From Phycisphaerae bacterium (GTDB lineage Bacteria > Planctomycetota > Phycisphaerae > Sedimentisphaerales > Anaerobacaceae), in NCBI GenBank assembly GCA_026386805.1, contig JAPLMX010000189.1, forward strand, positions 53,968 through 117,967: 64,000 nt of DNA, read 5' to 3'. A program made the position numbers and the translations under genes. The notes below the pieces were generated by a model that saw only the letters and a program-made list of their open reading frames with translations, searched no databases and was not told the origin of the DNA. Positions 1 to 64,000 of this stretch are shown here, piece after piece (within the stretch, counting starts at the first letter, position 1; each line of letters begins with the position of its first letter).

Positions 1-4
1 CGCC

Positions 5-95
5 GGGTGGCACCGCCAAACTTGTTTGACGGTGCTGCTTCGATGGGCTTGACCGTCTGAAGGCCCACGGGCAAACGAGTTTGCCCGTGCCACCC
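5..95. repeat. MITE-like palindromic repeat with GGGTGGCA termini
   Basis: gggtggcac (5-13) pairs with gtgccaccc (87-95); same termini as the repeat at 4225-4335. Confidence 0.6.
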
Positions 96-150
96 GGGAC
101 AGAGTAGAGCCGGTAAGGTTGGGTATATACTAATTGCCAGGAGCATTCGC

Positions 151-1089
151 ATGAAAGACCAGCAAAACGATTCTCGCCTCTCTCGACGGGGCTTCCTTTC
201 GAGTGCCGCGGCGGCAACGGTGGCGGTCTCGGCGGTATCGTCTATGAGCAAGGCCGCCGAATCGCCGAAGAAGTTCAAGCTCAAGTACGCGCCGAGCCTG
301 GGCCAATTCCAGGAACATGCGGGCAAAGACCCGATCGACCAGATCAAGTTCATGGCGGACGAGGGCTTTTCGGCCATGTTCGACAACGGCCTGCCGGGCA
401 AGCCGCCGGAACTCCAGGCGAAGATCGCCGCGGAAATGGCTCGCCTCGGCATGACCCTCGGGCCCTTCGTCATGTACGCCGACTTCAGCAAGGCGACCCT
501 CGTCACGCCGGACCAGGAAGTCCGCGACATGATCGTCAAACGCACGAAAGAGGCCGTGGAGACCTCCAAGCGGGCCAACGCCAAGTGGGCGCTCATTGCC
601 CCCGGATTGTGCAGCCAAAAGCTGGAATGGGACTATCAGACCGCCAACCTGATCGACAATCTGCGGCGCTGCGCCGAGGTCGCGGAGCCCGCCGGCATGG
701 TCATCGTGATTGAGCCCCTCAACTGGTGGGCCAATCACCCGGGCCTGTTCCTCCAGAAGGTCCCGCAGGCCTACCTCATCTGCAAAGCGGTCAACAGCCC
801 GTCCGTCAAGATCGTCAACGACCTGTACCACCAGCAGATCACCGAAGGAAACCTCATTCCCAATATTGATAAGACCTATAGTGAGATCGCGGCGTTCCAC
901 CTCGGCGACAATCCCGGCCGAAACGAGCCAGGCACCGGAGAGATCAACTACAAGAACATCTTCCGGCACTTGGCCAAGAAGGGCTATCAGGGCACGCTGT
1001 GCATGGAGCACGGCAAGAGCAAACGGGGCAAGGAAGGCGAGCGAGCCGTGATCGACGCCTACCGAGCCTGCGACAGTTTTGAAGTGTAG
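151..1089 (+). CDS. Tat-signal sugar phosphate isomerase / hydroxypyruvate isomerase-like TIM-barrel protein
   Basis: SRRGFLSSAAAATVAVSA Tat motif; VIVIEPLNWWANHPGLFLQ and CMEHGKSKRGKEGE typical of the xylose isomerase-like TIM barrel family. Confidence 0.8.
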   Translation: MKDQQNDSRLSRRGFLSSAAAATVAVSAVSSMSKAAESPKKFKLKYAPSLGQFQEHAGKDPIDQIKFMADEGFSAMFDNGLPGKPPELQAKIAAEMARLGMTLGPFVMYADFSKATLVTPDQEVRDMIVKRTKEAVETSKRANAKWALIAPGLCSQKLEWDYQTANLIDNLRRCAEVAEPAGMVIVIEPLNWWANHPGLFLQKVPQAYLICKAVNSPSVKIVNDLYHQQITEGNLIPNIDKTYSEIAAFHLGDNPGRNEPGTGEINYKNIFRHLAKKGYQGTLCMEHGKSKRGKEGERAVIDAYRACDSFEV

Positions 1090-1183
1090 AAGGCGAGTTC
1101 CAAGTGTGAAGTTTGAAGTGGCAAGCAGGAAGTCGCAAGACTCCCAGCTTCAAACTTGAAACTTCACACTTGACACTAAAAAA

Positions 1184-1215
1184 AAGAAGTCGCGCCATCC
1201 TTGACGCGACTTCTT
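1184..1215 (-). terminator. Rho-independent terminator downstream of the SH3-domain gene
   Basis: aagaagtcgcg/cgcgacttctt hairpin with A-tract on the + strand (T-tract on -). Confidence 0.7.
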
Positions 1216-1262
1216 TCATTCCGGCGAATCGATAACCTACGTCCTTGCAGGGTCGGTTCGAA

Positions 1263-2498
1263 TCACTTGTCGGAATCGAGAAGGACGATCTCGGTGAATT
1301 CAATGAAGGCCCGGCCCGTGGCCTCACTCGCCGAGATCTTGCCGACCAAACCGACTTTGCGGCCGATGAGCTTGCTGAAGTCCGTATTGACGGCCGCTCC
1401 GACCGGCGTCACGTAGCAGATGGTCTTGCCAGCGTCATCGAGGATGCGATACCGTTGGGTCTGCCCCGTACCGGTGTAGACACTGGAAGTCTCCAGCGTG
1501 CCCACGACGGCAAACTTGCTGCTATCGGGGATTTGGCCCAGTTTCGTGGTTCGCGCCTCGTCGATCTTGGCGTTCGTCTTCTGCAACTGTTTATCCTGCT
1601 GACTCACCTCTTTGGCCACCGTGCAGGCCAACTCGTACCGTTCCACCTGCTTGAGGGTGAAATCCGCGTAGCGGGCCGCACGGCCGCCATCCTTGCTGGC
1701 CGCAAGCGCCGCCAACTTCTTCTTGACGTCCGTATAGTTCTGCTCCCCAAGGGGCTTGTTGTGCTCGGCCTTCATCTTATCGACGAGGGCATAGTACAGG
1801 TCGAGGCCCGTCAACGTCACCGCGTTCGGGTCCCCCGGCTTCTTCACCGTTGTCGGCTTGGCCGCCGCGTTCGTTTCGGCCGCAGGCGCCTTGGCAAGCG
1901 GCTTATCCACGCGCTGGACGAACTGACTGCTGACCCAAAGGCAGGCGCCCTGCGGAGGGGCGATCTTGTAGTAGTCGTCCTTCTCTTCGCCGAGCAGCTT
2001 CACGGCCTGCCCCCGGCTGAGCACCACCTGCTTACTGGTGGAATACTTCGCCTCTTGCGTATCCGATCCCGTGTAGACGCCGACATTGTCGCCGGTGACG
2101 ACGCCCATCGTCGGATTCTGCAGAGTGATGCTCACGTACTGCATCGAGATCCACGAGAAGCAGCCTGGGGGCGGAATGATGGCGGACCAGCCCTGCTGCG
2201 ACTTGATGACTTGGACACGGTCGCCCGCATAGAGCTTGGCGCACTGATAGAACTGCGTGCCGGGACCGGAGCGAATGAACACGTCGTTGCCCGTGACCTC
2301 GGCCACGTAAGACTCATTCACCGTCCCGGCGGCCGCTGCCTCGTTGGGCAGCGCGATGGGGCCGCGAGGCGCATTGACATCCTGAGCCCATCCCGCCGCC
2401 GGCAAGATCAGCACCACGGCCAGCAGCCCAGCCAAAACCCAACCCAAATACACCGTCACACGTACACAACGCTCGGGAGAATAGGCGCGAGCCTGCAT
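1263..2498 (-). CDS. Secreted protein with bacterial SH3-like domains
   Basis: N-terminal hydrophobic segment; YVAEVTGNDVFIRSGPGTQFYQCAKLYAGDRVQVIKSQQGW is SH3b-like. Confidence 0.7.
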   Translation of the reverse strand: MQARAYSPERCVRVTVYLGWVLAGLLAVVLILPAAGWAQDVNAPRGPIALPNEAAAAGTVNESYVAEVTGNDVFIRSGPGTQFYQCAKLYAGDRVQVIKSQQGWSAIIPPPGCFSWISMQYVSITLQNPTMGVVTGDNVGVYTGSDTQEAKYSTSKQVVLSRGQAVKLLGEEKDDYYKIAPPQGACLWVSSQFVQRVDKPLAKAPAAETNAAAKPTTVKKPGDPNAVTLTGLDLYYALVDKMKAEHNKPLGEQNYTDVKKKLAALAASKDGGRAARYADFTLKQVERYELACTVAKEVSQQDKQLQKTNAKIDEARTTKLGQIPDSSKFAVVGTLETSSVYTGTGQTQRYRILDDAGKTICYVTPVGAAVNTDFSKLIGRKVGLVGKISASEATGRAFIEFTEIVLLDSDK

Positions 2499-2636
2499 CG
2501 TTTGGCCTCCTAAAACATTGCCTTGGAACAGCCCGCAGGTAGGGCGATCCTTCAGGTATCACGTTACGGCTCTTCACCCGGCGTGTCAAGCCCCATGTGC
2601 TTTTTGACGCGACAATTACGCAGAAAAATGTGTGCT

Positions 2637-3839
2637 TCACGGACTTAGTCGCGCCAACTCGTCGTGACACATCTGCACTTGCCCGGGGTCGGTGAGCCGC
2701 TCGGCGGCCTTCTGGAGGTGCTGGACAGCCTTCTGGGGCTCGTGCAAATAGCGGGAGTAGAGGATGCCGAGCATCAATTCCACCTGCTCGGTGTATTCGT
2801 AGGTGGTGCTGTAGTGCGCCAGGAACTGCTCGTAGGCCCGGGCCGCTTCGACGGTCCGGTGATCGCTCACGAATTGGTTGGCGATGTCCAGCAGTTGCTG
2901 GCGCGGCAGCAACTGTCCGGGGTCCAGCCTCATCAGCTCGACGTAAAGGTCGGCCGCCGCAGGCAGGTTGCGCTGCTCGATCCGGCCACTGATGTCGCGG
3001 CGAATCTGCTCGATCTTCTCCTGATGTTGACCGTCGCTGCGCACCCGCGCTTCCACGCGACGACGGCCCCCCACCGCCGAGAACGGATCGTAGCCCGCCG
3101 CGACAGTGTCGCGATATTGCCGACGACGATTCCACTGCCGGATCATCACCCACAAGTCGTAGTGGGTCCCGCTGAGAATCCTCGTCGCCAAAAGCGCCAG
3201 CATCAGGCCGATCCCATACACGTACCCGGCCAAATGCGCCTCGTAGGCGACCGCCGGGGTGATGCGGGAGATCAGGTTATCGAAGATGATCAGTTTGAAG
3301 CCGATGAAATACAGGGCGGGAATCTCGAACGTCCCGATGAAAAGGACGACCCAATAGAGCACCGTGATCTGGGTCTGCGGGAAAAGAACAAGGTAGGCCC
3401 CGATGACAGCCGAGATCGCGCCGCTGGCGCCGAGCGTTGGAACGATGGACGACGTGTGCAGGACGGCAAAGCCCAGGCCGCTGACAATGGCGCCCGTCAG
3501 GTAGAAGACCACGTACCGCAAGTGCCCGAGCTTGTCATTGATGTTGTTGCCGAACAAGTAGAGGAAGAACATATTACTGACGATGTGTGCGATGCCGCCG
3601 TGCAAGAACGCATACGACAGAAACTGCCAATAATGCCAGTAACGGGGCACCAGGACCCACTCGATCGCCCAGGGGCGGATGGGGAGCGAAAGGATGTGGC
3701 CGCCGATCAGGTACGCGTACTGCCTCTCGAACGAGTACGACAGAAGGAATAGGACGATATTGATAAGGATCAGGACATAGTTGGCGTAGGGAGTCCGCCT
3801 GGGCCAGATACTCGTCCGAATCGGCAGCAGTAGCAGCAT
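2637..3839 (-). CDS. Rhomboid-family intramembrane serine protease with C-terminal TPR-like tail
   Basis: multiple TM segments, HGGIAHIVSNMFFLYLFG, GASGAISA catalytic motif. Confidence 0.88.
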   Translation of the reverse strand: MLLLLPIRTSIWPRRTPYANYVLILINIVLFLLSYSFERQYAYLIGGHILSLPIRPWAIEWVLVPRYWHYWQFLSYAFLHGGIAHIVSNMFFLYLFGNNINDKLGHLRYVVFYLTGAIVSGLGFAVLHTSSIVPTLGASGAISAVIGAYLVLFPQTQITVLYWVVLFIGTFEIPALYFIGFKLIIFDNLISRITPAVAYEAHLAGYVYGIGLMLALLATRILSGTHYDLWVMIRQWNRRRQYRDTVAAGYDPFSAVGGRRRVEARVRSDGQHQEKIEQIRRDISGRIEQRNLPAAADLYVELMRLDPGQLLPRQQLLDIANQFVSDHRTVEAARAYEQFLAHYSTTYEYTEQVELMLGILYSRYLHEPQKAVQHLQKAAERLTDPGQVQMCHDELARLSP

Positions 3840-4224
3840 CGGTCACGGTTCTCAAGAATGATCAGCCGGCAATTCCGTCGAAGCACGGACTCATTCTAAC
3901 GGCTCACCGCAGGACCGACAAGAAAGGAAAAAGGACGGCAGCCCTGGCCGCCGTCCCGCGTGTGAAAACGGGTCTTGAAGGAGGACAGTCAAAAAACCCA
4001 AACGCGAGCGGTAGCGCTTGAAACCACTTCTCCCCTGCGGAAAACACCGCCCACTGTCCGATCCGCAATGACCACCCCTCCGATCTGTCCCGCTCTACTG
4101 AAAGTATAACTACCAAATCGCGCGAAGCCAAATGACCCCGTGAGAAGCCTCCCGCTGCCGGATACCTGCGGATCGGTAGCGCGTTGCCCGTGCCGCAGGG
4201 CAAACGCGAAGTCGTCTGACTTTC

Positions 4225-4335
4225 GGGTGGCAGCGTCAAGCGCAGCGCCCCTCCTGAGCCTGCCGAAGGATTGGCGATGGCGGCTTTGCCATGGTAACAC
4301 CATCGCCAAGGCCTTCGGCCTTGACGCTGCCACCC
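4225..4335. repeat. MITE-like palindromic repeat
   Basis: perfect 16-bp inverted repeat gggtggcagcgtcaag (4225-4240) / cttgacgctgccaccc (4320-4335). Confidence 0.75.
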
Positions 4336-4496
4336 GTTGCCGAAGACGGCGACGCGTCCGACGGATCCGCTTCCGGGACTTTGCGTTCGCCCTGGTCCGT
4401 GCCGGCGGAGAGCTTGTCGTACACCCTCGGGCGAGGTAGACTGCTGGCACCGGCGGCCAGAGAAGAACCGCCAGATTCAAGGAGGTACGGCTGAAG

Positions 4497-5588
4497 ATGA
4501 ATCCGGAGAGCATCACGCAACGCGTCAGGGGCGTTCGGGCGGAACTGAGCAACAGGCGATGCGACGCCCTGGTCCTTACCAAACCTGCGAATGTCACCTA
4601 TGTAACCGGCTTCTCGGGCGAAGATAGCTGGGCCGTTGTCGCCGGCGGCGCGGTGTACCTTCTGACGGACAGCCGCTACACCGAGCAGGCACAGAAGGAG
4701 TGCCCTCAGGCAAGCATCGTCGAGCGAAAAGGAGCCATTACCGAGGCGGCCGGCAAGCTCCTGGGAAAACTCAAGTCCGCGAGGACCGTCGCCGTGGAGA
4801 AATCCATCTCGCTCGCACAGTATCAGACCTTCAAGAAGAACGTCGGGGCCCGGTTGAAGGCCGTGGACGGTCTCGTCGAGGACCTGCGGAGCGTCAAGGA
4901 CAGGAACGAGCTGGCCGCGATCCGGTCTGCCGCCGCCATCGCCGCGACGGCGTTCGAGAGGGCCGTGCGCCACCTCAGGCCGGGGATCACGGAAAGCGAG
5001 CTGGCCGGAATACTCGATCTGGAAATGCGAAGGCGAGGGGCGAAGGTTGGCTTCGAGACGATTGTCGCCTTCGGGCCCAACGGCTCCCGGCCGCACCATC
5101 AACCCTCACAAAGGAAGCTCGGCGAGCGCGATACCATCCTGATCGACTTCGGGGCCAGATACAACGGCTACTGTTGCGATATCACGCGCTCGTTCGCCTT
5201 CGGCAAGCCGGTCCCCGCCTACTGCCGGGCCTATGAGGCCGTCGAGAAGGCGCAAGCCGCCGCGATACGAGCAGCCAAAGCCGGGGCCAAATTGGTGGAG
5301 GTCGATGCCGCCGCCAGAAACGCGATTCGCGAGAGCGGCCTGCCCGTCTATGGCCACGGAACCGGGCATGGTTTCGGCCTCGAGATCCACGAGATCCCCT
5401 TTCTCAAGGAAGAGGCAAAGGGCAAACTGAAGACCGGCCAGATCATCACCATCGAGCCCGGCGTCTACCTTCCGGGCAAACTCGGCGTCCGGATCGAGGA
5501 CGACATCCTCATCACCGATAACGGCTGCGAGCTTCTCACGGGAGCCTGCCCGCGCAGGTCGCCTCTGGAGGCCGCCGGGAGAAAGTGA
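4497..5588 (+). CDS. Xaa-Pro aminopeptidase (M24 family)
   Basis: DFGARYNGYCCDITRSF, GHGTGHGFGLEIHEIP, ITIEPGVYLPGKLGVRIEDDILIT M24 motifs. Confidence 0.92.
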   Translation: MNPESITQRVRGVRAELSNRRCDALVLTKPANVTYVTGFSGEDSWAVVAGGAVYLLTDSRYTEQAQKECPQASIVERKGAITEAAGKLLGKLKSARTVAVEKSISLAQYQTFKKNVGARLKAVDGLVEDLRSVKDRNELAAIRSAAAIAATAFERAVRHLRPGITESELAGILDLEMRRRGAKVGFETIVAFGPNGSRPHHQPSQRKLGERDTILIDFGARYNGYCCDITRSFAFGKPVPAYCRAYEAVEKAQAAAIRAAKAGAKLVEVDAAARNAIRESGLPVYGHGTGHGFGLEIHEIPFLKEEAKGKLKTGQIITIEPGVYLPGKLGVRIEDDILITDNGCELLTGACPRRSPLEAAGRK

Positions 5589-5687
5589 GATTGTTGATTT
5601 CTGATTTTTGATTTATGAATCAACAATCAAACATCACACTTCAAACTTGTGGAAACCGCCTCACGTCACTACGGACGGCGAAAGTCT

Positions 5688-7121
5688 CTACCGAGGCAGG
5701 CCCTTCTTCTGGACGGGCTTCTGGCCGTCGGGCTTGGGGACAAACATGTCGTCCTTGGTCAGGCCGCAGCGCGCCGCCATCAGGCGGCTGTAGGCCAGAT
5801 CGCCCAAGTCGTCCTTGCTGGCGTTGTTGGTGCCGAAAGAGAATTTGGCGCCCGCCGCCTTGGCTCTCTTGATGAACGTCTCGCTGGGAAGTTTGTACCG
5901 GGCGTTGATTTCGATGGCGACGCCATTCTTCACCGCCGCCTGGATCACCTTGTCCATCCGCGCATCCGTCCAGAGCGTGTCGTATTCGCTCGCGATGACG
6001 GCCGGCAGGAAGGTCGGATTGACGTAGATGTCGATCGGTTCGTTGTTGAGGATGCCGACCGTCCTGTCAACCAGCATCTCCATGAACTGCTGCTTGTCGG
6101 CGACTTCGACTTCGTTCGGCATCCACAGACGCATTCGTTTGCCGCGGTCGTTCGTCCATGTCATCGAGTCCGTGAAAACGTAATCGAACTTCGCAATCAT
6201 CTCCGGCGAGAACATCTTGACCCATTCGCGTCCCTCGGCCTGCATAGCCCGGTAGACGGGTTTGCCTTCGAGCTTCTGCAACGCCTTCTTCAGCCCCTCG
6301 TCGTTGGTGACCGGGTTGCCGACGCCACAATTCTCGGCGACGCCAATCTTGACCGCACGCGGCTGGAAGATCGCGACCAGGTCGTCGATGGTCAGGCCGC
6401 CCTTGAGGTGGACGTGATAGTCCGCGAGCGGGAAAAGCGGCTTGACGTAGATGTTCTTGTAGTAGACGGTGCTGCGCTCGTCGTGCCCCTGCAGGGCGAA
6501 GGTGCCGCTGCTCAGCACGCGGCCCAGCCTATCCGACGGAGGCTGCGGCGGCTGCGGCTCGGTCCAATCGACGAGCTTGCGGCCGGCCACGTCCACCGTG
6601 ACATGCCTGCCCTCGACCACCACGTGCATCGTGAACCACTCCCCGTCTTTGACGGGCGCTTCTCTCACATCCTGCATCTTGTATAGACTGCCTGTCTTGA
6701 GAGGGTCGGTGCGATCGCTGTTATTGACCTGGACTTCGAAGCCTTTGGCCACCAGGCCCTTCTCCTGGTATTGGGTGTGGAAGAAGACCCCGCCATTGGC
6801 CTGCGGCTCGGTCCTTACATCCACCTTCAGCTCGAAATCCTTGAAATCGCCGTAGTACACCGGCCCCACGTAGAAAAGGTGACTATTAGGGCCGTGCGCC
6901 ACAATCGCCCCCTCGCAAACGGAGAACGTTCCGGCATTTGCGCCCGCTTTCCACCCGTCCAGGCTCTTGCCGTCGAACAGGCTGACCCAGCCCTGATCAC
7001 CGGTCTGCCCACTTGCAGGAATCGCCAGGACGGCCATGAACACCCCTACCAGACTCATCACCAATCTCATGGTACGATCTCCTTTACACGCGCGGTATAC
7101 GAATGGGTACGTGCGGCGCAC
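5688..7121 (-). CDS. DUF1080 (3-keto-disaccharide hydrolase) domain fused to a PHP/amidohydrolase-like domain
   Basis: GWVSLFDGKSLDGWK...GVFFHTQY...KNIYVKPL (DUF1080), followed by DYHVHLKGGLTIDD...; likely start at an internal Met (MRLVMSLVG, about 7070). Confidence 0.8.
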   Translation of the reverse strand: MRRTYPFVYRACKGDRTMRLVMSLVGVFMAVLAIPASGQTGDQGWVSLFDGKSLDGWKAGANAGTFSVCEGAIVAHGPNSHLFYVGPVYYGDFKDFELKVDVRTEPQANGGVFFHTQYQEKGLVAKGFEVQVNNSDRTDPLKTGSLYKMQDVREAPVKDGEWFTMHVVVEGRHVTVDVAGRKLVDWTEPQPPQPPSDRLGRVLSSGTFALQGHDERSTVYYKNIYVKPLFPLADYHVHLKGGLTIDDLVAIFQPRAVKIGVAENCGVGNPVTNDEGLKKALQKLEGKPVYRAMQAEGREWVKMFSPEMIAKFDYVFTDSMTWTNDRGKRMRLWMPNEVEVADKQQFMEMLVDRTVGILNNEPIDIYVNPTFLPAVIASEYDTLWTDARMDKVIQAAVKNGVAIEINARYKLPSETFIKRAKAAGAKFSFGTNNASKDDLGDLAYSRLMAARCGLTKDDMFVPKPDGQKPVQKKGLPR

Positions 7122-7451
7122 GCCACGTCCCTATCAGACCACAAATGGAGCGATCTCGCAAGTGGTAGAGGCACTTCTGCGACGTCACAGCGGGGTGCAT
7201 GGGCAAAGTGAGGGCGCGCTCTCCGAGAGGCAGACCAGGTCGCCGGTGTGGACGTGTTCGGATGCGCATAAAAAAAAGGAGGCCCAGGCGACGACAGTAT
7301 AACGTGTTGTAGGCCGGTCTCCTTTGTTGCGGTGTGCCACAACGCACCGTACCGCGGATGGCGCTTACGAGACCCACTGATCTCCGTCTGCACCCGCAAC
7401 ACTTATATTCTACAACAAACCGGCCGTCCGGTCAAGTCGATCCCGACTATT

Positions 7452-8609
7452 TTATGATGGATTTCCGCTATCCACGACCTTGTCGAGAGGTGCGCCGTTC
7501 TCCAACCTGCCGCTGATACGGACGTCCTCTCCGAACGCCTTGCTCTGGACGTGATGCAGCCCGATAACACGATCCAAACACGCCATCGGCTCTCCGATGT
7601 CAGCCGTCCCGGCCGAGCCGAGGACCTTCGGCGCGATGTACACGCAAATCTCATCCACCAGAGCTTCCCGCAGGAAGGACGCCGCCACGTGCGGCCCACC
7701 CTCGACCAGTACCTGCTGAATGCCGCGTTTGCCCAACTCCTCGAGCAGGAATCGTAAGTCCGGCATCGGGCCGCTACCCTCGTAGACGAGCACCTCCGCG
7801 CCTTTGTCCCGAATTTGCCCGGCAAGCTGCGGATTGGCATCGACGGCCGCTTGGTGCGTGTAGATCAGGACCGGGCTGGTTTTGATCGTCCGCAGAAGCT
7901 GGCATTCGAGCGGGATTCTGAGTTGATCGTCCAACACGACCCGGAGGGGCTTGCGGCCCTGGCTCGGCCGGGGCGTGAGCAGCGGATCGTCCGCCAAAAC
8001 CGTGTTGATCCCGACCAGGATCGCGCCGGCCCGCCGACGCAGCTTGTGGGCATCGCTGCGACTGGCCTCGTTCGTGATCCAGCGCTTCTCGGACGACTGA
8101 TCGGCGTACGCCAGCTTGCCATCGATGCTCTGGGCCCACTTGAGCACGACCCAGCATTGGCCCGTCGTCACGTGCTTGAAAAAGGGCGCATTGAGCAGCC
8201 GTGCCTCCTGCTCGCAAAGCCCGACCTCCACTTCGATCCCGGCCTGCCGCAGTCGCTCCAAGCCCTTGCCGTTGGCGTGCCCCGATGGATCGACCGTCGC
8301 AGCGATCACCCGCGCGACCTTGGCATTGATGATGGCTTCGGTGCACGGGCCGGTCTTGCCCTGATGGCAGCACGGCTCCAGCGTAATGTACAGGGCACCG
8401 CCCTCCGGCGTGACGCCCAGCGTCCGGCAATCCTCGATCGCGTTGACTTCCGCGTGCGGCCCTCCGAACTTCTTGTGATAGCCCTTGCCGATCACTTGGC
8501 CGGCCTTGACGATGACGCATCCGACCGCCGGATTCGGCTCCACCGAGCTGATCCCCTTCTCCGCCAGCTTCAGAGCCGACTGCATGAATTTCTCGCCCTG
8601 CGCATTCAC
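7452..8609 (-). CDS. ribD: Bifunctional diaminohydroxyphosphoribosylaminopyrimidine deaminase / 5-amino-6-(5-phosphoribosylamino)uracil reductase
   Basis: HAEVNAI, LEPCCHQGKTGPCTEAI zinc motif, VLVEGGPHVAASFL reductase motif. Confidence 0.95.
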   Translation of the reverse strand: MNAQGEKFMQSALKLAEKGISSVEPNPAVGCVIVKAGQVIGKGYHKKFGGPHAEVNAIEDCRTLGVTPEGGALYITLEPCCHQGKTGPCTEAIINAKVARVIAATVDPSGHANGKGLERLRQAGIEVEVGLCEQEARLLNAPFFKHVTTGQCWVVLKWAQSIDGKLAYADQSSEKRWITNEASRSDAHKLRRRAGAILVGINTVLADDPLLTPRPSQGRKPLRVVLDDQLRIPLECQLLRTIKTSPVLIYTHQAAVDANPQLAGQIRDKGAEVLVYEGSGPMPDLRFLLEELGKRGIQQVLVEGGPHVAASFLREALVDEICVYIAPKVLGSAGTADIGEPMACLDRVIGLHHVQSKAFGEDVRISGRLENGAPLDKVVDSGNPS

Positions 8610-8613
8610 GGCA

Positions 8614-10740
<2,127 letters not shown>

Positions 10741-11095
10741 TCATCCACAACACCGGCCCACAATCCAGGCACGATTATAGCCTGGTGGACCGCGTTGTGA
10801 CCATCGAGAAATTCTCGCGTGAGAGGGTAGATTCGGGCACGTCCGGCATTACCGGACGCTACGGCGGGAATTGGCAGGCACCCAGGCCGGCGAAAAACGG
10901 CTGTCGGCCAGTCCTTTACAGGCGTGCGTCCGGGCCTGATCCCGGACACAGCGTGAGATGAAAGAGTCACCCTTCCCCCGGCAGCCGGCTCATTCGGACG
11001 TTCACCGGGTCCGGCCGCTCGGCCGGCATCGGGCGGTTCCAGGGAGACCTCTCCCCTGGGCTACACCCTCACTTGCGGCAAGCTCTCCGGCAGCC

Positions 11096-11581
11096 TTAAC
11101 GGCCCCCGGCGAACGGGGCCGCTCCCAGCACGAAACGCTTCTTCGCGACGTCGTAGACAAAGGTTCCTCGCGAGCGAGACTGGATCTGGACCTGCTGGTT
11201 GTTGACCGCGAAGATCATCTCCAGACCCTTGCCGTAGTACACATCCGCCCCGCCGGACAGAAGCAGAGCATTGTGCAGGTCCGTGCCCAAATCGAGGATC
11301 TGGTCGTCCGAGAACCCGACTCGCTGCATGATACACACGACGTCGTCGGGCCTCAGACGCGCTACTTCCTTGTTGCTCTTGGCTACGATTCGAAGCTCTT
11401 CGCTCTTCTTGCTGTCTCTGCTCGGCCGGCTCTGCTTCTTCGGCCCGCTTTCGGAACCCAGCTCCGACCATTCAACCGGCTTGACCGCGCCATGGCAGCC
11501 CACCACCCCCAAAGCCAGTGGAACCAGGATCAGCAACATGCCAACCGTCGCTCTCAATATGGATCCACGCTTTCTCAGCAC
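11096..11581 (-). CDS. Small putative lipoprotein, possible accessory to the adjacent secretin
   Basis: MLLILVPLALGVVGC lipobox-like signal; directly downstream of the secretin gene. Confidence 0.6.
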   Translation of the reverse strand: MLRKRGSILRATVGMLLILVPLALGVVGCHGAVKPVEWSELGSESGPKKQSRPSRDSKKSEELRIVAKSNKEVARLRPDDVVCIMQRVGFSDDQILDLGTDLHNALLLSGGADVYYGKGLEMIFAVNNQQVQIQSRSRGTFVYDVAKKRFVLGAAPFAGGR

Positions 11582-11610
11582 CGTTTCTCATGCTCCTTTC
11601 GCAGGACACG

Positions 11611-14600
11611 TCATTTCTGATTCACTAAGACATTCCTGATTTGGCTCGTGTATTCGTCGCCTGCCGGTTGTTCGACCGTCGCGATGGTGTTCGGCTGCGC
11701 CGGCAGGCTGGCGGTCTGCGTGCCCTCCGGGACCAGATGCGCCGTCACAAAGACCGCGACCTCACGGCTCGACTTGTCATTGTTCTTGTTCTTGAACAGC
11801 TCTCCGAGCAGCGGGATACTGCTGAGTCCGGGGACGCGTTTCTCTTCCATCTTGCTGCGGTTCTCCGTCAGTCCGCCCACCGCGACGGTACCGCCGTCTT
11901 TCACGGTGACCGAGTTCTTCGCCATACGCCGCGTCACGCGCGGCAGATCGCTGCCGCGGGCCTTCGGGATGCTGTCGCTGACCTCCACGGCCATCTGGAG
12001 CGTGATGTCATTGTTGTCCCCGATATAGGGCGTAATGATCAGGACCGTGCCGGATTCGATCTTCTGGAGCTGTGCTTGCGAGTAGGTGTACATGGTCTGA
12101 GCGGCCTGCATCATGAACCACTGTTCCTCAACGACCCTCATCTCCGCCTGCCGGCCGTCCTGGGCCACCACTTTCGGGTTGGCGATGATATCCGCCTGGC
12201 TGTTCTGTTGCAGGAGGTTCAACGCCATCATCAAAGAATTCGTGAAGGTCTGGTCGGGAGCATAGCCGATCTGCACGCCATACGGCCACCCACTGCTGGT
12301 CGTCCCGGTCGTGCTGTTGGTGACGCCCTGGCTGGTGAAGACGCCCGCCTGCAGCGTGGGCCAGCTCCACTCGGCGCCCAGGTTCAGCAGATTGCCTTTC
12401 TCCATCACGACCACGCGCGCATCCAGCAGCACCTGCCGTTTGTAGCGGTCGATCATCTTGAGATCCTCGATAATCCGGTCGGCGATCGCAGGGGCCGCCG
12501 TGACCAGCAACATGTTGCCCTCATCGTTCGGGTCCCGGGTATTCGGGAGTTCGGCCTGGACGTACGGGGCAAAGACCGATGACAAGAGCGCCTTCGCCCG
12601 TCCCGGCTGGATGTAGTTCAGTCGGACGCGGCGCGTTTCGCTGATTTCCGGGAAGGCCTGGCTCGTCACGCTGCGGCCGGCCACCAGGTAGTAGCGCGGC
12701 GTCTTCTTGAACACATACGGCTTTCCCGCCAACATCAACTCGAGGGCCACGTCCAGGGACACATTCTCGAAGCTGACGAACACGTCTCCCGTCACGTTGG
12801 GGTCGACGACGATGGGCACGCCGGCGGTGGTCGCCACATCCTGCAACGCGGAATCCAGCCTTGTGCCCGGGAACGCGTTGGAGATCGGACGGAAGACCTC
12901 ATACGTCTTGTCATCCGACGCCTTCACCTTGCACGCATACGGCGGCTTGATGCTCGTCACGATCTCCTGCAGGGCCTGGGCCACGTGCAGCTTCTCCACT
13001 TCACTAAGCCCGACCGGCACCGAATCGTTCTTGACCGTCAAATCCCATTCGATCTTCACGTCATTCTTTCGCGCGAGATCCGTGAGGACATCGTGCAATT
13101 TCGGCCTCCCATCGATCTGCGGCATAAGGGGCCCCGTCGGCGGCCCGGCCGGCGGCAGCTTGCCGCCCGGCGGCACGGTCTGGAGACCCTCGGCTGATGG
13201 TGCCGTCGTGCCCGGGGTCGTGGCCTGTCCGGCACGCAATTGATTCAGTTGCAGCGTCGAATTGGCAATCTGCTGTGAGATTTCGTTGAGCCGCTGCGTC
13301 ATCTCCGCTGACACCGGTGTGCCTCTCTGCATGTTGGAGTTGATCAAATTCGTCAGATTGGTCTGGTCCGTCATGAGTTGGGCGATCTGCTGACGAATCT
13401 GTTGCTCCGCCGTGGACGGGGCCGGCTGAGGAGCGGGTGTCTGTACCGAAGGTGTCTGTACCGGAGGCGTCGCCTGCGGAGTCGGTGTCACGGGCTTGGG
13501 ATTGAGAGCATCCACGTCTTCCGTCACGTTCGTGAACGCCTTGGTATCGGGGGCGCTGCCGCGGCCACTGTCAAAACTGAACTCGAACCCCTCTTTCTCG
13601 AACTTCAGCTCGCCGGTCCAGCCGTAAGGGACTTGGATCCGGTACGCACCCGTAGTATCCGTCACGGTGGTGGCGCCGCCTGGAGTGGCGGTGATTTTCA
13701 CCTCCGCAATCGGCTCGGCGCCCGCCGTGATCCGATCCGCGATCGTCAACATGATGGTCTTGGCGGCGACCGTCAGGTTCCGAACGTCCGTGGCAACCGC
13801 ACTGAACGGCTTGGTGGACGGATTGAAAGTGTATCCACCCTTCTGGAACGTCAGCCTGCCATTCCAGCCGTAATTGACCTGGAGCCCAAATTTGCCCGTG
13901 GCATCGGTCGTGACCGACCCGGCGTTGTTGTCCCCTTGGACCAGCACGCCCTCCACGCCGGCGCTGGTCTCGTCCACGACCTGCCCCGACAGCGTGCACT
14001 GCATAATCTTCGGCGTGTAGTCCTGGTTGACCTGCGGGAACAACACGCCGTCATACGTCTTGCTGTTCGGATCGAACGAGAAGCCCGGCTTCTGGGGCAC
14101 GACGGTGCCTTTCCAGTTGTAGGGCACGTCGACGGTATAGGACCCATCGGGCCCGGTGACCACCACCGCCGTGGGCGGGAAACCCTTGAGGATCACCTGC
14201 GGCAGGCCCCCCACATTGCCGGAGACCTTGAACGTGATGGCCTGGGCCGTGTAGTTCTGGGTCTGATCCTGGATGACCGCGCTGTAATCCTTGCTGGGCG
14301 GCGTGAAGTTGAACCCCTCTTTCGTCGGGGTTACGATGCCGCTCCAGCCATACTCGACCTGGGCCGAATATAGCCCTTTCTCACTGCTGACCGGCTCGCC
14401 GGGAATACCCGACATCTTCACGCCGGGGGCGCCGACGCTGCCGGAGATCTTGTAGGAGATGACCTGGCCTTTGAAATCCTGATTCTCTTTCGGCGCGGTC
14501 ACCTTCGTGACCGTGATCGAGGGCGGCGTAAAGGTATGCCCCGGCTTCTCGGGCGTTACCTTGCCGGACCAGCCGTGCTCGACGGTGGCCGTGTAGAAGC

Positions 14601-15462
14601 CATTGCCATCGGTCAGGGGGTTCCCCGGAAGACCGTTCATGACCACGCCGGCCATGCCCGCCGTACCCGAAATCTGGTAGTTGAACACGCTGGCCGTGTA
14701 GTTCTGGTTCGCCTGATTCTCCGTCAGAGACAGGTATTCCATCTCCGGCGGGATGAACGCATGCCCGTCCAGCGTGGGTGTGACTTTCACGCTGGCGCCG
14801 TACTGGACCTCGGCGCGATAGACGCCCTTGGGGCCCGCCACGGGACTGCCCGGCAGTCCTTTCAGGACCGCGCCCTGGACACCGGCCGAACCCGAGATCA
14901 CGATGACCTGCTCGGACCCCTTGTAGTTCTCGTCCTTCATATCCCGCGCGACCTGATTGTACGACCGGCTGGCAGGATCGAACTGGAAGGCCGTCTTCTG
15001 GGGCGTGACCTTGCCGCTCCAATTCATGGAAACGGTGGCCGTGTACCGGCCGCTCGCGTCGCTGGTCACCTCGTCCGGGAAGCCGACCATCTTGACGTCG
15101 GGCAGCATGACGGAGCCGGAGATCGTATAGGTGATCAGTGTCGGCTTGTAGTTCTGGTCGCTCAGGGGACCGACGACCTTCGGGTATTGGATGTTCCGCG
15201 GCTCGAACTTGTATCCGTTCAAGGCCGGGGTGACGATGCCGCTCCACCCATGCTCAACCTCCGCGCTGTAGGTGCCGTTCTGATCGGTCATGACCGGCGC
15301 GGGCAAACCGTTCATCGTGACGCCCGCGAGACCCACCGTGCCGGAGATCACGTACTTCTTCTTGGTAATGGTCATCTGGCCCCGCGTATCCGGGGCCAAT
15401 AATAGGATGGCACAAAGGGCTATCATCCCCCCCAAGGGGAGTCCAATACATTTCCTGGCCAT
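11611..15462 (-). CDS. Giant secretin (type II/III/IV pilus secretin domain) with N-terminal tandem beta-sandwich-like repeats
   Basis: C-terminal secretin signatures (SADIIANPKVVAQDGRQAEMRVVEE, GTVLIITPYI, VKDGGTVAVGGLTENRSKMEEKRVPGLSSIPLLGELFKNK); about 8 repeats of YxISGxVGxxGVxMxGxPGxxVTxxxGxYxAxVxxGWSGxVTP. Confidence 0.9.
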   Translation of the reverse strand: MARKCIGLPLGGMIALCAILLLAPDTRGQMTITKKKYVISGTVGLAGVTMNGLPAPVMTDQNGTYSAEVEHGWSGIVTPALNGYKFEPRNIQYPKVVGPLSDQNYKPTLITYTISGSVMLPDVKMVGFPDEVTSDASGRYTATVSMNWSGKVTPQKTAFQFDPASRSYNQVARDMKDENYKGSEQVIVISGSAGVQGAVLKGLPGSPVAGPKGVYRAEVQYGASVKVTPTLDGHAFIPPEMEYLSLTENQANQNYTASVFNYQISGTAGMAGVVMNGLPGNPLTDGNGFYTATVEHGWSGKVTPEKPGHTFTPPSITVTKVTAPKENQDFKGQVISYKISGSVGAPGVKMSGIPGEPVSSEKGLYSAQVEYGWSGIVTPTKEGFNFTPPSKDYSAVIQDQTQNYTAQAITFKVSGNVGGLPQVILKGFPPTAVVVTGPDGSYTVDVPYNWKGTVVPQKPGFSFDPNSKTYDGVLFPQVNQDYTPKIMQCTLSGQVVDETSAGVEGVLVQGDNNAGSVTTDATGKFGLQVNYGWNGRLTFQKGGYTFNPSTKPFSAVATDVRNLTVAAKTIMLTIADRITAGAEPIAEVKITATPGGATTVTDTTGAYRIQVPYGWTGELKFEKEGFEFSFDSGRGSAPDTKAFTNVTEDVDALNPKPVTPTPQATPPVQTPSVQTPAPQPAPSTAEQQIRQQIAQLMTDQTNLTNLINSNMQRGTPVSAEMTQRLNEISQQIANSTLQLNQLRAGQATTPGTTAPSAEGLQTVPPGGKLPPAGPPTGPLMPQIDGRPKLHDVLTDLARKNDVKIEWDLTVKNDSVPVGLSEVEKLHVAQALQEIVTSIKPPYACKVKASDDKTYEVFRPISNAFPGTRLDSALQDVATTAGVPIVVDPNVTGDVFVSFENVSLDVALELMLAGKPYVFKKTPRYYLVAGRSVTSQAFPEISETRRVRLNYIQPGRAKALLSSVFAPYVQAELPNTRDPNDEGNMLLVTAAPAIADRIIEDLKMIDRYKRQVLLDARVVVMEKGNLLNLGAEWSWPTLQAGVFTSQGVTNSTTGTTSSGWPYGVQIGYAPDQTFTNSLMMALNLLQQNSQADIIANPKVVAQDGRQAEMRVVEEQWFMMQAAQTMYTYSQAQLQKIESGTVLIITPYIGDNNDITLQMAVEVSDSIPKARGSDLPRVTRRMAKNSVTVKDGGTVAVGGLTENRSKMEEKRVPGLSSIPLLGELFKNKNNDKSSREVAVFVTAHLVPEGTQTASLPAQPNTIATVEQPAGDEYTSQIRNVLVNQK

Positions 15463-15567
15463 AGGTCAACGTCCCTTTCTTGAGCCGCGAGCACACGACC
15501 CCACGACTCGAAACCTGTATCGGCAATCCCGCGCCCTGCGTTAAGCAAAAACCTCCCCTGCGGTCTG

Positions 15568-17334
15568 CTACAACTTGATGACTTGTGGTGCACTATCCGA
15601 GGCGCCGACCATGCGCGCGTACTTGCGTCCCCCCTGCTCGGTCACCTCGATGATGATCTGTCTTTGGAGTCCCTCCGCCGGCCCGCCGGGGTAATTGAGA
15701 ATCGACGTCATGTAGTATGGGCCCGGCGCGACATCCGACAGGTCCAACACGCCCGAGAAACTGCGGACGTCGAAGGGGAGCATGGCTCCCCTTTGTCCGA
15801 ACTGCTCACTGCTCATGAGGAATCGCTTGGCGACGGCGGCGCCGCCGCCGCCGGCACCCACGATGGACAGCACACCCTGGCAACTGAGCGTCGTCACGTG
15901 GGTCTCTCCGCCATTCGAGAACGTCGCCGACGCGAAATACCGGGACGGCCCGCTCTCGGAGATGGTCAAGACCGTGGCGCCGAGAAAGGGCGTCGCGTCC
16001 ACCTGCTTGTTCTGAGCACAGATCAAGGCCTCTCTCACCCCCGCCGACTTCCCATCGGCATAGGAGACGTGCAGTCTCAAGGTCCCGTAATAGCTTGGGT
16101 ATTTCGTGGATTCCTTCGGCATTTTGGCCAGGATCGTCAGGTTCCGCCGGGCGTGCCCTCTCAACGTGAACGTGGACGGGTTCACGGTCGCCCAGCCGGT
16201 GCACGCCAGGTCGTCTCCCTTGACCCCCCGGCCGTTCACCGCCAAGTGCATCTGCTCCGGCACGATCAGCTCGGCGTTCACCGTGATATCTTCCTCGGAC
16301 CCATTGGTCACCTGGAGGGCCGTCGTCCGCGTGGCCCCCGGGACGATCTCGAGGAACAAGTTCGAGGGCGCGACGGCCAGCGCCGCCTGACCGCGCAAGC
16401 TGCCCGCGAGCGTCGGGTCCCCCGCGAACTGAACGGTTTTCTTGATGATGGGCCCGCGCCGGTTATCGACGTACAGAGCGGCTTCGAGCTGATAGGACCC
16501 CGAAGGCAGCGCCTGTCCCACATTCTGCTGCACGTGCAGCTTCGCCCCGGGCATGATCGAGATTTCCGGGAATTTCACTTCCGAGAATCTCCGCCAGTGG
16601 CCCCCGGACTGCTCCCAGAGACGAACGATGGGCAACAGGCCGGAGAAGGTCCCGCCGTTGTTCGCGATGTCGATTACGACGTTGTTGCCGGCCGGGGTCT
16701 CTCCCTGCTGCGCCTGGTAACTGAGGCCAACGTCCGTCAAGGAGATATCTTGCCTCATCGGCGTGCTCTGGACTTCCAGGATCACCGGGACCACAAACTC
16801 CATGTTCATCGTGGTCGCCGTTCCATTGGGGAGCGTCACTGGTTTAGGCGTCGTGGTGGCCACTATCGCGGCGAAGAAGAACCCGCGCGTCGCCGCCGGA
16901 ACCTCGATTTGCAGACTGAAAGGCACGATCTGGTAGCCGCCCAGCTTGATCTCGCCCGGCGGAAGAGTGAGCCAGCTCACGCAGCTTCGCACCACCGCCT
17001 TGCTGAAATCCGGATCGTCCGCCCGAAACTCCGTCCACGAAGAATCCGCCTTCTGGGTCAGCTCCGCCAGGCGCAGCGTCAGTATCTCGGCTTCCCGAGG
17101 GTCCGAGTTCTCCAGCTTCAGCTCTCTCGTGTAGCGTTTGCCCGGCTGAACCGTCATTCTGACGAGTATGGGTTGAACGAGTAGATCGGCGAACGCCGAG
17201 TCACCGGCGAGCAGTAGAATCACCACCAGTCCGATAATCCGCCCCGCCATTCTGGTCCCTCCGGCCTCCGATCCGCCTGCTTGACTCGCAAGAAGTTCTG
17301 CTTTCGCGTGTGTGAATCGCTTCTGGCCCATCAT
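15568..17334 (-). CDS. Secreted protein with DUF916/PapD-like beta-sandwich N-terminus
   Basis: signal peptide from internal Met at 17250 (MAGRIIGLVVILLLAGDSAFA); LLVQPILVRMTVQPGKRYTRELKLENSDPREAEILTLRL resembles DUF916/chaperone-like folds. Confidence 0.6.
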   Translation of the reverse strand: MMGQKRFTHAKAELLASQAGGSEAGGTRMAGRIIGLVVILLLAGDSAFADLLVQPILVRMTVQPGKRYTRELKLENSDPREAEILTLRLAELTQKADSSWTEFRADDPDFSKAVVRSCVSWLTLPPGEIKLGGYQIVPFSLQIEVPAATRGFFFAAIVATTTPKPVTLPNGTATTMNMEFVVPVILEVQSTPMRQDISLTDVGLSYQAQQGETPAGNNVVIDIANNGGTFSGLLPIVRLWEQSGGHWRRFSEVKFPEISIMPGAKLHVQQNVGQALPSGSYQLEAALYVDNRRGPIIKKTVQFAGDPTLAGSLRGQAALAVAPSNLFLEIVPGATRTTALQVTNGSEEDITVNAELIVPEQMHLAVNGRGVKGDDLACTGWATVNPSTFTLRGHARRNLTILAKMPKESTKYPSYYGTLRLHVSYADGKSAGVREALICAQNKQVDATPFLGATVLTISESGPSRYFASATFSNGGETHVTTLSCQGVLSIVGAGGGGAAVAKRFLMSSEQFGQRGAMLPFDVRSFSGVLDLSDVAPGPYYMTSILNYPGGPAEGLQRQIIIEVTEQGGRKYARMVGASDSAPQVIKL

Positions 17335-17893
17335 GCTTGCTCCCTATTCCCGAGATTCCCTTGTGACGACTGCCCCCAAGGCCTAGAGTACGTGCGGACA
17401 GTTTTACGCCGTTCTGGCGCTTTTTCGGCAATGTAAGGATGGTACTTGCCCTGTTTCCAGCGATTTCCCGTAGGACACCCCCAACCCAATGTGTCGCTTC
17501 GCATCAAGACCGCTCAGGCAATCCTGACGATAGCTCCGGATAAGATATTACGTAGATTACCATATTGACGAGGCTTTGTCAATACCCAAGCTTCCGTATC
17601 TGCCTGTTTTGCCCAAGATTGTTCGCCGCGTCACTTGGCAGAAGTCCCGTCATCATAAAAAGCAACGACCCGCTCTAAGGCTAAACAGCGGTTTTAGCCA
17701 CAGAGGACACAGAGAAGCCCAGCGCGGCCTTCGGCCGCAACCAAAACCGACTCACACAAAGGCACGAAGACACGAAGAAGATCGATACAGAAATGCCCCC
17801 AAGCTCTGTGGCTTTGTGGCTCCGTGTGAGAACCAAGTATTTGTGTTTCAAGAACTTGCGTCTCTGTCGATCCGAAATTGCGCAAGTTAGCCT

Positions 17894-17965
17894 GTAGGAT
17901 GGGCTTTAGCCCATGCGGTCCTTCTCCGAATCTGCTGAGGCAGCATGGGCTAAAGCCCATCCTAC
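17894..17965. repeat. Nested palindromic repeat, REP-like
   Basis: gtaggatgggctttagcccatg (17894-17915) inverted to catgggctaaagcccatcctac (17944-17965). Confidence 0.85.
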
Positions 17966-18081
17966 GGGACTCTGCGTCTCTGCGCGAGTCGGTTTTGGTT
18001 GCGGCTAAGCGAAGCGATGCCGCGCCAAGTCCTCTGTGGCTCCCGTTCTTTCTTAGCTCTTGACCGGGCCGTTGATAAAAA

Positions 18082-18116
18082 GGGGAGGGCTGGATATGTT
18101 CTATCCAGCCCTCCCC
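18082..18116 (-). terminator. Rho-independent terminator for the 18200-18787 gene
   Basis: ggggagggctggata / tatccagccctcccc perfect 15-bp stem, A-tract at the + left side. Confidence 0.85.
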
Positions 18117-18199
18117 AGAGGATTCATCTTAGGCTTTGTGAACACCCGCGCCGGCCTCAAGCTTCAACCGAGACACAGGCAAGCCTGTTGGATGACCTA

Positions 18200-18787
18200 T
18201 CAGCAAACACCAGCGATGTTGGGCCTCACAAGCGGACGAACCGTCAGGGTCACGAGGCCGATCTGAATGCACTTGCCAACCTGCGTGTCCGCGTTGAACG
18301 CCGACAGGTCCACGTTTTTGATCTTGAGGTAGACCTTGAGATTGGCGCCGGGAGCATTGATCTGGGCCGTGTCGCCGCCCTCATTGAGGCTCAGGCTATC
18401 CACCTCCATGCCGGGCATCCCGTCGAGCTTTGCGAAAGAGGCGTGCACCTCGACGTTGACGTTGTTCTGGACGGCGAAGGTGACGCTGCCGGCGTATTTG
18501 TGAATCTCAACCTGCTTCAGAGTCAGCCATGCATCTTTGGTATTGAACTTAATCCAGAATCCAACCTCCATCCGGACCCGGATGGTAGCGGCGGTGACGA
18601 AGTCGTAGGTGGCCGGCCAGTTATAATTCTCACCCTTAACCTCGAACGGTCCGGTGCTGTTGCCGCCGTCCGTTGTTTCCCAGTCCACGCTACCGTTGGT
18701 ACCGTTGCCCGTCAGATAGCCTGTACCGGCGAACGTTGCGGGAACCATCAAAGCCACCAAGGCCACGGCAAAAATAATCTTCTTCAT
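18200..18787 (-). CDS. Secreted hypothetical protein
   Basis: MKKIIFAVALVALMVPATFA signal peptide; SD-like aggaagt upstream; ORF track start 18871 is too far upstream. Confidence 0.7.
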   Translation of the reverse strand: MKKIIFAVALVALMVPATFAGTGYLTGNGTNGSVDWETTDGGNSTGPFEVKGENYNWPATYDFVTAATIRVRMEVGFWIKFNTKDAWLTLKQVEIHKYAGSVTFAVQNNVNVEVHASFAKLDGMPGMEVDSLSLNEGGDTAQINAPGANLKVYLKIKNVDLSAFNADTQVGKCIQIGLVTLTVRPLVRPNIAGVC

Positions 18788-19243
18788 GATGTTTACTTCC
18801 TTTCTAAACTTAACCCTCGCTCCGAATTGCCCGATAGGGCTCTCGTGAGCTAACCCAGTTGCTCCGGCCAAGCATTACGGTTGCTTGGGCCGCAGACTCC
18901 AGCGAGCACAGCGAACGTTGACAACCCGTGCGGACCTGCCCGCTCATGGTCCCACCGGTCGTGGCCTTTGAGACACCTACTGACCTGCGATTTCATTCCC
19001 ACTTGGCACTTGACATCGTCGTATCATCCGAGAAGCAGGCCCGTCTTCTCGGACGTCTCGCAAACCGTCCCCAGCTTGCGAGATCACTCTGTCATCACCG
19101 TACCTCCTTTCTCCCCGGTCCCTTGTCGAGGGGGCTGTCTTTGGGATCGCACCTTTCCGTAGATCCTGGGCATTTTATTTGTAGGATAATACCGCCCCGA
19201 CAGAATCCGCCGGTAGACCTTGTCTTCATCACCCTTCTCCGAA

Positions 19244-19735
19244 CTATGGTCCTGTCATGGCAGTCAGCGTCAAATTTCCACCGTACTGCCCTGCCGCACA
19301 CCATGAGGCTCCCTTGACTTCCATCTCGATCGTAACCAAGACGTTCGCGCCGCCGGGCGGCGTCGGTCCTCCTCGAGCAACCACCACGCGATTCGTCCCA
19401 ACCGGTACGTCCCTGCTGTTGATCGTCACGGCGATCTGGGCCGGCGGTATCACGGCGGTCCGGTTCGCCACTTGCGTAAGGCCCTGAAATGAGGCCGCAA
19501 GCCGGAAGGGACAATTCGCCAGTACGCGGGCGGTTACCTCGGCCTTGAGCCGCTTCGGCCCAGGCCCGGAAACCATGCCAAACTGCAGAGGCGTTCCGGG
19601 GACCGATAACACTACCCCCGGCCTGAATGGACTGACCTTCGACCGATTCCCGCTGGAATGATCGCGCGCCCATCCACTGCCGGTCACGCCGAGACATACC
19701 ACGGCAATTGCACAAATCTTCGCCAGAGTCCGCAT
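19244..19735 (-). CDS. Small secreted protein, pilin/coat-subunit-like C-terminus
   Basis: MRTLAKICAIAVVCLGVTGSGWA signal peptide; C-terminal WCAAGQYGGNLTLTAMTGP reminiscent of fimbrial/SCPU subunits. Confidence 0.5.
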   Translation of the reverse strand: MRTLAKICAIAVVCLGVTGSGWARDHSSGNRSKVSPFRPGVVLSVPGTPLQFGMVSGPGPKRLKAEVTARVLANCPFRLAASFQGLTQVANRTAVIPPAQIAVTINSRDVPVGTNRVVVARGGPTPPGGANVLVTIEMEVKGASWCAAGQYGGNLTLTAMTGP

Positions 19736-20503
19736 TTCATCACCCCCCCAACAACCATTTTCATGCTTCATGGATCCCTGTGGTTCCATCCATCTGGCGT
19801 TAGGTTATCCCTGCGATCGTTCGAATTGACTCACCAGGTTATCTGAGAGCACCTCCGCTCCGGATGACCACCAACGGTACTCCTCCGAAGCGCAGTCATC
19901 CTACTTGACTAACCTTGCGAGAAAAAGGACGTGTCGTCGTACCACTTCTCGACCCTCTTCCTTTTCTCACTCTCCTGCCACCAAGCCTGATATCAAAGAC
20001 CCGTCTTGCCTTGCCAGCAAAACATCTCCACAATATCATTCTTATCTAAGCACCCAAGCTTACCAGGTTTTACACTCACTGTCAAGAGCAAAAAGCCAAC
20101 AAACTACTTTTTTTATCCTGGCCACTTAGATCTCCAATTCACCGTATTTTACCCAAACGCCCAATAAATGTCAACACCCCATACCAAAAAAACGCACCTT
20201 GCAAGCTTTTGTGAGTCACAGATCGGAGCAATAAACCGACCAAGCAAGGCCCCCTTACGCAGGGGACCCCCGCGACAGGAACGCGGCGACATCCCGTAAC
20301 CATTTACCCTTCTGATACTTACAGCACAAGGAGAAGATGCCCGGCAGGGACAGCTCAATCCCGCGTGCCGCCTGTGTGAATTGCAGAAAGATGTGATGTG
20401 CCACTACAATTTGGAGAGAAATGCCGTGGCAAGTCCGGCCACTTCATAAAGACAGATGAACGACGACCTATTGAATCCCGCCCGAAGACTGTCATCGCTT
20501 CAA

Positions 20504-20576
20504 CTCCCCGAGTAGGGCTCGAACCTACGACCTGGCGGTTAACAGCCGCCCGCTCTACCAATTGAGCTATCGGGGA
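20504..20576 (-). tRNA. tRNA-Asn (GUU)
   Basis: tccccgatagctcaattggtagagcgggcggctgttaaccgccaggtcgtaggttcgagccctactcgggga on -; cloverleaf with CTGTTAA anticodon loop. Confidence 0.95.
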
Positions 20577-20917
20577 ATACACCCAAAAGCGAGGCCGTCC
20601 GCACACGCGTAGGGCCTCCATACATTACCGTATCGACACATATAAACCAGAATTCAATTCCTTTGTCAAGATTTATCTGCGGCTGGCGCTACAGAAAAAT
20701 CGTCCCGGCAATAGACAAAAGCCGGCTCATGGACTAAGGTGGGCGGTTTGCGTATTCTGTGCAAAGTTGATTCCCGTGCGCGGCTGGGACGGGAGGATTA
20801 TTCCTCACCTGGGAGCGCAGATCGGTCGAGAAATTTAAGGAACATGGATTGGCCGCGGCGCATCTTCACGATCCGTAGGAGCCGTCGTTGGGTCTTGAGT
20901 TCGTAGGTTAGTCTGAC

Positions 20918-21811
20918 ATGGGCAAGGATATTCTCAGTGTGGGGGGCTTTACGATCCTCCGACGGATCGGCAACGGCGCCCGCAGCACGATCTACCTGGC
21001 GACGGACGACGAGGACGGCAGCACCGTCGCGTTGAAACGTCTGATCTTCGAGAAACCTGACGATCACCGGTTCTTCGAGCAGACGGAACTCGAATTCAAG
21101 GTGGCCCAGAAGATTGATCATCCCTACGTCCGAAAATGCTACAAGCTGCGCAAGATCCGCAGCATGTTCCGCGTCAAGGAGCTGCTGCTGTCCATGGAGC
21201 ATTTCGACGGAAAGTCCCTGGAAGAGACCACGACTCTGAGCTTGGGCGATGTCCTGCTCGTCTTTCGCATGGTGGCGGCCGGACTCAATGCCATGCACCA
21301 GCGGGGATATGTCCACTGCGACATCAAGCCCAACAACATCCTGATCAACAAGAACGGGGCCATCAAGATCATCGATCTGGGCCAGAGCTGCCCCATCGGG
21401 ACCATCAAGTCGCGAATCCAGGGAACGCCCGACTACATCGCCCCCGAGCAGGTTCAGCGCAAGACGTTGGGTCCGAAAACCGACATTTTCAACCTCGGGG
21501 CCACGATGTACTGGGCCCTGACGGGCAAAAACGTGCCCACGCTCATCCCGAAGAAGGGCACGCTGTTCGCCAGGAGAAGCGGCCCCGGCTCTTATGGGCC
21601 TACCAAGTGCATCCCGCCTCACGAGCTGCGCAGGCAGTTGCCGATCGGGGTTTCCAAGCTGGTGATGGATTGCGTCAAGCAGGACCCGGCGGAACGGCCG
21701 GCCAACATGGTGGAGGTGATGTCCCGGCTGGACCTGATGATCCATAGTATTTTCGGCAGCAAAATCAAAGCGAACCGAAATGTCTCAAACAACCATCGAC
21801 CTGCTCCATAG
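20918..21811 (+). CDS. Soluble serine/threonine protein kinase (Hanks-type, non-RD)
   Basis: LRRIGNGARSTIYLA, VALKRL, HCDIKPNNILIN, IDLGQS, GTPDYIAPEQ. Confidence 0.92.
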   Translation: MGKDILSVGGFTILRRIGNGARSTIYLATDDEDGSTVALKRLIFEKPDDHRFFEQTELEFKVAQKIDHPYVRKCYKLRKIRSMFRVKELLLSMEHFDGKSLEETTTLSLGDVLLVFRMVAAGLNAMHQRGYVHCDIKPNNILINKNGAIKIIDLGQSCPIGTIKSRIQGTPDYIAPEQVQRKTLGPKTDIFNLGATMYWALTGKNVPTLIPKKGTLFARRSGPGSYGPTKCIPPHELRRQLPIGVSKLVMDCVKQDPAERPANMVEVMSRLDLMIHSIFGSKIKANRNVSNNHRPAP

Positions 21812-22628
21812 GGGAATCCGGGCCAACCAGACCGACAGACTCCGACGGGCCAATCTCATCTGTCTGCCGGCGCCAGGCTCGTTGGTGGTTGGGGGCGACA
21901 TTCACGGGCACCGCCGGAATTTCGAGCGTCTCGTCGCCCATGCGCAATTGGCTCATCACCCGGACCGGCACCTCGTGCTCCAGGAAATCATCCACGGCGG
22001 TCCGGAAGACGGGGCGGGCGGATGCCTATCCTACCAGTTGCTCCTCGATGCGGTCCGGTACAAGCTGTGCTTCCCCGACCAGGTCCATTTCGTCATGGGA
22101 AACCACGACACGGCCATGATCAACAGCAGCGAGGTGATGAAGAACGGCAAGGAGATGAATCGGGCGATGGCGATGGCCCTGGAGCGGCAGTTCGGCCAGG
22201 CCGGGCCTCAGGTCAGGCTGGCGATCCAACAATTTCTCTTCTCGCAGCCTCTGGCCGTCAAGTGCGACAACCGGGTGTGGATTTCCCACTCCCTGCCGAA
22301 CGACCGCTGCCTCGACCAGTTCGACCCCGGCATCTTCGAGAGAGAGCTCAGGCTCAGCGATTGCGAAAAGCCCGGTTCCGCCTACCTGCTGACGTGGGGC
22401 CGCCGGCACAGCCAGGGGACCTTGGACCGCATGGCCAAGTTGCTCGACGTGGACCTCTTCGTGTTGGGCCATCAGCCCCAGCAGAACGGGTGGAGCCAGG
22501 CCGGGGACAACCTCATCATCCTTGCCTCGGACCACAATCACGGCTGCCTGCTCCAGATCGACCTGTCGAAAACCTATGCCATCGCCGAGCTGGTGAGCGC
22601 CTTGACCCCGCTGGCTTCGATCGCGTAG
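21780..22628 (+). CDS. PPP-like metallophosphoesterase (putative protein phosphatase)
   Basis: GDIHGHRRNFERLV, FVMGNHD, ISHSLPNDR, GHQPQQNG; overlaps the kinase gene by 32 nt. Confidence 0.82.
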   Translation: MSQTTIDLLHRGIRANQTDRLRRANLICLPAPGSLVVGGDIHGHRRNFERLVAHAQLAHHPDRHLVLQEIIHGGPEDGAGGCLSYQLLLDAVRYKLCFPDQVHFVMGNHDTAMINSSEVMKNGKEMNRAMAMALERQFGQAGPQVRLAIQQFLFSQPLAVKCDNRVWISHSLPNDRCLDQFDPGIFERELRLSDCEKPGSAYLLTWGRRHSQGTLDRMAKLLDVDLFVLGHQPQQNGWSQAGDNLIILASDHNHGCLLQIDLSKTYAIAELVSALTPLASIA

Positions 22629-23027
22629 GTTGGAGGGGTGTGCGAGACGCAGCGCTTTCTCCGGGTGGCATCAACAAGCACAGCTTGCGGGCGGCGACTT
22701 TGCATTTGCCCTGGACCCTGCGGAGACGATGTGCAACTATGTTTCGTGGTGCTCGTGCCCCCCTTTTGTCATCCCTTCGGCTTCGCTCAGGGCAGGCTCT
22801 GAGCGTCAGCGAAGGATCTCGCCACGGACGTGCACGTGGACTCGATGCGGTAGGGAGCTTTTCCTGCGATGGCCAGATGCTTCGCTTCGCTCAGCATGAC
22901 AGATGCGGATTGGTCCGGCACGAAGCGTAGTCGCACACTGGAGATGGGGGTTGTTTGACGGTCGTTGCCTCGATATGATGATGTGGCGCGGCATTGAGGC
23001 CGATCAACCTTTTTCGGGAGGTGTCTG

Positions 23028-24212
23028 ATGGGACGCTATGGAGCTCTCGTGTTGCCGTTCGTATCGTCAGTGATTCTGTCGGCGGGCGCCTTCGGGGCCG
23101 AAGGGTCCGCCAACCCGTATGCCCAATGGAGTCGTGGGCCGTCCAGCAAGGCGAATTTCTTTCCCATCGCCGTATGGCTGCAAGCGCCGGCCAAGGCCGG
23201 ACTCTACCGAGCCGCAGGGTTCAATTTGTTCATTGGGCTCTGGAATGGCCCGACCGAAGAGCATTTGCAGCAGCTCAAGCAGGCGGGGATGCAAGTGATT
23301 TGCAGCCAGAACGCGGTCGGGCTCAAGCACCGGAACGATCCGACGATTGTAGGCTGGATGCACGGAGACGAGCCGGACAACGCCCAATCGCTCCCCGGGG
23401 GCAAGGGGTACGGGCCACCGATCCCGCCGGCGACGATCGTCGAGTCGTACACCCGCATCCGGGCGGCGGATCCGAACCGGCCGGTGATGCTCAATCTCGG
23501 GCAAGGGGTCGCCTGGGACGGTTATTACGGACGCGGCGTCCGAACGAACCACCCGGAGGACTACCCCGAGTACGTCAAAGGCTGTGACATCGCGTCCTTC
23601 GACATTTACCCCGTGGCCCACGACAACCCGCAGGTCGTGGGGAACCTGTGGTACGTGGCTCGCGGGGTCGAGCGGCTCAAGCAGTGGGCGCCGGGAAAGC
23701 CCGTCTGGAACTGTATCGAGTGCACTCACATCCAGAACAAGGAACACAAAGCCACGCCGCAGCAGGTACGCTGTGAGGTGTGGATGTCGCTCATCCACGG
23801 CTCCATGGGGCTGGTCTACTTCGTTCACGAGTGGCAGCCGAGGTTCGACGAATCGGCGCTGCTGAGCGATCCCCAGATGCTCGCGGCCGTGTCCCAGACC
23901 AATCACCAGATCGCCGAGCTGGCGCCGGTCCTGAACAGCCCAACGGTCGCGGACGGCGTCAAGGCGGCGTCGGCCAACACGAGTGTCCCCGTGGCAACGA
24001 TGGTCAAGAAGCACGGAGGGGCCGTCTACCTGTTCGCGGTGCCAATGCGGGACGGACAGACGCGGGCGAGATTCTCGGTGCAGGGGCTGTCAGGACAGAA
24101 AAGTGTGGAGGTCCTCGGCGAGAATCGCACCCTCGAATTGAAAGATGGCGTCTTCGAGGACGATTTCAAGTCCTGGGACGTTCACCTGTACCGAATTGCC
24201 ACGGGAGGGTGA
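23028..24212 (+). CDS. Secreted glycoside hydrolase-like TIM-barrel protein
   Basis: signal peptide; FNLFIGLWNGPTEEHLQQLKQAGMQVI, GWMHGDEPDN, PVWNCIECT. Confidence 0.6.
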   Translation: MGRYGALVLPFVSSVILSAGAFGAEGSANPYAQWSRGPSSKANFFPIAVWLQAPAKAGLYRAAGFNLFIGLWNGPTEEHLQQLKQAGMQVICSQNAVGLKHRNDPTIVGWMHGDEPDNAQSLPGGKGYGPPIPPATIVESYTRIRAADPNRPVMLNLGQGVAWDGYYGRGVRTNHPEDYPEYVKGCDIASFDIYPVAHDNPQVVGNLWYVARGVERLKQWAPGKPVWNCIECTHIQNKEHKATPQQVRCEVWMSLIHGSMGLVYFVHEWQPRFDESALLSDPQMLAAVSQTNHQIAELAPVLNSPTVADGVKAASANTSVPVATMVKKHGGAVYLFAVPMRDGQTRARFSVQGLSGQKSVEVLGENRTLELKDGVFEDDFKSWDVHLYRIATGG

Positions 24213-24389
24213 CAAGAGCAGGAGAAGAAGGCATTCTATTCTCTGCTCACTCACACCCCTACGCCCTGCCAGGCGTCTGGGCAAGAAGTAGAATGTCCGC
24301 TTCTCCTCATCCCGTGAGAGGCCCCTCCCTTGACCTGAGTCGTCCCGTACCCTATACCTAGTGCAGTTCGATTTTGCGAGGAAGGCCGC

Positions 24390-24771
24390 ATGGCTTTTGA
24401 TCCTTTTAGCTGGGCGATAGGGTTCACCCTGACCCGGACGGCGGGCTGGCTGCTCAAGAAGAGCGGGGCCGAGACGTTCGCCGACCGTCCGCGCGAGGCG
24501 GTGCTGAAGTGGTCTCGCCGCCTGCCGGACGAGTTATCCGACCTGCACCCGGACGCCAATCGTCAAACGCCTGTTCGAGGCGGATTGTGGAGATCTCGGG
24601 CCGAGACGCCAACGTCTTGCGAAGTGCTTCGAGGACGAGACCATCCCGGAGGAAGTCCCCTGGTTCGAGGCCATCAAGATTCGAGGAACGAGAGACGGTT
24701 TTCTTCTTCGCAGTCGATTGCCAATAATCTACAATCGACTCGCAGTCGGACGGCCGATAACCGTCGTATAA
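24390..24771 (+). pseudogene. Frameshifted remnant gene upstream of the DNA methyltransferase
   Basis: frame of ATG 24390 reads MAFDPFSWAIGFTLTRTAGWLLKK...LSDLHPDA; then the +1 frame continues IVKRLFEADCGDLGPRRQRLAKCFEDETIPEEVPWFEAIKIRGTRDGFLLRSRLP...VV* to 24771. Confidence 0.6.
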
Positions 24772-24871
24772 GGACCAAGAGCTGTCGTGGTTGGTTGGCC
24801 GGAGAATATGGACTGCGAAGAAGTATGCTGGACATCGCGAGTTCCTTGATGCCAGGGAGGATACTGTAGAC

Positions 24872-27463
24872 GTGACCATATCCGCACATTCTGCTGCCGC
24901 TTTGAGACCCCTCCTTGAGGAGTGCGGCTACTCAGATGCGCAATTGGTGCCGGATTTCAGGGTCGGCGATGACATATACCCGCTCGTCGGCTTCGCGAGC
25001 AAACCATGGGATTTCGATTCGGCCTGCATCGCCGTTGTAGAGACATCCGGCAAGCCCGAAGATGCTGCTAGGACGTGCCGCCAGTTGGGCGCACCAATTG
25101 TATGGGTGCAGCACAATGGGATCGTTGATTGGTGGGTGCAGCATGGCACGGCCCCGAAGCGATTTGACTCCAGACCGCTCGACGAGTTTGCCTCGCTGGT
25201 GCGGTCGCGTCGGGCGGATCTCACGCCCGAGGGCGTCTACAGAGCGAAGGTGCTGGGCCGTCTGCCTGGTGCAAGGCAGTTGGACTTCGTAGACGTAGGA
25301 CTCATGCCCTTGCTGCGGGCCGAGGCGGGCGAGAAGCTGGGCCAACTTGTCGAGGACATGACGCGGGCCACGCTCCAGGGGCTTGGTCGAGTCAATCCAG
25401 GCAAAACAATGCTGCGCGACGTATTCACTCGCGTCTTCCGGTTGCTGGCTGGGAAGATCCTCAAGGACAAAGAGGTCGACGACTTCGGTGCGCTTGACCT
25501 CCAAGACCCCGCCACAGTCCTGACTGCTGTGGCGAAGCATTACAACGCGACAGAGGCCGACACGAAACTGTCACGAGAGTGGAAAACGGCACTCAAACCA
25601 GCCAGCGAGTTGATTTCGGCGTATGGCAACGTGCGTGTCGTCTCGCCCGAATCGCTCGCATACGTCTACGAGCACACTCTGGTCAACAAAGACCTCCGCA
25701 AGAAACTCGGGATTCACGCGACGCCTCCGTACCTGGTGGACTACATCGTCTGGCAGCTCTACGACTGGATCTGCGAGATTCCGCAAGAAGACCGGCACGT
25801 CTTCGAGCCTGCGTGCGGCCATGCGCCGTTTCTTCTGGCCGCCATGCGCATGCTACGACTGGAGATGCAGGGCGAGACGGATCGCAGAATCCACAATTAC
25901 CTGAAGACCCATATCCACGGCGTCGAGATCGACGACTTCGCCCTTGAGATTGCTCGCCTATCATTGACGCTCGCGGATATTCCTAACCCCAACGGTTGGG
26001 ATCTCAAGCCCGGTGACATGTATGCGTCAGACGTGTTGACGCAGGAGGCCGCGAAGTGCCGGGTTCTGCTAAGCAATCCACCGTATGAAGCGTTTGGGAA
26101 GGGCGACCAAGCCAAGTACAAGGAAAGGGGGCACGAGGTCCGGTATAAAAAGGCCGTGGAGATGCTCAGCCGCACGCTGCCTGAGCTTCCGGTTGGGGGC
26201 GTCTTCGGGGTCTTGGTGCCACAAGCCGTACTCAATGGCCCAGAAGCCCGCGAGGTGCGTGAGGTGCTTCTCAGAGACTTCACGCTTGCGGAAATCTGTC
26301 GCTTCCCAGGCAAGGTCTTTGAATTTGCCGAAATGGAAACGGCAATTATCCTCGGACGTCGCCATTCTGAGGGTTTTGACCCGAGGTCTCATCGTGTGCG
26401 CCTGCGCTCCGTGGGCGAGCACGGTCTTTCCAAGTTCATAGAAAACTATTCTGTGGAGGAAGACCTATCGGTTCCGCAGTCTCGCTTCCAACGGGACCCA
26501 AGCTTTGCGCTCACCGTGCCAGCACTGGATGAACTGTGGGCTCATTTGGATAGTAATCCGCGTATCTCGGACATCGCAGCGGTCGGTCGGGGAATTGAGT
26601 TCAAAGGCGAAGAGGCACGGAACGGAGTCCCTGTCGTCTTGCCGCATCCAAAGCTACCAGATTATCCCTCTGGTTTTGCAGGGGTGGCCAGGACGACCCA
26701 AGAGATATTCACCACTCCACCTCTTCGTGGTCTTGCCGCCAAGGCCGACCTGATCGAAAATCCCCGGCAAGGGATGGCTACGGGCAAGCCCCAAGTTCTC
26801 GTGAACCGGAACCGCGCCGCAAGGAACCGATGGCGGCTCAAGGCTCTGCTCGATCCTGATGGAAAACCTGTCAAAAACAACTTCCTGATCGTGCGGCCTG
26901 AGGACTCAAAAGTCCCCGCTCTCTTCCTATGGGCGATTCTCAACTCTCCGATCGCCAACGCCTTCGTCGCACGCGACACAATGAAACGAGATAACGCAGA
27001 AAGCGCGTTGGGCAACGTGCCGATCCCTCGGCTTGACGCTCGCGCCATCGAGGAGGTATTGACAGCAGCACAAGCATACCGTGACCTCGCGGCCAAGGGT
27101 TCAGCACCGACAAAGCGGAAGCCAGATCAGGCGTCGCTTTTCCAAGCATTACCAGAGGTGCCTGATGGACCAGCCGATTCACAGATTTGCGATGCGCTTC
27201 TCGCAATGGATGCTGCCGTACTCAGAGCGTATGATCTTGCCTCGCGACTTGAACGCCAGCTACTTGACTTTTTTAGTGGCATAGAACGTAAAGGAGTCGG
27301 CTGCACGTTCACTGGTTATTTCCCTGCGGATTTCAAGCCGACAATTCCGTTGTGGATGTATATTTCGGACGATTTCCGCCGATGCCGCGCTGACTACCTG
27401 ATTAGCCGAGTGCCACAGATTACAGATCCCGTGCTTGTGGATGCCCTTGCGGAGGTTGAGTAG
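24872..27463 (+). CDS. N6-adenine DNA methyltransferase (Eco57I / type IIG-like architecture)
   Basis: FEPACGHAPFLLAAMR (SAM motif I), VLLSNPPYEAF (NPPY catalytic motif), long C-terminal specificity-like region; GTG start after ggagg. Confidence 0.87.
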   Translation: MTISAHSAAALRPLLEECGYSDAQLVPDFRVGDDIYPLVGFASKPWDFDSACIAVVETSGKPEDAARTCRQLGAPIVWVQHNGIVDWWVQHGTAPKRFDSRPLDEFASLVRSRRADLTPEGVYRAKVLGRLPGARQLDFVDVGLMPLLRAEAGEKLGQLVEDMTRATLQGLGRVNPGKTMLRDVFTRVFRLLAGKILKDKEVDDFGALDLQDPATVLTAVAKHYNATEADTKLSREWKTALKPASELISAYGNVRVVSPESLAYVYEHTLVNKDLRKKLGIHATPPYLVDYIVWQLYDWICEIPQEDRHVFEPACGHAPFLLAAMRMLRLEMQGETDRRIHNYLKTHIHGVEIDDFALEIARLSLTLADIPNPNGWDLKPGDMYASDVLTQEAAKCRVLLSNPPYEAFGKGDQAKYKERGHEVRYKKAVEMLSRTLPELPVGGVFGVLVPQAVLNGPEAREVREVLLRDFTLAEICRFPGKVFEFAEMETAIILGRRHSEGFDPRSHRVRLRSVGEHGLSKFIENYSVEEDLSVPQSRFQRDPSFALTVPALDELWAHLDSNPRISDIAAVGRGIEFKGEEARNGVPVVLPHPKLPDYPSGFAGVARTTQEIFTTPPLRGLAAKADLIENPRQGMATGKPQVLVNRNRAARNRWRLKALLDPDGKPVKNNFLIVRPEDSKVPALFLWAILNSPIANAFVARDTMKRDNAESALGNVPIPRLDARAIEEVLTAAQAYRDLAAKGSAPTKRKPDQASLFQALPEVPDGPADSQICDALLAMDAAVLRAYDLASRLERQLLDFFSGIERKGVGCTFTGYFPADFKPTIPLWMYISDDFRRCRADYLISRVPQITDPVLVDALAEVE

Positions 27464-27997
27464 GTGGAAGGCTATCTGCTGGACAACAATGTCATCTCGA
27501 TTCTGATGCGTCCAAAGGATCCTCGTTATCCTCAGGTCAAGGCGAGATTTGACGGACTGGGAGCATCGCCCGTGTATCTACCTGTAATCGCAATCGCTGA
27601 AATCGAGTATGGTATGGCAAAGGCTGATCGCCCCGATGAGCAGCAACGAAACGCAGTCCGTTGTTTTTTCGCAGATTATCCAATCCACCTGTCGATCAAC
27701 GATGATACCGTCGAACCCTATGCGCTGATTCGGGCACAGTTGTGGAAGGATTGTGCCACCAGAATTGGGAGCAAGCACAAGGAAAAGCTCCCGGAGGAGC
27801 TGGTAGATCGTGAAAGTGGAAAACTTCTGGGTATTGATGAGCGAGACCTACTCATTGCGAGTGTCGCTGCGCAGTACAATCTTGTACTTGCCACGTGTGA
27901 CCAGAACCCAGGCATGACAGCTATCGATGCGGCAGCAGCAAGACTCGCACAATCTGGCCATCCGATCCGATTGCGGATCAGCTACTGGAGAGGATAG
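27464..27997 (+). CDS. PIN-domain nuclease (VapC-like)
   Basis: YLLDNNVISILM, AIAEIEYGM, IDERDLLIASVAAQYNLVLATCDQ; GTG start immediately follows the methyltransferase TAG. Confidence 0.85.
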   Translation: MEGYLLDNNVISILMRPKDPRYPQVKARFDGLGASPVYLPVIAIAEIEYGMAKADRPDEQQRNAVRCFFADYPIHLSINDDTVEPYALIRAQLWKDCATRIGSKHKEKLPEELVDRESGKLLGIDERDLLIASVAAQYNLVLATCDQNPGMTAIDAAAARLAQSGHPIRLRISYWRG

Positions 27998-28314
27998 AGA
28001 AGACTAAGAAAAGGGTATATTCTGCTTTTCTCCTTTGTTCCTTTTGGGACAGGGCGTCGCACCCGCGCATTTCACGTTCTCACATGGCGAAAAGAGATTC
28101 CCTTTGAGGATCGATTTCTGCACGCGGATAGATAGGATTCGATTCTCGCCTGGCAGATCCTCTTCGTCAGAAACTGCAACTTCTTCACCTGCTCGGCGAG
28201 GCGTTCGAGCTGGGCCTTGGCGATCCGGTAGCCGGGACAAAGAAAAGGTTGCGGCGGGGACGGTTTGCGCATAGAATCCACGATTTGGTCTGGGGATTTT
28301 GAAAGGGACCGTGG

Positions 28315-29574
28315 ATGAAATATGACGTGGCTGACTTGGCGTTGGCGTCGGAAGGCAAACGCAGAATTTTGTGGGCAGACAACGACATGCCGGTCCTGGC
28401 GGCGATTCGCGAGCGGTTCGCGCGGACCAAGCCGCTCAAGGGCAAGAACGTGTCCGCGTGCCTGCATATCACGGCGGAGACCGCCAACCTGGCGCGGGCG
28501 CTGAAGGCGGGCGGGGCCAACGTGGTCCTGTGCGGCTCCAACCCGTTGAGCACGCAGGACGACGCGGCGGCTTCCCTGGTCAAGGACTTCGGGATTCCGG
28601 TCTTTGCCATTCGCGGCGAGAACCGGGCGACCTATTACAAGCACATCAACGCCGCCATCGACCACGAGCCGGTGATCACGTTCGACGATGGGGCCGACCT
28701 GGTCAACGAGATGCACACGAAGCGCAAAAAGGACGCCGGCCGGATCATCGCGAGCATGGAAGAGACGACCACCGGCGTGATTCGCCTGCGGGCGATGGAT
28801 CAGGAAGGCAAGCTGAAATTCCCGGTGATCGCGGTCAACGACGCCAAGAGCAAGCACCTGTTCGACAACCGCTACGGCACAGGGCAATCGACGGTGGACG
28901 GCATTATCCGTTCGACGGATTTTCTCGTGGCAGGAACGAAGGTCGTTGTCGTCGGCTACGGCTGGTGCGGCCGGGGGTTTGCCATGCGGGTTCGCGGGAT
29001 GGGGGCGATTACCATCGTCACCGAGGTCGATCCGACCAAGGCGCTGGAAGCTGCCATGGAAGGCTTTTTGGTCATGCCGATGAAGGAGGCCGCGAAGATC
29101 GGGGACGTGTTCGTGACGCTGACCGGCGACAAGCACGTGATTCGGCCGGAGCATATCCGCTTGATGAAGGACCGGGCGGTCATCGCCAATAGCGGGCATT
29201 TCAACGTCGAGATCGACATCCCCGGCCTGACCAAGATGAGCAGCAAGATCACTCGCGGCGTGCGAAATCACGTCGATGAATATATCGTGGGCCGCAGCAA
29301 ACGCATCTATCTCCTGGCCGAGGGCCGGCTGATCAATCTGGCGGCGGCGGAAGGACACCCCGCCAGCGTGATGGATATGAGCTTTGCCACCCAGGCCCTG
29401 CAGGCCGAGTGGGTCTGCAAGCACGCGGGCAAGCTCGAAGCCAAAGTCTACGACGTGCCGTCGGAGATCGAAGACCAGGTATGCCGGCTGAAGCTCAAGG
29501 CGATGGGGCTCGCCATCGACACGCTGACGCCGGAACAGGTGGCCTATCTGACCTCCAGCGGCGAAGGAACATAA
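28315..29574 (+). CDS. ahcY: Adenosylhomocysteinase
   Basis: [43 protein letters not shown] motif, C-terminal LTPEQVAYL. Confidence 0.95.
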
Positions 29575-29672
29575 GGCGAGTGGGAGGTGGGAAGTTGGAA
29601 GTGTGAAGCAAGAGGCTTGGCGCTTCCGATTGGGGACTTCAGACTTGCAGCTTACCACTTGAGACTTCGGTT

Positions 29673-31577
29673 ATGGCACCCGAGCTCGAAAAAACGCCGA
29701 AGACGCCGAAGACCTTCCTGGCGGTCGGTCCCACATTGCACTACAGTCACCGGAACGTGCAGTTCTATTGGCTGCTGGCGGCCTTCATGTTCGCCCTGGC
29801 CTGCTTGTTCTGGGCGCGGATCGTGTCGGGGACGTTCTGGGCCTTCAACTTCGAGTCGCAGACGATTCCCGATTTTCACGACCTGGGCCGGGCCACTGTC
29901 ACCGGGGTTAGCGTCTTCGAGTACCCCTGGCAGATTATCGTCCTGGGCTTGCTCATGGGGATCATGGCGGTGGTCCCGGTGCTCGTCGCCCAGTTGATGA
30001 GTTTCGGGCACAGCTTCCTCTTCGTGCTGGCCGTGTTCTTTTTGGCGAATCTGCCGGGCTTTGCGGTGTTTCTGATCGTTAGTTGTTTTGCGGTGGCGGT
30101 CCGACCGCTGCGGTTCCGCTCCCGCCTTATCGCGATTGCCCTGTGCATGGCCCCGCAACTGGTTTATTGGGGGGCGTTCGGCGGGGCTCGCGGCGTGGAG
30201 CCGCTGGAATGGGGATTTTCCTTTGCCCCGTGGATCTGGGCGTGGCTGACGGGGATGACTGTCGCCGGCATCGTGCTCGCCCTCGGCCACTACACGCGCT
30301 ACAAGCCCGGGCTGATCTGGACCTTCACGACCACCACCCTGCTGCTGGCCCTGGCGATTTTTGGGTGGACCATCGGCTTTGACGAGCTGGACTACCAGCT
30401 TTATGTGGCCCGGAACAACCCCGAAGAGGTGGCGGAGTTTCGCGACCACAGCATCCGCGAGGCGCTGGACAAAACGATCACCGACCCGAAGGAGAAGGAG
30501 TACCGCAAAGTGTTCTTCTACCCGACCGAGGTCATTCCGCTGCGGGAGGAGATGAAGAAGGAGATTCAAAGCTCCCTGGCCCGGGACGACCGGTGGCCGA
30601 GCTGGCTGATCGTGTCGGACGAGCTGCTGTACGAGGGCAAAAGGCAGTGGTTGAACGAGCAGTACGACCGGTTCATCCACCCGTCGAGGCCGCGTTGGAT
30701 GCCCGTGGCGATCTATGAGAGAATCGTCGAGCGTCGGTCCCGCAGCCCACGGATGCCGATTGCCCTGTACTACAAGGCGATTCTGAACGAGTACACGCCG
30801 GACCTGCGGCGTCTGGGGCAGGACGAGACGCTCCATTTCTCCAGCGATTACCCCCGCAGACCGTCGTCGCGCATCTGGCTGCGTCTGTGCAACGACCCCT
30901 ACGGCGCCAGTCCGGAATCGGCGGAGGCCCGCTGGCGTGCGGCCAAGCTGCTCACCAGCCAGAAGGGACTGGAGAAGGCCAGAGCCGTCCTCGTGGACGC
31001 GGAGGGCATCGTTTCGAAGTATCTGGCGGTCGAGCGAAAGACCCCCTCGGCGGGGAGCGACAGCCTGTTCAGTGCGTTTCGGCGCCCGCCGGAGACGGTG
31101 ATGATGCCGATGAAGCTCCGGGAGCTGCAAGGGCGAATCTACGAGCTGCAGACGCTCCTCAGCGACGAGAATCTTGCGGGCGCCGACGGTGCCCTGGAGC
31201 GGCTGGCCACGTTCGTGATGCTCAATCCTTACAGCTTGGATTACGAGTCGCAGCTCGACTGGCTGCTGACGCAGACGGGCGAGAAAGACGGCCTGCGCGA
31301 CAACATCCTGCTGGCCAAGGCCAAGCTGATCGCCGATGACCAGCACCGGGCCCAGCGTCTGAGCGAGCTGAGCCTCCAGTATCAGAACACCGACGGCGGC
31401 ATGCAAGCCCTGTACGAGCTGACACGGCTGAACATCCGCCTGTACCAGCGGGAATCGAAGCGGCCGAACCTGGTGTCGGCCCGGACCATGCTGACCAGCT
31501 TCCTGAGCCTATACCCCAACAGCTTCTACGCGTCCCAAGTCAAGAAGAACCTGGATGACCTGCCCCGCCCGGAGTAG
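29673..31577 (+). CDS. Multipass membrane protein with soluble C-terminal (TPR-like) region, function unknown
   Basis: six or so hydrophobic segments in the N-terminal half; helical C-terminal half. Confidence 0.7.
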   Translation: MAPELEKTPKTPKTFLAVGPTLHYSHRNVQFYWLLAAFMFALACLFWARIVSGTFWAFNFESQTIPDFHDLGRATVTGVSVFEYPWQIIVLGLLMGIMAVVPVLVAQLMSFGHSFLFVLAVFFLANLPGFAVFLIVSCFAVAVRPLRFRSRLIAIALCMAPQLVYWGAFGGARGVEPLEWGFSFAPWIWAWLTGMTVAGIVLALGHYTRYKPGLIWTFTTTTLLLALAIFGWTIGFDELDYQLYVARNNPEEVAEFRDHSIREALDKTITDPKEKEYRKVFFYPTEVIPLREEMKKEIQSSLARDDRWPSWLIVSDELLYEGKRQWLNEQYDRFIHPSRPRWMPVAIYERIVERRSRSPRMPIALYYKAILNEYTPDLRRLGQDETLHFSSDYPRRPSSRIWLRLCNDPYGASPESAEARWRAAKLLTSQKGLEKARAVLVDAEGIVSKYLAVERKTPSAGSDSLFSAFRRPPETVMMPMKLRELQGRIYELQTLLSDENLAGADGALERLATFVMLNPYSLDYESQLDWLLTQTGEKDGLRDNILLAKAKLIADDQHRAQRLSELSLQYQNTDGGMQALYELTRLNIRLYQRESKRPNLVSARTMLTSFLSLYPNSFYASQVKKNLDDLPRPE

Positions 31578-31810
31578 ACCGGCCGGGACATCGGCTCGCT
31601 CAGCGATCCCTTGGAAACGGTGTCCGGCCAACTTTCGTGGTGCAGGTGCGCTCCGCCTGACAAATGCAGACCGGCCTGCCCCAAAACGTAGCCGCGCACG
31701 TGAAACTTCATTTTGCATTTTTGGCTCTCCCTCGGTACGATAAGTTGTGATCAGCGGCCCCACGTGCAGGTGCGCCGCGGTGTACGGACGGGTAGGCAGG
31801 GTATTTCCGG

Positions 31811-32362
31811 ATGGCAAACAGCAACTCAGGTCTTGACTTGTGTGTCGTGGTCGTGGGCGACCCGAGCCGGGAGCTTGTCCAAGCAACGGTGCGGCTGGCG
31901 CGGGAACGGGAAATCGACACCGTGTCGTGTGAGAATGTATATTCGGCCGTGGCCCAAATGGCCAAGGCGGCCGACGGGCGCATCCTGATCGTGGGAACGA
32001 TTCAGGAATTGACGAGAGAAAATGGTTCTTTCTTTCGCATCGCGGCCGGCCATGCGGTTCCCTGCTGCTGTCTGCTCGACCAAGCCGGCCCGGCCGGACG
32101 GCCGGCAGACCCCCGTGGCGATCTTTCGCGAGGGGCAACCCAAGACCTGCTGGAGGCCGTGCGCGCCGGCGCCACGGTCCTGAGCAACGTGCAGGACCTT
32201 CGAGACGTTCTCGAGAAATGGCTCGCCACGGCCCGGCGGCACAATGCGCCCCGCGCCGGGCGGGAGCCGTCGCAGGCCAAACGCCAGACGCGCGACGCCG
32301 CCGGCGCATCGTATGAGGACTTGCGGGCGACTGAGGCGGAGCTCAGTGCCTTGCTGGAGTAG
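31811..32362 (+). CDS. Receiver-like hypothetical protein upstream of the GGDEF gene
   Basis: LDLCVVVVGDPSRELVQATVRLARE...ILIVGTIQEL alpha/beta pattern; 12-nt gap to the GGDEF ORF. Confidence 0.5.
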   Translation: MANSNSGLDLCVVVVGDPSRELVQATVRLAREREIDTVSCENVYSAVAQMAKAADGRILIVGTIQELTRENGSFFRIAAGHAVPCCCLLDQAGPAGRPADPRGDLSRGATQDLLEAVRAGATVLSNVQDLRDVLEKWLATARRHNAPRAGREPSQAKRQTRDAAGASYEDLRATEAELSALLE

Positions 32363-32374
32363 GGTGGAAGACCG

Positions 32375-33592
32375 ATGGACAGGGTGTCGGATTCGATGGC
32401 TGCGCCGACGGGCGGCAGAGTGTTGCTGATTGGCGCTATCGGCAAGGCCCTGTTGGACGCCGTTCACGTGGACCGATACCCGTGCGAGGTGCGAACGAAC
32501 ATCCTGGAGGGGATCGACGCCGCCGCGCGCGGCCGATTCGCGGCCATCGGCGTCGTCATGGCCGGGACGACTCACCAGCTTGCCCCGGCGCTCAAGGCCT
32601 TGCGCGAGGCGGCGAACGCCAAGATCTTTCTGCTGGCCCAGATGCACGAAGAGCCGACCGCCCGGCGTCTGGTCGAGGCGGCGGACGAGAAGCTGGCGGA
32701 CACCTATCTGGTCTGCCCCACGTGCTGGGCGAGTCTTTGTTCGTACATGGGCATCGACCGAGCGGTGGATGACAGAGGACAGAAGGCACAGGACGGCATC
32801 GCGGCAAATCCACCATCCGCAATGTTGTCACCCCGGACGCCGATCCGGGGCCGCCATCCGCCATCGGAAGTGCCGCTCCTCGAGCTGGAGCAGAAGATCC
32901 GGCACTTGGAGTGGCTGGCGACGACCGACGATCTGACCGGCCTGAAGAACCGCCGGTACATTTGGGAGTTCGCCCGGCAGATTCTCGACCGCGCCCGGCA
33001 GACCAAGGGCCGCGTCACCCTGCTCGTCTTCGACATCGACAACTTCAAGCACTACAACGACGTCTACGGCCACCTGACCGGCGACGAAATCCTGCGCCAG
33101 GCGGCAGTCCTGATGCGGCGCTGCTGCCGCAGCCACGACGTCGTCGGCCGCATCGGCGGCGACGAGTTCGCCGTGATCTTCTGGGACGACCCGGGCTCTC
33201 AAACAGGTGGCACCGCCGCCCCCGGCGGTGTTCCATCCCGATTCGAGGGCGTCCCGCCCTCGAATCGCGGGCAAGATGCCCGCGACACAGGCGGCCGGGC
33301 CACAGAGCGGGAGCGACGCGCCGCCACGGCCGAGCACCCCAGCGAGGCGATCCTGCTGGCCAAACGATTCCAGAAGGAATTCGGCAACGCCGACCTGCAC
33401 CTGCTCGGTCCCGAGGGGCGGGGTGTTCTAACCATCAGCGGCGGCTTAGCCAGTTTTCCCCGCGACGGCGACACCGTCCAGCAGCTCTTCGAGCGGGCCG
33501 ATCTGGCCCTGCGCGGCGCCAAGGGCAGCGGCAAAAACCGGATCTACCTCGTCGGCCCATCGGGAAGCTCGGAGTCGAACGCCGAGCTGTAA
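32375..33592 (+). CDS. Diguanylate cyclase (GGDEF) with N-terminal receiver-like domain
   Basis: DDLTGLKNRRYIWE, LVFDIDNFKHYND, GRIGGDEFAVIF, FERADLALRGAKGSGKNRIY. Confidence 0.92.
   Translation: MDRVSDSMAAPTGGRVLLIGAIGKALLDAVHVDRYPCEVRTNILEGIDAAARGRFAAIGVVMAGTTHQLAPALKALREAANAKIFLLAQMHEEPTARRLVEAADEKLADTYLVCPTCWASLCSYMGIDRAVDDRGQKAQDGIAANPPSAMLSPRTPIRGRHPPSEVPLLELEQKIRHLEWLATTDDLTGLKNRRYIWEFARQILDRARQTKGRVTLLVFDIDNFKHYNDVYGHLTGDEILRQAAVLMRRCCRSHDVVGRIGGDEFAVIFWDDPGSQTGGTAAPGGVPSRFEGVPPSNRGQDARDTGGRATERERRAATAEHPSEAILLAKRFQKEFGNADLHLLGPEGRGVLTISGGLASFPRDGDTVQQLFERADLALRGAKGSGKNRIYLVGPSGSSESNAEL
33207..33288. repeat. Two adjacent palindromic repeats inserted in frame in the GGDEF domain
   Basis: ggtggcaccgccgcccccggcggtg then cgattcgagggcgtcccgccctcgaatcgcgggcaagatgcccgcgacac; encodes [16 protein letters not shown]. 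Confidence 0.85.
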
Positions 33593-33710
33593 AGCGATAT
33601 CCGATATCGCCGAGAGAGGATGGATCTTGCTCAACACGAGTCTGCGCGTTTGAATGGGAATCTCACGCTGCAACCGGAAAACCGCCGCACCGCCGTGGTT
33701 TTCTATCGGG

Positions 33711-34344
33711 TCAATGCTCTTGATGGAGGGTTTGCGATCCGGCGGTACCCCCGGGGTGAGTACCTGCGGCCATCGCCGCACTGTGGATGCCTTCAACATA
33801 GTGCACGTATTGCACATAGGCCTCCACGAACTCCCGCCCCGCCTCGACGCTCTGTTCGGCGTGCTTCTTTGCCTCCACAGCCCTCTTGAGCCGCTCCCGG
33901 ATGCCCTCCGCCACGTGGGCAGTCACCTTCTCGATCACCGCGTCCGCCGAGCCACTGTCCAACGCTTGGTCTGCCAGGGCCACGATCGGCTCGACCGGCT
34001 CATCCTTGATGCCGGTATAGGGCTCCCCTTCACCCGCGCGATGCAGACGAACGAGGGTCTCCATCCAGGAAGTACCGATCAGCCACTTCCTTGGCATCAG
34101 GTCCCTTGGCGCGAACGGCCAAGGTCTTCTGGAAGACCGCCTTCACCTCGACCTCGTGTTCCTTCTTGACCCACTTGAGCACGGGCGTGATCTCGCCCTC
34201 TTCCAGAGCCGCCTTAGCTGTCAGGACGACCGGGCCCCTGAGCGTGTCGCAGTGTGCCCTCACCGTGTTGACCAGGAGCATACCGCACCCCAGCAATACA
34301 ATCACCACCGAGGCGATCTTCACCGGGATCCATGTCTTTTTCAT
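33711..34344 (-). pseudogene. DUF6448-like protein, frameshifted by a 4-bp tandem duplication
   Basis: frame 1 HCDTLRGPVVLTAKAALEEGEITPVLKWVKKEHEVEVKAVFQKTLAVRAKGPDAKEVADRYFL, then another frame ETLVRLHRAGEGEPYTG...EAGREFVEAYVQYVHYVEGIH; tccatcca at 34060-34067. Confidence 0.75.
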
Positions 34345-34817
34345 AACCTACTCTCCTTTCGTTGCTCTGCCTTCAGTTGGTCCCCATCGCCTATCGAGTC
34401 TTCCATGGGGTAGAGCACGTGGTCTTCTCGGTCGATGTGTGATCGCAGCAGCGAGGTGTAGGCCGACAGATTTTCCCGGATTCTGCCCGTGGCAGCGGCG
34501 TCCGGCTCACCTTCTTCCGGAAGCGCCTCCCAGATTGCCCGGATGCAGGCGCGGCCCTGCTCGTGGTCATGCAGCATGACGGCCAAAGGCCTGGACCTCA
34601 TGGACATGCCGCGTTGATACATCAGGTCGAACAAATGCCTTTCCTCCTTGGCGTGGTGACAGTGGTCGACGAAACCTCGAAAGAAATCCGCCATCTCGCG
34701 GAGAAGCGATGCGTGGATCGTGCCATTCTTCTCGATCGAGGCGACTTCGTTCTCTGCTGCTTCAAGGACCCGAAGGATCACTTGGTGCTCGTGCTTCAAG
34801 GTTTCTGTCGGCGTCAT
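34341..34817 (-). CDS. Hemerythrin HHE-domain protein
   Basis: LKHEHQVILRVLEAAE, FVDHCHHAKEERHLF, MLHDHEQGR, HIDREDHVLYPM. Confidence 0.92.
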   Translation of the reverse strand: MTPTETLKHEHQVILRVLEAAENEVASIEKNGTIHASLLREMADFFRGFVDHCHHAKEERHLFDLMYQRGMSMRSRPLAVMLHDHEQGRACIRAIWEALPEEGEPDAAATGRIRENLSAYTSLLRSHIDREDHVLYPMEDSIGDGDQLKAEQRKESRL

Positions 34818-35102
34818 GAGTGCCTCCTTCTGTTGTCAATGGCCCGGGTATGGCGGGCGACCAACTTCGGTCCTGTCTGGATTCCGCATCGGAACCTCCC
34901 CAAGCCAGGATTTCTCATTTACGCTGCTCTTGCACGTTACTCGCCCTATGATATGAAGGTGCTGCACCCGAGTTCAATAGCTGTGGCCATCAGACGCGTC
35001 TTTCGTTTGCCGCTCGGCCGTCCGGCGGTTAGAATCACGACGACCCTCGGACGAGTTGTATCACCGAGCAAGTGAAGTTGGCTTCGAGTGAAAGGGGACC
35101 TC

Positions 35103-37094
35103 ATGAAGAGCGTAAGGACCGGTAGATTGCGGATGGTTGGGCTGTTGGCGGTGTGCCTCCTGCTGGCGGGCGGTCTGTGGGCGGCACAGCAAGTCGATAA
35201 GAAGCTGAACCTGCCCATTGCTCCGGGGCCGTTCCAGCCGGAGTTTGAATCGTTCACCCAGTACCAGTGTCCCGAGTGGTTTCGCGACGCCAAGCTTGGC
35301 ATGTGGGCGCACTGGGGGCCGCAGGCGGTGCCCATGATGGGCGACTGGTATGCCAGGCACATGTACGTCCAGGGGCACCCGCAGTACCAGCATCACCTGG
35401 AGACCTACGGCCACCCCTCCACGAACGGCTACAAGGACATCATCCCGCTTTGGAAGGCCGAGAAGTGGGACCCGGAGCGGCTGATGGCCCTCTATAAGAA
35501 GGCCGGGGCCCGCTACTTCGTCAGCATGGGCTCGCACCACGACAACTTCTACCTGTGGAACTCGCAGCTTCACAAGTGGAACGCCGTCAACATGGGTCCG
35601 AAGCGCGACGTGGTCGGCGACTGGCAGAAGGCGGCCAAGAAGAACGGCCTGTACTTCGGTGTCTCGGAGCACCTGGGCGCCAGCTTCACCTGGTTCCAGG
35701 ACAGCCACAAGTCCGACAAGACCGGTCCGCAGGCCGGTGTGCCCTACGATGGGGCAGACCCGAAATACCAGGACTTGTATCACTTCCCCGCCGAGCCTGG
35801 CGACAAGGCGTGGTACAGCAACAATCCCCGTTGGCAGCAGCAGTGGTTCGACCGCATCAAGGAGCTGGTGGACATGTACCACCCCGATCTGCTGTACACC
35901 GACGGCGGCGTGCCCTTCGGCAATGAGGTCGGCCGCAGCCTGATCGCCCATTTCTACAACGCCGACGCCCAGAAGCATGGCGGCAAGCCGCAGGTGGTTT
36001 ACACCTGCAAGCAGGAATCCAAGGGCATGTGGATCGACGATCTCGAACGCGGCGTCATGCCCGGCATCCGCCCGACGCCCTGGCAGACCGACACCTCCAT
36101 CGGCGACTGGTATTACAACAAGAACTGGAAGTACCGCGGCACCGATTGGGTGATCCACATGCTCGTCGATATCGTCAGCAAGAACGGCAATCTCCTGATC
36201 AACGTGGTCCAGCGGCCCGACGGCTCGCTCGACCCGGAAGCCGAGCAGATTCTCGCCCAGATGGCCGATTGGATCGCCATCAATGGCGAGGCCATCTACG
36301 GCACCCGGCCCTGGCTCGTCCACGGCGAAGGCCCGGTCCGCGCCAAGGGCGGCAACTTCAAAGAGGACTTTGCCTACACCGCCAAGGACGTTCGCTTCAC
36401 CACCAAGGGTGACGGGACTCTCTATGCGTTCGTCATGGGCTGGCCGGAGAACGGGCAAGTCACGATTCGCTCGCTGGCCAAGCTGCCCGGCGTGACCGGC
36501 AAAATCACCGGTGTGACGCTTCTTGGTTCCTCGGGCGAATTGAAATGGAACCACGAGACCAACGGCCTGACGATCCAACGGCCCGGCCAGAAGCCCTGCG
36601 ATTACGCGGTGGCATTCAAGATCGTCGGCGAGGACCTGCGGGGCTTCAAGCCCGAATTGGCCGTGCCGACGCCCAGCGCGATTGTCCAGCCGGACGCTTC
36701 CGGCAAATACACCCTGGCCCCGGACACCACCGAACTGCACGGCAACCTCAAGGAGGAAACCCAGGGGGGCCGGCCCAATATCGGGTTTTGGGACAATCCC
36801 AAGGACTGGGCGTCCTGGAAGGTGAATGTCCAGCCGCCGGGCAAGTTCAAAGTTATCGCCGGTTGCGCCACGGTGCATTCGGGCGCCTCTCTTGTGGTCG
36901 AGGCAGCCGGTCAGAAGCTCACGGGCAAAGTGCCCGCGACCGGGGCCTGGGACAAGTTCGAGGAGCTGACTTTGGGCACGATCGAGATCAAGCAGGCCGG
37001 CGAACAGACCGTGAGCATCCGCCCGGGCGATGCACAGACTTGGAAAGCCATCAACTTGCGAAGTATCGTTCTGACGCCGGAGAGCCGTTCGTAG
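35103..37094 (+). CDS. Alpha-L-fucosidase (GH29)
   Basis: WFRDAKLGMWAHWGPQAVP, ARYFVSMGSHHDNFYLW, HPDLLYTDGGVPFGN, NGNLLINVVQRPDGSLD. Confidence 0.9.
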   Translation: MKSVRTGRLRMVGLLAVCLLLAGGLWAAQQVDKKLNLPIAPGPFQPEFESFTQYQCPEWFRDAKLGMWAHWGPQAVPMMGDWYARHMYVQGHPQYQHHLETYGHPSTNGYKDIIPLWKAEKWDPERLMALYKKAGARYFVSMGSHHDNFYLWNSQLHKWNAVNMGPKRDVVGDWQKAAKKNGLYFGVSEHLGASFTWFQDSHKSDKTGPQAGVPYDGADPKYQDLYHFPAEPGDKAWYSNNPRWQQQWFDRIKELVDMYHPDLLYTDGGVPFGNEVGRSLIAHFYNADAQKHGGKPQVVYTCKQESKGMWIDDLERGVMPGIRPTPWQTDTSIGDWYYNKNWKYRGTDWVIHMLVDIVSKNGNLLINVVQRPDGSLDPEAEQILAQMADWIAINGEAIYGTRPWLVHGEGPVRAKGGNFKEDFAYTAKDVRFTTKGDGTLYAFVMGWPENGQVTIRSLAKLPGVTGKITGVTLLGSSGELKWNHETNGLTIQRPGQKPCDYAVAFKIVGEDLRGFKPELAVPTPSAIVQPDASGKYTLAPDTTELHGNLKEETQGGRPNIGFWDNPKDWASWKVNVQPPGKFKVIAGCATVHSGASLVVEAAGQKLTGKVPATGAWDKFEELTLGTIEIKQAGEQTVSIRPGDAQTWKAINLRSIVLTPESRS

Positions 37095-37347
37095 TGACGC
37101 CGTGAGGCGTTTCTTGGAAGTTTGAAGTGTGATGGTTGATTGCTGATTCACATCATAAATCAACGATCTCACTTTCGTCGATGCCCTTACGGGCACACTA
37201 CAAACGGCTCACAACTCCGGGTGGCATCGCCAAGGCCTTGGGCCTTGACGATGGTCTTGCCCATAGACAATCGAGGCATCGCCAGTCGTTCGACAAGCTC
37301 AGGACGGACGCGGCGATTGACAACGCCATCCACACAGGGCACAGAAG

Positions 37348-38259
37348 ATGGATGCAATAGAGCTGGACAGTGTGTGCAAGTCGTTCGGGCCGGTGCGGGC
37401 GGTGGACGGGCTGAGCGTTCACGTGCCGCAGGGGTGCGTGTACGGCTTCCTCGGTCCCAACGGGGCGGGCAAGACCACGACGCTTCGCATGATCATGGAC
37501 ATTATCCGGCCGGATAGCGGGAGCATTCAGTTATTCGGCGATCCGGCGTCCGCGCGGGCCCGCGATCGCGTCGGGTACATGCCGGAGGAGCGGGGGCTCT
37601 ATCGCAAGATGACCGTCACGGCGGTGCTCAACTACTTCGGCTCGCTCAAGGGGCTGCCCGCCGGCCGGCTCAAGGCAAAGGTACCCGAATGGCTCCAACG
37701 GGTCGATCTGGCCGAGCACGCGGGCAAGAAGGTCGAGGAGCTTTCGCGGGGAATGCACCAGAAGCTCCAGTTCGTGGTGACGGTGATCAACGACCCGGAT
37801 CTCGTGATCCTCGATGAGCCGTTTTCGGGCCTCGACCCGGTGAACCAGGACATGCTGCGGGAGATCATCAGCGGCCTGCGGCGGGAGGGCAAGACCATTC
37901 TCTTCTCGACGCACGTGATGCACGAGGCCGAGCGGCTGTGCGACTTCATCGTGCTGATCGACCGGGGCGAAGTGGTCGTCAACGGCACGCTCGACCAAAT
38001 CCGGGCCAGGCACGAGGCCAACACGATCTCCATCGAGTTGGAGGGGGACGCCGATTTCGTCCGGGCGCTGCCGATGGTGCAGGCCGTCAAGCCGGACGGC
38101 CGACGGCTGGACGTGCGATTGCGGGACCAGGCCGACTCGCAGGATTTGCTGCGGGCGCTCGTCGAGCGGGCACGCGTGCGGGTATTCGAGATCAGACAGC
38201 CCACGTTACACGAGATTTTCGTCCGGCTTGTCGGAGGCGATCATGCGAAAGATCTATAA
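37348..38259 (+). CDS. ABC transporter ATP-binding protein (NatA-like)
   Basis: GPNGAGKTTTLRMI Walker A, LSRGMHQKLQ signature, LVILDEPFSGLDPVN Walker B. Confidence 0.94.
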   Translation: MDAIELDSVCKSFGPVRAVDGLSVHVPQGCVYGFLGPNGAGKTTTLRMIMDIIRPDSGSIQLFGDPASARARDRVGYMPEERGLYRKMTVTAVLNYFGSLKGLPAGRLKAKVPEWLQRVDLAEHAGKKVEELSRGMHQKLQFVVTVINDPDLVILDEPFSGLDPVNQDMLREIISGLRREGKTILFSTHVMHEAERLCDFIVLIDRGEVVVNGTLDQIRARHEANTISIELEGDADFVRALPMVQAVKPDGRRLDVRLRDQADSQDLLRALVERARVRVFEIRQPTLHEIFVRLVGGDHAKDL

Positions 38260-39508
38260 GGTCGCCGAGCGGGAATTCAACGAGACGGTCCGGACCCGCA
38301 CGTTCCTCATCAGCCTGCTGCTGATTCCGATCATCATCGGCGGCATCCTGCTCTTCGGCGATAAGCTGGCCCCGCGCAAGGACGCTCCGCGCCCGCCGGT
38401 GCGGGTCCGCGTGGCCGGTCCGTCGAGGGAGCTGTCGCAGAAAATCGAGACCGTCTTCCAAGAGTACAACCAGGCTCATCCGCTGGGCTCGATCTCGTTG
38501 AGCGTCGTGAGCACGCCGGACGAACGCATCGAGGAGCAAGGGAAAGAGGACCTGCGAAGCGACGAGTTGGACGCCCTGGCCGTGATGGAGGGTGACCTGG
38601 AAGGCCAGGGAGGTGCGATTCGCATCTTCACGCACAAACCCAAGCCCTCCCAGGTGGACGCGCTCGGAACGGTGGAGCGTCTGCTGCGGGACGCCGTGAT
38701 CGACCGGAGGTACGAGACCCGCGGCCTGGATCGCAAAGTGCTCGAAGGCATCTGGAACATACCCATCCGCTGGGCGGAGCTGGGCGAGGGACAGGGACAG
38801 GAACGGGCACAAGGGCAAGGCCAGCGGATGGCCCGGATGATGGTGCCCTTCGCATTCATGTACCTGATCTTCCTGGGCATCGTCGGCATGGGCCAGCACA
38901 TGATCAGCAGCATCATCGAGGAGAAGAACTCCCGGATCATCGAGGTCCTGCTGTCGGCGGTCAGCCCATTCGAGCTGATGACGGGCAAGATCGCGGGCTT
39001 GGCGGCGGTTGGTTTAGCTGTTACGGCTCTCTGGGGCGCGGCGGCATATGGCGCAGCGCGATGGCAAGGCATTCAGATTGACATCGGCGCCGGCTTGCTC
39101 GTCTATGGCCTCGTCTACTACATCCTGGGCTTTGTCCTGTTCAGTGCGATCCTGGCCGGTGTCGGCTCGGTCTGCAACACGATCAAAGAGACACAGAGCC
39201 TGATGATGCCGATCATGCTGGTCTTCATCATCCCGATGGTCGTCTGGCCCCGGCTGGCCCAAGAGCCCAACGGCGAGTTGGCCCGCGTGCTGTCGTATGT
39301 GCCGCCGACAACGCCGATGGTGATGGTCCTGCGCCTGTCGAGCGGCACCGACATCTGGCCGGGCGAGGTGGTCCTCTCGATCCTGGCCTTGATCGCCGGC
39401 GTCTTAGCGGCGCTGTGGGCGGCGGCCAAGGTCTTTCGCACCGGCATTCTCCTCTACGGCAAACGCCCCGGCGCCCGCGAAATCCTCCGCTGGCTGCGGG
39501 AAGGGTAG
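38243..39508 (+). CDS. ABC transporter permease (NatB-like)
   Basis: N-terminal TM, large extracytoplasmic loop, IIEEKNSRIIEVLLSAVSPFELMTGKIAG; overlaps the ATPase gene. Confidence 0.9.
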   Translation: MRKIYKVAEREFNETVRTRTFLISLLLIPIIIGGILLFGDKLAPRKDAPRPPVRVRVAGPSRELSQKIETVFQEYNQAHPLGSISLSVVSTPDERIEEQGKEDLRSDELDALAVMEGDLEGQGGAIRIFTHKPKPSQVDALGTVERLLRDAVIDRRYETRGLDRKVLEGIWNIPIRWAELGEGQGQERAQGQGQRMARMMVPFAFMYLIFLGIVGMGQHMISSIIEEKNSRIIEVLLSAVSPFELMTGKIAGLAAVGLAVTALWGAAAYGAARWQGIQIDIGAGLLVYGLVYYILGFVLFSAILAGVGSVCNTIKETQSLMMPIMLVFIIPMVVWPRLAQEPNGELARVLSYVPPTTPMVMVLRLSSGTDIWPGEVVLSILALIAGVLAALWAAAKVFRTGILLYGKRPGAREILRWLREG

Positions 39509-39515
39509 CGGAACC

Positions 39516-39537
39516 GGTGGGGCAAGCCCCACCCTAC
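39516..39537. repeat. REP palindrome copy 1
   Basis: ggtggggcaagccccaccctac. Confidence 0.9.
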
Positions 39538-39562
39538 GATGCTTCGGACGGTTGTTGCGTAT

Positions 39563-39584
39563 GTAGGGTGGGGCTTGCCCCACC
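39563..39584. repeat. REP palindrome copy 2
   Basis: gtagggtggggcttgccccacc. Confidence 0.9.
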
Positions 39585-39637
39585 GATTGGCCGCGAATAT
39601 GCTGGGCACCTATGCCGAACTACATCCGTGCCAAGCC

Positions 39638-39659
39638 GTAGGGTGGGGCTTGCCCCACC
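39638..39659. repeat. REP palindrome copy 3
   Basis: gtagggtggggcttgccccacc, exactly 75 bp after copy 2. Confidence 0.9.
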
Positions 39660-39686
39660 GCGACGCCGCGAATAGGCTGTGGTCTT

Positions 39687-40238
39687 ATGCCGAATTATAT
39701 TCGCGCCAGGTTGGAAGGAGCCCATTACTTCTTCACGGTCGTCACGTATAACCGCAGGAAGCTGTTTTGCTCCGAATGGGCACGTCAATGCCTGCGCGAG
39801 GCGATCCGCCAGACCCAAGCACGATACCCATATGAATCCATTGCGTTCTGCCTCATGCCGGAGCATCTTCACTGCATCTGGAAGTTGCCGGATGACGATG
39901 CGGATTTCTCTATCCGCTGGTCGCCGATAAAAGGGCTCTTCACACAGCAATATCGTCGCGGGACGCGTCATCCCGAATCAGTGCCTGCTTCACGCAAACG
40001 AAAAGGTGAGGCCTGCATTTGGCAGCGGCGATTTTGGGAACACCGGATTCGCGACCAGCACGATCTTCAGAAGCACGTAGACTACATCCACTACAATCCA
40101 GTCAAACATGGTTTGGTTAAGCATATGGAAGACTGGCCGTGGTCAACGTATCACCAGTACGTGAAGGAAGGATTCTACGGGCGCGTTGTGAATCTCGACG
40201 AGACCGCCAACATCGATCCAGCCGATTTCGGCGAATGA
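39687..40238 (+). CDS. REP-associated tyrosine transposase (RAYT, Y1/HUH family)
   Basis: CLMPEHLHCIWKLP (HUH motif) and KHVDYIHYNPVKHGLV (catalytic Tyr region); flanked by REPs. Confidence 0.93.
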   Translation: MPNYIRARLEGAHYFFTVVTYNRRKLFCSEWARQCLREAIRQTQARYPYESIAFCLMPEHLHCIWKLPDDDADFSIRWSPIKGLFTQQYRRGTRHPESVPASRKRKGEACIWQRRFWEHRIRDQHDLQKHVDYIHYNPVKHGLVKHMEDWPWSTYHQYVKEGFYGRVVNLDETANIDPADFGE

Positions 40239-40299
40239 CAAGCCAGGCACGCGCCCGGCGAGCGGAGTTATGTGGAAGCCGCTAAAGTGAAAAGGAATC

Positions 40300-40321
40300 G
40301 GTGGGGCAAGCCCCACCCTAC
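40300..40321. repeat. REP palindrome copy 4
   Basis: ggtggggcaagccccaccctac. Confidence 0.9.
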
Positions 40322-40413
40322 GGCTATCGCCTGTTGGCAGCCACGGCCCCGGGGACGGGGTGCGGACAACGAGTTGGCTTATGTCGTCCGGTTGCGTAAG
40401 GACTTGCGCACTG

Positions 40414-40434
40414 GTAGGTGGGGCTTGCCCCACC
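40414..40434. repeat. REP palindrome copy 5
   Basis: gtaggtggggcttgccccacc. Confidence 0.85.
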
Positions 40435-40523
40435 ACTACGCCCCGGATATGCTGTAACGCGATGGTGAGTGGTCCGTGTGTGTCTGAGATCGGGGGTTGG
40501 GGGACGTCGCGAAGAGAACTGCC

Positions 40524-41030
40524 ATGAGTGTGATCGACATCAGTCCCTTATCGTGGGAGGCGCTGCTGTGCTGCTTCCTGTCCGGGATCATCATCGGGTT
40601 GGAGCGGCAGTTGCGGGGCAAGCCCGTGGGGATGCGCACGAGCGCCTTGATCTGCCTGGGGACGTACATCTTCATCGCCATCACGCGGCACGTGTCCAAC
40701 GAGATCACGGACCCCTCCCGCATCATCGGCCAAGTGATCACGGGAATCGGTTTTCTGGGCGCCGGCGTCATTCTCGCCCGCCACGGGGCTATCATCGGCG
40801 TCACGTCGGCCTCGGCGATCTGGGTCCTGGCGGCTATCGGCGCCGTGATCGGAGTCGGATTCCCGTGGCTGGGCGTCAAGCTGGCCCTTCTGACGGTGGG
40901 GATCCTTGTCGGCGTGGGGTTTCTCGAACGCCATTTCGAATTCCTCCAGCGCGGCGTCCATCACAACCCCCATGCGCGGCCCAAGCATCCGCCGGGCCCG
41001 TCCTGGCGACCGACCCGGGATTCAGAATAG
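40524..41030 (+). CDS. MgtC/SapB-family membrane protein
   Basis: GIIIGLERQLRGKPVGMRTSALICLGTYIF, IIGQVITGIGFLGAGVILARHGAIIGVTSASAIWVLAAIG. Confidence 0.9.
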   Translation: MSVIDISPLSWEALLCCFLSGIIIGLERQLRGKPVGMRTSALICLGTYIFIAITRHVSNEITDPSRIIGQVITGIGFLGAGVILARHGAIIGVTSASAIWVLAAIGAVIGVGFPWLGVKLALLTVGILVGVGFLERHFEFLQRGVHHNPHARPKHPPGPSWRPTRDSE

Positions 41031-42281
41031 ATCAACGTGAGCAGACCGCCTTGGTGGTGTGCGGCGGGCATCGAGAATTCGGATCTGGCTGGGGCCGACA
41101 AGCTGGTAGCGAATGCCGCGCCAGCGGATGGTGCGCCCGACGGACGACGAGAGCATCAGGACAAACAGCACGAGGGACCAAAGCCAGCAGCCGAATACAT
41201 CGGCCGCGACGGCGGGCAGCAGTTGGGGCAAATACTCGCCCAGCACCTTGGTCATGGAGAGCTGGCGCAGCACCGCCCGCGTGAGCTGGCCCCAGAAGAA
41301 GATGATAGGCACGGCGGCATAAAGCACGACATGCTCGGCGTGGATGACCCCGGCGTAGATCGCCGCTGCGATGCCACCCCACAGGCCGGCGACGGCCCCG
41401 AGACTGCCGAAGAACCCCAGCCACCACGCGCCCGGGGCGTAGACCCGCGTAATGAGGAACTGCCGGCGGCCGAACTCATAGAGCCTTCGCCACGTCGAGG
41501 ACTCGAAGGAAGCGACTAGGCACTCGGGAACGAAGGTGATCTTCAGACCGGCTCGCTTCACCGCCCGGCTCAAGGACAGATCATCGCTGAGGGTCTGGGA
41601 CCAGATCTCCCCAATCCGGAGCCGGCGAAAATCGTCCATCCGGATAGCCATGGAGCCGCCCCAAGCCAGGTTGAAGGGGCTGTTGCCCAGGAACTGAGCG
41701 ACGGCGGCGTTGATCGCGGACAAGGCCAGAGTGGCCGGATTGTTCGCCGTCGGGACGAACCATCGGTATCCGGTCGTGGCGCCTCGCTTGGACACATACA
41801 ACGGGTGGACCAGGCAGCTTAGCCAATCCCGGTGGACGCAGACATCCGAGTCGGCAAAGGCCAGGACTTCGCTGTCCGTCGGCACTCGGTCCAGGGCGTA
41901 CAGAAGGTTGTGAATTTTTTGGCTGGAGGATTGGGACGGCCCCGCGACCAGGACCTGAATGTCGAGGGCACGCGATTTTGAGGCCAGCTCGCTCTTGAGC
42001 CCGGCCAGCTCCATGTACGCCGGGTCGGACGGGTCCTCGACCACAAAGAGCAAATGGTAATTCTCATAGTCCTGCTCGAAAAAAGAACTGAGGTTGGAGC
42101 GGAAACGGGCGTCAATGCCCTTGCACGGAACGATCAGAGCCGTGCGCGGCCGATAAGAAGAGCACTTGCCGGCGGCGAGCTTCTTCAAGGCATAGTGATA
42201 GTTGTTGATAGCCAAGTAGACCACAAGCAGTTGTACCACGATCGCCGCCCAGGCTATGGGAAAATACCAGTTCATCGACAC
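41022..42281 (-). CDS. Family 2/21 membrane glycosyltransferase (ceramide glucosyltransferase-like)
   Basis: IVPCKGIDARF, FADSDVCVHRDWL, SDDLSLSRAVKRAGLK, FESSTWRRLYEFGRRQFLITRVYAP (QxxRW-like), C-terminal TMs. Confidence 0.85.
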   Translation of the reverse strand: MSMNWYFPIAWAAIVVQLLVVYLAINNYHYALKKLAAGKCSSYRPRTALIVPCKGIDARFRSNLSSFFEQDYENYHLLFVVEDPSDPAYMELAGLKSELASKSRALDIQVLVAGPSQSSSQKIHNLLYALDRVPTDSEVLAFADSDVCVHRDWLSCLVHPLYVSKRGATTGYRWFVPTANNPATLALSAINAAVAQFLGNSPFNLAWGGSMAIRMDDFRRLRIGEIWSQTLSDDLSLSRAVKRAGLKITFVPECLVASFESSTWRRLYEFGRRQFLITRVYAPGAWWLGFFGSLGAVAGLWGGIAAAIYAGVIHAEHVVLYAAVPIIFFWGQLTRAVLRQLSMTKVLGEYLPQLLPAVAADVFGCWLWSLVLFVLMLSSSVGRTIRWRGIRYQLVGPSQIRILDARRTPPRRSAHVDLF

Positions 42282-42473
42282 TACGATAGTCGAATCGTGG
42301 CAAAAGACCAGAGTTTTTCATCGCGGAGATGTCCACACATGTGACGATAGACGCGGACACAAGCGTTGGATACCGTCTTTCTCATTGACGGATTCACGCC
42401 GGACACGTAGGGTGCCCCGTGAAGACTGGCGTCGAATTTCGAGCTTTCTTGCTCTCTGCGTGTCACGGTCGCA

Positions 42474-44756
42474 TCAATAGGGAGGATACAGTCCTTCCAT
42501 TCCCTCACCGCCGTAGCCGCCCATGTCTTCGTACAGCCCGTTCTCGTCGCCTTCCATCCCGCGACCGCCGCGGCCTCGACCGCGCATGCCGCTCTTGTTG
42601 AACGCCCGGAACGGCTGCGGCTCCTTGTGCTTCTCCGTCTGCACGTACTGATACGCCGACGCCAGGTCCTTGGGCCAGTTGCTGGCGTTGACGGGCATGT
42701 GCTCGATCCGCGTCCCGTCGTCCGTATAGAGCATGTCGTGGTACATGCGCGGACGCAGGTTCGGTGCGTTGCCCCAGTCATTGACCGGAACGAGATCGAC
42801 GAGGACCTTGCCCGTGCGATAGTCCACCATCTTCGGGACGTTCTGCTGATCGGGAGTCAGCGGCATGTAGCCCGGCGGCATCCCGCCCGGTCCCATCGGG
42901 GGACCGCCGCGCGGCCCCGTGATGCGATCGGGCCCCGCTCCCGGCGGGTATCCGTATCCGGGCCCCGTCCGGGCCCGGCTGCGCTTGTCCTCTTCCTTCT
43001 TCGGCTCCATCTCCTTGCCGATCGTTTCCCCGAGCTTCACCTGGAAATCTTGCGAACGCCAGTAGCCCAGGGAATAGCGGGCCACTTCCACCGTCGCCGT
43101 GCTCGCCTTGTCTTGGACATCCTTGGCGAACAAGTAGATCATCTTCTGGATCTCGATCGGCTGGGTCACCGGGGAGTATGGACTCCACAGGATGACCTGG
43201 TCCTTCTTACCCTTGTCCAATTCGACCAACTGGCCGGTCCCGGCCACGGGATTGAAGACCCCGAGGCGAACGCGATACTGATAAGTCTTACCCGGCTCGA
43301 CTGTGTCATCGAACACCCAGATCAGCAAAGGCTTGTCCCGCTTGGACAGGTCCTCCCGATAGGTGATCATCTCCTTCGAGAAGTCCCAGTAGACCTCATT
43401 CGTCGTGGACCTTCTCCGCATTCCCGGCTCGCCCGGCATGCCGTACAGATCGCCGTAGAGCTGGTCGGCCGGCCCGCCTCCCCGCTTTCCCGAGCGGGTG
43501 CCTCGGCCGCCCATCATCGGGTCGCCGCCCGGACCGTAAGCACCGGCCCCTCGATTCCCGCGGGCGCCGCGCTGATTGTACATGGGATCGCCTCCCATGC
43601 CGCCCTGAGCATTGGGATGCATCCGGCCGGAGCCGGGGGCCCCGCGGCCGGTGCCCTGCGTCGGACCATACAGCCCCCCCTGCTGCCCGCCCCGATTCAT
43701 GTTCTGACGGCGAGGATCCATCGTACTACTATCGTTCTGCTTGCGATCCTTCTCTTTCTCGTCCCTTCTCTTGTCGGCGTCCGTCTTTCTCTGTAAGTCC
43801 TTGAACTTGCTGTAGTAGCTGGGCGGGAACCATTCCTCTTCCGCCGAGGCAATCTGGTACGATTCCGGCTGGAGCAGCCCTGTGGCGACCTCCTCACGGT
43901 TGAACTGCATCAACCGAACGTCGAGCCCGCCCGGAGGCAGGTTGTCGATCCGCTCATATACCTTGAGCAGATCCCGGTTGGCTTCGATCCGGCTCCGCGG
44001 CAGCGGCCGCCAAGCGCTCCAGGCCCCCTCCTCCTGCAGCTCCTGCCGCTCCAATTGCACGGCCGCGAAAATCGGCTTGGCCAGGCACGGGTCCCGCCAT
44101 TCCTCCTTTTGGACGTCCACGCCCGCGAAGCTGGCCTGAAATCGGCGGTACAACTCCGCCACATCGAACTTGGCCTCCACCGTTACCAGGTCGATGTCGT
44201 TCGGCTCGACAGCGGCCTTGTCGTAGGTCATTTGCGGCGTGAGGTCCTGGAGAGGCACATAGGCGGCGGCTCGAATGTGGTTGGCGGCCACGTCCGTCAC
44301 GTCCGGAATCAGAGGCAGCCGGTACTTGCGGTCGGCGTACAGCCGATTCGGCGAGACGGACGGCGGCGTCATCGTCGCGGTGACGTCGATGAAGCTCAGC
44401 GGCGAAGCGAACAAACCGGCAAACCCCTTCGGCAGCGGCCGGCCGATAATGCCCGCGATCACGGGGTCCTTGGCGTCGATCGGCCCATCCAAGCGCCGGG
44501 CGTAGGTCTTCGAGGCTCCGCTCTTCTTCTGCTGGAGCAGCTTGGCGCGAAGCTCCTGCGCCTTCTGCTCATAGAGGTAGCGGTCGATCTGGCTCGGAGC
44601 CAGCACCTTGCCGGTCCGGTCGAGCGCCATCCCGTTGGGACTGAAGATCACACGCGTGAAGAACAGCCACACGCAAACGGCGCCCACGAGCACGAGCACG
44701 ATCTTCTCGACGTGGTTCTCGCAGAAACGCCCGATTTTTCCGATGAGGTCCTTCAT
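42474..44756 (-). CDS. Inner-membrane assembly protein with Gly/Arg/Pro/Met-rich disordered segments (third gene of pilM operon)
   Basis: single N-terminal TM (IVLVLVGAVCVWLFFTRVIF), long periplasmic region with low-complexity RG/PGG tracts. Confidence 0.6.
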   Translation of the reverse strand: MKDLIGKIGRFCENHVEKIVLVLVGAVCVWLFFTRVIFSPNGMALDRTGKVLAPSQIDRYLYEQKAQELRAKLLQQKKSGASKTYARRLDGPIDAKDPVIAGIIGRPLPKGFAGLFASPLSFIDVTATMTPPSVSPNRLYADRKYRLPLIPDVTDVAANHIRAAAYVPLQDLTPQMTYDKAAVEPNDIDLVTVEAKFDVAELYRRFQASFAGVDVQKEEWRDPCLAKPIFAAVQLERQELQEEGAWSAWRPLPRSRIEANRDLLKVYERIDNLPPGGLDVRLMQFNREEVATGLLQPESYQIASAEEEWFPPSYYSKFKDLQRKTDADKRRDEKEKDRKQNDSSTMDPRRQNMNRGGQQGGLYGPTQGTGRGAPGSGRMHPNAQGGMGGDPMYNQRGARGNRGAGAYGPGGDPMMGGRGTRSGKRGGGPADQLYGDLYGMPGEPGMRRRSTTNEVYWDFSKEMITYREDLSKRDKPLLIWVFDDTVEPGKTYQYRVRLGVFNPVAGTGQLVELDKGKKDQVILWSPYSPVTQPIEIQKMIYLFAKDVQDKASTATVEVARYSLGYWRSQDFQVKLGETIGKEMEPKKEEDKRSRARTGPGYGYPPGAGPDRITGPRGGPPMGPGGMPPGYMPLTPDQQNVPKMVDYRTGKVLVDLVPVNDWGNAPNLRPRMYHDMLYTDDGTRIEHMPVNASNWPKDLASAYQYVQTEKHKEPQPFRAFNKSGMRGRGRGGRGMEGDENGLYEDMGGYGGEGMEGLYPPY

Positions 44757-44798
44757 AGCCTATCCCACTATCGAAGTAAACTTGCCCATCTCGTCTTT

Positions 44799-46154
44799 CT
44801 ATCGCCTGGACGCCGGGGCCGCTGCGCTAGCGATGTCGTCCAGGACCACCTTCGGCTGGATCTTCCCGTAAGCCGCCTTGTTGAAGACATACTCGCAGAT
44901 CAGGTCCACGTCGACCACCTCATCCGGCCCGTACTCGTAGCCGCTGTGGTTGAAGTCCTCACGGTCGACGGGGGTGATTTGGCTCTCCAGGATACTGATC
45001 TGGTTGTGCTTGAACGTCTGCTCCGGCTGATCGCCGCGCCAGCCGCGAAACTTGTGCGTTCTCTCACTGCACAGCTCCTGCATCAGTCGCATCACGTCCG
45101 CCGCGTTGGCGATCACGTGCACCTCGAATTGCATCACATCGAGAGTCTCATTGCAGGATCGGCCGGTGCAGGGAGCGCCGCTCATCGCGCTCTTGACGGC
45201 CGCAACATAGGTCGGCGTCTGCTTGTCCTTGGCGATCACGGCCCGCCGCGAACGGCCGCCGATCGCCGACCGCCCCGACCGGGACTGCGTGAAGAGAACG
45301 CCCATCACCCGCTTGACGGGAGATCGCAAGACGCTGTCCGAGTCCTTGTTCATCTGCTCGGCCGCCGCGGTGACGTCCTCGAGAATCCAGTAAGCCATCT
45401 GCCAATACCAACAGTCGCGGATGGCTTTGTCCCAGCTCTCGAACTTCCAGTCGCTCCAGTAGGCGTAGCCGCCCAAATCGATTGCATTGACGTACACTTT
45501 GGCCGCCCTGGCCTTGTCTTCGCAGACTTTGGCGACGATTTTGCGGTCCATTTCCGTCAACATACGAAAGCTGCGTCTCTGGCCGTAGAGACCGCCGCCG
45601 GAGGCGGAGTTCGACGAGCTGGCGGCCGAGGGTCGGCTGCGGCCGCCCATGGAACGCGTGGGCGAGGCATCCAGGGCGGCGTTGATCTCCGCATCCGACG
45701 GCGACCCCCCGGCGCTGAGACGCTTGAGCATGGCCTCCACGCCCGAGACGAATTTCTGCCGGAACGGATCGAACAGCAGCGGCGAGGTCTCATTCATGTC
45801 CGGGAACAGCGTGTAGCTGAGCAGCTCGCGCTCGGTCGTCTGGAGCATCAGGTTGTCCATCGCGTTGGCGTCTTGGGCATAGGCGTTGATATAGGGCTCC
45901 AGCGCCTCGGCCTCGGCCGCCTGATCCACCTTCTTGAGCAAACCGTCGATCTCGTTGCTCGGTTTCACGCTCTGCTCGGTGATCGTCTTGCGGAGCTTGC
46001 CCGACAGGAGCGTCGTCGGAATGAACAACAGGGCCGCCACGAACACGATAACGATCGGCACCAGCAGGGCGAGGTTGTCCTTGAAGAAACTGAGCTTCTT
46101 GAAAAGGTCCACGACCTTGAGAAGGTCTTTGACATTGATTTCCGGTGATTTCAT
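44799..46154 (-). CDS. Inner-membrane assembly protein (PilN/PilO-like position)
   Basis: N-terminal TM (NLALLVPIVIVFVAALLFIP) then coiled-coil/periplasmic domain; between pilM-like and 760-aa genes. Confidence 0.55.
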   Translation of the reverse strand: MKSPEINVKDLLKVVDLFKKLSFFKDNLALLVPIVIVFVAALLFIPTTLLSGKLRKTITEQSVKPSNEIDGLLKKVDQAAEAEALEPYINAYAQDANAMDNLMLQTTERELLSYTLFPDMNETSPLLFDPFRQKFVSGVEAMLKRLSAGGSPSDAEINAALDASPTRSMGGRSRPSAASSSNSASGGGLYGQRRSFRMLTEMDRKIVAKVCEDKARAAKVYVNAIDLGGYAYWSDWKFESWDKAIRDCWYWQMAYWILEDVTAAAEQMNKDSDSVLRSPVKRVMGVLFTQSRSGRSAIGGRSRRAVIAKDKQTPTYVAAVKSAMSGAPCTGRSCNETLDVMQFEVHVIANAADVMRLMQELCSERTHKFRGWRGDQPEQTFKHNQISILESQITPVDREDFNHSGYEYGPDEVVDVDLICEYVFNKAAYGKIQPKVVLDDIASAAAPASRR

Positions 46155-46198
46155 CTGCCTACCTGCCTCTAATCGCCTGATTCCTCACAGCCTGACGC

Positions 46199-48448
46199 CT
46201 ATCTCCGCTGGGCACCCGTCGCCGCGCCGGCGCCGGCAATCGTGGTCTTCGGCGCATCCTTCCACTTCAGTTTGAATTGCAGCTTGAACCAATAGTCGTG
46301 AACGATCTTCTTCGGCTTGCCCATGTTGTCCAGCGCGGGATTGCCGTATTGGTCTTTCACTGGCTCGGCGTTGATAGTCTCTTTGGTCATGGGATCGATC
46401 AGAATCCACGTTCCGCTGCGCTGGGCCATGCTCATGGTATACGCAGCGGGGCCCGGCGCCGTGCCCGGTGCCACCGGATCGGGAATGAACTGCCACTCGC
46501 CCACGCCCATCGGGACGTCCCCGTCGGGGTCGGCCGGCCCGGTCTCCAGCTTGAAATGCTGGGCGTCCTTCATCTGCGGCCAAATCTCCAGGGGGCTGTT
46601 GACGTCCAGATGCAGGAACTGCTTGAGATTCTCCAGCCGCGTCACGAACCCCCAGTTCGCCGGTTGATCCTTGACGTTCGGCGGATCGAGCAGGTCGCCG
46701 ATTCTCTTGTACGGACTGTAGCCCTCGATCGTGACGACGAACCCGGCGTGTTTCTCCTGTGCCGCGGTCCCCCCCATCAACTGCATGTACCCCGGACCAT
46801 AGGCCGCTTCCAACTGCTTCATCATCTCATCGTCATAGCCTTCCCCTTCTTCCATCATCTGGGCGTCGCGCATCATGGCGTCCCGGCGCGTCATCGCGCT
46901 TTGCCGGAACTGGGCCTTTTCCAGGTCGTCGGAATAGAAGATCGAGACCGTGGTCAGGAAAAGCTGCTTTCGCTCCGGGCGCGGGACCTGCTTGACCCGG
47001 GCGACGTCGCCCCGCTCGAAGGCGTCGTAGAGGTCCCGCTGCTCCGGATTGGTCTTGGCATTCGGCAGCGCGGAGATGATGATCTCGTTGAGTTGCGGGA
47101 TGACCTCGCGATAGCGGAACCACTCGAAATCCTTCTGCATGCGACCCTGGAACTTGAGCTTCTGATCCTCGATGCCGGTGGTCTTCTCGATGACCGTCTT
47201 GGCATCGCTGGCCACGCGTTTGATCTTGGTTCGCGTGTCCGCGCCCTTGGCGTAGCTGGCATGATCGAGGCCGACCCGCCCCAGGCACATCAGGGACACG
47301 ACCAGCAGCATGACCGCCGCCCCGATGAAGTATTTCATCTTGCCCGCCCAGGCCATCGACCGGGCGGCGCTCTTTGGCAGCAGGTTGCTCTCGATGCGGG
47401 CCATGCCCAGCCCCTGCAGGCCGAGCCCGTACACGACGCCGAAGTCGCTCACGTTTTCGTGGAACTTGGCGGCCGAGATGCCGGGCGCCACCGCCAGCCG
47501 CTTGAACGCGTCCGGCTTCTCCACCGGAATCTGCAGTGTCTGACTGAGGTATTTGACCAGCCCGCGCAGCTTCGTGCCGCCGCCCATGGCGATCACCCGC
47601 GTGATCTTCACGTCCGGATTGCTGCTGGTATAGAACCCGAGAGACCGTTGGACCTCGCCGCTCCAGTCGGTGAACACGGCCCGCATCGCCTGGAAAATCT
47701 GCCGGGCGTACTTGCTCACCGGGGCGGTCCGCTTGAGCTTCTCGGCTTTCTCGAAGCTGAGCTTGAAAGTCTCCGCGATGGCCGTCGTGAAAGTGTTGCC
47801 GCCCATCATGATGCATCGCTGCCAGACGCCCGAGGCGGTGCACACGACCAGATCGGTGCTCTCGGCCCCGATGTTGACGATCACGGTGGCCCGTTTGTCG
47901 GAGCTGGCCAGGTCCGGCCGGTCGAACAGCAGGTAGTTGTAGAGGGCCATTGGGGCCATCTGCACGTAGCTGACCTGCAGATCTTCCCGCTCGAAGGACG
48001 CCATCGCCGAGTTGACCACCTCGTTCTTGATGGCGAACAACCCGACCTTCTTCTCCGGGCTGTTAGGGTCGCCCATCAACTGCCAGTCCCATTGAATCTC
48101 ATTCATGTCGAAGGGGATTTGCTGGGCCGCCTCGAATTTGACGATCTCCGGCAGCCGCTTGGCCTCCACCGGTGGCAGCGTCACGAACCGGGCAAAGCTG
48201 TTCTGGCTGGGCACGGAGATGATGATCGGGTCGTAGCCGAGGTCGTTGCGCTGGGCGAACTGCCGCAAGGTGATCGCGATCAGTTCCTCTTTCTCAGCGG
48301 CACTGGCCGCGCTCGCCAGGATCTTGCCGTGCGGAATGTGATCGAACCCGATCACCTGGACGGCATCCCCGACCGCCACAAGATGCAGCGCCTTGAGCGA
48401 ATTGTTGCCCAAGTCGATCGCCCAAACCGCATCCGATGCTGCTGCCAT
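46199..48448 (-). CDS. pilM: PilM-like actin-fold ATPase fused to a C-terminal TM/periplasmic (PilN-like) region
   Basis: VWAIDLGNNSLKALHL, VNIGAESTDLVV, MGGGTKLRGLVKYLSQTL; TM at MKYFIGAAVMLLVVSLMCLG. Confidence 0.88.
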   Translation of the reverse strand: MAAASDAVWAIDLGNNSLKALHLVAVGDAVQVIGFDHIPHGKILASAASAAEKEELIAITLRQFAQRNDLGYDPIIISVPSQNSFARFVTLPPVEAKRLPEIVKFEAAQQIPFDMNEIQWDWQLMGDPNSPEKKVGLFAIKNEVVNSAMASFEREDLQVSYVQMAPMALYNYLLFDRPDLASSDKRATVIVNIGAESTDLVVCTASGVWQRCIMMGGNTFTTAIAETFKLSFEKAEKLKRTAPVSKYARQIFQAMRAVFTDWSGEVQRSLGFYTSSNPDVKITRVIAMGGGTKLRGLVKYLSQTLQIPVEKPDAFKRLAVAPGISAAKFHENVSDFGVVYGLGLQGLGMARIESNLLPKSAARSMAWAGKMKYFIGAAVMLLVVSLMCLGRVGLDHASYAKGADTRTKIKRVASDAKTVIEKTTGIEDQKLKFQGRMQKDFEWFRYREVIPQLNEIIISALPNAKTNPEQRDLYDAFERGDVARVKQVPRPERKQLFLTTVSIFYSDDLEKAQFRQSAMTRRDAMMRDAQMMEEGEGYDDEMMKQLEAAYGPGYMQLMGGTAAQEKHAGFVVTIEGYSPYKRIGDLLDPPNVKDQPANWGFVTRLENLKQFLHLDVNSPLEIWPQMKDAQHFKLETGPADPDGDVPMGVGEWQFIPDPVAPGTAPGPAAYTMSMAQRSGTWILIDPMTKETINAEPVKDQYGNPALDNMGKPKKIVHDYWFKLQFKLKWKDAPKTTIAGAGAATGAQRR

Positions 48449-48611
48449 GAAAAACCTCCCGCCCTTCGGTCGGCGTAAGGGTTCCCAAACGCGACAGACC
48501 GCGCCTGGTGGGGCTCCTCACCGCGTTTCGTCGCGCTGGGGTCCCGGGTCCCACTATCGTTTCGTGCGTTGGTCTTGTAAACAGCTCACAATACGCCTAA
48601 GATTATACCAT

Positions 48612-50102
48612 ATGCTCAACACTTTCGCCATCTTATCTCTCGGCTGCAAAGTGAACCAGTATGAGAGTCAGCAGATTCGCCAGCTTCTGGAGACCTCTGG
48701 ACTGACCCAGGTTGACACTGCGCAAGCGCCGCAACTCGTTGTCGTTAATACCTGTTGCGTGACGCACACCGCCTCAGCCAAGAGCCGGCACCTGATCAAC
48801 CAGGCCCAGAAACACGGTCCTACAGCCGTCGTCATCTGCGGCTGCCTGCCCGCAGTCGAAACAGACGAACTAAAAGCCATCGGGGAGAACGTCCATGTTG
48901 TCAAGAACCGATGCGACCTCGCGGCTACCCTGCGCCGGCTGGTCCACATCGAATCCACCGCCCCAGATTCGGCTCCACCGCCCCCCGCCACTGCGGGCGT
49001 GACAGCGTTGCCGCATGAGCATCCTACGGACGCCTTCATTAGACCAGAAAGTGACTCCAAAGTCAAGTCCGAAAGAGACTTATGTCCACTCGATGACTTG
49101 CCGCCGCTCACCTCCTTTCAGAACCAAACTCGCGCTTTTCTCAAGATCCAAGATGGTTGTGACGCATTCTGCTCCTACTGTATTATACCGACGGCCCGGC
49201 CGGTTGTTCGATTCAAAAAACCTGAAGAGACCATCGCCGAAGCGGCTGCCCTGGTCTCCGCCGGCCACAAGGAAATCGTCCTAACTGGCGTCCACATAGG
49301 CTCTTACGGCCAAACAACCGCCCGGCGCCGCCAGTGGCCGACACCGGAGAACCCGCACCTGCCCGCCCTGCTGGACGAAGTCGCCCAAATCCCGGGCCTG
49401 TCCCGCATCCGCCTGAGCTCCTTAGACCCGGCGGACGTCACTCCCACCCTGCTCGACGTCTTGTGCAAACACGCAAACCTGATGCCTCACCTTCACCTCT
49501 CACTCCAGTCCGGCTCGGACCAGATCCTGCGCCGCATGGCCCGACCCTACACGGCCGATGACTTCCGCAGCAAAGTGGCCCTGATCCGAGACCGCTTGGA
49601 CCGTCCTGCCATCACGACCGATATTATCGTCGGTTTCCCAGGTGAGACGGACAACGACTTTGACCAGACCCTATCTCTGGCAAAGGAGGTCGCCTTCGCC
49701 AAGATGCACGTCTTCGTCTTCTCGTCGCGAAAAGGCACCGCCGCAGCCAAGATGCAACCCAAGGTCCCGCCAGAAGTTAAGAAAGCCCGCTCCCAAGTCC
49801 TCCGCGACCTGGACCTGACCCTTCAAAGCCAATTCCGCTCCCAATTCCTTGGCGAAACGGCCCAAGTCCTGATCGAAACCACCAACGGCCACCCCACCGG
49901 CCGGGCCGAACGGTACTTTGAAGTCGAGGTAGTTCACAGCGGTAGGGTGGGTTCTCAACCAACGCGTCCAGGGTGTGTCGGGTGGTCGAGCGCGTGGGGT
50001 AAGACCCCACCCTATTCCTATTCCCCCGGCAACATAGTCGCCGCCAGGCTGCAAGAGAACGCCGCCGACACCATCCTGGCGACACCGCTGCCGACGCCCT
50101 GA
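48612..50102 (+). CDS. tRNA methylthiotransferase, MtaB-like radical SAM protein
   Basis: LGCKVNQYESQ, VNTCCVTHTASAKSRHLI, QDGCDAFCSYCIIP, DIIVGFPGETDNDF. Confidence 0.93.
   Translation: MLNTFAILSLGCKVNQYESQQIRQLLETSGLTQVDTAQAPQLVVVNTCCVTHTASAKSRHLINQAQKHGPTAVVICGCLPAVETDELKAIGENVHVVKNRCDLAATLRRLVHIESTAPDSAPPPPATAGVTALPHEHPTDAFIRPESDSKVKSERDLCPLDDLPPLTSFQNQTRAFLKIQDGCDAFCSYCIIPTARPVVRFKKPEETIAEAAALVSAGHKEIVLTGVHIGSYGQTTARRRQWPTPENPHLPALLDEVAQIPGLSRIRLSSLDPADVTPTLLDVLCKHANLMPHLHLSLQSGSDQILRRMARPYTADDFRSKVALIRDRLDRPAITTDIIVGFPGETDNDFDQTLSLAKEVAFAKMHVFVFSSRKGTAAAKMQPKVPPEVKKARSQVLRDLDLTLQSQFRSQFLGETAQVLIETTNGHPTGRAERYFEVEVVHSGRVGSQPTRPGCVGWSSAWGKTPPYSYSPGNIVAARLQENAADTILATPLPTP
49942..50015. 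repeat. REP-related palindrome inserted near the 3' end of mtaB-like gene
   Basis: gtagggtgggttctcaaccaacgcg ... cgcgtggggtaagaccccaccctat; translates as GRVGSQPTRPGCVGWSSAWGKTPPYS. Confidence 0.85.
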
Positions 50103-50423
50103 TCTGCCCGCTCCACCAAGCCAATTACCTCCTCGACCGCCTGGTTTGTAGTGTGCCCGTAAGGGCATCGAAAGAAACGCTTCACGGCGTCACTACGAGC
50201 GGCTTTACTCCGCCCACCAGCACCACTGCCAAACCCCGCCCAATAGCCTGCCCCCGCGTAGGCGAGGGTTCCATCGGCCCCGAAGACCACGAGGATAGAT
50301 GACGGAAGACCTGCGACAGAGAATGAAGTCCTTCCAGCCTTTCTGTATTGCCAGGGTCGCCTTCTCGCCCTATAATCATGTGCGCGGTAGATCAAGGCAA
50401 GTGCGTTCGTTTTCGAGGTACGT

Positions 50424-50696
50424 ATGGTTTTCCGACGAATCACGATCGACCCGGACAAGATGGGCGGCGTCCCCTGCATTCGGGACCTGCGCATGCCGGT
50501 GGCGACGGTGGTGGCGATGGTTGCCGAGGGCATGACCCAAGACGAGATCCTCGACGCTCACCCGGATCTGAAGCGAGAGGATATCCGCGAGGCCTTGCGC
50601 TATGCCGCCGAGGCCGTCAAGGAGCGGGCCCTGCCGCTAAACCCAGAACCGACCGTTTCCTGCAAGACTTGCCAGGGATGTGGCTCAAACCGATGA
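50424..50696 (+). CDS. DUF433-domain protein (antitoxin-like)
   Basis: ITIDPDKMGGVPCIRDLRMPVATVVAMVAEGMTQDEILDAHPDLKREDIREALRYAAEAV. Confidence 0.88.
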   Translation: MVFRRITIDPDKMGGVPCIRDLRMPVATVVAMVAEGMTQDEILDAHPDLKREDIREALRYAAEAVKERALPLNPEPTVSCKTCQGCGSNR

Positions 50697-50731
50697 TGAA
50701 TCGACTGTTGATCGTAGAACGGAGCGCATAA

Positions 50732-50863
50732 ATGACCGCCGACCTCAAGAGAATCTACCGAGCCTTCGACCCCGTCCCTCTATGCGGCGAGGAAAGCGAT
50801 CTCTACGTTCCTCTTGCCGATGTGCGCGGCATCTCCGCACTGAGCCCGCTCCTGCCGAGATGA
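50732..50863 (+). CDS. 43-aa ORF resembling the N-terminus of P-loop ATPases, probably truncated
   Basis: MTADLKRIYRAFDPVPLCGEESDLYVPLADVRGISALSPLLPR*; ATGA overlap with the next ORF. Confidence 0.4.
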   Translation: MTADLKRIYRAFDPVPLCGEESDLYVPLADVRGISALSPLLPR

Positions 50864-51438
50864 AAGAGGTCATGACCAAGAGAACGCCTATACCCGGCGC
50901 ATTTGAACAGACCGTCTATCAGCAGGCGGAACTCGATGCCCTTCGACGCATGTTGATGATCTCGGAGGGGACGTTCTCGCTAAACGTGGCCACCTGCAAC
51001 AGCCCTGCTCTGCGCGATCACCTTATCGCGCAGATCAAGAGGGAGATGGACGGCGTCGAGGTTGTCCGCGTTCCCGAAAAGGCGCACGACATCTTCGATC
51101 TTGCCCACGGTCAAATACTGGACACTCGGCCACGCGCGGTCTTCATCATCGACATGGAAAAGGCTATCACTGAGGGCAACACAAACCGGGTCGTGCAGGG
51201 GCTGAATGTCAGCCGCGAGCACTGGTACACCGCGTACAGATGCCCCATCGTCTTCTGGCTTCCGGATCGCGTGACGTCGCTCCTGATGACTCAGGCCCGG
51301 GACCTCTGGTCTTGGGTGAGCCCCCGCTTCGAATTTGTCTCCGAGCAGCCCACACTTGCCGCCCGCCAGCACCACCGCCAGAACTCGTCCTATTCGCCCG
51401 ATGGGTCCCCTGAGTCCGACCGTTCCCATCGGTCCTAA
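50860..51438 (+). CDS. STAND/TPR-ATPase-associated protein
   Basis: HWYTAYRCPIVFWLPDRVTSLLMTQARDLWSWVSPRFEF resembles segments found beside bacterial NB-ARC/TPR signalling ATPases. Confidence 0.6.
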   Translation: MKEVMTKRTPIPGAFEQTVYQQAELDALRRMLMISEGTFSLNVATCNSPALRDHLIAQIKREMDGVEVVRVPEKAHDIFDLAHGQILDTRPRAVFIIDMEKAITEGNTNRVVQGLNVSREHWYTAYRCPIVFWLPDRVTSLLMTQARDLWSWVSPRFEFVSEQPTLAARQHHRQNSSYSPDGSPESDRSHRS

Positions 51439-51559
51439 CAGGCTGGGCCCGCCCGATTTGAACTTGCGGCTCAGCTTTCTCGCCTGTATCCTCTGAAGCG
51501 GCAATCAGAGTTGGCGACCCCATGCAAGGCATATGCCCACGGGCAAGGTTGCGAGAATG

Positions 51560-53194
51560 GATGAACAGCGGATATTCGTGGGCCGACAGGCGGAATTGGA
51601 TCGATTCCGAGAGATCCTGGAGGACCCGCGCGGACAGGCCGTGGTGGTCGTTGGCCAAGCCGGCATGGGCAAGACTTGGCTGATCGACCGGATGGCCCAA
51701 TTGGCGACGGAGCATCCGAGCCTCAAATGTGCCTGGGTCCGCTACGAAGTGACGCCGACCGACAGCGTCGATTCCACGATGGCGCTGATGATGGACAATG
51801 CCTTCGAGGCCGCCCAGACATGCGAAGGGTCCTTCGACATGACGAACCGCCGCCGAGCGCAGTGGACCGCCATTATCAAGGCCCTCGTCCCTAAAGGCCG
51901 TGAGATGGCAGAACTGATTGCCAGCCTCCGGCATGATCCGCAGAAGAACACGCGGGAGCAGTTTCTCGAACGCCTGCGACTGATTTCGACACGCATGGAG
52001 CCGGACGGCCGGGCCCTCTTTGTGATCGATCCCGAAAAGCTCATGTGCTCTGGCTGTGCCGATTCCTGGCGGCTGGTGACACAAGAGCTTCCGGAGAAAG
52101 TCAAGTTCCTCTTTGCCCAGCGGCCCGAGGATGAGTTGATCAACAGCAACAACTTCATGGCTCTGCAGAACGTCGTGCGTCTCCCGGCCAAGCCGCTTGA
52201 CGATCTCGCCGACAATGAGGTTGATGATCTCGTCCGTCTGCGTGCCAGCGAAGTCGGCCAGCCGGCTTTGACCTTGCAGAAGGCGATGGACAGGTATCAG
52301 GGGCATCCCTACGCCATTCAGGCGGCGATGGGGATCGTCAAGAAGACAAAACGCGTTGAGGACTTGCCGCAAGATCCGACAAACGAGGGAATCGCGGCGA
52401 AGCAGTGGCAACAAGTCTGTCACGCCGCGGAGGCAATCCGCCTGTTCGAAGCCTACGCCATTCTGGAGGTGGCTGTGCCGCATGACATAGTCCAAGCGGT
52501 CAGCGGTCTCGATACACCCACCATGAAGCGATTACTGAGCGACTCGTATCTGCACGGCCTGCTGCGGGAGGAGGGACAGGGCCGGCGGATCTATCACGCG
52601 ATCCTGGCCGACCACATGCGCGGTCAAATCGGTCCCGCCGAGCAACAGGCCCTTCACGCGCGAGCGACCCTCGTGTATCGCACCAGTCTCAAAGAGGCCA
52701 GAGAGCAAGACAAGACGCCCGATGCTGTAGCCGCCGTTCGCTTGCCGGAGCATGTCCTCGCCTCCGAGGGGCCGGACGCGTTCGTAGCGACGTTCGCATA
52801 CGAGTGCACAGCCCCCCTGTTGAGCCTGGGCCTTCTCGACGCGGCCATGAGCCTGTCGCAGCGCTCCCGGAAACTCGTCAAGAAGGGCACACATGAAGAA
52901 GCGGCAATCCTCGGCATTCAGGCGGTGATCTTGAAGGCTCGCGGGGACCTGGACGGGGCGATGGCCCTGCACAAGGACGAGGAGCGAATCTGCCGCCAGT
53001 TGGGCGATGTGGACGGTCTCGCGAGGTCGCTCGCCAATCAGGCGTCAACACTCCACCAGATGGGACGTGCACGCGAGGCTCTGCCGTTGGCCGAACAGGC
53101 TCATCAGCTTGCCACGGAGCATGGCTATGCCGTACTCGTCAGGCAGATCGAGCCAATCCTGAACAAATTGCGCCAGGCAACCCAAGGACCGTGA
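51560..53194 (+). CDS. STAND-type P-loop ATPase with C-terminal TPR repeats
   Basis: FVGRQAELDRFREIL, VVVGQAGMGKTWL Walker A, ALFVIDPEKL, TPR region DGLARSLANQASTLHQMGRAREALPLAEQAHQLA. Confidence 0.82.
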   Translation, partial: DEQRIFVGRQAELDRFREILEDPRGQAVVVVGQAGMGKTWLIDRMAQLATEHPSLKCAWVRYEVTPTDSVDSTMALMMDNAFEAAQTCEGSFDMTNRRRAQWTAIIKALVPKGREMAELIASLRHDPQKNTREQFLERLRLISTRMEPDGRALFVIDPEKLMCSGCADSWRLVTQELPEKVKFLFAQRPEDELINSNNFMALQNVVRLPAKPLDDLADNEVDDLVRLRASEVGQPALTLQKAMDRYQGHPYAIQAAMGIVKKTKRVEDLPQDPTNEGIAAKQWQQVCHAAEAIRLFEAYAILEVAVPHDIVQAVSGLDTPTMKRLLSDSYLHGLLREEGQGRRIYHAILADHMRGQIGPAEQQALHARATLVYRTSLKEAREQDKTPDAVAAVRLPEHVLASEGPDAFVATFAYECTAPLLSLGLLDAAMSLSQRSRKLVKKGTHEEAAILGIQAVILKARGDLDGAMALHKDEERICRQLGDVDGLARSLANQASTLHQMGRAREALPLAEQAHQLATEHGYAVLVRQIEPILNKLRQATQGP

Positions 53195-53265
53195 GGTATA
53201 CCTTCTGGCGCACGTGTGCTCGTACAGGGGAGATGACGAGCGACCCCTGTCCTGCCGAGTGCTGG

Positions 53266-53625
53266 CTACTGACCACCATAGGCCACATTCAGACGAGACG
53301 CGGCGGTCATGAGCGGACGGTCGAGGGTCCACAGGGGGATGCCACTGAGCTTGGCGGAGGCCAAGAGGTGCATGTCGATATAGCCCAGGCCCCGGCCCAT
53401 CAGACGATGGGCTTCGATGAAGGTCAGGACTTCCTCGTGAGTCGCGACCGGGCAGGTGCAGAGGGTTTGGAGCAATTCGAGAATCTCGCGCCGGTTCTTG
53501 AGATTGCCGCAGGCTAACTCGCCGATCACGAACGGGTGACAGACCACCGAGCCGGCGTCGAGCAGTCCGGCCAGTTCGGGCAGGCCGCGACGAAAGTGCT
53601 CGACCCAGACCGAGGTATCGACCAA
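53266..53625 (-). CDS. vapC: VapC-family PIN toxin
   Basis: MVDTSVWVEHFRRG, VIGELACGNL, GYIDMHLLASAKLSGIPLWTLDRPL. Confidence 0.92.
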   Translation of the reverse strand: MVDTSVWVEHFRRGLPELAGLLDAGSVVCHPFVIGELACGNLKNRREILELLQTLCTCPVATHEEVLTFIEAHRLMGRGLGYIDMHLLASAKLSGIPLWTLDRPLMTAASRLNVAYGGQ

Positions 53626-53635
53626 GACTATCTAC

Positions 53636-53830
53636 TTACCCGCGCACTCTGCGTCGAGGCGGGCGGCGAAGCCGCTTCTCGGTGCCGCCCAGCTTGGCCA
53701 GCCGCTGGACGCTCTTCTGCACGATCAGGGCTTCCAGGCCCATCCGGACCAGTACGGTCCGCTCCTGCACGCCCGTCAGCTTGGACGCCTTGGCGACCAA
53801 CTCATCGTCCAGGTTCAACGTCATTCTCAT
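53636..53830 (-). CDS. vapB: VapB-family antitoxin
   Basis: MRMTLNLDDELVAKASKLTGVQERTVLVRMGLEALI; adjacent to vapC. Confidence 0.88.
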   Translation of the reverse strand: MRMTLNLDDELVAKASKLTGVQERTVLVRMGLEALIVQKSVQRLAKLGGTEKRLRRPPRRRVRG

Positions 53831-54099
53831 AGCCAGTTCCCCTGATGGATGACCTACACATACGTACGTCATTCGTATGCCGTGTCAAGATTGCACTTGA
53901 CGGCTTACTGAGGTACGTGTATGATAACCAATGAACTATTGTGAAGATGCCGCAATTGAAAAGTGAATAGCGAATCTGGCCGGGAATGCAAGTCTTTAGA
54001 ACATAGATCCTTGGTGCTCACACAGAGCCACAAGGCCACGGAGTTTGGAGGGCACTTCTGCACGCAGTGCTTCGTGCCCTCGTGTGATACGGATTCGTG

Positions 54100-54215
54100 C
54101 GAAACAAAGCCAATTCGTCCCGAGCGTCGTGGAGGACAAGCGCTTTGTAGAACGAGGGTTATGACGAATTTGACCCCAACAGGCCTTGACAAAACAAAGC
54201 CAATTTCCAGGGGCA
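54100..54215. repeat. Partial interspersed repeat with AACAAAGCCAAT modules
   Basis: gcgaaacaaagccaattcgtcc and acaaaacaaagccaatttccagg about 85 bp apart. Confidence 0.55.
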
Positions 54216-54405
54216 CTCCTGGCCGGTCCGGCCCGTCCGGCTTCGCTGGGGACCTGGAGGCCGTCGCCGTATGTCGGCCACACCCGCCCCGCCTCTATCT
54301 TGCGGCAGGCGCGGGAGCGGGCTATGATCGACGCTGTGACTGGCGGCGATTGGTCGCCGGGGCAATTCCTGGGATGACACGGAGTGCTGGAAAAGAGAGG
54401 TTGAC

Positions 54406-55659
54406 GTGGCTTTGCGATCCTTGCGTGTGACGTGCTTGTTGTGTTGTTCCCTTCTGTGGGCCGGGACCGGGTGTACGACGCTTCGGCCGGCGCACGATGC
54501 GATTCACCCGGCCGCGTCGCTGCCGGCCACAACGCCGTGGGACCTGGCTGCCCTGAGCGAGCCGCCGAAGTGCGAGTGGGTGGACCAGGCGGGGCCGGTG
54601 CGGTCGCTCTACTACCAAGGGCTGCCCTACAAGGGTAAGGCGACACGGGTGTTTGCCTATTATGCCAGTCCGGCTACATTAGGGGCCGGGGCTGCGACGG
54701 GTAAGGGCTTTCCGGGAGTTGTCCTGGTGCATGGCGGCGGAGGCACGGCCTTCAAAGAGTGGGCCGAGTTGTGGGCCGGGCGTGGGTACGCCGCGATTGC
54801 CATGGACCTGGCCGGCTGCGGGCCGGATAAGAAGCGATTGGCCGATGGCGGTCCGGATCAGAGCGACGAGACGAAGTTCGGGGCCATTGACCTGCCGCCG
54901 GGGGAGCAGTGGACGTATCACGCGGTCGCCAACGTGATTTTGGCCCATTCGCTGCTGCGAAGTCTCAAGGAGGTCGATGCGCGGCGCACGGCCGTCACGG
55001 GGATCAGTTGGGGCGGGTATCTGACGTGCATCGCGGCCGGCCTGGATGACCGGTTCCAGGCGGCCGTGCCGGTCTATGGGTGCGGATTCCTGCAGGAGAA
55101 CAGCGTGTGGCTCGCGCGGTTCGAGAAGATGACGCCCGAGCAGAGGGACCGGTGGGTCCGGCTGTGGGACCCCTCCATGTACATCGGCTCGGCGGTGATG
55201 CCGGTGTTCTTCCTCGATGGCACCAACGACTTCGCCTATCCGCTCGACAGCTACGCCAAGACCTACGGTTTGGTCAAGAGCGAACGCAACTTTCGCATCA
55301 CGATCAATATGCCTCACGGCCATCCCCAGGGCTGGGCACCCATCGAGATCGGGCTATTCGTCGATGAGCATCTGCGCGGCGGCAAGCCGCTGCCGGCGAT
55401 CCTGTCGCCCAAGAGAGGCAACGACGAGGTCGTCGCCAACGTGCGGACCCGGACGAGTCTCGTTTCAGCAGCCCTTCACTACACGACGGAGGCAGGCCCG
55501 ATCAACAAGCGGCCGTGGCAGACGGCGCCGGGCCGGATCGAAGGCTCTCAGATCGTCGTGAAAGCGCCGCCCCAGGAGGCCACGATATGGTTCCTCACGG
55601 TCACGGACGAACGCGGGGCCGTGGTGTCCAGCGAACTCGTATTCGGCCCGAAACGATGA
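54406..55659 (+). CDS. Lipoprotein alpha/beta hydrolase (acetyl xylan esterase / dienelactone hydrolase-like)
   Basis: lipobox GTGC, GVVLVHGGGGTAFKEWAELWAGRGYAAIAMDLAG, VTGISWGGYLTCI nucleophile elbow. Confidence 0.85.
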   Translation: MALRSLRVTCLLCCSLLWAGTGCTTLRPAHDAIHPAASLPATTPWDLAALSEPPKCEWVDQAGPVRSLYYQGLPYKGKATRVFAYYASPATLGAGAATGKGFPGVVLVHGGGGTAFKEWAELWAGRGYAAIAMDLAGCGPDKKRLADGGPDQSDETKFGAIDLPPGEQWTYHAVANVILAHSLLRSLKEVDARRTAVTGISWGGYLTCIAAGLDDRFQAAVPVYGCGFLQENSVWLARFEKMTPEQRDRWVRLWDPSMYIGSAVMPVFFLDGTNDFAYPLDSYAKTYGLVKSERNFRITINMPHGHPQGWAPIEIGLFVDEHLRGGKPLPAILSPKRGNDEVVANVRTRTSLVSAALHYTTEAGPINKRPWQTAPGRIEGSQIVVKAPPQEATIWFLTVTDERGAVVSSELVFGPKR

Positions 55660-55764
55660 TGTGCGACGCACCGTTGTGAAACAAGACCATAGAGAGCAGG
55701 CCGTGCCTCCCTTGCTGGACACACGGCCTGTTGGATTTCAAAACAACGTCTGTGTTCGGTCGTG

Positions 55765-58272
<2,508 letters not shown>

Positions 58273-58684
58273 CTCTTCTATGACCTATTCCAAAGAATAT
58301 TAGTCAGTGCTTCTTAAATTCGTTGGGTTCGGGTTCCCCAATGCGATAGGTCGCGTCTGGGGGCCCTTGCCGCTCTTACCGCTACCCGATTTTCCGATAG
58401 CCTCCACTTTATCCCACAGTCTTGTCCGCTTGTCAACTCAGTCAATTCAATACCGGCCTCGTTCTGCGACAAAACACACAAGATCAGGCGTGCGTGCACC
58501 GTGTGAGGGTTCGGGTCCCTGGTCAATTATTATATGACGCGCACGCCCGTTGTGTTCACTTAGGTATCGGCAGAATCCGGCGGAGACTTTCCCCCATCCG
58601 TTGCCAAAGGCGCAACCCCCGCGTGCTAAAGCACTTTCGGACGTGCGTCGAGCAAAGGAAAGAATGTAGGAATGTAGGAATGTA

Positions 58685-58734
58685 GGAAGGAAAGAAAGCA
58701 GGAAGCAAAGAGCCTCCGGTCTTTCTTTCCTTCC
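58685..58734. repeat. Inverted repeat
   Basis: ggaaggaaagaaag (58685-58698) / ctttctttccttcc (58721-58734); preceded by 3x aatgtagg (58663-58686). Confidence 0.8.
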
Positions 58735-58798
58735 TTCTTACCTTCGCTCCGCTGGGCGGCTAAGCTTGCCGGTCGGGGCAGGTCTCCCAAACGCGGAA

Positions 58799-59086
58799 TT
58801 ATGCGTTGGGGGGCCCTCCTTCTTCGCGGTTACTGTTGTCCTCCAGCAGCTTGCGGAGGTAGGTGTTCTCCCGCCGGGTGGCCTCCAGGTCGAAGGCCTG
58901 GTATTTGATGCAGACTCTCAGGTAGTCCAATAACTCCTGAAGCGTGTTGATGCTCTTCTGGAGCTGCTTGCGGTTGGCCTCCGCCTGCTTCGCCAGATCG
59001 GCCAGTTTGGAGTGGGTAAAATCGACGCCATCACCGAATTGTTTGGCCAAATCGTTCAAAGCGCCTTCGAGGCTGGCTTCGTCCAT
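58799..59086 (-). CDS. Small coiled-coil hypothetical protein
   Basis: MDEASLEGALNDLAKQFGDGVDFTHSKLADLAKQAEANRKQLQKSINTLQELLDYLRVCIKYQAFDLEATRRENTYLRKLLEDN; ggaggagat-like SD upstream; ORF track start is spurious. Confidence 0.65.
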   Translation of the reverse strand: MDEASLEGALNDLAKQFGDGVDFTHSKLADLAKQAEANRKQLQKSINTLQELLDYLRVCIKYQAFDLEATRRENTYLRKLLEDNSNREEGGPPNA

Positions 59087-59426
59087 CGCAATCTCCTCCG
59101 GAATGCTTCTTAGGTGCGCGTGGGCCGCGAAACCATATTGCCCATTATAGCAGGACCCGGGGTGCGAAAAAAGGCGATACCAGCGGTTTTGCCCCTTTCG
59201 TCGCGATTCCACGCGGAAATAGGTCTTGTCCGACCGGCATTTGCCGAAGGTAGCGACTGAGCGGAATCTGCCGAACAGAAGCTTTGGGATGGCTATACCG
59301 CCCCGCCACTTTCTTTTGGCATAGCCATACGGGATGAGAACCGCAAGACCCAGGTGCATACCGCCGACGACAAAAGTGTTCGTCTTCGGCTTGGGCGAGT
59401 CCGCGCCACCCGGAGAAGCTCTGGGT

Positions 59427-60593
59427 TCAGTTCGTCGGATTCATGGTGCGGCCCAGGAACAGGATACTGCCGGAGCGGGCGTCGCGGATCAGGAAGACGA
59501 AGGGGTGATCGGCCCGGAAGACGGGAATCTTGCCCGGTCCCACTGACAGTAGTTTCATCGTGACCCCGGTGGCGGCGGTCGCCTCCGTGCCTTCCTCGTT
59601 CACGTCCACATAGGCCTGGTGGACCACGGCGGAGATGAACAGGTCGCGCCGGCCGGTCATGCCGGAAAAGTCCGCCTCCGAAGAGAAGGCATCCGTCATA
59701 CCCATCGACTTCAGCACGGTCCCCATGTCGAACTTTTGCGTCATCTTGAACCTTGGCACCGCAACAATGACCTCTCGCCTGTGAACTCCACCGAGCCACT
59801 TCGACACGTTCTCGGCCGTAAGCGCCTTCTCAAGCTCGCCGATGCCGGCCGCCTCTTTCGGCAGCAGGATGACCATCGAGAGCTCTTGGCCCACATAGGG
59901 CATTTCCAGCATCTGCAGCGTATCGGTCTCGGCGTAGCCGAACGTTGCCTTCTGGTTCATCATGGGGACCTGGACCTTGCCGCTATTGAGCAGGATAAAC
60001 GGCTCGTCCCGGGTGCGGTCCTTCTTGAACTGCGCGGCCCAGTTGCCCTTGAAGTAGACGGCGTTGGTCAGGACCAGCCGGGTCATGCTGTCGAGCATAC
60101 CCTCGCCGATGAGGTCCTTGATCTTGTCGTTGGTCTGCTTTTGGACCCAGGCGTTGATGGTCTGCCGGGCCTTCTCGGCCGCCTTGACGAAATTGACCCG
60201 CTCCAGGTGGCCGCCGTATTGGTCCTCGACCAGCTTGGCGAACGAGGACAGGAATTCATAGTCCTGCTGGCCCCACAGGGCGTTGGCGATGCGAAGCTCG
60301 TATTTGCCCTGACCGCCACGGGCGTTCAGGTCCTTGACGATCTCGCCGAAAGCCCGCGCGAAGCTCTCCTGTGACAGCGGCTCCTGGGATCCGCCCAGCT
60401 TCTGCACGACCTCTTTCGAGGTCGGCAGGCACAGAGCCTCCGCCATCTGCTCCTGCGTCCGGCCCTTGGCCCCGGCGTACGTCATTGCCAACGCGGTCGA
60501 GATGCTGTACGGCGAAAAGAACAGATTCCCCTGTTGGCTTTGAAGCTTCTGGTAGAGTTGCAGGGCGAAGTAGTTGTTCCCGCACGCCGCCAA
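59427..60593 (-). CDS. Serpin (serine protease inhibitor), apparently lacking its signal peptide
   Basis: NLFFSPYSISTALAMTYAGAKG, TRLVLTNAVYFKGNWA, VDVNEEGTEATAATGV hinge, FRADHPFVFLIRDARSGSILFLGR; TTG start directly after an in-frame TGA. Confidence 0.93.
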   Translation of the reverse strand: MAACGNNYFALQLYQKLQSQQGNLFFSPYSISTALAMTYAGAKGRTQEQMAEALCLPTSKEVVQKLGGSQEPLSQESFARAFGEIVKDLNARGGQGKYELRIANALWGQQDYEFLSSFAKLVEDQYGGHLERVNFVKAAEKARQTINAWVQKQTNDKIKDLIGEGMLDSMTRLVLTNAVYFKGNWAAQFKKDRTRDEPFILLNSGKVQVPMMNQKATFGYAETDTLQMLEMPYVGQELSMVILLPKEAAGIGELEKALTAENVSKWLGGVHRREVIVAVPRFKMTQKFDMGTVLKSMGMTDAFSSEADFSGMTGRRDLFISAVVHQAYVDVNEEGTEATAATGVTMKLLSVGPGKIPVFRADHPFVFLIRDARSGSILFLGRTMNPTN

Positions 60594-60732
60594 TCAGAAC
60601 CACCGGCAGAGCCGGTGGTATGAGGAAGGCCCCTAAAAGGGGCCATCGCGTGACTAATCGAACATTCAACTACCCTGGTCCTCCCGCTTCTCGCGGTCTT
60701 TTCCTCTTGGAGGTGCTAACGTGGAGTCTCGG

Positions 60733-60852
60733 TTAACGGAAACGCAATTTGGCGTCGTTGCTGAGATTCATCTCCGTCGGCTTTGCAGCGAAGCTGTCGC
60801 ACCCCATGGCCATAACCACCGTAAGTAACAGAACGATCTTGTACGTCGCCAT
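60733..60852 (-). CDS. 39-aa orphan lipoprotein signal peptide, probable detached serpin N-terminus
   Basis: MATYKIVLLLTVVMAMGCDSFAAKPTEMNLSNDAKLRFR* read on -. Confidence 0.55.
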   Translation of the reverse strand: MATYKIVLLLTVVMAMGCDSFAAKPTEMNLSNDAKLRFR

Positions 60853-61035
60853 CTCTCGGTCCTCCCAATTCGGAACGGACGTTGTGTTTATCCATTATGA
60901 CGCCGATTATACCCAGGCGGTTGACCGCCGTCAGCGCAAATGCGGCCGGACCTTGTTCTTGAGTCATCCGCTCCCGGCAGCTAAGATACCACTCGTGTAA
61001 CGACAAAAGCCTGATGGAGTCGCAGGGTAGGCGTC

Positions 61036-61527
61036 ATGGTGCGGATCACACATTTGGAAATCACGGCGAAGGACCAGTGGGTCCGAAGAGCACGGGCGGG
61101 CGCCGACATCGAGGTTCGCGAATGTGTGGTCAAGCAGCCACGATTCAACCGCTTCTTGTATGAGTACGTGGGCGGCGACTGGAGATGGATTGATCGCTTG
61201 GTCTGGTCCGCCCAACAGTGGCACGATTACGCCGCCAACGACAATCTTCGAACGTTCGTCGCGTACAGGCAAGGTTCCATCGCAGGCTATTACGAGCTTC
61301 AACAGCAGGACGGCGGCAGTGTCGAGATTCGCATCTTCGGCCTGACCCCGGAATTCGTCGGCCAAGGCTACGGCGGGCCGCTGCTCGACAGCGCCATCGA
61401 GAACGCCTTCGCCTGGGCGGCTCGCCGGGTCTGGCTGCACACCTGCTCGTTCGATCACCCCAACGCCCTGAACAACTACCTCAAGTCCGGCTTCAAAATC
61501 TTCAAGGTCGAAGAAAAGCCCGCGTGA
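61036..61527 (+). CDS. GNAT-family N-acetyltransferase
   Basis: GYYELQQQDGGSVEIRIFGLTPEFVGQGYGGPLLDSAIENAF, NALNNYLKSGFKIFKVEEK. Confidence 0.9.
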   Translation: MVRITHLEITAKDQWVRRARAGADIEVRECVVKQPRFNRFLYEYVGGDWRWIDRLVWSAQQWHDYAANDNLRTFVAYRQGSIAGYYELQQQDGGSVEIRIFGLTPEFVGQGYGGPLLDSAIENAFAWAARRVWLHTCSFDHPNALNNYLKSGFKIFKVEEKPA

Positions 61528-61628
61528 AGCTGCTGTCTTGCCGTGTGCGTTCGCGCGTAGGTTGTCGTCGGGATAAGATCAGGATATCGACCGGTATCTT
61601 AACGCCCGCGCCAAATGCGAACACTCCG

Positions 61629-62231
61629 TCAGATCCGGGTGTCTGACACTCGGCAAGTAAGATCATCCACGATTTCATGCCAGTCCCGGACACGCATGAT
61701 GTTGTCTGCGACGCCACAGTCATTCCACGGATGAGCCAATAAGTAGCTTTGGATGCCTTGCTCGGCAAACTTGCGAGCTTGATCAAGGTCATCTTCAATG
61801 ATGGCCACGCAGGTACGGAATACAATGTGCTTGGTACCATGCTTGACGAAGTGTAAGGCATTGTGTGGAATCTTGTGCCTGTCAAGCCACAGGATAGTAG
61901 GAACCCTTGCCTGCTCCAGGCGTGATGTGACCAAATGAATTTGGTAGTCTGCATCGATCAGTTCACACAGGAATCCCTGTATCTCACAGTACGGCTCGAT
62001 TCTGAGGATATTGGCTTGTTCGGAAAACACCGGGTGAATCGTCGAAGTCCATTCGTCCTTTGTGATTCGGCGTCCCTCAGTATCGACACACTCCCAATAG
62101 TTGAAGTGTTTCACGTCCTCGTATCTCAGATTCACGCCCTCTTTGGAGCGATTCTTGATCACGTCTCGCATGACCTCGTCAGTGCGAGCAACAACGTTAT
62201 CGATATCAACAACAAGATATGTCCCGCCCAT
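61629..62231 (-). CDS. HAD-superfamily 5'-nucleotidase-like protein
   Basis: LVVDIDNVVARTDEVM (DxD), VTSRLEQARVPTILWL, IIEDDLDQARKFAEQG. Confidence 0.75.
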   Translation of the reverse strand: MGGTYLVVDIDNVVARTDEVMRDVIKNRSKEGVNLRYEDVKHFNYWECVDTEGRRITKDEWTSTIHPVFSEQANILRIEPYCEIQGFLCELIDADYQIHLVTSRLEQARVPTILWLDRHKIPHNALHFVKHGTKHIVFRTCVAIIEDDLDQARKFAEQGIQSYLLAHPWNDCGVADNIMRVRDWHEIVDDLTCRVSDTRI

Positions 62232-62245
62232 CGCGCACCTCTAAT

Positions 62246-63328
62246 CTACAAATGGAAAGCCGACGGAATTAGCTCTGCGAGCAGGGCCTGCTCAATCCGC
62301 GTTTCCGTGCAGGCAAGAACCACGAGGTCCTTTCCACCTAATTCGAAAAGGCTCTGACGGCACATGCCGCAGGGGAAACACGGTTCCTCCGTGTGGGTAA
62401 AGACGGCAATTTTGACAGGTTTTGAGTCTCCAGCCACGATCAAGGCACTGATGGCAGCTTCCTCAGCGTGAATCGTGTTGGAGTAGTTGTCAAACTCGAT
62501 ATTGCAGCCCACATAGATGTTGCCGCTTTCTGACAACACCGCTGCTCCAACGCGAAACCCCGAAAGATGTGCTCTCGCCTTCGCAGAGACCATTTTAGCT
62601 CGCTCGGCTAAATGCCTGTCCATATCAGTCGGTGAACCACTGTTCATTTCCTGCTGTCCTTTCCAGAGGCCATCATCTATGTGCGCACGGCGAGAGTAGA
62701 TTATACTGATGGGGATTCGGTAGGACACCACCAAAATCGCTACTGCAGCAAGACAGACGTATTTGTCTGATTCCGGGAAACGCTTGAGCAACCAACATGC
62801 CGCTGTGATGAGACCTGAGAGAACAACGAACACCAGGTTTATAGTACAGGCATGTTTCACCTTCTCTCTCTCGATCTGATCGGACGGCTGATAGACCCGC
62901 ACAAGCTCCCACAAAAAGTAGAGGAGAAACATGCATGTGTAGAAGAAGAGAAGCCAGCACAAATGGCCTCGCCAGTGCATCATGAGCCAGTAAAAAACTA
63001 TCAAGAGGCAGTCGATCGAATATGAGAGGACATTGCTCTCTGCCGGACCTGCTATCGTCCCCTTGTGATAGAACCACCAACTCAAAATGACAGCAATATA
63101 TGCGACAAAGAGGAAGCCAAAATCGATGCACGGGGTCTCTTTATCAATGTGATCCAGTTCCTGAAGACCCAGGCCCAAAACGACGGCGAACATGATAGTA
63201 ACCAGTTCGTGGATTGACTTGTTGAACCGCTTGTTCTTTTCGAGATCGCCAAGGTTCAGATTGCGGCCTCGAATCACACGAGAGAGGATTCGGTTTTCTC
63301 CTGACAAGATCGTCTTGAGCAGATTCAT
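62246..63328 (-). CDS. Polytopic membrane protein with C-terminal cytidine deaminase-like domain
   Basis: about six hydrophobic segments, then VGCNIEFDNYSNTIHAEEAAISAL (HAE) and EEPCFPCGMCRQSLFEL (PCxxC); start at MNLLKTILSGENR with agaagggg SD. Confidence 0.8.
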   Translation of the reverse strand: MNLLKTILSGENRILSRVIRGRNLNLGDLEKNKRFNKSIHELVTIMFAVVLGLGLQELDHIDKETPCIDFGFLFVAYIAVILSWWFYHKGTIAGPAESNVLSYSIDCLLIVFYWLMMHWRGHLCWLLFFYTCMFLLYFLWELVRVYQPSDQIEREKVKHACTINLVFVVLSGLITAACWLLKRFPESDKYVCLAAVAILVVSYRIPISIIYSRRAHIDDGLWKGQQEMNSGSPTDMDRHLAERAKMVSAKARAHLSGFRVGAAVLSESGNIYVGCNIEFDNYSNTIHAEEAAISALIVAGDSKPVKIAVFTHTEEPCFPCGMCRQSLFELGGKDLVVLACTETRIEQALLAELIPSAFHL

Positions 63329-63639
63329 CGTGGATCCCCTTCTTCTTGGTCCGAGAACCAATGGCACAAGCTGACGGCTTCCACCATTTCGTTGGCGGTC
63401 AGCACCCGCTTCGTCAAAGACTCCACAGCCACATGGCCATATCGACCATTTCCATAAGGAAGTTGACATGTCCATCTGGGACTTGCTTCCTCTTGCCACC
63501 AACACACAATCGTGGCTCAAGGGAGCGGGAAGCGAAGATTCTGCTTTTAGGCGCTTGACTGACAGCTTCAATCGATCCGCCGCGCAGGCTGCTGAACCCT
63601 ATAGTTCGGGGTGAAGTTGTATCTTGCCATGAATTAGCC

Positions 63640-63822
63640 TTGGTGCTATCATTGAGCGTGGTACAGGATCTAGTACAGATGGCGAAAATACCAAATCAGC
63701 ACGAGTTGGAGCTTCTGCGGCTTCTCGCCCGCGGAGAGAAAGAAATCGAAGCAGGCAAAGGCCATGATCTCGACACGGTCCTCGCGGAGGCAGATGCCCT
63801 GTTGGAGGAAATGCAACGGTGA
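63640..63822 (+). CDS. Antitoxin-like small protein of a ParDE/RelBE-type module
   Basis: MAKIPNQHELELLRLLARGEKEIEAGKGHDLDTVLAEADALLEEMQR (internal Met); followed by a ParE-like N-terminus. Confidence 0.6.
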   Translation: MVLSLSVVQDLVQMAKIPNQHELELLRLLARGEKEIEAGKGHDLDTVLAEADALLEEMQR

Positions 63823-63869
63823 AAGTCCGTTTCACTCCTTCTGCTCGGACAACGATCCCCATCTACTGA
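63819..63869 (+). pseudogene. ParE/RelE-like toxin truncated after about 11 recognisable codons
   Basis: gtgaaagtccgtttcactccttctgctcgg = (V)KVRFTPSAR, then TTIPIY*. Confidence 0.6.
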
Positions 63870-63943
63870 ATTTCGCATAATATAGTGACAGATTTTTCGC
63901 ATAATATATTGACACCAGCGTTTCGTTCTCGTAGGCTGTCCGC

Positions 63944-64000
63944 ATGGACAGAAAAGGACGAACACGAAGGGACTTCGACGAGTTGGAGAACCGCCGAAAG
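63944..64000 (+). mobile_element. 5' end of a probable transposase gene (IS630-like), running off the window
   Basis: MDRKGRTRRDFDELENRRK...; preceded by imperfect direct repeat tttcgcataatata(g/t)tgacag/c. Confidence 0.45.

Follow-up and report, generated by a model that had tools for sequence, protein, structure and literature searches.

The window (the whole 64,000-nt stretch of DNA analyzed) carries on its reverse strand a small two-gene unit, in which a membrane domain with six predicted transmembrane (TM) helices is fused to a cytidine deaminase (CDA) and followed by an NT5C-type nucleotidase. We tentatively read it from its sequence as an accessory, membrane-tethered unit that would degrade pyrimidine nucleotides. 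In textbooks, cytidine deaminases appear as soluble enzymes of salvage; here, known enzymes form an apparently undescribed membrane-coupled arrangement, a rare architecture in a coherent small operon. The membrane–CDA–NT5C unit was not found in the open-access literature. All CDA copies detected in the lineage are either fused with a membrane protein or encoded beside one in a likely operon, in most cases together with the same nucleotidase. Gating of the enzymes from the membrane, should it occur, would amount to a new mode of control over nucleotide breakdown.

The fused gene (62246–63328, minus strand) is an open reading frame of 360 codons plus stop, with a Shine–Dalgarno-like AAGGGG a few bases 5′ of its ATG. 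The first-pass annotation had noted about six hydrophobic segments in the N-terminal part and suggested TM prediction; the hydropathy calculation yielded exactly six, between residues 38 and 210 (38–56, 68–86, 100–118, 125–143, 163–181, and 192–210). They lie in the membrane domain, residues 1–214 (62687–63328, minus strand), and the CDA domain follows as residues 235–360 plus the stop codon (62246–62626, minus strand). A gene-call artefact, with the CDA normally beginning at MNSGSPTDMDRHL, was ruled out by the conservation of the membrane sequence and by an independent fused homologue in a second genome, which lacks a Met at the junction. The polytopic membrane–CDA fusion is genuine. M228, the Met of MNSGSPTDMDRHL in the window protein, falls in the alignment where the CDA of a split homologue starts, and AAAGGA is found 9 nt upstream of its ATG (62645–62662, minus strand, for the whole element). 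It is therefore possible that an additional, soluble CDA is made by internal initiation at M228.

PF00383 matched the CDA domain (residues ~235–360) with an E-value of 6.6e-17. The NCBIfam cytidine deaminase model NF004064 passed its cut-off of 74 with 103.8 bits, while TIGR01354 scored 99.7 bits, under its own cut-off of 113.65. Both zinc motifs, described as intact in the first-pass annotation, were complete: HAE (62462–62470, minus strand) supplies the zinc ligand H287 and the catalytic E289, and PCGMC (residues 319–323; 62360–62374, minus strand) supplies the ligands C320 and C323. These four residues were invariant in the alignment of the relatives. The zinc site is of the His–Cys–Cys kind; in each of the three close relatives, a Glu comes directly after HAE (HAEE). 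The AlphaFold model of the CDA part had pLDDT values mostly of 75–95, and Foldseek aligned it with tetrameric CDAs at E ~7e-13 (best match 2d30, E 6.7e-13); a profile built on three related CDA domains aligned to the same solved structures. By fold and motifs, the domain belongs with the tetrameric-type cytidine deaminases; its tetramer formation and (deoxy)cytidine activity are predictions.

For the membrane half, AlphaFold placed six long helices over the hydrophobic segments at low confidence (pLDDT mostly 35–78). The sequence of this part was conserved among the window protein and two homologues, one fused and one split, with conserved charged residues inside the helices. Pfam searches and profile comparison gave no match to any known family, transporter families included. 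The six helices and the basic N-terminus suggest that the CDA side probably faces the cytosol. A resemblance to TMEM175, raised by motif positions, was not borne out by sequence: PF06736 had no match in the window genome, and the hhalign score of the membrane domain against TMEM175 was not above those of other membrane proteins, in a test made conservative by a control set that took in loci drawn by the query itself. Foldseek with the membrane model (pTM 0.47) returned MtTMEM175 at ranks 5, 6, 8, and 13 with E >2, as a near full-length but weak alignment (E 2.2, TM-score 0.33). A TMEM175-like fold is thus only a weak lead at the level of the model. Weak matches to the membrane domain in six further genomes (G024, G239, G142, G535, G539, and G388; E 3e-4 to 0.009) were partial and were discarded; the one examined, in G024, belonged to a different protein.

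The nucleotidase gene (61629–62231, minus strand; 200 aa) sits 14 nt from the fused gene, and the two are likely co-transcribed. PF06941 matched its product at 2.4e-8, with 34.5 bits against a gathering score of 24.8. Members of the subfamily range from 24 to 48 bits, with 48.4 bits for the one in genome G437; the member at the split locus did not appear among the PF06941 matches at E ≤ 1 and falls below the Pfam threshold. The HAD catalytic motifs are intact (DxDN, T/S-R, K, and ED), and the members at these loci are 42–57% identical to one another. Because the Pfam match is distant, the substrate is only predicted. A second member of the subfamily was found in the window genome on another contig (C31; locus L025, 1–822), preceded by what appears to be the cut-off C-terminal tail of a two-TM protein of the G437 type (12 of 19 residues identical). 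This tail appears interrupted by an insertion. The G437 two-TM protein, used as a query against the window genome, gave nothing at E ≤ 0.01. Generic NT5C matches in G158, G081, and G352 were considered as further loci and rejected, being divergent and with no CDA seen alongside.

The window genome is a MAG (G000; the window lies on contig C23) of the same family as Planctomycetes bacterium B3_Pla (G474), which holds two relatives of the unit on one contig. One (L019) is a fused protein of 337 aa, 46% identical to residues 31–360 of the window protein. The other (L020) is split into a membrane protein of 245 aa, a CDA of 134 aa, and an NT5C of 205 aa, separated by gaps of about 11–12 nt. Fused and split forms of one membrane–CDA pair therefore both exist. 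The split version is 66% identical to the window protein in the CDA and 49% in the membrane part, the corresponding values for the fused version being 57% and 35%. NT5C is not beside this second fused copy; 3′ of it lie two proteins (9209–9820 and 9868–10692 of the locus) with no Pfam or PADLOC match, the latter DUF3800-like by eye. The locus in G437 (L014) has the order 116-aa protein, canonical-type CDA, 353-aa protein, NT5C. The 116-aa protein gave a sub-threshold Trypco2 match. The sequence of the 353-aa protein predicts two TM helices and, at the C-terminus, a soluble domain; this domain looks GAF-like by eye, with no match in Pfam or among solved structures.

We searched 158–161 genomes of the order. 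The CDA family model had matches in exactly three of them (G000, G437, and G474; four copies in ~158 genomes), and the window protein used as the query led to the same three. The NT5C subfamily was confined to this identical set. The chance that two random sets of three in 158 genomes coincide is 1.6e-6, or about 1e-5 to 1e-4 for 40–80 genomes; as the three genomes come from one family, the co-occurrence is an indication and not a clean test. The evidence base comprises four CDA loci; the three genomes that carry them are related and are all MAGs, two with 6% estimated contamination. As the first-pass annotation had suggested, we looked at the co-occurrence of CDA and TM segments and at the genomic context: at all four loci, the CDA was fused or adjacent to a membrane protein, of two unrelated kinds, and at three of the four NT5C followed. 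The adjacent HAD nucleotidase, proposed earlier as a partner, gained support from this conserved operon (L020 and L014) and from its identical genome distribution in the order. Patterns of the membrane part, run against one genome each of 85,462 species, returned only B3_Pla. None of the loci was seen to lie in a salvage operon, so the homologues examined do not show the scatter over such operons that the first-pass annotation had named as refuting its proposal. Beyond these copies, the sampled order has no CDA, which is thus not part of core salvage there; the membrane–CDA–NT5C unit is accessory.

The upstream context of the fused gene is lost, since the contig ends in a repeat at the window edge. 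This multicopy repeat (63860–64000), with 40 places listed for the MAG and many of them at the ends of contigs, accounts for the contig break and is probably an insertion-sequence end with the start of a transposase. Between the fused gene and the edge (63670–63870), a short ORF resembling a small antitoxin is followed by a truncated toxin-like start that is cut by the repeat, both judged by eye. Elsewhere in the window, we observed a full-length bacterial serpin (59427–60593, minus strand; PF00079, 3.6e-127) and an AAA_16/NACHT-like ATPase with TPR repeats (51533–53194, plus strand) adjoining a PIN-domain protein (53266–53625, minus strand); the ATPase and the PIN-domain protein had weak PADLOC matches only.

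In the mechanism that we propose, NT5C would remove the phosphate from CMP/dCMP, perhaps also from UMP/dUMP/dTMP. The six-TM domain would hold the CDA at the cytosolic face, and the CDA would then deaminate (deoxy)cytidine to (deoxy)uridine, leaving no cytosine nucleoside for simple re-phosphorylation. As the CDA family acts on nucleosides, NT5C and CDA would together form a two-step sink for cytosine nucleotides. Both enzymes are kept while the six-TM domain is swapped for an unrelated two-TM protein. This points to the enzymes as the output and to the membrane part as the input (a sensor, localizer, or gate). Most likely, the membrane part would sense a signal or localize the enzymes, so that breakdown would be confined to particular conditions instead of running as routine salvage. 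The sequence itself shows the fusion, the intact active-site residues, the conserved operon, and the accessory distribution; the substrates, the order of the reactions, the cytosolic side, the gating, and the biological trigger are all inferred.

The first-pass annotation had proposed a signalling or effector role, or an antiviral one by nucleotide depletion. A signalling or effector role may apply, but the specific antiviral claim gained no support. In an antiviral scheme, infection would be sensed by the membrane module, or this module would itself form a pore, and the enzymes would drain cytosine and thymine nucleotides in the manner of AvcD-type deoxycytidylate deaminases and other nucleotide-depleting effectors, as an anti-phage or abortive-infection effector. 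The accessory, patchy distribution of the unit, its interchangeable membrane modules, and the below-threshold Trypco2 match at the G437 locus are consistent with this scheme. There are also precedents: the nucleotide-pool-lowering deaminase AvcID is a known anti-phage effector (PMC10511110), CARF-HAD is a HAD phosphatase effector of the anti-phage kind (PMC12715507), and the Clover dGTPase can be compared (PMC12265719). However, the PADLOC models gave no match for the unit (best E 0.077 for the fused protein, P0001, and 0.012 for P0002) and none that was convincing for the neighbours, and the model of the anti-phage dCTP deaminase (NF041025) scored 19 bits for the window protein against a cut-off of 400. 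No consistent defence island flanked the loci; the neighbours were mostly housekeeping genes. At the window locus a probable insertion sequence lies at the contig end, and the remaining loci are surrounded by ordinary genes. Neither the membrane part nor the nucleotidase had relatives in viral, phage, and plasmid collections searched by pattern and by tblastn, and the plasmid and phage matches of the whole protein covered the CDA part only, at most at about 41% identity. A HEPN match on a Bartonella plasmid (E 0.06) was dismissed as chance, because the annotated HEPN gene is on the other strand. The CDA family, moreover, works on free nucleosides and not on dCTP or dCMP. In the absence of a PADLOC match and a consistent defence neighbourhood, defence stays a possibility and not a finding; a phage-response role is plausible but unsupported, and we regard the effector scheme as rather unlikely. 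A bolder version also seems to us unlikely: a hitherto undescribed conflict module, with interchangeable membrane parts (six-TM, or two-TM plus soluble domain), whose sensor or channel in the membrane would gate the deaminase–nucleotidase tandem directly and so collapse the pyrimidine pool when cells are infected or stressed.

Two further explanations stay closer to metabolism. CDA and nucleotidase are classical salvage enzymes, and the membrane domain is about as large as a small transporter and has charged residues conserved within its helices; it might be a small permease that couples nucleoside uptake to the CDA, with NT5C balancing the pool. Yet the operons hold no other salvage genes, the membrane domain matched no transporter family, and CDA is missing from nearly all relatives. 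The membrane protein of G437, with only two predicted helices and a soluble domain, does not resemble a transporter, which makes a permease role less likely, and we consider the uptake explanation distinctly improbable. Membrane clean-up or detoxification, in which CMP from phospholipid or glycan synthesis is removed or cytosine-nucleoside antibiotics are inactivated, would gain from tethering, as it would put the CDA at the site of CMP release, and blasticidin S deaminases have the same fold as CDA. This is very doubtful, given a CDA in only three of ~158 related genomes, although all of them must make phospholipids, and given that no export or resistance genes were seen beside the loci. A membrane-tethered unit for the conditional breakdown of pyrimidine nucleotides is the reading that we retain.

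Comparison with known systems places each part of the unit. The six helices and ~200 aa of the membrane domain are reminiscent of the TMEM175 potassium channel (PF06736; MtTMEM175 6swr and 6hdc), which carries an FSD motif, whereas the membrane domain has neither this motif nor a PF06736 match. The NT5C 5′(3′)-deoxyribonucleotidase (PF06941; 3bwv) has its HAD motifs in common with the window nucleotidase, the match to 3bwv being weak (E 0.014); unlike this enzyme, the window type is a divergent, CDA-linked subfamily. With the tetrameric CDAs (NF004064/TIGR01354; 2d30, 1jtk, and 1ux1), the window CDA has the fold, the zinc motifs, and the substrate-site residues F258, N276, E278, and F358 in common. 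The zinc site reads CAER in the B. anthracis CDA (2d30) and HAEE in the window CDA; the engineered C53H/R56Q variant of the B. subtilis CDA (1ux1), among the top structural matches, partly resembles the latter. AvcID (PMC10511110) and the dCTP deaminase of NF041025 are, like the window CDA, deaminase-fold enzymes that could lower the cytosine nucleotide pool; AvcD and DCD, however, act on nucleotides and have architectures other than that of the membrane-fused CDA. Of the tetrameric CDAs and the window protein, only the latter is fused to a six-TM domain.
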